From positions 1 to 34,293 of the forward strand of contig CANIKY010000028.1 of assembly GCA_947468085.1 (NCBI GenBank): a DNA stretch of 34,293 nucleotides. The letters are read 5' to 3'. Positions 1-34,293 of the stretch are shown one piece after another. Made by a program: the position numbers and the translations under genes. Each line of letters starts with the position of its first letter. The first letter of the stretch is position 1. The notes under the pieces were generated by a model. It did no database searches, had not been told where the DNA came from, and saw nothing but the letters and a program-made list of their open reading frames with translations. The DNA is from Paracoccaceae bacterium (lineage in GTDB: Bacteria; Pseudomonadota; Alphaproteobacteria; Rhodobacterales; Rhodobacteraceae).

Positions 1-1190
1 ACGAGGTGAACGCCGCCGTCGCAGCGCAGATGTCTGACATCGCCCACGCCTACCGCTACAATTTCACCACCGACGCGCTGGAAGAGTTGACCGAGATCAT
101 TCGCGCCCATTGCGGGGGAACATTGCGAGAAATGGTTTATGTCACCAGCGGGTCTGAAGCGGTGGAAAGCTGTCTGAAGATTGCCCTGCAATACCATACT
201 GCCAACGGGCAGAAATCGCGGCGCAAATTCATCTCGCGGCAGCGGTCGTGGCATGGCAACACGCTAGGTGCGCTGGGCCTTTCGGGCTTTGCCGAACGCA
301 CGGCGGCTTATGAAGGGGCCTTTATCCCCTCGATCAAACTGTCGCCGGTGAATGCCTATCGGCCGGTGGCGGGGGCAGATGCGGCCACGGTGGGGGCCGC
401 CTGCGCAGCAGAGCTGGAAGCGGCCATTCTGCGCGAAGGGCCGCAAACCATCGCAGCCTTTGTGTTTGAACCCGTGGTGGGTGCTGCGGGTGGGTGCGTG
501 CCCGCCCCCGATGGCTACGCCAAACTTGTGCGCGAGATTTGTACCAAATACGGCGTGCTCATGATCTCGGACGAGGTGATGTGCGGCGCGGGGCGCACAG
601 GCACGTGGCGCGCCTTGGACTATGACGGGGTTGAACCTGATATCATGTCAGTCGCTAAAGGGCTGGCTGCGGGCTATGTGCCACTGGGCGCCGCCATCTG
701 CACCACCAAGGTGTGGGAGGTGATCCGCGCCAAGGACGGCGCTTTTGGCACGGGCCACACGTTCACCGGCCACACCGCCGCCTGTGCTGCAGGGGTTGCG
801 GTGCAAAAGATCATCGCGCGCGAGGGGTTGCTGGCGCGGGTCGCGGCCAATGGCGAGCGGATCATGGGCTGGATGGTGGACGCGTTGGCGGGAGTAGAGG
901 CGATTGGCGACATTCGCGGGCGCGGCCATTTCATCTGCGCCGAACTGGTGGCCGACCGCGCCACCAAGGCCCCCTTTGACGCATCCCGCCAGTTGCACCT
1001 GAAGGTGCGGGCGCAGGCGATGGAAAACGGGCTGATCTGCTATCCGGTCGGCGGCAATGTCGACGGGGTGAATGGCGATATCGTAATCTTGTCGCCGCCT
1101 TACAATTGCTCTGACGCGGAACTGACGGAAATCGTTGACAAATGTGCCACCTCGATCCGGCAAGTGCTGCAGGCAGAGGGGTTGGCGTGA
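1..1190 (+). CDS. Class III PLP-dependent aminotransferase, 5' end missing
   Basis: This is the C-terminal majority of a fold-type I, class III aminotransferase, which moves an amino group from a donor to a keto acid using pyridoxal phosphate. The frame is open to the left window edge and the first visible residues (EVNAAVAAQ) match the region after the usual N-terminal glycine-rich segment, so the true start lies upstream. Visible landmarks, counted from the GTG at 6, are the phosphate-binding TSGSEAVE, the substrate-side RSWHGNTLGAL, the pyridine-nitrogen Asp in LMISDEV (about residue 189), and the Schiff-base Lys in SVAKGLAAGY (about residue 218). About 394 residues remain of a family that usually has 430-450. 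The substrate cannot be read from the sequence. The gene ends with TGA about 80 bases before the TPR gene on the same strand. Confidence 0.9.
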   Translation, partial: EVNAAVAAQMSDIAHAYRYNFTTDALEELTEIIRAHCGGTLREMVYVTSGSEAVESCLKIALQYHTANGQKSRRKFISRQRSWHGNTLGALGLSGFAERTAAYEGAFIPSIKLSPVNAYRPVAGADAATVGAACAAELEAAILREGPQTIAAFVFEPVVGAAGGCVPAPDGYAKLVREICTKYGVLMISDEVMCGAGRTGTWRALDYDGVEPDIMSVAKGLAAGYVPLGAAICTTKVWEVIRAKDGAFGTGHTFTGHTAACAAGVAVQKIIAREGLLARVAANGERIMGWMVDALAGVEAIGDIRGRGHFICAELVADRATKAPFDASRQLHLKVRAQAMENGLICYPVGGNVDGVNGDIVILSPPYNCSDAELTEIVDKCATSIRQVLQAEGLA

Positions 1191-1267
1191 TTTTTTCACG
1201 CAAGTGTTACGACGGAAACGCCAAGCTATGGCGTAGAACGGGAACACATTTAATCCGGAGCACGTCT

Positions 1268-1726
1268 ATGACCTATATCTTCAGCAGTTTTCTGGCCGCA
1301 CTGATGGCCCTTTCCACCTTTCTGGCTGTGCCCGCACTGGCGGCCGGCACCTCGGACGGATCAAGCGCAACAGCCGCGGCGTCTTATGCAGAGGCCAAGG
1401 CCATGGTGGACGAGGGGAATTTTGTGGCAGCCCTGCCAAACCTGATCGCCCTGACCAAGGCTGATGCCAAAAATGCCGATGCTTGGAACCTGCTGGGCTT
1501 TACCTATCGCAAGCTGGGCCAGCTAGAGGACAGCGATGCCGCTTATCTGACAGTGCTGTCGATCAACCCCGACCATTTAGGCGCGCTGGAATATCAAGGC
1601 GAGTTGTTCATCACGACAGGTAAGTTGGATGAGGCCAAGGCCAATCTTGCAAAGCTGCAGGCGCTGTGCGGGACTTGTGAGCAAGCGCAAGATCTGGAAG
1701 CCGCGCTAAAGGCTGCCGGGGCGTAA
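1268..1726 (+). CDS. Secreted tetratricopeptide-repeat protein
   Basis: A 152-residue protein of unknown specific role. Residues 1 to about 26 form a signal peptide (hydrophobic core, then VPALAA), so the mature protein is probably periplasmic. The rest is helical TPR sequence: one clear repeat around NADAWNLLGFTYRKLGQ, followed by PDHLGALEYQGELFITTGKLDEA, which is typical of a protein-protein interaction scaffold. Two cysteines lie close together near the C-terminus (LCGTCEQ), perhaps a disulfide or a metal site. The ATG at 1268 is chosen because a GGAG at 1257-1260 sits seven bases before it and the signal peptide begins there; the in-frame sequence further upstream overlaps the aminotransferase and does not look like protein. 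TPR membership is clear, the function is not. Confidence 0.85.
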   Translation: MTYIFSSFLAALMALSTFLAVPALAAGTSDGSSATAAASYAEAKAMVDEGNFVAALPNLIALTKADAKNADAWNLLGFTYRKLGQLEDSDAAYLTVLSINPDHLGALEYQGELFITTGKLDEAKANLAKLQALCGTCEQAQDLEAALKAAGA

Positions 1727-1756
1727 CCCCAGCGGACAGACGGCCCACCTGACCCA

Positions 1757-1811
1757 GCGGGGGGCCAGCCCCCCGCATCCCTCCGGAGTATTTTTGCCAA
1801 GATGAAGGGGG
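1757..1811. repeat. Intergenic GC-hairpin repeat, copy 1
   Basis: A perfect 8-bp hairpin (GCGGGGGG at 1757-1764, CCCCCCGC at 1769-1776) is followed by a conserved tail of the form GG-TATTT-GCCAA-ATGAAGGGG. The same arrangement recurs at 26110-26161. Both copies lie outside genes. I recall similar GC-hairpin plus ATATTT...ATGAAG elements scattered in Rhodobacteraceae genomes, but could not check this by search. Confidence 0.6.
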
Positions 1812-1821
1812 ATGGAAAAAG

Positions 1822-1850
1822 AAAAGCCCCGCGGGTTTCGCGGGGCTTTT
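1822..1850. terminator. Bidirectional intrinsic terminator between the TPR gene and asd
   Basis: A perfect 12-bp inverted repeat, AAAAGCCCCGCG at 1822-1833 and CGCGGGGCTTTT at 1839-1850, with a five-base loop. On the minus strand the stem is followed by CTTTTTCC, giving a long U tract, so it is a strong terminator for asd. On the plus strand the four T of the stem serve the TPR gene. Confidence 0.9.
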
Positions 1851-1870
1851 GAGGTCTAGGGCGTGTCAGA

Positions 1871-2893
1871 TTAGCCCTTTTTCAGCACCTTATTTCCCAG
1901 CACCTCGGCAATTTGCACGGCGTTGAGCGCAGCGCCCTTTCGCAGGTTGTCCGACACGCACCACAGTGAGATGCCGTTTTCGATCGTGGAATCCTGCCGC
2001 ACGCGGCTGACATAGGTTGCATATTCGCCTACGCATTCGATGGGGGTGATGTAACCGCCCGGCTCGCGTTTATCGACCAAAAGCACGCCGGGGGCCTCGC
2101 GCAGGATGTCTTGCGCCTCTTGCCAATCTAGCGGCTCTTCAAACTCGATGTTGATGGATTCTGAATGGCCAACAAACACGGGCACCCGCACACAGGTGGC
2201 GGTGACTTTGATCTTGGGATCAAGGATCTTTTTCGTCTCGGCCACCATTTTCCATTCTTCTTTGGTAAAGCCGTCATCCAGAAAGACATCGATCTGCGGG
2301 ATCACGTTAAAGGCGATTTGGCGGGGGAATTTCGACGGGGCCACTTCTTGCCCGGGCACATAGATGCCCTTGGTCTGGTTCCAAAGCTCGTCAATGCCTT
2401 CTTTGCCGGCACCTGACACCGACTGATAGGTTGACACCACCACCCGCTTGATGCGTGCGCGGTCGTGCAAGGGCTTCAACGCCACGACCATCTGCGCTGT
2501 CGAGCAGTTGGGGTTGGCGATGATGTTCTTGTTTTTATACATGAAAATCTGATCGGCATTCACTTCGGGCACGATCAGCGGGATTTTCGGATCATAGCGG
2601 TACAGCGAGGAATTGTCGATCACGATGCAGCCCGCCGCCGCCGCCTTGGGGGCGTAGATCTTGGTTGCGTCTGACCCTATGGCGAACAAAGCAATGTCCC
2701 AGCCGGTGAAATCAAAGGTGTCTAGATCCTTGGTCTTGACGGTTTTCTCGCCAAAGCTGATCTCGGTGCCCAAAGATTTTCGCGATGCCAGCGCGGCAAT
2801 CTCGTCCACCGGGAACTCGCGCTCGGCGAGGATGTTCAGCATTTCGCGGCCCACGTTGCCCGTGGCACCCGCGACGACGACCTTATAGCCCAT
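1871..2893 (-). CDS. asd: Aspartate-semialdehyde dehydrogenase
   Basis: This enzyme reduces aspartyl-4-phosphate to aspartate 4-semialdehyde with NADPH, the branch point to lysine/diaminopimelate, methionine and threonine. The 340-residue protein opens with the nucleotide-binding loop VAGATGNVGREML (about residues 8-20). It has the catalytic cysteine in NPNCSTAQ (Cys130) and the substrate-binding Arg and general-base His in CVRVPVFVGHSE (Arg236, His243). The length fits the short bacterial ASADH class. The ATG at 2893 is preceded by AAGGAG seven bases away, a better ribosome site than most in this window. The gene is transcribed away from the glycosyltransferase block, about 120 bases downstream of the GT29 gene on the same strand, and ends at the strong terminator at 1822-1850. 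Confidence 0.97.
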   Translation of the reverse strand: MGYKVVVAGATGNVGREMLNILAEREFPVDEIAALASRKSLGTEISFGEKTVKTKDLDTFDFTGWDIALFAIGSDATKIYAPKAAAAGCIVIDNSSLYRYDPKIPLIVPEVNADQIFMYKNKNIIANPNCSTAQMVVALKPLHDRARIKRVVVSTYQSVSGAGKEGIDELWNQTKGIYVPGQEVAPSKFPRQIAFNVIPQIDVFLDDGFTKEEWKMVAETKKILDPKIKVTATCVRVPVFVGHSESINIEFEEPLDWQEAQDILREAPGVLLVDKREPGGYITPIECVGEYATYVSRVRQDSTIENGISLWCVSDNLRKGAALNAVQIAEVLGNKVLKKG

Positions 2894-3012
2894 CGGGGTT
2901 CTCCTTTACGTCAAGACAGTCAGTCAGCAAGACTGGGCGGGCCTTAGCGCAGGTTGCTGCGCGGCGAAAGGGCCTATTGGCCTGCGGGCAGCAAACTCTG
3001 CCCAAGCGGGGG

Positions 3013-3645
3013 TTATTCCGTTAAAGCGGAGGGGTTTGCCAAGCAAATCCGGCTGTCGCGGGCCAAAAGCGCTGTGACATAGGCGCGTTCGGCTTGGAAG
3101 TTATGGGGCACTTGGGCCGCTGTGCGACGGCCTGAAAGGGACAGCGAGGCGAAGAAGTCAAAGCCGTAAAGGGTTATCTTTGTGGCATGAGAGCCTGCTA
3201 ATAGGTCGATCATCATCAGGCCGGTGGTGGGGGGGGCACTCAGCTGCGCCTTAAGCCGCAGGTAAGTGTCAAGCGGGGGCAGGGCAAAGCCTTTGCGGCT
3301 TGCCATGGCCCAAGACAGTCGCTTGCGTTTGGGCGACATCCACAAAAGCAACTTGGGATTTATCTTTTGCAGATGGGTGGCCTTAAGAGAGGTGGCACAC
3401 GCCAGCACATCGGTGCGGGTGCCGTGGCTGCGGGCATCCGGCATCGGCGCGCGGTTCAGGCGGATCACCAGATGGGCTGCGTCAATCGCAGCGCCAGATT
3501 CCGTTGCCGCTAAGCTTTGGGCATTGCCCACAAGCGCGATATCGCCCTGCATCTGCGGCAAAACCGCCGCCATTGGCAGGCCCAAGCCCGCTATGGCAGT
3601 CTCATCGCGCAAAAGCCGCGCCAGATAAAAGCCAAGCCGTGTCAT
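3013..3645 (-). CDS. Sialyltransferase-like glycosyltransferase, family GT29
   Basis: A 210-residue protein that carries all the sialylmotifs of family GT29. The L-like motif runs GDIALVGNAQSL ... ID ... VIRLNRAP ... GTRTDV (about residues 34-80). The S-like motif is PPTTGLMMIDLLA ... ITLYGFDFF (about 138-165). A VS-like pair, HNFQAER, gives His181 and Glu186, the positions of the catalytic base and the conserved Glu in animal enzymes. The protein has no signal peptide and no transmembrane anchor, so it is likely cytoplasmic and acts on a nucleotide-sugar donor. CMP-sialic acid or CMP-Kdo are the donors known for the family; the real donor and acceptor are unknown. Its ATG overlaps the TGA of the upstream GT4 gene (ATGA), indicating translational coupling, and the two probably build the same surface glycan. 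Confidence 0.75.
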   Translation of the reverse strand: MTRLGFYLARLLRDETAIAGLGLPMAAVLPQMQGDIALVGNAQSLAATESGAAIDAAHLVIRLNRAPMPDARSHGTRTDVLACATSLKATHLQKINPKLLLWMSPKRKRLSWAMASRKGFALPPLDTYLRLKAQLSAPPTTGLMMIDLLAGSHATKITLYGFDFFASLSLSGRRTAAQVPHNFQAERAYVTALLARDSRICLANPSALTE

Positions 3646-4682
3646 GGTGTGGCCAGCATATCGCGGTAGATGGTCACAAGGGCGCGGGCCTCATCCTCGA
3701 TGCGGTGATGGGCCAGAACATGGGCGCGGGCGGCGGGGCCTGCTGCAGCAAGGCGGGCCGGATCGTCAACCCAGGCAGCCAACGCTTGGGTCAGGTCCGC
3801 CACATCATCGGGGGTGACGAGCGCGCCGGTTTCCGCCGTCAGCAACGCTTCAAACGCCCCCACGCGAGCGGCGACGACCGGCACGCCGCAGGCCATAGCT
3901 TCTAGCGGGGTCAGGCCAAAGCCTTCCCAGCGGGCAGGGGCTACGAACAGGTCTAACGCTTGGTAGTGGCGCACGACTTCCGCCCAAGGCAGTTCGCCTA
4001 AGAAGTGCACGCGGTCGGCAATGCCAGCGGCGGTCACCCGCGCCAGTAGGGCGGCGTAAAAGGTGCGGTTGTCATCGGTCACGCGGCCGGTGAAGATCAG
4101 GTGCAGATGCGGGCGGCTGGGTAGTAGGGTGCAGGCGGCATCCACCAGCAGATCGACCCCTTTTTGAGCACGAATCCGACCAAAGCAGCCCAAGATTAGG
4201 GCATCTTGGGGCAGATTAAGCCGAAAGCGCAGGGCGGTGCGGTCGGGGGCGGGGTGGAAGACTTGGGTGTCAACGCCGTGCATCACGACCGCAGCGGGCA
4301 CCTGCAAGTAAAACTTGGCGCGGGTCGAGGTGGCAACGACCCCGTCCATCCGGCCTATCAGCCAGCGGGTCAAAGCCTTGTGATGGCGCTGGGCGGCTGA
4401 CGTGAACAAAAGCCGCAGCTTGCGCCGGAAAATATGGCGCAACACAAGGCCCAGCACCATTTCCGTATTGCGCCGCGCGTGCCAAACCCGCCACCTGTCA
4501 CGCCGCAAAAAGGGTAAGCGTGCCAAGGATATATGCGGCAGATCGGGCGGCAGTCCGGGCCCTGTGGTCACAATTCCAATCATCGCTGCTTGCACGGGTA
4601 TAAGCCGCACCACGGTGGCTGTCACACCCGACAGGCGGCGTTTTAAGTTGGGGGCGATCACCTCGATTGCGGGCTTTTGCAT
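3642..4682 (-). CDS. Glycosyltransferase family 4 (probable LPS-core or capsule sugar transferase)
   Basis: A 346-residue retaining GT-B glycosyltransferase. The C-terminal half has the GT4 donor site: GRIRAQKGVDLL, with the usual Arg and Lys near residues 169 and 174, and the EX7E motif in ARWEGFGLTPLEAMACG (Glu253 and Glu261). The N-terminal half contains ATSTRAKFYLQ and HGVDTQVFHPAPDR, typical of bacterial LPS-core mannosyl- and glucosyltransferases such as the LpcC type. The exact sugar is not readable. The frame is open to 4817, but the ATG at 4682 (MQKPAIEVIAPN) is chosen because a longer form would overlap the MFS gene and a GAGG lies just upstream. The gene follows the MFS gene by 50 bases and overlaps the GT29 start by four, so the three probably share a transcript. 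Confidence 0.85.
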   Translation of the reverse strand: MQKPAIEVIAPNLKRRLSGVTATVVRLIPVQAAMIGIVTTGPGLPPDLPHISLARLPFLRRDRWRVWHARRNTEMVLGLVLRHIFRRKLRLLFTSAAQRHHKALTRWLIGRMDGVVATSTRAKFYLQVPAAVVMHGVDTQVFHPAPDRTALRFRLNLPQDALILGCFGRIRAQKGVDLLVDAACTLLPSRPHLHLIFTGRVTDDNRTFYAALLARVTAAGIADRVHFLGELPWAEVVRHYQALDLFVAPARWEGFGLTPLEAMACGVPVVAARVGAFEALLTAETGALVTPDDVADLTQALAAWVDDPARLAAAGPAARAHVLAHHRIEDEARALVTIYRDMLATP

Positions 4683-4732
4683 AGAAACCTCGTTTTGGCC
4701 CAAATAGACCAAAGCGTGACCCTTGGAAAGGA

Positions 4733-5968
4733 TCAGGCCGGTTGCAGCGCCACGGGCCTTTCGCGGATGGGCAGGTGGATCAGCGCCGAAAAGGCCCCAA
4801 CGCCGATGCCAATCCACCAGACCATCGTATAGCCACCCGTCAGATCATACATCGCCCCGCCCAGCCAGACGCCCAAGAACGACCCCAACTGATGGCTTAA
4901 AAAGACAAAGCCATACAGCGTGCCCATATACCGCAGCCCGTAAAGATGCGCCACAAGCCCCGAGGTCAGCGGCACCGTCGCCAGCCACATCGACCCCATC
5001 ACCGCCGAAAAGATCAAGACGGTTGTGGGTGTCATGGGTGTTGCGATGAAGGCAATCGAGGCGATTGTGCGCCCCGTATAAATCGCAGCCAACAGGTACT
5101 TTTTGGAATACCTTTTGCCCAAGTAGCCCGCCAAAATAGACCCGCCGATGTTAAACAACCCGATCACTGAAATGCTGATCGCCCCAAGGATCGACGGTGT
5201 GGTGATCCCGATCCCCGCCAGCATACCTGACGGGTCAATCGCCCCGCAGCGCTCGGTGATAAAGGCCGGAAAGTGGGCGGTTAGAAAAGCCAGTTGATAG
5301 CCGCAGGAAAAGAACCCCATGAAGATCATGGCATAAGACGGGTCTTTGAAGGCGCGCAGCAAGACGGTGCCAAGGCTTTCTTGCAACTCGGCCTTCGATG
5401 CCATGGGTTGGGCGCGCAGGAAGGGCAAAGCGAAGAGGCTGAACAAGATTGCCACCGAAAAGATGCCAAACACCGTCTGCCAATGGTAATGATGCAGCAA
5501 GAACTGCGCGGTGGGCGCGCCGATCACCTGCCCCATTGATCCCGCCGCTGTGGCAATCCCCAACGCCATGCTGCGGTTTTCCGCACTCGAGGCGCGCCCA
5601 ACAATGGCCAAGATCACGCCAAACCCAGTGCCCGCGATGCCAAAGCCCACCAGAATTTCCAGCACCTGCATGGTGCCCGGTGTGCTTGCATAACCGCTGA
5701 GCAGCAGGCCCAACGCATACATCAAAGCCCCCGCAATAATCGCCCGCCGATCGCCAAACCGTTCTGCCAGCGCGCCAAAGATCGGCTGGCCCAAGCCCCA
5801 AGCCAAGTTTTGAATGGCAATCGCCATCGAAAAATCCGACCTTGCCCAGCCAAACTCTGCTGCGATGGGGATCTGGAAAACACCAAAGCTGGCCCGAAGC
5901 GCAAAGCTGAGCATCAGCACCGCACTGCCTGCGATAAGAACCGGAGAAAAGACCGAAGATTTCGTCAT
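4733..5968 (-). CDS. MFS transporter, monocarboxylate/oxalate-formate-antiporter type
   Basis: A 411-residue inner-membrane carrier with twelve predicted membrane segments. Between helices 2 and 3 is an MFS loop of the form GALAERFGDRRAI, and the N-terminus (LRASFGVFQIPIAAEFGW) is the pattern seen in the monocarboxylate-porter and OFA branches, where an Arg in helix 1 and a GVF turn are common. The central cytoplasmic loop (RAQPMASKAELQESLG) separates the two six-helix halves. The substrate is unknown; members of this branch move small carboxylates. It is the first gene of the apparent MFS-GT4-GT29 run, but the link may be only transcriptional, since this branch does not usually export glycans. 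Confidence 0.85.
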   Translation of the reverse strand: MTKSSVFSPVLIAGSAVLMLSFALRASFGVFQIPIAAEFGWARSDFSMAIAIQNLAWGLGQPIFGALAERFGDRRAIIAGALMYALGLLLSGYASTPGTMQVLEILVGFGIAGTGFGVILAIVGRASSAENRSMALGIATAAGSMGQVIGAPTAQFLLHHYHWQTVFGIFSVAILFSLFALPFLRAQPMASKAELQESLGTVLLRAFKDPSYAMIFMGFFSCGYQLAFLTAHFPAFITERCGAIDPSGMLAGIGITTPSILGAISISVIGLFNIGGSILAGYLGKRYSKKYLLAAIYTGRTIASIAFIATPMTPTTVLIFSAVMGSMWLATVPLTSGLVAHLYGLRYMGTLYGFVFLSHQLGSFLGVWLGGAMYDLTGGYTMVWWIGIGVGAFSALIHLPIRERPVALQPA

Positions 5969-6029
5969 CGCGCACCTGCGTTACGTTGCGCGCACCTTCG
6001 CGCCAAGGGCCTTGGCCGTCAACGCGAAA

Positions 6030-6830
6030 TCAACGGGTTGTAACAGAGTTGGGCCCGCATTCGGGGCACTGCACACCCGCCGCCATCGGGTGGCCACAGG
6101 TCCAGCACATCTGCGCGGTGCCCTGTTTTAGCCCATGCCCCACGGCCACGCGGTGGTCAAAGACAAAGCACTCGCCCTGCCAAAGGCTTTCAGCCTCGGG
6201 GATGTCTTCTAGATATTTCAGCACGCCGCCTTGCAGGTGAAACACCTCTGGCACGCCTTGGCCTAGAAGATAGTTGGTTGATTTCTCGCAGCGAATGCCG
6301 CCGGTGCAGAACATCGCAATCCGCTTGCCGGCAAACTTGTGCTGGTTTTCGTGCCACCATGCCGGAAACTCGCGAAAGGTTGACGTGCCGGGGTCAACAG
6401 CCCCTTCAAACGTGCCGATCGAGATTTCGTAGGCGTTGCGCGTGTCAATCACGGCAACATCGGGGGATTGGATCAGCGCGTTCCACTCTTGCGGCGGCAC
6501 ATGGCGGCCCACGCGGGCCAAGGGGTCAACCCCCGCCACCCCCAGTGTGACGATCTCGGCCTTAAGGCGCACCTTCATCCGCACGAAGGGCATTTTTGCG
6601 GCTGCACTTTGTTTCCAAACCAAGTCGCTGCACCCCGGCAGGGCGCGGATATGGGCCAGAACGGCGTCAATTCCCTCACGGGGGCCCGCGATGGTGCCAT
6701 TGATCCCCTCGGTCGCCAAAAGCAGCGTGCCCATGATGCCGTGGGCTTTGGCCAGATCAAACAGCGGCCCGCGCAGGGCTGGCGGGTCGGCGAAGGGGGT
6801 AAAGTGGTACAGGGCTGCGACAGTGATCAT
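6030..6830 (-). CDS. trhO: tRNA uridine(34) hydroxylase, rhodanese family (TrhO)
   Basis: TrhO (formerly YceA) hydroxylates U34 of tRNA to 5-hydroxyuridine, a step toward the cmo5U family of wobble bases. The 266-residue protein has the N-terminal acylphosphatase-like domain (LLLATEGINGTIAG, about residues 36-49), then a rhodanese domain with DTRNAYEISIGTFEGA (129-144) and the active loop FCTGGIRCEKST (Cys175 and Cys181, the pair conserved in TrhO). The C-terminus carries a likely zinc knuckle, CWTCGHP ... CPECG. The ATG at 6830 has no strong ribosome site. The gene is divergent from pncA and ends about 60 bases before the MFS gene on the same strand. Family assignment is firm. Confidence 0.93.
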   Translation of the reverse strand: MITVAALYHFTPFADPPALRGPLFDLAKAHGIMGTLLLATEGINGTIAGPREGIDAVLAHIRALPGCSDLVWKQSAAAKMPFVRMKVRLKAEIVTLGVAGVDPLARVGRHVPPQEWNALIQSPDVAVIDTRNAYEISIGTFEGAVDPGTSTFREFPAWWHENQHKFAGKRIAMFCTGGIRCEKSTNYLLGQGVPEVFHLQGGVLKYLEDIPEAESLWQGECFVFDHRVAVGHGLKQGTAQMCWTCGHPMAAGVQCPECGPNSVTTR

Positions 6831-6873
6831 CCCAGCGCATTAGGCCGAAAGGGCGGGCAAATTCAAGCCCTGC

Positions 6874-6902
6874 TTGACCCTTTGGGCGCGGATGCCTAGC
6901 TT
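6874..6902 (+). promoter_or_regulatory. Candidate pncA promoter, possibly giving a leaderless mRNA
   Basis: TTGACC at 6874-6879 and TAGCTT at 6897-6902 are separated by 17 bases. A start of transcription seven bases after the -10 box would fall at about 6909-6910, the A of the proposed pncA ATG. The -10 match is weak (three of six), so this is tentative. Confidence 0.35.
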
Positions 6903-6909
6903 ATGGGTC

Positions 6910-7515
6910 ATGCGTCCATCCCATCACGCCTTGATCGTCATCGACGTGCAGAATGATTTCTGCCCCGGTGGCGCTTTGGCCGTGGCGCAAGGCGATGCGA
7001 TCATCGCGCAGATCAATGCGCTGATGGCGGAGTTTCAAACCGTGGTACTGACGCAAGATTGGCATCCGGCAAATCACAGTTCTTTTGCTGTCAATCACGC
7101 AGGGGCTGCGCCGTTTTCCACAGTGCAAATGCCCTACGGTGCGCAAACCCTATGGCCCAGCCACTGCGTACAAGGCACCAAGGGGGCGGCGTTTCACCCC
7201 GCTTTGCGCAGCGATCTGGCGCATCTGGTGATACGCAAAGGCTTTCGCGCGGCCATCGACAGCTATTCCGCCCTGTTTGAAAATGACAAGATAACCACCA
7301 CAGGGCTTGCAGGCTTTTTGCGCGAAAGAGGCATAACGGCACTGACGCTGGTGGGGCTGGCGACTGATTTTTGCGTGGCCTTTTCGGCTCTTGATGCAGC
7401 AGCACAAGGGTTTGGCGTGACGGTGTTGCAAGAGGCCTGCCGTGCGATTGATCTGGACGGGTCTTTGGCCCGCCAACAGCAGGCAATGGCGGCGGCGGGT
7501 GTTGTGCTGGCATGA
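6910..7515 (+). CDS. pncA: Nicotinamidase
   Basis: PncA hydrolyses nicotinamide to nicotinate and ammonia, the first step of the Preiss-Handler NAD salvage route. The 201-residue isochorismatase-fold protein shows VIDVQNDFCPGGAL with the catalytic Asp12, the metal site DWHPANH (Asp50, His52, His56), Lys110 in RKGF, and the nucleophile Cys155 in GLATDFCVAFSA. The start is uncertain. ATG 6910 gives the usual N-terminus (MRPSHHALIVIDVQNDF), whereas ATG 6892 or the open frame back to 6874 would add residues unlike the family. No Shine-Dalgarno precedes 6910, but a possible promoter places the transcript start at the ATG. pncB follows 90 bases downstream on the same strand and performs the next reaction. 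Confidence 0.95.
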   Translation: MRPSHHALIVIDVQNDFCPGGALAVAQGDAIIAQINALMAEFQTVVLTQDWHPANHSSFAVNHAGAAPFSTVQMPYGAQTLWPSHCVQGTKGAAFHPALRSDLAHLVIRKGFRAAIDSYSALFENDKITTTGLAGFLRERGITALTLVGLATDFCVAFSALDAAAQGFGVTVLQEACRAIDLDGSLARQQQAMAAAGVVLA

Positions 7516-7528
7516 ATTGCTGTCGGTG

Positions 7529-7554
7529 AAGGGCCTTAACCTGCGATGGCCCTT
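7529..7554 (+). terminator. Hairpin between pncA and pncB
   Basis: A perfect 7-bp stem, AAGGGCC (7529-7535) and GGCCCTT (7548-7554), with a 12-base loop, 13 bases after the pncA stop. It is followed by only three T, so termination may be partial. Confidence 0.4.
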
Positions 7555-7583
7555 TGACCTTTGCGCGCGCTTGCTGCCATAGT
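7554..7583 (+). promoter_or_regulatory. Candidate pncB promoter
   Basis: TTGACC at 7554-7559 and CATAGT at 7578-7583 are separated by 18 bases and end 22 bases before the pncB ATG. The -10 box matches four of six consensus bases. The likely transcript start, about 7590, leaves a short leader holding the AAGGAG ribosome site. Confidence 0.4.
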
Positions 7584-7605
7584 TGCGCCCTAAAGGAGCC
7601 GTTCA

Positions 7606-8898
7606 ATGGTCGATCTTGCTACACGGGTATGGAATCACCGCTGGAAAATTGACCCGATCGTGCGGTCTTTGATCGACACCGACTTTTACAAGCTGTTGAT
7701 GTGCCAGTCGATCTTCCGCAACCGCCGCGACACCACGGTGGAATTCAGCCTGATCAACCGCAGCCCCAAAATCCGCTTGGCCGATCTTGTCGACGAAGGC
7801 GAACTGCGCGAGCAGTTGGATCATGTGCGCTCACTCACGCTGTCGCGGGGGGAAAGCACTTGGCTGCGCGGCAATATGTTTTACGGCAAACGCCAGATGT
7901 TTCGCCCCGACTTTATGGAGTGGTTCGAAGGCTTTCGCCTGCCGCCCTATCATCTGGAAAAGCGCGATGGCCAGTTTGAGCTGACCTTTGAAGGCGCGTG
8001 GCACGAGGTGATGCTATGGGAAATTCCCGCCCTTGCCGTGCTGATGGAACTGCGCGGGCGGGCGGTGTTGCAAAAGCTGGGGCGGTTTGAGCTGGAGGTG
8101 CTTTACGCCCGCGCCATGACCAAGCTTTGGGAAAAGATCACCCGCCTGCGTGCGATTGACGGGCTGCGCATCGCCGATTTTGGCACCCGCCGCAGGCATT
8201 CGTTCCTGTGGCAGGACTGGTCGGTGCAAGCGATGATGGAAGGGTTGGAAAAAAGCTTCACAGGCACCTCAAACTGCCTGATCGCGCAGCGCCGCGATAT
8301 TGAAGCCATCGGCACCAATGCCCACGAACTGCCCATGGTCTATGCAGCCCTAGCCGACACCGATGCAGATTTGGCCCGCACGCCCTATCAGGTTATGGCC
8401 GATTGGCAGGATGAACACGATGGCAACCTGCGCATCATCTTGCCTGATACCTTTGGCACCGAAGGCTTTTTGCAACGCGCCCCCGATTGGCTGGCGTCTT
8501 GGACGGGCATTCGCGTTGATAGCGGTGATCCGGCCCGCGCGGCGGAAGTGGCGATCAAATGGTGGGCGGAAAAGGGTGAAGACCCGCGCCAAAAGCTCGT
8601 CATCTTCTCGGACGGGCTGGATGTGGCCAAGATCGAGGAGTTGCACCGCCAATTTGCTGGCCGTATCAAGGTATCTTTCGGCTGGGGTACCATGCTGACG
8701 AATGATTTCAGCGGCTTGGCTGATTCCGATGCGCTGGCACCGTTTTCGTTGGTCTGCAAAGCGGTGGCTGCCAATGGGCGGCCGACTGTGAAATTGTCTG
8801 ACAACCCCAACAAGGCCATGGGCCCCGCTGACCAGATTGCGCGGTATAAGCGGGTGTTTGGCGTGGGCGCGCAGCAGGGGCAAGACCTGATCGTGTGA
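7606..8898 (+). CDS. pncB: Nicotinate phosphoribosyltransferase
   Basis: PncB joins nicotinate to PRPP, with ATP hydrolysis, to give nicotinate mononucleotide, continuing from PncA. The 430-residue protein has the N-terminal SLIDTDFYKLLMCQ, the substrate-site segments RGNMFYGKRQMF and ADFGTRRRHSF (residues 190-200), and the phosphorylated histidine in GTNAHELPM (His240). Further on are RVDSGDP and KLSDNPNKAMGP, which contact the phosphates. The length is normal for the family. The ATG at 7606 is preceded by AAGGAG (7593-7598) with seven bases between, so the start is well supported. Its TGA touches the TGA of arfB on the opposite strand (TGATCA), with no gap. Confidence 0.97.
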   Translation: MVDLATRVWNHRWKIDPIVRSLIDTDFYKLLMCQSIFRNRRDTTVEFSLINRSPKIRLADLVDEGELREQLDHVRSLTLSRGESTWLRGNMFYGKRQMFRPDFMEWFEGFRLPPYHLEKRDGQFELTFEGAWHEVMLWEIPALAVLMELRGRAVLQKLGRFELEVLYARAMTKLWEKITRLRAIDGLRIADFGTRRRHSFLWQDWSVQAMMEGLEKSFTGTSNCLIAQRRDIEAIGTNAHELPMVYAALADTDADLARTPYQVMADWQDEHDGNLRIILPDTFGTEGFLQRAPDWLASWTGIRVDSGDPARAAEVAIKWWAEKGEDPRQKLVIFSDGLDVAKIEELHRQFAGRIKVSFGWGTMLTNDFSGLADSDALAPFSLVCKAVAANGRPTVKLSDNPNKAMGPADQIARYKRVFGVGAQQGQDLIV

Positions 8899-9321
8899 TC
8901 AGTCGTCGTCCTCGGGCGCTTGGCGGCCGTCTTTGACAGCACTGCGCACCTTTTTGGCCACCAGCCTGCGCTGAATGCTGCCATAGGTGGGCTTGGTCGC
9001 CAACCGCCGCTTGGGGGCAATCAGAGCTTGTCTAATCATCTCGATCAGCCGTTCGCGGGCCAATTCGCGGTTTTGCGCCTGACTGCGGGTTTCTTCGGCC
9101 TGAATGACAATCGCACCCTCTGTGGTCCATCGCCGCCCTGCCAGACGTTTCAGGCGAGCTTTGACCGCAGGCGTCAGATGGGGCGAGCGTTCGGCTTCAA
9201 AGCGCAGCTCGACAGCGGTCGAAACCTTGTTGACATTCTGCCCCCCGGGGCCAGAGGCGCGGACGAACTGCTCGCTCAATTCCCAATCGGCGATCTGAAT
9301 CGTGTCGGTGATATGCAACAT
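8899..9321 (-). CDS. arfB: Alternative ribosome-rescue peptidyl-tRNA hydrolase ArfB
   Basis: ArfB (YaeJ) enters the empty A site of ribosomes stalled on broken mRNA and hydrolyses the peptidyl-tRNA. The 140-residue protein has the release-factor catalytic motif in ASGPGGQNVNKVSTAVELRF (Gly26-Gly27-Gln28) and a basic, probably disordered C-terminal tail, KPTYGSIQRRLVAKKVRS, which occupies the mRNA channel. The absence of a codon-recognition domain separates it from RF1 and RF2. The ATG at 9321 has only a weak ribosome site. A terminator-like hairpin and a short ORF lie just upstream on the same strand and may affect its expression. It ends exactly against pncB. Confidence 0.95.
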   Translation of the reverse strand: MLHITDTIQIADWELSEQFVRASGPGGQNVNKVSTAVELRFEAERSPHLTPAVKARLKRLAGRRWTTEGAIVIQAEETRSQAQNRELARERLIEMIRQALIAPKRRLATKPTYGSIQRRLVAKKVRSAVKDGRQAPEDDD

Positions 9322-9340
9322 AACGCTTCGCCATAAGAGA

Positions 9341-9365
9341 AAGGGCCACCTAAGCGGTGACCCTT
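9341..9365 (-). terminator. Terminator-like hairpin just upstream of arfB
   Basis: On the minus strand, AAGGGTCACC and GGTGGCCCTT form a 10-bp stem with one mismatch and a five-base loop. The following bases, TCTCTTAT, are U-rich in RNA. It lies 20-44 bases before the arfB ATG, so it would end the short upstream transcript or attenuate read-through into arfB. Confidence 0.55.
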
Positions 9366-9436
9366 CCCGAGTTCCAAGGAGATGGGCCAGTTAGGGCATC
9401 CATCCAACCAGTGGCCGTCTTACCAAGGGGCTGCCC

Positions 9437-9493
9437 TTAGAAAACGAACCCTCTAGCTGTCCCGACACCTCTCTCCAAAATCACTCTAGACAC
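9437..9493 (-). CDS. Short ORF (18 codons) with near-perfect Shine-Dalgarno
   Basis: GTG at 9493 to TAA at 9437 encodes an 18-residue peptide, VSRVILERGVGTARGFVF. It is proposed because the minus strand reads GAAAGGAGGTGA at 9509-9498. These 12 bases are fully complementary to the usual 3' end of bacterial 16S rRNA, and AGGAGG lies seven bases before the GTG. The bases after the stop contain two interleaved inverted pairs (GGGCA/TGCCC and GGCCA/TGGCC) and then the terminator-like hairpin at 9341-9365. It could be a leader peptide for arfB, a stand-alone small RNA with a coding part, or a non-coding RNA that binds ribosomes. I do not recognise the peptide. Confidence 0.45.
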   Translation of the reverse strand: MSRVILERGVGTARGFVF

Positions 9494-9529
9494 TGGGTCA
9501 CCTCCTTTCGAATTGGTTATCGATACAGG

Positions 9530-9558
9530 TAAGTTGGCACATATTTTGTGTTTGTCAA
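9530..9558 (-). promoter_or_regulatory. Candidate promoter for the short transcript before arfB
   Basis: On the minus strand TTGACA (9558-9553) is a full consensus -35 box, and 17 bases later comes AACTTA (9535-9530), a poor -10 box. It lies just after the yhhQ stop, and transcription from it would start about 15 bases before the strong Shine-Dalgarno. Confidence 0.35.
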
Positions 9559-9564
9559 AACCTT

Positions 9565-10185
9565 TTACGCAAGCCTTATGCTAAATCTGGCAACAATCAG
9601 GCGAAAAGGCAGCAGGCCGAACAAAGCGATCCCAAATTTTACACACCAATCGGCCACGGCCAGCGAAACCCATAGGGGAACCTGCGGCCCGTTGCCCAAC
9701 AAGGGGCCCGGAACGGCGGCCCAAGACACATCGCTTGACGGTTCCAGAAAGGTCAGGCCTGCTGCAAAGGCGATGGTGAAGAAGATCACGCTGTCGACCG
9801 TTGACCCCAACAGGGTCGAGATCAGCGGTGCCCGCCACCATTCCGCACGGCGCAGACGGTCAAAGATCGTTACATCCAGCAACTGACCGACAAGAAAAGC
9901 CATGCCCGACCCCAGCGCCACGCGCAGCGAGACAAGGGGGCCAAATTCGTTGTGTAATTGCGTGCCGATGAACGAACAGGCCAAGCCCGCGATAAACCCC
10001 GCCAAAACCACCCGCCTTGCTGCCCGTGCACCAGCCAATCGGTTGGTGATGTCGTTGACCAGAAAAGACAAAGGATAGGTGAAGGCCCCATAGGTCAGAT
10101 AAGACCCAAAGGTGTGTTGTACCAAGATGTTAGAGGCCACAACGATGGCGGCCATGGCAAGGATGCCGGGAAGTAGGTTTTTCAT
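9565..10185 (-). CDS. yhhQ: Queuosine precursor transporter, YhhQ/VUT family
   Basis: YhhQ imports queuine-pathway precursors (preQ0 and preQ1) for the queuosine modification at G34 of certain tRNAs. The 206-residue protein has about six membrane segments and the family signatures TYPLSFLVNDITNR (about 36-49), ALGSGMAFLVGQLLDVTIFD, a charged-residue helix with GSTVDSVIFF, and ADWCVKF near the end. The length fits the family. The ATG at 10185 is preceded by CGGA, a weak ribosome site that forms part of a preQ1-I-like pseudoknot, which suggests feedback by preQ1 at the level of translation. It lies 103 bases downstream of mepA on the same strand, with its own possible promoter between. Confidence 0.93.
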   Translation of the reverse strand: MKNLLPGILAMAAIVVASNILVQHTFGSYLTYGAFTYPLSFLVNDITNRLAGARAARRVVLAGFIAGLACSFIGTQLHNEFGPLVSLRVALGSGMAFLVGQLLDVTIFDRLRRAEWWRAPLISTLLGSTVDSVIFFTIAFAAGLTFLEPSSDVSWAAVPGPLLGNGPQVPLWVSLAVADWCVKFGIALFGLLPFRLIVARFSIRLA

Positions 10186-10192
10186 GATCCAT

Positions 10193-10221
10193 TCCGTTTT
10201 TTACAAGGTCGCGGAGACTTG
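10193..10221 (-). promoter_or_regulatory. Candidate preQ1-I riboswitch before yhhQ
   Basis: Read on the minus strand, P1 is CAAG (10221-10218) paired with CUUG (10207-10204). The loop is UCUCCGCGAC, and the tail is UAAAAAACGGA. The loop bases UCCG (10215-10212) can pair with CGGA in the tail (10196-10193), giving the H-type pseudoknot of preQ1-I aptamers. Compared with the B. subtilis aptamer as I remember it, the A-rich tail UAAAAAAC is identical and the GC-N-AC segment around the ligand-binding C (here C at 10211) is kept. The P2 pairing changes from UAG:CUA to CCG:CGG, a compensating change. The GGA of P2 is the probable Shine-Dalgarno, so ligand binding would block translation. P1 is short at 4 bp. 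Confidence 0.55.
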
Positions 10222-10243
10222 GCCCTCCTCATGAGGACAGGGT

Positions 10244-10272
10244 CTTTTGAAGCGCGGGTGCATCTTTGTCAA
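10244..10272 (-). promoter_or_regulatory. Candidate yhhQ promoter
   Basis: TTGACA on the minus strand at 10272-10267 is a full -35 box, 16 bases past the mepA stop. A -10 box 17 bases on would be CAAAAG (10249-10244), a weak match. Transcription would start shortly before the riboswitch-like element. The GC-rich inverted repeat at 10221-10244 overlaps this start. Confidence 0.35.
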
Positions 10273-10288
10273 CCAGCGCCGCCTTGCG

Positions 10289-11164
10289 TCACTTGGCCTT
10301 TAGAACGCCAGTGCATTGGGCCGGCAGGTCGGCCATGGTGAACTCTTTGGGGCCCTTTTTGCGCGGCGGCGGGTTTGGGTTGGGTTTGGGGTGCAGATAG
10401 GCGTTTGACACCCAATAGGCCAAGGTTTCGTCACACCCGCTGCCGCCTTTTGACAACTCTGACACGCTGGGCTTTTGGGTTTGGCACAGGTCTGATCCGG
10501 GGGGGCATTTCAGGCGCACATGCAGATGGTCTTGGTGGTTTGCCTCTGGCCGGATGCGTTGCAGCCAAGCGGTATCTGCCGCCGTTGCGGTTTTGCACAG
10601 TTCCAACTTGATGGCGGCCGCCACAAAGATCCGGTCCACCCGCGGGTCGGATGCAGCAGCTTTAAGCACATCGCGGTAGCTATCGTTCCAGTTTTCGTTG
10701 ACCGATTTTTGGTCTTCGCTGCGGATGGAAATAGCGCCCAGCTTCTCGCGCTCCTCTGCCGTCAAATCTAGCCGTGCAGGCGGCAAGAACCACACATCGG
10801 CGTCCAGCCCCATCTGGTGGCTGGCATGGCCTGAAATCATCGGTCCGCCGCGCGGATTACCCAGATCGCCAATATAAAGCCCCTTCCAGCCAAAGGCGGT
10901 GACGGCTTGGCTTAGGTCTTGCAGATAGTCCACCAGCACCGGATGGCCCCAGTTGCGATTGCGTTTCAGGCGCATGGCCTGCCAAGTCGGCCCTGTTTGT
11001 GGCAATTCAACATTGCCAGCGGCACAGCCGCGCGCATAGGTGCCGATCGGTTGCGATGGGGTGGCACTGGGTTGGGTTTTGGCGGCAAACAGTTTGGCCG
11101 CCAGCGTTTCACCGACAGCCGGTTGGGCCAGCGCCAAAAGCGCAAGCAGGATCAGGCGTTTCAA
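10289..11164 (-). CDS. mepA: Penicillin-insensitive murein endopeptidase MepA
   Basis: MepA is a periplasmic LAS-type metallopeptidase (M74) that cuts D-Ala-mDAP cross-links in peptidoglycan. The 291-residue protein starts with a signal peptide (MKRLILLALLALAQPAVG). It shows GGPMISGHASHQMGLDADVWF (His113, Asp121 as zinc ligands) and ANHQDHLHVRLKC (His210, His213, His215), plus conserved cysteines. The proline- and lysine-rich tail near PKPNPNPPPRKKGPK is unusual. The frame is open further upstream inside the MFS gene, but the start is taken as TTG 11164. The signal peptide begins there, GGGAG lies seven bases before it, and the TTG overlaps the MFS stop as TTGA, so translation is probably coupled. 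Confidence 0.93.
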   Translation of the reverse strand: MKRLILLALLALAQPAVGETLAAKLFAAKTQPSATPSQPIGTYARGCAAGNVELPQTGPTWQAMRLKRNRNWGHPVLVDYLQDLSQAVTAFGWKGLYIGDLGNPRGGPMISGHASHQMGLDADVWFLPPARLDLTAEEREKLGAISIRSEDQKSVNENWNDSYRDVLKAAASDPRVDRIFVAAAIKLELCKTATAADTAWLQRIRPEANHQDHLHVRLKCPPGSDLCQTQKPSVSELSKGGSGCDETLAYWVSNAYLHPKPNPNPPPRKKGPKEFTMADLPAQCTGVLKAK

Positions 11165-12516
11165 GACCGCTCTCCCATCGGTTTGACCCATGCCAGAAAG
11201 ACCATACCCAGAATAAACAGCACGATCAGCGGGATGGCGATGCCTAGGCGCTGCGATCCGGTGATCAGGGTGAACAGCGCAATCCCCAGCGTGCCCAGAT
11301 AGGTCGTGGCCTTGCCCGATAGGGCGTAAAGGCCAAAGGCCTCGGTTGCGCGGTCGGGGGTGGTGTGAAAGACCATCATCGTGCGACTTGCCGCCTGCAA
11401 GGTGCCGCCTGCAGCGCCAATCGCACAGCCGCACAGGTAAAACACGATATCGGGCAGGGCTGAGCCTGCCGCCAAGGGCAGGCCAAAAAACGCCTCACGC
11501 GACATGCCCGCCACCACCAGACAGACAGCGATCAGCACCCACATCGATAGCACCATCACAGGCTTTGGCCCGCGCGCCGAATCCACAAGGCCACCGACCC
11601 AGGTGAAAAACGCCGCCGAAATCGCCGCGATGATCCCGAAAATTCCAATCTGTGTGATCGACCACCCCAACACGGCCGAGGCATAGATGCCCCCAATGCC
11701 ATAAAGTGCATTCAGCGCGTCACGATACAGCATCGACGACAGCAAATGCGCCCCCAAACTTTGCCGCTTTCGCAATGACCCAATCAACGCCCAAAGGTTG
11801 CGCAGCGATTGGCCCAGCCGGACGGGCTTGCGCCTGCCGCCTTCGCGTACCCATAAAAAGAAGGGTAGCATGAAAATCACAAACCAAATGGCCGTAAAGG
11901 GCCCGACGGCGCGCGTGCCCTCGCGCAGCGCCGCATCTAGCCCAAAGATCGGCGGAATGCCGATCAGGGTTGTTCCCGTCGCTCCGTTTTCGTTGAAAAG
12001 CGTCAGCATCAGGATCAGCGCCAATATCCCGCCCAGATAGCCCCAAGCTGACCCCGCACCCGACACTTTGCCCATATCGGCATCGCCCGTCAGGTCGGGC
12101 ATCAGCGAATTGGTGAAGATGGTCGCAAACTCCATCCCGATCAGGCCAAGGCCAAACCACAGCATCGCCATAAACAGGTCTGGCTGCACGGGCGACAGGA
12201 ACCAAAGCGCCCAAGATCCCGCAACATACAGCGCTGAAAAAGCCCAGATCCACGGCATCCGCCGCCCTGAGCCATCGGCCACAGCCCCCAAGATCGGCGC
12301 AAGGCAGGCGATAAGAAGGCCCGCAATCGTTTGCCCCGTCGTCCAATAGGTTTGGGCGGCGGCATTGGCGGCGACCTGATCCATCCCCTCACCCAAAAAC
12401 TTTGCACTGGCCACTTCGGAAAAGTAGGGGCCAAAGGTGAAGGTCAGCAGCAAGGTGCTGAACGGCTGGCTGGCCCAGTCAAAGAAGTACCAACCCCAGA
12501 TGCGTTTGCTGGCCAT
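11161..12516 (-). CDS. UMF1-family MFS transporter (Atg22-like)
   Basis: A 451-residue inner-membrane carrier with about twelve membrane segments. The N-terminus RIWGWYFFDWASQPF is the hallmark of the UMF1 family, related to the yeast vacuolar effluxer Atg22. The MFS loop is APILGAVADGSGRRMPWIW. Another recognisable segment is SLMPDLTGDADMGKVSGAGSAWGYLGG, which matches the conserved 'LP ... vSa.G...GY.GG' pattern of the family. The substrate is unknown; amino-acid efflux is known for Atg22. Its TGA overlaps the TTG start of mepA by three bases, so a recycling role for wall-derived products is possible but unproven. It is divergent from yggT. Confidence 0.88.
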   Translation of the reverse strand: MASKRIWGWYFFDWASQPFSTLLLTFTFGPYFSEVASAKFLGEGMDQVAANAAAQTYWTTGQTIAGLLIACLAPILGAVADGSGRRMPWIWAFSALYVAGSWALWFLSPVQPDLFMAMLWFGLGLIGMEFATIFTNSLMPDLTGDADMGKVSGAGSAWGYLGGILALILMLTLFNENGATGTTLIGIPPIFGLDAALREGTRAVGPFTAIWFVIFMLPFFLWVREGGRRKPVRLGQSLRNLWALIGSLRKRQSLGAHLLSSMLYRDALNALYGIGGIYASAVLGWSITQIGIFGIIAAISAAFFTWVGGLVDSARGPKPVMVLSMWVLIAVCLVVAGMSREAFFGLPLAAGSALPDIVFYLCGCAIGAAGGTLQAASRTMMVFHTTPDRATEAFGLYALSGKATTYLGTLGIALFTLITGSQRLGIAIPLIVLFILGMVFLAWVKPMGERS

Positions 12517-12581
12517 GTGCGCCCCTTGTTTTGCCCGATCAAGCCTGAAGCGGCAGATTTGCGCAAGGGTGGCAGAAGCGA

Positions 12582-12610
12582 TTGCGCTTTGGGCCTATGC
12601 GCGCTACCTA
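12582..12610 (+). promoter_or_regulatory. Candidate promoter for yggT-recQ
   Basis: TTGCGC (12582-12587) and TACCTA (12605-12610) are separated by 17 bases and end 25 bases before the yggT ATG, in the divergent gap with the MFS gene. Both boxes are imperfect. Confidence 0.3.
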
Positions 12611-12635
12611 AGGCGCGTCGTTCAATGGGTGCCTC

Positions 12636-12914
12636 ATGACCTCGCTTTTGCAAATTTTGCTTGTTGCTGTCCAGATCTTGCGTTGGATCGTTTTGGTTCA
12701 TGTCATCATGAGCTGGTTGATCAATTTTCAGGTTCTTAACCTGCGCCAACAGGTGGTGGCCCAGATTTGGTACGGGTTGAACAGCACGCTGAACCCGCTT
12801 TATTCGCGCATCCGTCAGATGATTCCCATCTCGGGCGGGATCGATTTCGCGCCTTTGATCGTGTTGTTTGGCGTTTATGCGATCGAAGTGCTGATCCGCA
12901 ACAACATGTATTGA
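12636..12914 (+). CDS. YggT family membrane protein
   Basis: A 92-residue inner-membrane protein with two hydrophobic segments (about residues 5-28 and 68-87). It shows the YggT pattern: VHVIMSWLINF ... LNSTLNPLYSRIRQMIPISGGIDFAPLIVLFGVYAIE. Relatives in plants and cyanobacteria act in thylakoid or nucleoid organisation, while bacterial members are linked with osmotic tolerance and septum placement; the role here is unknown. The ATG at 12636 fits the family start. recQ begins about 60 bases downstream on the same strand and may share the transcript. Confidence 0.9.
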   Translation: MTSLLQILLVAVQILRWIVLVHVIMSWLINFQVLNLRQQVVAQIWYGLNSTLNPLYSRIRQMIPISGGIDFAPLIVLFGVYAIEVLIRNNMY

Positions 12915-12972
12915 TGCGCTTAATCCCTTGTTCACCAAACTGGGGCAAAATGCTCCGGTGTTTATTGATCCC

Positions 12973-15024
12973 ATGACCTCTCCGGACCGATTGCTGCACC
13001 AAGTTTGGGGCTTTGCCGGGTTTCGCCCCGGTCAGGAAGAGATTGTTCAAGCGGTGATCGCGGGGCAAAACACCTTGGCCATCATGCCAACAGGTGGCGG
13101 AAAATCGTTGTGTTTCCAACTACCTGCGCTGTGCCGTGACGGGGTGACGGTGGTGATCTCGCCGCTTATCGCGCTTATGCGTGATCAGGTGCGCGCGTTA
13201 AAGGCTGCGGGGGTGGAGGCTGGTGCCCTAACATCAGGCAACACCGAGGAGGAGACAGAAGAGGTCTTCACAGCCCTTGACGAGGGCCGCTTGAAGCTTT
13301 TGTACCTTGCCCCTGAACGGCTGGCGGCCCCTGCCACCGTGCCCATGCTCAAACGCATCGGCGTCAGCCTGATCGCCGTGGACGAGGCGCATTGCGTCAG
13401 CCAATGGGGCCATGACTTTCGCCCTGATTACCTGCGCATCGGGGCTTTGCGGTTGTCTTTGGGCGTGCCGCTAGCGGCTTTTACCGCCACGGCCGATGCC
13501 GAAACCCGCGCCGAAATCACCACGCGCCTGTTTGATGGCACCCCGCCTGTCACCTTTCTGCGGGGTTTTGACCGGCCCAATATAAGGCTGGCCTTTGCGG
13601 TCAAAGACAGCCCGCGCGACCAGATTTTGCACTATGCCGCCGCGCGCAAGAGGCAGTCGGGGATCATCTACTGCTCTAGCCGCGCCAAGACTGAAGTGCT
13701 GGCCCTTGCCCTGCGCGCGGCGGGGCATCTGGTTTTGCACTATCACGCCGGTATGGAGGCCGAGGACAGGCGTCAGGCCGAGTTGCGCTTTCAGCAGGAA
13801 GACGGGCTGATTGTGGTGGCGACCGTGGCCTTTGGTATGGGTATAGATAAGCCTGATATCCGATGGGTGGCCCATGCCGACCTGCCCAAGTCGATCGAAG
13901 GGTATTATCAGGAAATCGGTCGAGCGGGCCGCGATGGGGCACAGGCCGATACGCTGACACTTTATGGCCCCGACGATATCCGCCTGCGCCGCCAGCAAAT
14001 CGACGAAGGGGCCGCGCCGGCCGAACGCAAGGCCGCCGATCATGGGCGGCTGAATGCGTTGCTTGGTTTGGCCGAGGCGTTGCAGTGCCGCCGTCAGGTC
14101 TTGCTTTCGTATTTCGGCGAAACCTCCGCCCCTTGCGGCAATTGCGATCTGTGCCAACGCCCGCCCAAGCTGTTTGACGCCACCGATGCGGTGCGCAAGG
14201 CCCTGTCGGCTGTGCTGCGCACGGCAGAAAGCTTTGGCGCGGGGCATTTGATTGACATCTTGACCGGCACGGCGACGCCCAAAGTGTTGGAACGTGGCCA
14301 TGACCAATTGCCCACCTTTGCGGTGGGGCGGGATCTTTCCAAACAGGCGTGGGCGGCGGTGTTTCGCCAGATGATGGGCCGCGATCTGGTGCGCCCGGAT
14401 GCCGAACGCTTTGGCGCTTTGCGCATGACCGATCTGGCCCTGCCAATCCTCAAAGGGCTGCAATCTATCACCCTGCGCGCTGATACGGTGGAAAAGGCCC
14501 AAAAGGGCGATCGTAACATCGCGCGCGGTCAGGTTGACGAGGAAGATGTGGCCTTGTTGACCGCCCTCAAAGCCAAGCGCCGCAATTTGGCGCAAGCGCA
14601 GGGTGTGCCGGCCTATGTGGTCTTTCCAGATAAAACCCTGATCGAGATGGCCGAAAAGCGCCCGGTTACGCTCGACCAGATGACAGGCATTACAGGAATT
14701 GGCGCGCGCAAGTTGGAAAGTTATGGACGGGCTTTTCTTGAGGTGATCTTGGGCGCCCCGCCCGAGACTGCGCATCCCGCCCGCCATAAACTGATTGGCA
14801 GTGCGGCAGCCCCTTTGTTTGATCGCTTGGCGCAGGCGCAACTGGCCCTGTCACGGGGCGAGGATGGCACGGGCAAATATCTGACTTGCAATCCGTCCAC
14901 CCTGCGCCAAATCGCCGAACGTCGCCCGACCAGCCTTGAAGATCTGCTGGCCGTGCAAGGCATGGGCGCACAAAAGGTAGAACGCTTCGGCGCGGCCTTC
15001 TTGGAAATCTTGCAGGCGGGCTAG
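12973..15024 (+). CDS. recQ: ATP-dependent DNA helicase RecQ with two HRDC domains
   Basis: RecQ unwinds DNA 3'-5' in recombination and fork repair. The 683-residue protein has FRPGQEEIV (the Q-motif region), Walker A MPTGGGKS (Lys44), DEAH (137-140) followed by the aromatic-rich loop CVSQWGHDFRPDY, motif VI QEIGRAGRDG, and the zinc site Cys372, Cys388, Cys391, Cys394. After the winged helix come two HRDC-type domains, one around VPAYVVFPDKTLIEMAEKRP and a second around KYLTCNPSTLRQIAERRP, each ending in a helix-hairpin motif (GIGARKLESYG and GMGAQKVERFG). E. coli RecQ has one. ATG 12973 is chosen over an upstream TTG at 12928, because MTSPDRLLHQVWGFAGFRPG matches the family start. Its TAG overlaps the kinase TAG in the palindrome CTAG. 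Confidence 0.96.
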   Translation: MTSPDRLLHQVWGFAGFRPGQEEIVQAVIAGQNTLAIMPTGGGKSLCFQLPALCRDGVTVVISPLIALMRDQVRALKAAGVEAGALTSGNTEEETEEVFTALDEGRLKLLYLAPERLAAPATVPMLKRIGVSLIAVDEAHCVSQWGHDFRPDYLRIGALRLSLGVPLAAFTATADAETRAEITTRLFDGTPPVTFLRGFDRPNIRLAFAVKDSPRDQILHYAAARKRQSGIIYCSSRAKTEVLALALRAAGHLVLHYHAGMEAEDRRQAELRFQQEDGLIVVATVAFGMGIDKPDIRWVAHADLPKSIEGYYQEIGRAGRDGAQADTLTLYGPDDIRLRRQQIDEGAAPAERKAADHGRLNALLGLAEALQCRRQVLLSYFGETSAPCGNCDLCQRPPKLFDATDAVRKALSAVLRTAESFGAGHLIDILTGTATPKVLERGHDQLPTFAVGRDLSKQAWAAVFRQMMGRDLVRPDAERFGALRMTDLALPILKGLQSITLRADTVEKAQKGDRNIARGQVDEEDVALLTALKAKRRNLAQAQGVPAYVVFPDKTLIEMAEKRPVTLDQMTGITGIGARKLESYGRAFLEVILGAPPETAHPARHKLIGSAAAPLFDRLAQAQLALSRGEDGTGKYLTCNPSTLRQIAERRPTSLEDLLAVQGMGAQKVERFGAAFLEILQAG

Positions 15025-16525
15025 GTGCCGACCCCTCCCAACTTTATCGCTGGCGACATTATATAGGCAGTTTTGGGGCAAAACTCTGTCAGCACGGCGT
15101 GCAGGGCAGCTTTATGCAGCGGTTTGGTCATGTATCGATCTATTCCAGCCGCCAGCAGGGGGGTGTGATCTTCTTCGGCTGATCGAGCGGTAAGCGCAAT
15201 GATGGGCAGACGTGATCTGCCCGCTTCCATCTGGCGAATGGCTTGGGTGGCTTGGCACCCGTTCATCTGGGGCATAGCGATATCCATGAAAATGAGATCG
15301 GGTTTAAAGCTTTGGAACAGGTCCACTGCTTCGCCCCCGGTATTGGCAAAAACCACATCAATTGCCAAATCCCGCACCATCTTTTGAAAGACCAGTTGAT
15401 TGGTACGGTTGTCTTCGGCCGCCAAAATACGCATCGGGCGGGGGGGGCCTGCTTCTTGCGATGGGGGAGAGGTATCAGGCTGCATAACAGGCGCGTCTGC
15501 GATGGGCAGGGGCACACGAATTCCAAAGCTAGACCCTTGTCCTGCCTCGGAATCTACCCAAATCGCCCCCCCCATCTGAACGATCAGCTGCTTTGCAAGG
15601 GTAAGGCCCAGGCCAAGGCCAGCGTTTGGGGTGGCTTGATGGAATGCGTCAAAGATCGCACCAAGATCACTTGGCGTGATGCCGATGCCCGTGTCTTCCA
15701 CGGTGATATGCACCTGCTGCACCCCTGCCCCCGCCTCTAGCCCGACAACCGAGATCTTCACATGGCCCCATTTGGTGAACTTGACGGCATTGCCCACAAG
15801 GTTGGTCAAAACCTGCCGCAGGCGGATCGGATCTCCGATGAACTGACGGGGCAGGTGTGGGTCAAAGTCGACCAGAAGATGAAGGGCTTTGGCGCGGGCC
15901 ACAGGTTGCATTAACGTGGCGATATCCTGGATCAATCTCTCCAGATCAAAGGGTTGTGCTAACAGGGATAGGCCATGTGCCTTGATTTTGGCATAGTCTA
16001 GAATGTCGTGGGAAAGGGCCAAGGCCGCCGTGGCCGTAGATTTGATCGTGTCTGCAAAAACCCGTTGCTCGGCGGTCAAGGGCGTGTCGCAAAGCAAATC
16101 AGCCAGCCCGATAAGGCCTGTTATCGGCGTGGCTATTTCGTGCGCGATATGGGTTAAAAAGGATGATGCTTCCACAAAGGCAAACGGGTCCAATAGGACT
16201 GTCTGAAGGGCAGGTTCGGGTGCGCATCCTGTGATAGGCGCAGGGTCGTTTGGGGCAGCATTCGGCTTGCGGGCGGCAAGGATGGCGTCAAGATGGGTGA
16301 TCTCTCTTGCCCGAACCACGGGGCAACCCAAAGTCCACCCCCCCCTGCCCAAGTCACCGCCTGCGCCAAAATCGGGACTTGCCGGGCAATTTCGTCTGCT
16401 AAGCCCAAGGCTTGCACGCCCAGTGTTTCTTGTTTCGATACAATAGCCTGCCGCTTCTCATCCCGCGCGCTTTGGGCCGTGCCTCTTGCCTGCCGTTCCA
16501 CGTTCAATTGATCTATCACGTTCAT
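15021..16525 (-). CDS. Hybrid sensor histidine kinase, frame broken at a G8 run
   Basis: A cytoplasmic two-component protein with no membrane segment. From ATG 16525 an N-terminal coiled coil (MNVIDQLNVERQARGTAQSA ...) runs to VTWAGGG. The frame then shifts at eight G (plus-strand C run 16338-16345) and the rest continues in another frame from about 16352. That part holds the phospho-acceptor His in THIAHEIATPI (codon 16142-16140), the N box RLRQVLTNLVGNAVKFT, DTGIGI, GLGLGLTLAKQL, and a C-terminal receiver with AAEDN, the phospho-acceptor FMDIAMPQMNG, ALTA and TKPL. With one more G the whole reads as 501 continuous codons. The break may be a sequencing error, a real mutation or phase variation. 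No PAS or other sensor domain is visible; the signal is unknown. Confidence 0.8.
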
Positions 16526-16629
16526 GTGACACCGTGCCTTTTTCTGCGCCCAAGGCGAGGGCTGCGACCCTTTGCGACCATCACCTTCCCGCTATAGTGC
16601 CGCAATAAGATGAACGCCGTCTTAACGCC

Positions 16630-16658
16630 GCCACAGGCCAAGAATCGTTGATCATAAT
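16630..16658 (+). promoter_or_regulatory. Candidate promoter for the macroglobulin-pbpC operon
   Basis: GCCACA at 16630-16635 and CATAAT at 16653-16658 (five of six consensus) are 17 bases apart and lie 45 bases before the ATG, in the divergent gap with the kinase. The -35 box is weak. Confidence 0.35.
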
Positions 16659-16703
16659 GGTCGCCCATGCCAATTTCATCATAAGACCTGCGGGAGAATT
16701 TTG

Positions 16704-19700
16704 ATGATTGGCTTGGCACTGCGCGGCATAACCGTCTTGGCGTTGGGGCTGATGGTGGCCAGCACGGCCTTGGCGCAAAGCGATGATCTGATCCCAGCCC
16801 GCCGCCTGACCTTGTGGCAGAACACCGATTTGCCGGGGGGGGATTTATCCTCGATCTTCGACACAACGCTAAACGCCTGCGAAACGGCCTGTCTTGCCAA
16901 CACCGCGTGCGAGGCGATGACCTTTAACACCAAGAGTGGCGCGTGCTTTCTGAAAAAGGGGGCAGGCGAACCCGCCTATTTTGACGGCGCCTATTCCGGC
17001 TATGTGCTGCAAGCGCATGCCCAAGCCGAAGCGTTGGCGCGCAAGCGTCGGGCTGAACTGACCTTTGTGCCTGACTGGGACATTCTGGCGGCACCCTTCC
17101 TTGCCGCTGATATGGCGAACCGCCATGTGACCGATAATTATAGTGCCCAAGAACACATTGCGTCTTCGACCGAGGCAGAAGGCAATGGCGATTTTGTCGC
17201 GGCATTCCGCTATATGGGCGCTGCGCTGAACGTCGCGGACCTGGCCGAAAATTGGTCAGACTATGCGCGGCTTTTGCTGCTGGCCGCCGATGGCGACCAA
17301 AGCAACGCCGCCGTTTGGCGTGACGATGCCTATCATGCCACGATCAACGCCTATCTGCGTGCCGATGACCTTGACCTTCAGCATTCCATTCTGGTTCAGA
17401 TGGGCCAAGTGTTGGAAATTCTCGACAGGGGCCGCGATATGGTGCAAGCCCTGCGCTTGGCGCAAAGTTTGGCAGAGCGCGACGATACTGCAGCCCTGTT
17501 GGACGATGTTGCTGCAAAATACGGGTTCCGCGTACTGGACAACGACGTGCAAACCGAAACCGCCCGCCCGCGCGTTTGCGCAAGCTTTTCTGAAGATTTG
17601 GTGGCGAGTGGCGTTGACTACACCGATTTTGTGAAGCTGCCCGAGGCGGGCTTGTCCGTGGCCCTTGAGGGGACCCGGCAGCTATGTGTCGAGGGCATCT
17701 CTTTTGGCGCGCGCTATCAGCTGACCTTTCGCGCAGGCCTGCCCGCCGCAACCTCAGAAATGCTGACCAAGAATGTCACCATCTCGGCCTATATTCGTGA
17801 CCGCGCGCCGGGGGTGCATTTTGCCGGACGCGGCTATGTGCTGCCGCGCACGGGATCAGCGTCTATTCCCGTGGTGACGGTGAACACGACGACACTGAAC
17901 CTTGAGGTGTGGAAAGTCACCGACCGCAACCTGCTGCGGGCCTTGCAAGACCAGTATTTTAACCAGCCGATGTATGCCTATCAAGAGGCAGATTTCGAAA
18001 GTAAATTGGCCAGCAAGCTTTGGTCAGGCACGGCCACTGTCGGGGCCGAGATGAACCAAGACATCACCACCCGCCTGCCCTTGGACGCGGCCATCGCAGG
18101 CCAGCCAGCGGGCATCTATGCCCTGCGTGCAACCGTGCCCAATGCCGATGTTTATGACGCGGCCAGTTGGCAGTGGTTTGTCGTGTCAGACCTTGGGCTG
18201 ACCACGATGGACGGGGTGGATGGGTTGAACGTGTTCGTCCATGCTTTGGGCGATGCCATGCCCAAAGCCGGTGTCGACGTGCAGCTTTTGTCCATGGCCA
18301 ATGAGGTTCTGGGCACCGCCTTGACCGATGGCCAAGGTCATGCGCTGTTTGAGGCGGGGCTTGTGCGCGGCACAGGCAGTGCCGCCCCGGCGATGATTGT
18401 TGCCCGCGAAGGCGAAAGGGATCAGGCCTTTTTGTCCCTGACAGATCCCGAATTTGACCTGTCCGATCGTGGGGTAGAGGGGGCAGAGGCCCCGCCGCCG
18501 GTGGATGTGTTTCTTACCACCGACAGGGGCGCTTACCGTGTGGGCGAAACGGTTCATGTCACGGCACTGACTCGCGATGCCAAACAGGCGGCCATCGTGG
18601 GATTGCCGCTGACGGGCATTTTGACGCGGCCCGATGGGGTGGAATATATCCGCGCTTTGGCCGATGACGCGGGTGCAGGGGGGCATGTGTTCGACTTCCC
18701 CCTTTCGCAAACCGCGCCGCGCGGGCGGTGGAGCGTGTCGGTTTATTCTGATCTGGATGCCCCGGCCCTGAGTGCCAAGTCCTTCTTGGTCGAGGATTTC
18801 TTGCCCGAACGTATTGATGTGACCCTTGGTCTTGATGATGCCCCGCTGTCTTTGGGCGATGTGCCGCAGATCTCGGTTGATGCAGCCTATCTCTTTGGCG
18901 CGCCTGCGGCGGATCTGGGCGTTGAGGGCGAGGTGATCTTACGCGCAGCCGAAGGATTGCAGGCTTGGCCTGGCTATCGCTTTGGCAGGTTCAATGCCGC
19001 CTTTGATGCGCAGGTCAATGTCTTTGGCGGTGCGCGCACCGATGCGCTTGGCCACGCTGTGATCGATGCCGCCTTGCCGCAGGTCATAGACCCGCTGCGC
19101 CCGCTGGAAGCCGTCTTTGTCACCCGCGTCTCAGAGGGATCGGGGCGTCCGGTGGAACGCAAGGTCACCAAGCCTTTGGCCCCGAGTGCCGCGATGATTG
19201 GTGTCAAGCCGATGTTTGACGATGTGGTGGCCGAAAACACCCAAGCGCGGTTTGGTCTGGTGGGCGTTGGCCCTGACGCACAGGCGACCTTGATGCAAGT
19301 ACACTGGGCGCTGACGCGGATCGAGACCAATTACCAATGGTACCAGATCAACGGCAGTTGGGATTGGCAGCCCGTCACCAGCCGTACCCGCATGGACGAA
19401 GGTGAAGCCGCCCTTGGCGCCAGCGGTCCGGTTGAAATTGCAGCCCCGGTAACTTGGGGCGAATATGAACTGACTGTGGCGCGCAGGGACGGGGTCGAGG
19501 CTGTGACTTCGGTCAAGTTCTATGCCGGATGGTATGCGCCTGCTGACGTCACCGCGACCCCCGATAGGCTGCAACTGTCGCTGGATAAGCCCAGTTATGC
19601 CGTGGGGGATACGGCCATGCTGCGCATCGTGCCACGGGCTGCGGGAACGGCCTTGGTCACGGTTTTGTCGAATGGCGTTGTGTCGCATTTCGAAGTGCCG

Positions 19701-22145
19701 GTGGCTGAGGGTGAAAATCTGATCCCCCTGCCAGTCACCGACGACTGGGGCACGGGCGCCTATGTGACGGCTGCGGTGCTGCGCCCGATGGATGTGGCCG
19801 CTGGCCGCAATCCGGCGCGGGCCTTGGGGCTGGCCTATGCCAAGATCGATCCGGGCACGCGCGCCCTGACCACCACGATTGAAACGGCGGCTGAAACTGC
19901 CCCGCGCGGCCCGCTTGACATTGCCGTAAAGGTCGAAGGCGTCGCCGCCGGAGACACGGCCTATGTCACCGTCGCCGCAGTGGATGCAGGCATCTTGAAC
20001 CTGACCGGCTACACCCCGCCTGATCCGCAGGCGCATTACTTCGGCCAGCGCAAGCTGGGCGTGGGCATCCGCGATCTGTACGGGCGGTTGATTGACGGGA
20101 TGAACGGCGCGCAGGGTCAAGTCCGCTCGGGCGGGGATGCGGGGGCCAATGCCCGCCTGCAGGCCCCGCCGCCCACAGAAAAGCTGGTGGCCAACTTTGC
20201 AGGCCCCGTGCAAGTGGGCGCTGATGGCTATGCAAGGATCAGCTTTGATCTGCCCGCTTTTAACGGCACTGTCAAAGTTATGGCCGTGGCGTGGAGCAAG
20301 CGGGGCGTGGGCCAAGCCAGCACCGATGTGTTGGTGCGCGATCCGGTCGTGGTGTCCGCCAGCCTGCCGCGCTTTTTACAACCTGGCGATGAAAGCCGCC
20401 TGCGGCTGGAGATTGTCCATGCCACCGGCCCTGCGGGGGAAATGGGGCTGAGTGTCACCTCATCAGGGCTGATCCTTGGGGATGTGCCTGATAGCGTGAC
20501 GCTGACCGACAAAGGCTCTGCCGTGGTCGATGTGCCTGTCACGGCCAATGCGCTGGGATTGCAGACGGTGGAAGTCACCCTGACCACGCCTGATGGCAAG
20601 GTCTTGACCAAGGACCTGACCCTGCCTGTGCAGGTGAATGACCCGACGATTGCGCAGGTCAGCCGCTTTGATCTGGCCAAGGGGCAAAGTTTCACCTTTG
20701 ACGACAATGTCTTTGCGGGGCTGATGCCAGGCTCGGCCAAAGCGGTCATGGCGATTGGGCCGATTGCGCGGCTGAATGCGCCGGGGATCATGGCGGCGCT
20801 GGATGCTTATCCGTTTGGCTGCACGGAACAAATCACCTCAAAGGCGCTGCCCTTGCTGTATTTTGACCAAGTGGCCAAGGCGCTTGATCTGCCCGGCGCG
20901 CATGACATCAAGGGCCGTGTGCGCCAAGCGATTGCGGCGGTGCTGACCAACCAAGACGCCTCTGGCGCTTTCGGGCTTTGGCAACCGGGGTCGGGCGATA
21001 TGTGGCTGGATGCCTATGTCACAGACTTTTTGTCCCGTGCCAAGGCGATGGGCTATGATGTGCCTGACCAAGCCTTTCGGCGCGCACTGGATAACTTGCG
21101 CAACCAAGTCAACTACTACGCCGATTTTGACACAGGCGGCGAGCCTTTGGCCTATGCGCTGATGGTTCTGGCCCGTGAAGGGGCGGCCGCGATGGGCGAT
21201 TTGCGCTATTACGCTGACGTTAAGGGCAAAGCTTTTGCCACGCCCACGGCCATGGCCCAACTGGGGGCGGCCTTGGCAAGCTATGGCGACCAACCCCGCG
21301 CTGATCGGATGTTTGGCAAGGCTGTAGCCCTGCTGGATGGCCTTCCCACCAGTGAGGACCAAATCTGGCGCGTCGATTACGGCACGCCCTTGCGCGATGC
21401 AGCGGCCGTGCTGGCTTTGGGCGTAGAGGCGGGGTCAAACGCCATCGACCGCGATGCGCTGATCAGCCGGATTGCCACGGACGGCGTGCTATCGACGCAA
21501 GAGGCGACATGGACGCTGCTGGCAACCCATGCGATGGTGCAAAGCGCAGACAAATCCGGCATCAGTTTTGATGGCCAACCCGCCACGGGCCCCTTGGTCA
21601 AGGTGCTGGATGCCAACCTGATCGATCCTGTCGTGGTCACGAATGCGGGCGCAGACACGATCATCACGCTCACCACCTTGGGCGTGCCCACAGAGTCGGT
21701 GATGGCGGGTGGCAACGGCTATGCGATCACCCGCACCGCCTATACTTTGGACGGCCAACCCGCCCAATGGGACGGCGTATCTGTCGGCCAAAGAGTGCTG
21801 GTCGTGCTGGAAGTCACCCCCTATGGCCGTGGCGAAGCCCGCCTTATGGTGACCGACCCGCTGCCCGCAGGGTACGAGATTGACAACCCCAACCTCCTGC
21901 TTGCGGGCGCTGTTGCCGCCCTTGATTTCCTGAACCTGACGACCGAGGCGACCCATGCCGAATTCCGCCAAGACCGCTTTGTCGCGGCGGTGGATCGCAG
22001 GGATAACGGCGCGTTCCGCTTGGCCTATATCGTGCGGGCGGTGTCTTCGGGGACGTATCATCATGCGGCAGCCTCGGTCGAGGATATGTACCGGCCTGAC
22101 CTGACCGCACACACCGACTCGGGCACTGTCACAGTTGCACCGTGA
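16704..22145 (+). CDS. Bacterial alpha-2-macroglobulin with N-terminal PAN domain and thioester
   Basis: A 1813-residue protease trap of the envelope. Order: signal peptide (MIGLALRGITVLALGLMVAS to ALA, no lipobox Cys); a cysteine-rich PAN/Apple domain (about 30-95, ACETACLANTACEAMTF); a helical region to about 280; macroglobulin domains, with the A2M_N signature FLTTDRGAYRVGETVHV near residue 603; a possible bait region; the A2M domain (FNGTVKVMAVAW, about 1185); and the thioester domain with PFGCTEQITSKALP (Cys1373, Gln1376). The C-terminal RLMVTDPLPAGYEIDNPNLL resembles the last domain of the E. coli homologue YfhM. The family captures proteases through the thioester after bait cleavage. 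ATG 16704 follows GGGAG with good spacing. The stop overlaps the pbpC start, the known gene pairing. Confidence 0.95.
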   Translation: MIGLALRGITVLALGLMVASTALAQSDDLIPARRLTLWQNTDLPGGDLSSIFDTTLNACETACLANTACEAMTFNTKSGACFLKKGAGEPAYFDGAYSGYVLQAHAQAEALARKRRAELTFVPDWDILAAPFLAADMANRHVTDNYSAQEHIASSTEAEGNGDFVAAFRYMGAALNVADLAENWSDYARLLLLAADGDQSNAAVWRDDAYHATINAYLRADDLDLQHSILVQMGQVLEILDRGRDMVQALRLAQSLAERDDTAALLDDVAAKYGFRVLDNDVQTETARPRVCASFSEDLVASGVDYTDFVKLPEAGLSVALEGTRQLCVEGISFGARYQLTFRAGLPAATSEMLTKNVTISAYIRDRAPGVHFAGRGYVLPRTGSASIPVVTVNTTTLNLEVWKVTDRNLLRALQDQYFNQPMYAYQEADFESKLASKLWSGTATVGAEMNQDITTRLPLDAAIAGQPAGIYALRATVPNADVYDAASWQWFVVSDLGLTTMDGVDGLNVFVHALGDAMPKAGVDVQLLSMANEVLGTALTDGQGHALFEAGLVRGTGSAAPAMIVAREGERDQAFLSLTDPEFDLSDRGVEGAEAPPPVDVFLTTDRGAYRVGETVHVTALTRDAKQAAIVGLPLTGILTRPDGVEYIRALADDAGAGGHVFDFPLSQTAPRGRWSVSVYSDLDAPALSAKSFLVEDFLPERIDVTLGLDDAPLSLGDVPQISVDAAYLFGAPAADLGVEGEVILRAAEGLQAWPGYRFGRFNAAFDAQVNVFGGARTDALGHAVIDAALPQVIDPLRPLEAVFVTRVSEGSGRPVERKVTKPLAPSAAMIGVKPMFDDVVAENTQARFGLVGVGPDAQATLMQVHWALTRIETNYQWYQINGSWDWQPVTSRTRMDEGEAALGASGPVEIAAPVTWGEYELTVARRDGVEAVTSVKFYAGWYAPADVTATPDRLQLSLDKPSYAVGDTAMLRIVPRAAGTALVTVLSNGVVSHFEVPVAEGENLIPLPVTDDWGTGAYVTAAVLRPMDVAAGRNPARALGLAYAKIDPGTRALTTTIETAAETAPRGPLDIAVKVEGVAAGDTAYVTVAAVDAGILNLTGYTPPDPQAHYFGQRKLGVGIRDLYGRLIDGMNGAQGQVRSGGDAGANARLQAPPPTEKLVANFAGPVQVGADGYARISFDLPAFNGTVKVMAVAWSKRGVGQASTDVLVRDPVVVSASLPRFLQPGDESRLRLEIVHATGPAGEMGLSVTSSGLILGDVPDSVTLTDKGSAVVDVPVTANALGLQTVEVTLTTPDGKVLTKDLTLPVQVNDPTIAQVSRFDLAKGQSFTFDDNVFAGLMPGSAKAVMAIGPIARLNAPGIMAALDAYPFGCTEQITSKALPLLYFDQVAKALDLPGAHDIKGRVRQAIAAVLTNQDASGAFGLWQPGSGDMWLDAYVTDFLSRAKAMGYDVPDQAFRRALDNLRNQVNYYADFDTGGEPLAYALMVLAREGAAAMGDLRYYADVKGKAFATPTAMAQLGAALASYGDQPRADRMFGKAVALLDGLPTSEDQIWRVDYGTPLRDAAAVLALGVEAGSNAIDRDALISRIATDGVLSTQEATWTLLATHAMVQSADKSGISFDGQPATGPLVKVLDANLIDPVVVTNAGADTIITLTTLGVPTESVMAGGNGYAITRTAYTLDGQPAQWDGVSVGQRVLVVLEVTPYGRGEARLMVTDPLPAGYEIDNPNLLLAGAVAALDFLNLTTEATHAEFRQDRFVAAVDRRDNGAFRLAYIVRAVSSGTYHHAAASVEDMYRPDLTAHTDSGTVTVAP

Positions 22146-24181
22146 TGCGGGCTAACGGCTTTTTGGGCTTGGCGGGGGGCTTATGGCTGGCCGCCTTTGC
22201 AAGCGATGGGTGTGATCGCTGGATCGACGCTACCATTCTGCCTCCCTTGGCCCCTGAAACCAGCCAAGAGGTGCTGGACCGTTATGGCACATTGCTGCGC
22301 GCATACACGGTGGAAGAGGGGCGATGGCGCTTGGGGGTAGAGAGGGATCAGGTTGACCCCTTCTTTGTTGCCCTGCTTTTGGATTACGAGGACAAGCGCT
22401 TTTACCAGCACGGCGGGGTTGATCCGCAAGCCTTGCTGCGCGCCTTGGTTCAGGCGGTTTGGAACGGGCATGTCGTCTCGGGCGGATCAACGCTGACCAT
22501 GCAGGTGGCGCGGCTGTTGGAAGGGTCGGGCACGGGGCGGGTGGCGGGCAAGGTGCGGCAAATCCGGCTGGCCTTGGCCTTGGAGCGCCATCTGACCAAG
22601 GACCAGATCTTGCAGATTTACCTGCTGCTGGCCCCTTATGGCGGCAATGTTGAAGGCATCCGTGCAGCATCCCTTGCCTATTTCGGCAAGGAGCCCCGCC
22701 GACTGACCCCGGCCGAAGCGGCTTTGCTGGTCGCCATTCCCCAAAGCCCCGAAACCCGCAGACCCGATCGCAGCGACCTTGCCAAAGCCGCCCGCGACCG
22801 CGTGCTAAACCGCGCCCGATCCGACGGATTGATCGATGCCGATCAGGCCCAAGCGGCAGCGAGTGAGGCCGTGACCACCCGCCGCGCCGCCTTTCCCGCC
22901 TTGGCGCCGCATCTGTCAGACCGTGTCGTTGCCGAAGAACCACAAACCAGCCGCCATGTCACCACGCTGGACAAGGGCCTGCAAACCGCGCTGGAAAAGC
23001 TGGCAGCTTTGGCGGTGCAGGGCATGGGCGCGCGGATGCAGGTGGCGATTGTGGTGGCGGATCATGGGAGCGGTGAGGTCTTAGCCTCGGTCGGGTCGGC
23101 GGGCTATGCGGGGGGGGAACGGCTGGGTTTTGTCGATATGACAACGGCGCTGCGCTCTCCGGGATCGACGCTGAAGCCGCTCATCTACGGGCTGGCGTTT
23201 GATGAAGGGCTTGCCCACCCCGAAACGTTGATCGACGACAGGCCGACCGATTTCAACGGCTACCGCCCGCAGAATTTTGACCGCCAGTTCCATGGCACGC
23301 TCCGTATGCGCGATGCGCTGCAACTGTCGTTGAACATTCCGGTGGTGGCGCTGACCGATGCGCTGGGGCCTGCCAAACTGTTGCAATCCTTGGACCGCGC
23401 GCAGATGAAAACCGCGCTGCCGGTGGGCCAACCAGGGCTGGCCGTGGCGCTGGGCGGGATTGGTGTGACGCTGGAGGATATGGTGCAGCTTTATGGTGCC
23501 ATCGCACGCGGCGGAGTGGTGCGCCCGCTGACGCATCGCTTGGGCATGGATGCTGCCGACGGTCAGCGGGTGCTGACGCGGGTGGCGGCTTGGCAGGTGG
23601 GGGATATTCTGGCAGGCCTTGCCCCACCGCCCGGTGCGCCGTCCAATCGGCTGGCCTATAAGACGGGCACGTCTTACGGGCACCGCGATGCTTGGGCCAT
23701 CGGGTTTGATGGCAAACATGTCATCGGCGTCTGGATGGGGCGGGCGGACGGCACGCCGGTGCCGGGGGCCTTTGGTGCCGATCTGGCAGCGCCCGTGCTG
23801 TTTGAGGCCTTTGCCCGCCTGAAACCCGCGCTTGGCCCGCAACCCGCCCCACCGCCTGACACGCTGATGCTGGCCAATGCGCAACTGCCCCAACCCTTGC
23901 GGCATTTTCGCAGCCGTGACGCGGCCTTTGCCGCCGATGCCAGCGCGCCAGAGGTGGCCTTTCCCCCTGACGGGGCTGAGGTGGAATTGTTGCCTGAAGG
24001 GCTGATGGTGCAGGTCTCAGGCGGCACGGCGCCCTTCACTTGGCTGGCTGATGGCGCGCCGGTGATGACCGCGCAGGCCGAGGCCACCGCCATGCTTCCT
24101 GCCCTCGGACGCGGATTTGTGACATTGTCAGTGATAGATGCCAAAGGACGATCGGCCCGAACCCGCGTGCGCCTGCGCTAA
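22145..24181 (+). CDS. pbpC: Penicillin-binding protein 1C
   Basis: A bifunctional peptidoglycan synthase-like protein of 678 residues, anchored by an N-terminal hydrophobic segment (about 4-18). The GT51 glycosyltransferase domain has DYEDKRFYQHGGVD with the catalytic Glu82, GGSTLTMQVARLL and KVRQIRLALALE. The transpeptidase domain has SPGSTLKPL (Ser341, Lys344), SLNIP and YKTGTSYGHRDAW. The tail (about 590-678) is the BiPBP_C domain that marks PBP1C. The start is ATG 22145, overlapping the macroglobulin TGA (TGATG); GTG 22142 is an equal alternative, adding one residue. No Shine-Dalgarno is visible, so translation is probably coupled. PBP1C is thought to repair the wall where breaches let proteases in, complementing the macroglobulin. 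Confidence 0.95.
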   Translation: MRANGFLGLAGGLWLAAFASDGCDRWIDATILPPLAPETSQEVLDRYGTLLRAYTVEEGRWRLGVERDQVDPFFVALLLDYEDKRFYQHGGVDPQALLRALVQAVWNGHVVSGGSTLTMQVARLLEGSGTGRVAGKVRQIRLALALERHLTKDQILQIYLLLAPYGGNVEGIRAASLAYFGKEPRRLTPAEAALLVAIPQSPETRRPDRSDLAKAARDRVLNRARSDGLIDADQAQAAASEAVTTRRAAFPALAPHLSDRVVAEEPQTSRHVTTLDKGLQTALEKLAALAVQGMGARMQVAIVVADHGSGEVLASVGSAGYAGGERLGFVDMTTALRSPGSTLKPLIYGLAFDEGLAHPETLIDDRPTDFNGYRPQNFDRQFHGTLRMRDALQLSLNIPVVALTDALGPAKLLQSLDRAQMKTALPVGQPGLAVALGGIGVTLEDMVQLYGAIARGGVVRPLTHRLGMDAADGQRVLTRVAAWQVGDILAGLAPPPGAPSNRLAYKTGTSYGHRDAWAIGFDGKHVIGVWMGRADGTPVPGAFGADLAAPVLFEAFARLKPALGPQPAPPPDTLMLANAQLPQPLRHFRSRDAAFAADASAPEVAFPPDGAEVELLPEGLMVQVSGGTAPFTWLADGAPVMTAQAEATAMLPALGRGFVTLSVIDAKGRSARTRVRLR

Positions 24182-24246
24182 GGCGCGGTTGACCTTGGGC
24201 CTTGGGGCAGATAGGCCGTCAGGGGCCAGATTTCAGGACAAGCAGT

Positions 24247-25344
24247 ATGCCCGCCGATCCCAAGACCATGTTGTTCCTGTCGGGCCTGTCGACCCTGTTC
24301 ATTGTGGGCGCGGGATCGGCTGTTCTGGGCCTTGCCGTGCCGTTTTATGAACAGGAATTTCAACTTTCCACCGCCACATCAGGGTTGCTTGTGTCGACCG
24401 TATGGATCGGCTGCTTGACCGGCGTTTTGACGATGTATTTCAAAGGTGCGCAGATCACACCGCGCCCGCCTTTGGCGATGGTGGTGGTTGGATCGGTGCT
24501 GCTCGCTGTCGCACCCGCCTTTTGGGTGGCGCTGTTGGGGGCTTTGATCTTTGGCATCGGCTATGGGGTGATTGCGGCGCTGTTCAATTCGCGCGTACTC
24601 TATGCATTTGGCGCGCAGGGGGCACCGCGCATCGGGATGCTGAACGTGCTCTACTCGGTCGGGGCAATCGTGGCACCTTACGGCTTTACGCTGATGGGGG
24701 CCAGATTGCAGCCGGTGTTTTGGGCCATGGCGGCCCTGTCTGCCGTGACTTGGGTCTTTTCCGGCCGCGTGGGGTTGACGGGCCTGCCCGCCCCACAGGC
24801 GCACGGGCGCGGCTTTAAGCTGCACTGGCCGATCCTGATCTTGGCGCTGCTGTCGATTGGGATAGAGGCAAGCTTGGTGGGGCTTGGCCCCTCGGCGCTG
24901 AACCGCGCGGGCCTGAGTGCGCAGCGCGCGGCAGAGCTTTTGTCGCTGTTCTTTGTGGCTGCCTTGGCGGCGCGTATCATGCTGGTGCTGGTCGCGCATC
25001 GCTTGGCAGATTTCGGGATCTTTGTCTTTGCGATTGGCTGGGCTGCACTTTGTGGCCTTGGCGCAGCCCTGTTCAGCCCGGTGCTGTTCTTTCCGCTTTT
25101 GGGCATATCGGCGGGGCTGTTTTTTCAAGGAGTTTATGTCACCGCGACCCGCAAAATGGGCGATGATCCGCGGGTATCGCCCGTGATCTTTGCCTTGGGT
25201 CAGGTGGGGGCCATCCTTTCACCGCTGTTTTATGCGCGGTTTATGGATCCTTTGGGCAGCCATGGTTTCTTCTGGCTGGTGACGGGGGTGGCGTGGGCGG
25301 CCTTTGTGTTCAGCGCCCTGTCGTATCGCGCGATGATGCGCTGA
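24247..25344 (+). CDS. MFS transporter of unknown substrate
   Basis: A 365-residue inner-membrane protein with ten to twelve hydrophobic segments. The first helix reads FLSGLSTLFIVGAGSAVLGLAVPFY, followed by STATSGLLVSTVWIGCLTGVL. The segment GIGYGVIAALFNSRVLYAFG and the later FPLLGISAGLFFQGVYVTATRKMG fit the MFS fold. The canonical GxxxDRxGRR loop between helices 2 and 3 is degenerate (MYFKGAQITPRPPLA), so the substrate cannot be guessed. ATG 24247 is preferred over an in-frame upstream start at 24202, because AGGA lies about nine bases before it and the hydrophobic region begins soon after. It is 65 bases downstream of pbpC and ends in TGATCA against the metallophosphatase. Confidence 0.85.
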   Translation: MPADPKTMLFLSGLSTLFIVGAGSAVLGLAVPFYEQEFQLSTATSGLLVSTVWIGCLTGVLTMYFKGAQITPRPPLAMVVVGSVLLAVAPAFWVALLGALIFGIGYGVIAALFNSRVLYAFGAQGAPRIGMLNVLYSVGAIVAPYGFTLMGARLQPVFWAMAALSAVTWVFSGRVGLTGLPAPQAHGRGFKLHWPILILALLSIGIEASLVGLGPSALNRAGLSAQRAAELLSLFFVAALAARIMLVLVAHRLADFGIFVFAIGWAALCGLGAALFSPVLFFPLLGISAGLFFQGVYVTATRKMGDDPRVSPVIFALGQVGAILSPLFYARFMDPLGSHGFFWLVTGVAWAAFVFSALSYRAMMR

Positions 25345-26076
25345 TCAGGCAGGTATCAGCACCACACGCCCCGCATCAGTCAAAAGAAAAGCCCGCCGCC
25401 CTTCGATCACGGCGGCAGAGAGTGGGCCGCCGTAGGCTGCACTGCTGTCAAGGTTAAGGCGGTTGCCGTAATGGGTGGCGTGGTCAAGCGCTGTGTGGCC
25501 ATGCACCACGAGGCCCCCGTGGTCGCGCTTGTCTTCGAGAAAATCTTTGCGAATCCAGACCAGATCGTCTTCGGCTTGATCTTTCAACGCGATGCCTGGG
25601 CGGATGCCTGCATGGACAAAGATTGCGTCTTCTGCCACATAACTTACGGGACGGCTTTGCAAAAAGTGGTGGTGGTCAGCCGGAACAGCCGCCACCGCAT
25701 CGGTATGTACCGGCCCAATCGGCCTGTCCCCCGGACTTCGCACGCCGTAAGACGAAAGTGTTGCAGCCCCGCCCAGTTTTGGATGCAGCCACGAATGCTC
25801 TGGCTTCAACCCCGGATCGCGCCAAGCAGGATCGGTCATAAACCCCGCAAAAAGCCTATCGTGATTGCCCTTCAGCACCACCCAGTCGCGCCCTGCGGCC
25901 ACGCCGTCCATTAGATACTGCACCACGCCCCGACTGTCTGGCCCCCGATCGACCAGATCGCCCAGATGCACGATCTGGCCATGCCCATGCTGCGCCATAT
26001 CCACCGCGATGCGGTGGTGAGCGGATTTGAGCAGGTCAAGATGGCCGTGAATGTCGCCTATGGCATAGATGTGCAT
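25345..26076 (-). CDS. Calcineurin-like serine/threonine metallophosphatase
   Basis: A 243-residue cytoplasmic phosphoesterase with the full PPP-type motif set: YAIGDIHGH (Asp8, His10), LGDLVDRGPDSRG (Asp40), LKGNHDRL (Asn71, His72) and VVHGHTALDHA. These ligate two metal ions. The size and the DLVDRGPDS motif match the bacterial PrpA/PrpB and ApaH-like group, which act on phosphoproteins or dinucleoside polyphosphates; the substrate is not clear from sequence. The ATG at 26076 is followed immediately by the conserved strand. The gene lies downstream of serA on the same strand, separated by a GC-hairpin repeat, and probably has its own transcription. Confidence 0.92.
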   Translation of the reverse strand: MHIYAIGDIHGHLDLLKSAHHRIAVDMAQHGHGQIVHLGDLVDRGPDSRGVVQYLMDGVAAGRDWVVLKGNHDRLFAGFMTDPAWRDPGLKPEHSWLHPKLGGAATLSSYGVRSPGDRPIGPVHTDAVAAVPADHHHFLQSRPVSYVAEDAIFVHAGIRPGIALKDQAEDDLVWIRKDFLEDKRDHGGLVVHGHTALDHATHYGNRLNLDSSAAYGGPLSAAVIEGRRAFLLTDAGRVVLIPA

Positions 26077-26109
26077 GGATCACTTTGGGCTACGCCCACC
26101 GCCGGAAAA

Positions 26110-26161
26110 GCGGGGGCGCTGCCCCCGCGCCCCCGGGATATTTGGGCAAATATGAAAGGGG
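26110..26161. repeat. Intergenic GC-hairpin repeat, copy 2
   Basis: GCGGGGGC (26110-26117) and GCCCCCGC (26121-26128) form a perfect 8-bp stem with a three-base loop. It is followed by a tail with GGGATATTT, GGCAAATATGAAA and GGGG that closely resembles the tail of the copy at 1757-1811. It lies six bases beyond the serA stop and may act as a 3' hairpin for serA. Confidence 0.6.
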
Positions 26162-26166
26162 AAGGG

Positions 26167-27756
26167 TTAGGCGAATTCCAGTGCTTTGACTTGTGAGAAC
26201 ATGCCCGTAGATTCTAACGTATTGACCACCTTTGGGTCGATGGGTTGGTCAAGGTAAAGGATCGCAATAGCATCTTGGCCCACGCCAGAGCGCCCCAAGG
26301 TGAAGTTCGCGATATTGACGTTGTTCTTGCCCATCGTCATGCCCAAAAGACCAATGATGCCGGGCACATCCTCGTTTGTGGTGTAAAGCATGTGCTGGCC
26401 GATTTCGGCATCAATGTTGATGCCTTTGATCTGGATGAAGCGCGGTTTGCCATCGCTAAAGCAGGTGCCGGCAACCGAGCGTTCGCGTTTGTCGGTGACC
26501 ATGGTGACTTTGATGTAGGCATCAAAGGTGCCGGATTTGTCTTGCCGCGTCGTCGAGATTTGGATGCCGCGTTCCTTGGCCACGATGGGGGCTGAGACAA
26601 GGTTGACATCAGGATTGGCGGTTTTCATCACTCCCGCGATCACCGCTTGGTTCAGGGCTGCAAGGTTCATCGCAGCAACTTTGCCATCGTACAGGATGTT
26701 GATGGCGCGGATCGGCTCGTCTGTCATCTGGCCGATGAAGCCGCCCAAATGGCTGGCAAGCTTGATCCACGGCCCCATCACCGCCGCCTCTTCGGCCGAG
26801 ACATTGGGCATGTTGAGCGCGTTTTGCACAGCGCCTGACAGCAGGTAATCGGCCATTTGTTCGGCCACTTGCAGGGCGACGTTTTCCTGTGCTTCGGTGG
26901 TGGCGGCACCCAGATGCGGGGTGCAGACCACGTTGGCCATGCCAAACAGCGGGTTTTGGGTGGCCGGTTCCACCTCGAACACGTCAAGCGCTGCACCGGC
27001 CACATGGCCAGACGCCAGCGCATCGACCAAGGCCGCCTCGTCAATCAACCCACCCCGCGCGCAGTTGATGATCCGCACGCCTTTCTTGGTTTTGCCCAAA
27101 GCTTCCCGCGACAGGATGTTTTTGGTCTTGTCGGTCAGGGGCACATGCAGAGTGATGAAATCGGCGCGGGCGAGAAGATCGTCCAGTTCGACCTTGGTGA
27201 CGCCTAAGCTTTTGGCGCGCTCATCCGACAGGAAGGGGTCATAGGCCAGAACCTTCATCTTCAGCCCCACCGCGCGGTCGCACACAATGCCGCCGATATT
27301 GCCAGCGCCAATCACGCCTAGGGTTTTGTTGAACAGTTCCACCCCCATAAACCGCGACTTTTCCCATAAGCCTGCTTGGGTGGAGGCGTTGGCCTCGGGG
27401 ATCTGGCGGGCGACGGCGAACATCATGGCGATGGCGTGTTCAGCGGTGGTGATGGAATTTCCAAAGGGCGTGTTCATCACGATCACCCCTTTTTTCGAGG
27501 CGGCGGGGATATCGACATTGTCCACCCCAATCCCCGCACGGCCCACGACCTTTAGCCTTGTGGCCGAGGCCAGCAGCTTTTCGGTGACTTTGGTGGCCGA
27601 GCGGATGGCAAGGCCGTCATATTGGCCGATCACCTCGGCCAGCTTGTCCTTATCCTTGCCCAAGGTTGGCAGGTAATCGACTTCGACCCCACGGTCGCGC
27701 AAGATTTGTACGGCGGTTTCAGAGAGTTCATCAGAGACGAGAACGCGGGGGGCCAT
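26167..27756 (-). CDS. serA: D-3-phosphoglycerate dehydrogenase
   Basis: SerA oxidises 3-phosphoglycerate to 3-phosphohydroxypyruvate with NAD, the first step of serine synthesis. The 529-residue protein is the long form. Its domains are a substrate domain with RSATKVT and VGRAGIGVDNVD, a Rossmann domain GVIGAGNIGG (about 147-156), the catalytic set Arg234 (NCARGG), Glu263 and His281 (CTPHLGAATTEAQ), then an allosteric substrate-binding domain (about 320-450), and a C-terminal ACT domain (YTTNEDVPGIIGLLGMTMGK) for serine feedback. The ATG at 27756 follows AGGAG by six bases. serC lies 61 bases upstream on the same strand, with a run of ten C (minus strand) just before the ribosome site. Confidence 0.97.
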   Translation of the reverse strand: MAPRVLVSDELSETAVQILRDRGVEVDYLPTLGKDKDKLAEVIGQYDGLAIRSATKVTEKLLASATRLKVVGRAGIGVDNVDIPAASKKGVIVMNTPFGNSITTAEHAIAMMFAVARQIPEANASTQAGLWEKSRFMGVELFNKTLGVIGAGNIGGIVCDRAVGLKMKVLAYDPFLSDERAKSLGVTKVELDDLLARADFITLHVPLTDKTKNILSREALGKTKKGVRIINCARGGLIDEAALVDALASGHVAGAALDVFEVEPATQNPLFGMANVVCTPHLGAATTEAQENVALQVAEQMADYLLSGAVQNALNMPNVSAEEAAVMGPWIKLASHLGGFIGQMTDEPIRAINILYDGKVAAMNLAALNQAVIAGVMKTANPDVNLVSAPIVAKERGIQISTTRQDKSGTFDAYIKVTMVTDKRERSVAGTCFSDGKPRFIQIKGINIDAEIGQHMLYTTNEDVPGIIGLLGMTMGKNNVNIANFTLGRSGVGQDAIAILYLDQPIDPKVVNTLESTGMFSQVKALEFA

Positions 27757-27817
27757 TTTGGGCTCCTATGATGGGGGGGGGGCGAAAAGGCGCATCGAGG
27801 CGGCGCAGCCGAGGGAA

Positions 27818-28963
27818 TTATTGTGCTGCAATTTCGGCATGAAAGGCGTAGGCGATCCACGGCAGCAGGGCTTGCACATCGGATGTTTCCACCGTCGATC
27901 CGCACCAGATGCGCAGGCCGGGGGGGGCGTCGCGGTAAGCGCCCATGTCAAAGCCAGCGCCTGCCTTTTCGATACGCTTGGCCACGGCCTTGGCAAAGGC
28001 AGCGCCATCTTTGATGCGCGGATCGGTGAATTTCAAACACACCGAGGTGGTGGAGGCTGTCGCAGGCACTTCGGCCAGATTGGCGATCCACGGGTTGGCG
28101 GCGCAAAAATCCCAGATAGTGTGGGCATTGGCACTGGCGCGCGCGATCAAGCCGGACAGCCCGCCCACCGACTGCGCCCATTTCAGCGCGACAAGGTAAT
28201 CTTCCACCGCGAGCATCGAGGGCGTGTTGATTGTCTCGCCACTAAAAATCCCCTCGATCAGCTTACCCTTGGCGGTCAGGCGGAAGATCTTGGGCAGGGG
28301 CCAAGAGGGTGTATAGCTTTCCAGCCGTTCGACAGCACGCGGCGACAAGATCAGCATGCCATGCGCGCCTTCGCCCCCAAGCACTTTTTGCCACGAAAAG
28401 GTGGTCACATCTAACTTGTCCCACGGCAAGTCCATCGCAAAGGCGGCAGAGGTTGCATCGCAAATCGTCAGCCCCGCACGGGTGGCGGGGATGGCGTCGC
28501 CATTGGGCAAGCGGCAGCCCGAGGTCGTGCCATTCCATGTGAACACCACATCGCTGTCAAAATCGACAGTGGCGAAATCAACGATCTGCCCATAGGGCGC
28601 GATCTTAACTTTGGCGTCCAGCTTAAGCTGCTTGACCACATCGCTGACCCAGCCTTCGCCAAAGCTTTCCCAGGCCAACATTTCCACCGGACGGGCCCCC
28701 AACAGTGACCACATCGCCATTTCCACAGCGCCCGTGTCTGAGGCGGGCACGATGCCGATGCGGTAATCGGCGGGCACGCCCAAAATCTGACGGGTCAAAT
28801 CAATCGCCTCGGCCAATTTGGCTTTGCCAATCGCCGCGCGGTGCGAGCGGCCAAGGGGCGCGTCAGACAACATCGACAGGGAAAAGCCGGGGATCTTGGC
28901 GCAAGGGCCAGACGAAAAGCGCGGGTTTGCCGGCCGCGCGGCCGGGGTCTGCAGATCAGGCAT
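27818..28963 (-). CDS. serC: Phosphoserine aminotransferase
   Basis: SerC moves the amino group of glutamate to 3-phosphohydroxypyruvate, giving phosphoserine; the family also acts in vitamin B6 synthesis. The 381-residue fold-type I enzyme shows [44 protein letters not shown], the PLP-nitrogen Asp in ICDATSAAF, and the Schiff-base Lys193 in [14 protein letters not shown]. This is the alphaproteobacterial type, about 20 residues longer than the E. coli enzyme. The ATG at 28963 is preceded by GGAAGGA. The leader carries a structured element that may be the serC leader RNA. It is the first gene of the serCA operon and divergent from serB. Confidence 0.97.
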
Positions 28964-29014
28964 GGTATCCTTCCAGATAAGTGCCCCCCGTTGGGGAGGG
29001 GTGTCCCACGGACC
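28964..29014 (-). promoter_or_regulatory. Probable serC leader RNA
   Basis: The minus-strand leader reads GGTCC near 29014, then GTGGGACACCCCTCCCC, a loop, GGGGGGCAC, and the ribosome site GGAAGGATACC directly before the ATG. GGUCC can pair with GGAUACC, placing the Shine-Dalgarno in a stem, and CCCC can pair with GGGG in an inner hairpin. A serC leader motif whose last stem covers the ribosome site is known upstream of serCA in alphaproteobacteria, and this layout agrees with it. I compared by memory only. Its ligand is unknown. Confidence 0.5.
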
Positions 29015-29043
29015 GAATTACGGGCCTGGCGTGGCTGGTGCAA
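29015..29043 (-). promoter_or_regulatory. Candidate serCA promoter
   Basis: On the minus strand TTGCAC (29043-29038) and TAATTC (29020-29015) are 17 bases apart, about 50 bases before the serC ATG. The boxes are imperfect. The start predicted from this spacing falls close to the first stem of the leader RNA. Confidence 0.3.
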
Positions 29044-29116
29044 GCGGCAAGATCGGCGTAAAGCGCCCCATCTGCATGAAAATGCGACCCCGCCCTTCAC
29101 TATCGGAAACTTGCCT

Positions 29117-29992
29117 ATGTATGTCGTCACCTTACTGACCCATCCCGACCATCCTGTGCTAGAGCGTGTCACGGTGGAATCCTTGCGCAACGCTTGGGGG
29201 GGCGGCGATGCGATCTGGCTTGATCCGGGGGTTGCGGCGGAGTTTGCGATAAAAGCCCCGCCCGCCAACCAGTGGCAGGTGTGGGAAGGACTGCAGGCTC
29301 TGCGTGTCGATCTGATCGTGCAGCCCGCCGAGGGGCGCAAAAAGCGCGTGCTGTTGGCCGATATGGATTCGACCATGATCGCGCAGGAATGTATCGACGA
29401 GTTGGCGGACGAGGCGGGGGTGGGCGCACGGGTGGCCAGCATCACGGCGCGTGCGATGAACGGCGAGTTGGATTTTGAAGCGGCGCTGACCGAGCGGGTG
29501 GGCCTGCTTGCCGGCCTGCCCGTGCAGGTGATCGACCATGTCATCCGCGACCGCATCACGCTAACGTCGGGGGGCAAGGCGCTGCTTGGCACAATGAAGG
29601 CGCAGGGGGCCTATTGCGCTTTGGTGTCGGGGGGATTCACCGCCTTTACCGCGCAGATTGCAGCTGTGCTGGGGTTTGACGAACACCGCGCCAACACGCT
29701 TTTGATGACGGATGGCAAACTGACCGGACAGGTGGCCCTGCCCATCTTGGGCAAACAGGCCAAGGTCGATGCCTTGCAAGACATCACCGCCCGTCTGGGG
29801 CTGCCACCTGCGCAGGTCTTGGCCGTGGGCGACGGGGCGAATGATCTGGGGATGCTGGGGCTGGCCGGTACAGGCGTGGCCTTGCATGCCAAGCCCGCGG
29901 TGGCGGCCCAGTGTCAGGTGCGGGTGAACCACGGCGATTTGACGGCGCTTTTGTATCTTCAAGGCTATGACCGCGAAGAGTTCGCGTCGTGA
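29117..29992 (+). CDS. serB: Phosphoserine phosphatase
   Basis: SerB removes the phosphate from phosphoserine, the last step of serine synthesis. The 291-residue HAD-superfamily enzyme has an N-terminal regulatory-like part (about 1-72) and the catalytic core: LLADMDSTMI with the nucleophile Asp82 and acid Asp84, SGG (171-173), a Lys around LGKQAKVDAL, and GDGANDLGML (Asp239, Asp243). The ATG at 29117 is chosen because MYVVTLLTHP starts the conserved part; the frame stays open upstream, but only through the serC leader and serC start on the other strand. No clear ribosome site is seen. It is divergent from serCA and overlaps the next gene by four bases (GTGA). Confidence 0.95.
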   Translation: MYVVTLLTHPDHPVLERVTVESLRNAWGGGDAIWLDPGVAAEFAIKAPPANQWQVWEGLQALRVDLIVQPAEGRKKRVLLADMDSTMIAQECIDELADEAGVGARVASITARAMNGELDFEAALTERVGLLAGLPVQVIDHVIRDRITLTSGGKALLGTMKAQGAYCALVSGGFTAFTAQIAAVLGFDEHRANTLLMTDGKLTGQVALPILGKQAKVDALQDITARLGLPPAQVLAVGDGANDLGMLGLAGTGVALHAKPAVAAQCQVRVNHGDLTALLYLQGYDREEFAS

Positions 29993-30465
29993 TCCGCCCG
30001 GCTTTGCCTGATGATGTGCCCGTGATGGCCGGACTTTTGAATGAGATCATCGCCCTTGGCGGGACCACCGCCTATCAAGAGCCCTTTTCTACAGAAGACT
30101 TCCGTACCCACTACCTTGACGGACCTGATGCCTTTTGCTGCCATGTCGCACTAGCCGAGGGGCGGGTTTTGGGGTTTCAGGCTTTGGGCATGTATCCCGC
30201 CTTGCCTGCGGGGTGGCTGGACATTGGCACCTTCGTTGGCATCGCAGCGCGGGGGGCCGGAGTGGGGGCGGCGCTGTTTGCCGCGACCAAATCTGTGGCG
30301 ATGGCAAAATGCCAAGTGATCAACGCCACAATCCGGGCCGATAACGCGGCAGGCTTGGGGTATTACAGCGCGATGGGTTTTCAAGATTACGCGCTGGACA
30401 CTGCATTTAGCCTAAAGGATGGGCGCAAGGTTGGGCGCGTGTCCAAAAGGTACGACCTTGTTTGA
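29989..30465 (+). CDS. GNAT family N-acetyltransferase
   Basis: A 158-residue acetyl-CoA-dependent transferase of unknown substrate. The fold signatures are IRPALPDDVPVMAGLLNEII at the start and the acetyl-CoA loop AARGAGVGAALF (about residues 84-95), followed by NATIRADNAAGLGYYSAMGF, the common last helix-strand of GNAT proteins. The GTG at 29989 overlaps the serB stop as GTGA, so translation is probably coupled. The TTG start of the following TSUP gene lies inside its last codons. Relatives include phosphinothricin and amino-acid acetyltransferases; a link to serine metabolism is possible only by position. Confidence 0.88.
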   Translation: MIRPALPDDVPVMAGLLNEIIALGGTTAYQEPFSTEDFRTHYLDGPDAFCCHVALAEGRVLGFQALGMYPALPAGWLDIGTFVGIAARGAGVGAALFAATKSVAMAKCQVINATIRADNAAGLGYYSAMGFQDYALDTAFSLKDGRKVGRVSKRYDLV

Positions 30466-31219
30466 AATTGCCCCCCATCTTGCACTTATCCTGATTGGCG
30501 TCGCTTTTGTGGCGGGCTTTGTGGATGCTATTGCGGGCGGTGGCGGGCTTTTATGTGTGCCGGCCTTGCTGTTGTGCGGGGCGTCGCCGTTACAGGCTTT
30601 GGCCACCAATAAACTGCAGGGCACGGTCGGGTCGGCCACGGCTTTGGCCACTTACGCGCAGGCGGGGCAGATCCGGCCGCGTGCGCATTTGCCCATGGCC
30701 TTGGTCAGCCTTGCCTTTGGGGCGGGGGGGGCTTTGGTGGCGGGGGCGATGCCTGCGGGTCTGTTGCGGCTGATCATGCCGCCGGTGCTGATCGCCATCG
30801 CCCTGTTTTTCGCCTTCAAGCCCGGGCTTGATGACCAAAGGCGCAAGGCGCGGCTGTCGTCGACAGCGTTTGGTGTTTTGATCGTGCCGCTGATTGCGGC
30901 TTATGACGGGTTCTTTGGCCCCGGTACCGGGTCTTTCTTTATGATGGCCTTGGTGCTGCTGACGGGCCTTGGCATTTTGCAAGCGACAGCACAGACCAAG
31001 ATGTTGAACTTTGCCTCTAACTTTGGCGGGATGCTGGTGTTTTCGCTGTCGGGGGCGATGTGGTGGTGGGTGGGTGGTGCCATGGCGTTGGCGCAAGTGG
31101 CGGGGGCCACTTTGGGCGCGCGCTTGGCCGTCAAGGTGGGGGCGCGGTTGATCAAGCCTTTGCTGGTTCTCACCTCCTCTGGCATGGCTTTGCGTTTGCT
31201 TTGGCAGGCATTGGGCTAA
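30458..31219 (+). CDS. TSUP-family (TauE/SafE) membrane permease
   Basis: A 253-residue inner-membrane protein with about eight membrane segments. The TSUP repeat appears twice: VAFVAGFVDAIAGGGGLLCVPALLLCG ... ATNKLQGTVGSATALATY in the first half and LIAAYDGFFGPGTGSFFMMALVLLTG ... QATAQTKMLNFASNFGGMLVF in the second. The family exports or imports sulfonates, sulfite and related anions; the substrate here is unknown. TTG 30458 is chosen because AAAAGG lies seven bases upstream and the hydrophobic segment begins directly after; it overlaps the GNAT gene by eight bases. An in-frame start at 30419 would add 13 residues unlike the family. Confidence 0.85.
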   Translation: MFEIAPHLALILIGVAFVAGFVDAIAGGGGLLCVPALLLCGASPLQALATNKLQGTVGSATALATYAQAGQIRPRAHLPMALVSLAFGAGGALVAGAMPAGLLRLIMPPVLIAIALFFAFKPGLDDQRRKARLSSTAFGVLIVPLIAAYDGFFGPGTGSFFMMALVLLTGLGILQATAQTKMLNFASNFGGMLVFSLSGAMWWWVGGAMALAQVAGATLGARLAVKVGARLIKPLLVLTSSGMALRLLWQALG

Positions 31220-31226
31220 CGGGTCG

Positions 31227-31254
31227 CCTTAAGGGGCTTTTCGCACCCTTAAGG
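31227..31254 (+). other. Nine-bp inverted repeat between the TSUP gene and zapE
   Basis: CCTTAAGGG (31227-31235) and CCCTTAAGG (31246-31254) form a perfect stem with a ten-base loop, eight bases after the TSUP stop and 18 bases before the zapE ATG. It lacks a T run of note (CTTTGCT follows), so it may be a weak terminator, an mRNA-stabilising hairpin or an operator. Confidence 0.45.
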
Positions 31255-31271
31255 CTTTGCTACACGGCGCT

Positions 31272-32369
31272 ATGCGTAAGGCTTTAACCGAACTCTTGGA
31301 CGAACGCGTCGCTGAGGGCGCGCTGCAAGCTGATAGGCAGCAGCGGCAGGTGGCCGCATTGCTGGAACCTGTGCGCGTTTGGCTGGAAAATGAGGCCGAT
31401 CGCCGCCCAGGTTTGTTAAAGGGATTGCTGGCCAAAGCCCCTGTCACACCCCAGGGGATGTATATTTGGGGCGGGGTTGGGCGCGGCAAGTCCATGTTGA
31501 TGGACCTGTTTGTCCAAGCCACCGACACAAAGCGCAAGCGCCGCGTGCATTTTCACGCCTTCATGCAAGAGGCGCACCACGCCATGCACGCCGCGCGCCA
31601 AAAGGGCATCGCCGATGCGCTGGCCCCCTTTGCCACCCAGATCATCGCCGAGGTGCGGCTTTTGGCCTTTGATGAAATGCAGATCAATGACATCACCGAT
31701 GCCATGATCGTGGGCCGTTTGTTTGAGATGCTTTTGGTGGGGGGTGTGGTGATTGTGACCACATCAAACCGCCCGCCGGAGGATTTGTATAAGAACGGTC
31801 TGAATCGCGCACTGTTCTTGCCCTTCATCGCCCTGATCCGCGACAGGTTCGTGGTGCACCAGTTGCAAAGCCCGACAGATTATCGCCAACATCGCCTTGA
31901 GGGCGCGCAGGTTTACTTTCACCCCGCAGGCAAAGCGGGGCCTGCGATGGATGCGCTGTGGCAAAGCTTGGTGGCAGGGGCGGCGGTAGGGCCATTGCAA
32001 CTGGCGGTCAACGGGCGGCAGATTGAATTGCCGCTTTATGCCAATGGCGTGGCCCGCATGACGTTTTGGGATCTTTGCGCGCGGCCCATGGGCCCTGCGG
32101 ATTATCTGGCCATTGCACAAGCGGTGCGGGTCTTGATTTTGGAAGGGATCCCGCAGCTTTCTTCTTCCAACTACAACGAAGCCAAGCGTTTTGTGACCCT
32201 GATTGATACGCTTTATGAGGCGCGTGTACGCCTGATCTGCTCTGCCGCTGATACGCCCGAGCGGCTTTATATCGAAGGCGAGGGGTCTTTCGAATTCGCC
32301 CGCACCGCCAGCCGTTTGCGTGAAATGCAAGCGGCAGACTGGGGGCAAAACACCTTTGCCAACTCTTAA
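31272..32369 (+). CDS. zapE: Cell-division ATPase ZapE (AFG1/LACE1 family)
   Basis: ZapE is a Z-ring-associated ATPase that acts at late division and under low oxygen or heat in E. coli; eukaryotic relatives (AFG1/LACE1) act in mitochondrial quality control. The 365-residue protein has Walker A WGGVGRGKSMLMD (Lys73), Walker B LLAFDEMQINDITDAM (Asp134-Glu135), and the sensor region TTSNRPPEDLYKNGLNRALFLPFI. It continues to the typical end NYNEAKRFVTLIDTLYEARVRLICSA. The ATG at 31272 is preferred over an upstream TTG at 31257, since MRKALTELL begins the conserved part. The ribosome site is weak. The gene lies about 50 bases after the TSUP gene and 60 before the next membrane gene. Confidence 0.93.
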   Translation: MRKALTELLDERVAEGALQADRQQRQVAALLEPVRVWLENEADRRPGLLKGLLAKAPVTPQGMYIWGGVGRGKSMLMDLFVQATDTKRKRRVHFHAFMQEAHHAMHAARQKGIADALAPFATQIIAEVRLLAFDEMQINDITDAMIVGRLFEMLLVGGVVIVTTSNRPPEDLYKNGLNRALFLPFIALIRDRFVVHQLQSPTDYRQHRLEGAQVYFHPAGKAGPAMDALWQSLVAGAAVGPLQLAVNGRQIELPLYANGVARMTFWDLCARPMGPADYLAIAQAVRVLILEGIPQLSSSNYNEAKRFVTLIDTLYEARVRLICSAADTPERLYIEGEGSFEFARTASRLREMQAADWGQNTFANS

Positions 32370-32429
32370 CACTTGCTTTTTGACTCACGATTGCCCGATG
32401 ACGTCGCGATCAGCTATGAAAGAACCGAT

Positions 32430-33167
32430 ATGTTAAACCCCGCCGCTTTCTCTACCATCACGGCCGCCTTTTTGGGCTCTTTTGTCGAGGTTGTGGAAGC
32501 CTTTACCATTGTTTTGGCTGTGGGCATCACGCGCAGTTGGCGTGCGGCTTTGCAGGGAACTGCCCTGGCTTTGGCGATCTTAGTGGTGACTGTTTTGGTC
32601 TTTGGGCCACTTTTTGCACTGATCCCGTTGCATCTGATGCAATTTGTCGTTGGGGTTTTGCTGCTGCTGTTTGGGATGCGCTGGCTGCGAAAGGCCATTT
32701 TGCGGGCGTCAGGGTTTGTTCCGCTGCATGATGAAGCGCAGGCCTTTGCCCAAGAAACGGATGTCTTAAAGCGGCAAAAGATGGACAAGCGCGCTGACTT
32801 TCTTGCCATGATGGCCGCCTTCAAAGCGGTTTTGCTGGAAGGGGTCGAGGTGGTCTTTATCGTCATCGCGGTGGGCACTGCGCATGGCATGACCTTTTAC
32901 GCCAGCATGGGCGCGGTGGCTGCCGTTGTGCTGGTTCTGGCCGTTGGCGCGCTGGTGCATAGGCCCTTGACCCAGATCCCCGAAAACGCGCTGAAGATGG
33001 CGGTTGGCATTATGCTAACGGCTTTTGGCCTGTTCTGGGTTGGTGAGGGTCTGGGCGCAGACTGGCCCGGTGAAGATCTGATTTTGTTGGTTTTTCTGGC
33101 CCTTCTGGGTGGGTTTTCGGCATTTGCGATCAAGGCCAAACGTGAAACGGGGGGGCAGGGGCGATGA
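32430..33167 (+). CDS. Predicted multi-spanning membrane protein, COG4280-like
   Basis: A 245-residue membrane protein of unknown function, with about six or seven hydrophobic segments. It has two similar halves. The first has FLGSFVEVVEAFTIVLAVGITRSW (Glu20 and Glu23), the second has FKAVLLEGVEVVFIVIAVGTAHGM. The repeated V/L-E-x-V-E-x-x-T/F-I-V pattern in a helix recalls cation carriers built from inverted repeats, such as the UPF0016/GDT1, LysE-like and FTR1 groups. It fits my recollection of COG4280. A cytoplasmic loop with charged residues (DEAQAFAQETDVLKRQKMDK) joins the halves. ATG 32430 is chosen as the first start before the hydrophobic part. It overlaps the next gene by four bases (ATGA). 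Confidence 0.7.
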   Translation: MLNPAAFSTITAAFLGSFVEVVEAFTIVLAVGITRSWRAALQGTALALAILVVTVLVFGPLFALIPLHLMQFVVGVLLLLFGMRWLRKAILRASGFVPLHDEAQAFAQETDVLKRQKMDKRADFLAMMAAFKAVLLEGVEVVFIVIAVGTAHGMTFYASMGAVAAVVLVLAVGALVHRPLTQIPENALKMAVGIMLTAFGLFWVGEGLGADWPGEDLILLVFLALLGGFSAFAIKAKRETGGQGR

Positions 33168-33376
33168 AAAACCTTTTGGGGCAGATATGGCATCAGGTTG
33201 TGAAGCTTTTTGTCGATGACGGCGCCTTGGCGTTTCAAGTGGTCTTGGGCGTTACGCTGGTTGCAGCCGCAGTTAAACTGCTGGGCGTTCCAGCCCTTTG
33301 GGCTGCTGGCCTGTTGGTGCCTGCCTGCTTGATCATCCTTTGGACAAGCGTGATGCGAGCTAAGAAAAAAGGTTAG
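33164..33376 (+). CDS. Small membrane protein coupled to the COG4280-like gene
   Basis: A 70-residue protein with an amphipathic start (MKNLLGQIWHQVVKLFVDD) and two hydrophobic segments (about 22-41 and 43-63), ending in the basic tail RAKKKG, which should lie in the cytoplasm. No known family is recognised. The ATG overlaps the TGA of the upstream carrier-like gene, so the two are probably translated together and may form one complex. Its TAG overlaps the TAA of the aldolase gene on the other strand. Confidence 0.7.
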   Translation: MKNLLGQIWHQVVKLFVDDGALAFQVVLGVTLVAAAVKLLGVPALWAAGLLVPACLIILWTSVMRAKKKG

Positions 33377-34269
33377 GTTGCAAGGGGTCTACCCGTGAAG
33401 CGGCCGAATTGGGCGGCAAAGCAGGCCACTTCAGCCAAGCCTTCGGGGGTTGGGCGTTGGGCTGGGCTGCGGTCAAAGGTGGGCAGGCCCGCGCGGGCGG
33501 TGAAGATGCGTTTGCCGTAGCAGATCAGATGTTCGATCGACTGCATCATAAACGTGATGGCGGGCATAGTGTCTTGATGCAGGGCCAAGGCTGCGGCGCG
33601 GTTGCCTGCGTCGTAAAGGTTCATCACCTCAACGGCATAATCCACCAGATCGGGGGCGAGCAAGAACCCCTCGCAGCCTGCATCAAGACAGGCGATCATC
33701 TCTAACCCGCCACGCCCGTTGAAAACCTTTAGGCTTGGTCCCGCCATGGCAATCAGCTTGGCCGCGCCTTCGGCCGAGGATTCGGATTTGATCAGGGTAA
33801 AGTTCGCATGATCGGCGCGCAGGCGGGTGATGTCGTCATCTGACAGGCCCCGCCCCAGATATTGCGGCGCATTCTGGATAGCCACGGGTAAGGCGGTGGC
33901 GAGCATGACGCGAGAAAAGAAGGTCAAGTATTCCTCGGCCTCATAGCTGCCCACAGCGGGGGGCTGCAAGATCAGCCAGTTTGCCCCCACGCTTTCGGCA
34001 TGGCGCACCATGGCGATTTGCTCGGCAACCGATGCTCCGGTGATCGTAAAGCCCAAGGGAACGCGGCCCGCCACATCTTGGGCGACCCAGTCCATCACCA
34101 TCTGGCGTTCTGTGAAGGATAACTTGGCCACCTCGGTCGCCAGCCCAAGGGCGGCAATGCCTGCGACCTTGGCGTTCAAGCAGATTTGAACTTGGGCGCG
34201 CATGGCGGCGCGGTCTAACCGCTCGTCTGCATCAAACAGCGCGTAAAGGATGGCATGAACGCCGCGCAT
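33373..34269 (-). CDS. DapA/NanA-superfamily aldolase-like protein
   Basis: A 298-residue TIM-barrel protein of the class I pyruvate-aldolase superfamily. The Schiff-base lysine is in FTLIKSESSAEG (Lys161 from ATG 34269). Key DapA features differ: GTTGE is replaced by GLATEVAKL, so both active-site threonines are missing, and the catalytic tyrosine position in the usual YNxP is taken by Gln (AIQNAP). This argues against dihydrodipicolinate synthase and suggests another keto-acid aldolase or dehydratase. ATG 34269 is chosen (MRGVHAILYALFD); a TTG directly before it and an open frame to the window edge leave the start slightly uncertain. The stop overlaps the small membrane gene. Substrate unknown. 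Confidence 0.8.
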   Translation of the reverse strand: MRGVHAILYALFDADERLDRAAMRAQVQICLNAKVAGIAALGLATEVAKLSFTERQMVMDWVAQDVAGRVPLGFTITGASVAEQIAMVRHAESVGANWLILQPPAVGSYEAEEYLTFFSRVMLATALPVAIQNAPQYLGRGLSDDDITRLRADHANFTLIKSESSAEGAAKLIAMAGPSLKVFNGRGGLEMIACLDAGCEGFLLAPDLVDYAVEVMNLYDAGNRAAALALHQDTMPAITFMMQSIEHLICYGKRIFTARAGLPTFDRSPAQRPTPEGLAEVACFAAQFGRFTGRPLAT

Positions 34270-34293
34270 CAATGGCTTTCGCGCGGCACATCC

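What the first reader, a model, noticed from the sequence alone, without database searches (positions are those of the whole stretch)
10186..10245. preQ1-I-like pseudoknot in front of the queuosine-precursor transporter gene yhhQ
Seen: a minus-strand stem (CAAG/CUUG), a ten-base loop and a UAAAAAAC tail, with loop UCCG complementary to tail CGGA, ending in the probable Shine-Dalgarno of yhhQ. Known: preQ1-I aptamers have this H-type pseudoknot, an A-rich tail, a ligand-binding C after the P2 strand, and often control queuosine genes including transporters. Inferred: UAG:CUA of the B. subtilis aptamer is replaced by CCG:CGG with pairing preserved, the kind of covariation expected of a divergent aptamer. 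A variant in Rhodobacteraceae may be poorly caught by existing models.
Basis: partly seen in the sequence, partly recalled or inferred. Interest (0 to 1): 0.75.

Follow-up and report, generated by a model that had tools for sequence, protein, structure and literature searches.

The report
Variant preQ1 riboswitch before yhhQ
In front of a transporter gene that imports building blocks for a tRNA modification, this bacterium carries a tiny RNA switch, shared by most of the sampled relatives and not recognised by the standard RNA library, that most likely turns the transporter off when enough of the imported compound, preQ1, is inside the cell.

Summary
The pseudoknot is real: stem CAAG/CUUG (10221-10218/10207-10204), ten-base loop, A-rich tail, and loop UCCG pairing with tail CGGA, the probable Shine-Dalgarno 7 nt before the yhhQ AUG. 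Alone it is within chance for 34 kb, but it is conserved. A motif model hits 157 of 198 family genomes; 130 of 131 hits checked lie just upstream of YhhQ; 0 of 17 YhhQ-less genomes have a hit. P1 covaries, the outer P2 pair co-varies, and longer linkers go with an extra P1 pair (P 1.8e-7). Pocket bases are in preQ1-I register, but the specificity C is 10208, not 10211. Rfam's PreQ1 model gives no match. Not in the finding: a covarying hairpin abutting the 4-bp P1 in most leaders, probably at the transcript 5' end. The genome (96% complete) has queA but no detected queC or queF, so preQ1 is the likely ligand. Best reading: a Rhodobacteraceae variant of the preQ1-I riboswitch, between types II and III, repressing yhhQ translation. 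Ligand binding is untested.

The parts
10267..10272 (-). probable -35 box TTGACA
   Evidence: Sequence. Family profile anchored on TTG[AC][CG] (80 of 98 leaders) shows a TA step starting 17 nt after the hexamer. The strict sigma-70 scan of 9500-10400 finds no site.
10244..10249 (-). probable -10 region (CAAAAG, poor match), 17-nt spacer
   Evidence: the place fits the family profile (T 0.80, A 0.82 at the first two positions). Inferred.
10222..10238 (-). hairpin P0: GUCCUC/GAGGGC with loop AUGAG, abutting P1; probable transcript 5' end
   Evidence: Stem of at least 5 bp ending at -1 to -3 of P1 in 72 of 98 leaders, 40 shuffled sets mean 11.8, maximum 17. Stem pairs occur in several Watson-Crick types.
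10218..10221 (-). P1 5' strand CAAG
   Evidence: covariation.
10208..10217 (-). pseudoknot loop UCUCCGCGAC; U10217 matches the L1 uridine and C10208 the specificity base
   Evidence: pocket roles from PMC10622847 section 8.
10212..10215 (-). P2 5' strand UCCG (anti-Shine-Dalgarno)
10204..10207 (-). P1 3' strand CUUG
10197..10203 (-). A-rich linker L3 (UAAAAAA); A10197 matches the adenine that reads preQ1
   Evidence: length correlates with P1 length.
10193..10196 (-). P2 3' strand CGGA, probable Shine-Dalgarno of yhhQ
   Evidence: 7 nt before the AUG here; AUG or GUG 6-10 nt after CGGN in 95 of 98 leaders (the extraction asked for one within 4-17 nt).
9565..10185 (-). yhhQ, queuosine precursor transporter, 206 aa
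   Evidence: NCBIfam TIGR00697 above cut-off; Pfam Vut_1.

Best explanation
It is a preQ1-sensing, translation-controlling riboswitch of the class I (H-type pseudoknot) kind, in a form seen here in one family (Rhodobacteraceae, by the titles of matching public records), that gives feedback control of the transporter YhhQ. Inferred mechanism: transcription starts at or near the foot of hairpin P0. P0 stacks on the 4-bp P1. When preQ1 accumulates it pairs with C10208 and is read by A10197 and U10217. Loop bases U10215-G10212 then pair with C10196-A10193, hiding the Shine-Dalgarno GGA, and translation stops. When preQ1 is scarce P2 opens and YhhQ is made. Shown here: structure by comparison, conservation, covariation, gene linkage, spacing to the start codon, and the gene set of the genome. 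Inferred: ligand, direction of control, transcript start and the role of P0.
For: Near-invariant block just before yhhQ with variable flanks. Present in 81 of 90 family genomes whose leaders I read. Model hits in 157 of 198 family genomes, or 121 of 162 without the 36 genomes that gave sequences to the model; 130 of 131 hits checked are adjacent to YhhQ; 0 of 17 YhhQ-less genomes hit. P1 99.6% of cells paired, two pairs with two-sided changes, pairing about 50% when the partner is slid by one column. Outer P2 pair 75 of 98 paired, shuffles mean 67.2, 0 of 10000 as high. Linker of 9-10 nt goes with a fifth P1 pair: 6 of 8 against 1 of 90, P 1.8e-7. No terminator-like site in 9500-10400, which fits translational control. 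No queC or queF match in the genome, queA present; PMC5372724 (passages) states that absence of queF leaves preQ1 as the only precursor that can be salvaged. The same family carries Tte-like preQ1-I aptamers before queC in 15 of 18 queC genomes.
Against: No ligand binding or expression data. Rfam PreQ1 does not match. P1 is 4 bp, shorter than the 5-6 bp stated for described types (PMC10622847). In the P1 count 13 of 500 shuffles reach the observed number of pairs with two-sided changes and 12 of 500 the number of pair types. The P2 core CCG/CGG hardly varies and says little; the outer P2 pair fails in 23 of 98, and among the 63 distinct motifs its excess is smaller, 43 paired against a shuffled mean of 37.8, 36 of 10000 as high. 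One leader (L102) has G for the specificity C. 9 of 90 leaders read lack the motif; 24 of 181 YhhQ genomes have no model hit. 26 of 98 leaders lack a clear P0. One genome (G114) has a second model hit that I did not examine. Counts are not corrected for relatedness, and the extraction rule required T first and CCG in the loop. The unknotted fold of the window leader is no more stable than shuffles (z +0.99). The genome is 95.95% complete in 196 contigs, so gene absences are not certain.
Confidence: 0.88

Rival explanations
1. The pseudoknot is a metabolite switch of the same shape but with a different main ligand: preQ0, queuine or another purine.
For: YhhQ proteins may carry preQ0, preQ1 or queuine (PMC5372724, passages). 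Some family genomes keep queF (18 of 100 above cut-off).
Against: The genome has queA but no match for queF or queC, so preQ0 would be a dead end and queuine salvage is not implied. The pocket bases match those that read preQ1.
Confidence: 0.06
2. It is a translational pseudoknot of another family, such as the SAM/SAH riboswitch, or is bound by a protein.
For: The SAM/SAH riboswitch is an H-type pseudoknot with coaxial stem-loop and pseudoknot helices (PMC7367207, search listing only); that it is common in Rhodobacterales is recalled.
Against: cmscan of the leader at E up to 10 lists no SAM family. 130 of 131 hits checked lie before yhhQ. The specificity C, A-rich linker and L1 U fit preQ1-I.
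Confidence: 0.03
3. The conservation comes from a leader peptide translationally coupled to yhhQ. In the window an AUG in the P0 loop (10232) opens a frame that ends UGA overlapping the yhhQ AUG.
For: The frame is visible, and 36 of 98 leaders have an upstream ATG within 40 nt open through the aptamer.
Against: 62 of 98 leaders have none. The linker varies by single nucleotides, which shifts the frame (for example L008), and changes in P1 follow base pairing.
Confidence: 0.02
4. A conserved Shine-Dalgarno region with chance pairing and no switch.
For: The single site is within chance for 34 kb.
Against: Two-sided P1 changes, linker-length correlation, P0 covariation and linkage to one gene.
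Confidence: 0.01

Closest known systems
preQ1-I type II riboswitch (Tte, Bsu)
   Same: H-type pseudoknot. AC before the P1 3' strand (90 of 98 leaders). Ten-base loop as in Tte (Tte sequence recalled). An adenine then C opens the P2 3' strand, the C pairing with the loop G, as in the C7-G11-C30 ceiling of Tte.
   Different: P1 of 4 bp; P2 of three to four consecutive Watson-Crick pairs UCCG/CGGA, whereas only two of four steps are canonical in Tte; hairpin P0 upstream in most leaders; no Rfam RF00522 match.
preQ1-I type III riboswitch (E. coli yhhQ, PDB 8fza)
   Same: Same gene, proteobacterial, pyrimidine-rich loop, Shine-Dalgarno GGA buried in P2, AC at the specificity base.
   Different: Loop 10 nt in 85 of 98 against 9 in my reading of the E. 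coli leader. UC, not UU, after the P1 5' strand in 83 of 98. Linker 5-10 nt, mostly 6-7, shorter than in E. coli. CGGA or CGGG in place of AAGG. Type III is described as almost exclusively gammaproteobacterial (PMC10622847).
Rhodobacteraceae queC leaders (preQ1-I, Tte-like)
   Same: Same family of bacteria, same architecture, in 15 of 18 queC leaders; two score 33-36 bits with RF00522, below its cut-off of 39.
   Different: Loop UCGCAGCC[UC]AC and tail AAAACAAGG; a different P2.
SAM/SAH riboswitch
   Same: Small H-type pseudoknot (PMC7367207, search listing).
   Different: Other ligand; no Rfam match here.

Membership tests
preQ1-I riboswitch (class I) | H-type pseudoknot: P1 hairpin whose loop pairs with the 3' tail (P2) | tested here: met
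   P1 with two-sided changes; outer P2 pair and linker/P1-length correlation.
preQ1-I riboswitch (class I) | Specificity cytosine immediately 5' of the P1 3' strand | tested here: met
   97 of 98 leaders; the extraction allowed only C or G.
preQ1-I riboswitch (class I) | A-rich L3 ending in A before P2, and a uridine opening the loop | tested here: met
   but required by the search rule. The looser fuzzy search shows the same block in its hits.
preQ1-I riboswitch (class I) | Linked to a queuosine biosynthesis or transport gene | tested here: met
   130 of 131 hits checked are adjacent to YhhQ.
preQ1-I riboswitch (class I) | P1 of 5-6 bp in the described types | tested here: not met
   No pair beyond the four in 91 of 98 leaders (one of them with a mismatch in P1); the other 7 have one to three more.
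preQ1-I riboswitch (class I) | Match to Rfam RF00522 at its gathering score | tested here: not met
   Window none; over the cut-off in 0 of 198 genomes; 20 leaders none at E up to 10. In one search it rings in only 1 of 14 controls, B. subtilis, and not in E. coli, which carries a proven type III aptamer, so this model is not decisive.
preQ1-I riboswitch (class I) | Binds preQ1 and regulates | not testable with these tools
   Needs binding and reporter assays.
preQ1-I type III | UU after the P1 5' strand and AAGG in the tail | tested here: not met
   UC in 83, UU in 8, UG in 7 of 98; tail CGGA, CGGG, CGGU or CGAG.
preQ1-I type II | AC before the P1 3' strand | tested here: met
   90 of 98; CC in 7, AG in 1.
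SAM/SAH riboswitch | Match to its Rfam family | tested here: not met
   cmscan of the leader at E up to 10 lists none.

The most novel reading that the evidence does not exclude
A fourth subtype of the class I preQ1 riboswitch, seen only in Rhodobacteraceae among the genomes sampled, in which a minimal 4-bp P1 is stacked flush on a hairpin (P0) at the 5' end of the transcript, so that the whole roughly 50-nt leader is the switch. It would report preQ1 in bacteria that can neither make preQ0 nor reduce it and so live by salvage.
Probability: 0.45. Interest if true: 0.65.

Novelty: new variant of a known kind. Interest (0 to 1): 0.58.

Why it matters
It adds a riboswitch to a large and ecologically important bacterial family in which the standard model reported none over its cut-off in the 198 genomes sampled, and it would be among the smallest natural metabolite sensors. 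It gives type III-like control of yhhQ a second, differently built example, with an upstream hairpin whose role can be tested. It also links a sensor to a gene set (queA present, queC and queF not detected) that predicts preQ1 itself as the nutrient taken up.

Tried and rejected
Rfam at gathering and at E up to 10 on the leader: no preQ1 match. Leader-peptide reading: not conserved. Element elsewhere: in a class sample of 385 genomes 11 had a hit, 5 in the family and 6 weak ones outside (E 3e-4 to 0.009); the stretches fetched around those 6 (L149-L154) hold no YhhQ match, so I treat them as chance. In a phylum sample of 200, 16 had a hit, 7 in the family and 9 outside (E 8e-4 to 0.01); apart from G223, already seen, I did not examine their neighbourhoods. 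yhhQ leaders outside the family: of 76 class genomes with a YhhQ match I took leaders of 65, plus 3 MAG loci. 50 could be anchored on the start, and the descriptor hit 2 (L033, L034; shuffles mean 0.13). The other 18 were scanned as stretches with a slightly looser rule, 1 hit, AT-rich and probably chance. MAFFT alignment A1 does not align P2 because the linker length varies, so P2 was counted by script. Idea that P0 is lost when P1 is longer: not supported (P0 in 4 of 8 against 68 of 90, P 0.20). A hand-written regular expression failed, and a second rule picked some wrong sites; both were replaced. Papers: PMC10622847 (abstract, passages, sections 4 and 8), PMC11625349 (abstract, passages, section 4), PMC5372724, PMC9495176 and PMC3766115 (passages), PMC7367207 (search listing). 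PMC3766115 surveyed 15 Rhodobacterales genomes with RF00522 and says preQ1 riboswitches occur in one or two proteobacterial lineages; the passages seen do not name them. McCown 2014, the source of the type I-III consensus, is not held. I found no report of a Rhodobacteraceae yhhQ riboswitch in the searches; I opened only the papers named here, and most subscription papers are not covered.

Full report
What was claimed and what is there. On the minus strand before yhhQ the sequence reads GUCCUCAUGAGGAGGGC CAAG UCUCCGCGAC CUUG UAAAAAA CGGA AUGGAUC AUG. The downstream gene is a queuosine precursor transporter (TIGR00697 above cut-off; Pfam Vut_1). A generic descriptor for such pseudoknots finds only this site in the window on both strands; eight shuffled windows give 0 to 6. 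The single instance is therefore within chance and the case rests on comparison.

Conservation. YhhQ is found in 181 of 198 family genomes. I read the leaders of 90 of these: 2 of the genus, the next 28 that came with loci, and 60 of the 63 lowest in the printed list. 81 carry the motif and 9 do not. With the other genus genomes and the public genome contigs (many of them the same genomes) the total is 117 leader loci, 108 with the motif. These reduce to 98 distinct leaders and 63 distinct motif sequences. A model (R1) of 37 ungapped motif sequences hits 157 of 198 family genomes at E up to 0.01. 36 of the 37 sequences come from this draw; without those genomes it is 121 of 162. Of the hits I could pair with a printed YhhQ place, 130 of 131 lie 5-50 nt before the YhhQ match on the same strand; in the exception the YhhQ match and the motif are on different contigs. 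One genome, G114, has a second hit that I did not examine. None of the 17 YhhQ-less genomes has a hit. In a class sample of 385 genomes the hits stronger than E 3e-4 are all in this family, and the 6 weaker ones outside it are not near a YhhQ.

Structure. In 63 distinct sequences 99.6% of P1 cells are paired; the outer pair changes C-G to G-C (2), the third A-U to U-A (3) or G-C (1), the second A-U to G-U (7). Sliding the partner strand by one column drops pairing to about half. 0 of 500 shuffles reach the pairing and covariation score, 13 of 500 the number of pairs with two-sided changes. The P2 core CCG/CGG hardly varies. Its outer pair is U-A 60, C-G 9, U-G 5, A-U 1 of 98 and does not pair in 23, of which 22 have G in the loop; none of 10000 shuffles reaches the observed 75 (mean 67.2). 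Among the 63 distinct motifs the effect is weaker: 43 paired, mean 37.8, 36 of 10000 as high. A geometric test is independent of base identity: linkers of 9-10 nt have a fifth P1 pair in 6 of 8 leaders, linkers of 5-7 nt in 1 of 90 (P 1.8e-7). This is expected if the linker spans the P1 groove. None of these counts is corrected for relatedness.

An upstream hairpin not in the finding. In most leaders a hairpin, P0, ends against P1. A stem of at least 5 bp ending at -1, -2 or -3 occurs in 72 of 98 leaders, against a mean of 11.8 (maximum 17) in 40 shuffled sets; counts fall to background further upstream. Among 54 distinct flush hairpins the inner pairs occur as C-G, G-C, U-A and A-U. Anchored on a -35-like TTG[AC][CG] (80 of 98), the leaders show a TA step 17 nt on, so transcription probably starts near the foot of P0. 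In the window itself the -10 is poor and a strict scan finds no promoter and no terminator. The unknotted minimum-energy fold of the window leader contains P0 and the P2 helix but is not more stable than shuffles (z +0.99).

Register with preQ1-I. PMC10622847 (sections 4 and 8) and PMC11625349 (section 4) give the class I pocket: a cytosine just 5' of the P1 3' strand pairs with the ligand, and L3 adenines and L1 uridines read its other edge. Here these are C10208, A10197 and U10217. AC precedes the P1 3' strand in 90 of 98 leaders, as in types II and III. The type III hallmarks UU and AAGG are not kept (UU in 8 of 98), and P1 is 4 bp instead of 5-6. CGGN is followed by AUG or GUG after 6-10 nt in 95 of 98 (the extraction asked for one within 4-17 nt), so P2 would bury the Shine-Dalgarno sequence, as in the E. 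coli yhhQ switch.

Why preQ1. queC is matched in 18 of 198 family genomes and not in this one. queF (TIGR03139) is above cut-off in 18 of 100 and has no match in this one. queA is matched in 99 of 100, this one included. The genome is 95.95% complete, so absences are likely but not certain. PMC5372724 (passages) says that organisms with the late pathway but no queF can only salvage preQ1. In the family's queC genomes, 15 of 18 queC leaders carry a Tte-like preQ1-I aptamer, so the family uses this sensor elsewhere.

Is it in the library. RF00522 does not match the window leader or 20 other leaders at E up to 10. In 198 genomes it gives two weak hits, both before queC, none over its cut-off. It also fails to ring in the E. 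coli control, so its silence does not argue against membership.

Verdict. It works like, and very probably is, a preQ1-I riboswitch, in a variant between types II and III. Ligand binding and regulation remain to be shown.

Noticed in passing
window 9342-9515, minus strand (between yhhQ and arfB): A conserved block starting GAAAGGAGGUGAYCCAGUG, complementary to the 3' end of 16S rRNA (complementarity recalled), occurs in 36 distinct stretches of the fetched yhhQ loci and is followed by what reads as a terminator hairpin. Rfam gives a sub-threshold match to the Caulobacter sRNA CC2171 (26.9 bits against 75, E 4.5e-4).
   Followed up: partly
L033 1465-1495 and L034 1466-1495: yhhQ leaders of two Rhizobiaceae-labelled MAGs read CUGG UGGCAUCCAC CCAG GAUAAAAA(A) AUGC: a possible preQ1-I-like pseudoknot in which loop GCAU would pair with the start codon itself. 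No Rfam riboswitch match at E up to 5.
   Followed up: partly
L126-L133 and L135-L141 (queC loci): 15 of 18 queC leaders of the family carry CCGG UCGCAGCC[UC]AC CCGG and AAAACAAGG, a Tte-like preQ1-I aptamer. Of 8 loci given to Rfam, 2 match RF00522 at 33-36 bits, below its cut-off of 39, and 6 do not match at E up to 0.1.
   Followed up: partly
L102 (G062), motif at 220-247: One yhhQ leader keeps the whole motif but has G where the specificity C is expected, so its ligand may differ or the switch may be dead.
   Followed up: no
window 10182-10232, minus strand: A short frame from AUG in the P0 loop runs through the aptamer and ends UGA overlapping the yhhQ AUG; 62 of 98 leaders have no such frame.
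   Followed up: yes
window 28960-29011, minus strand: Strong Rfam match to the serC leader RF00517, 66.6 bits.
   Followed up: no
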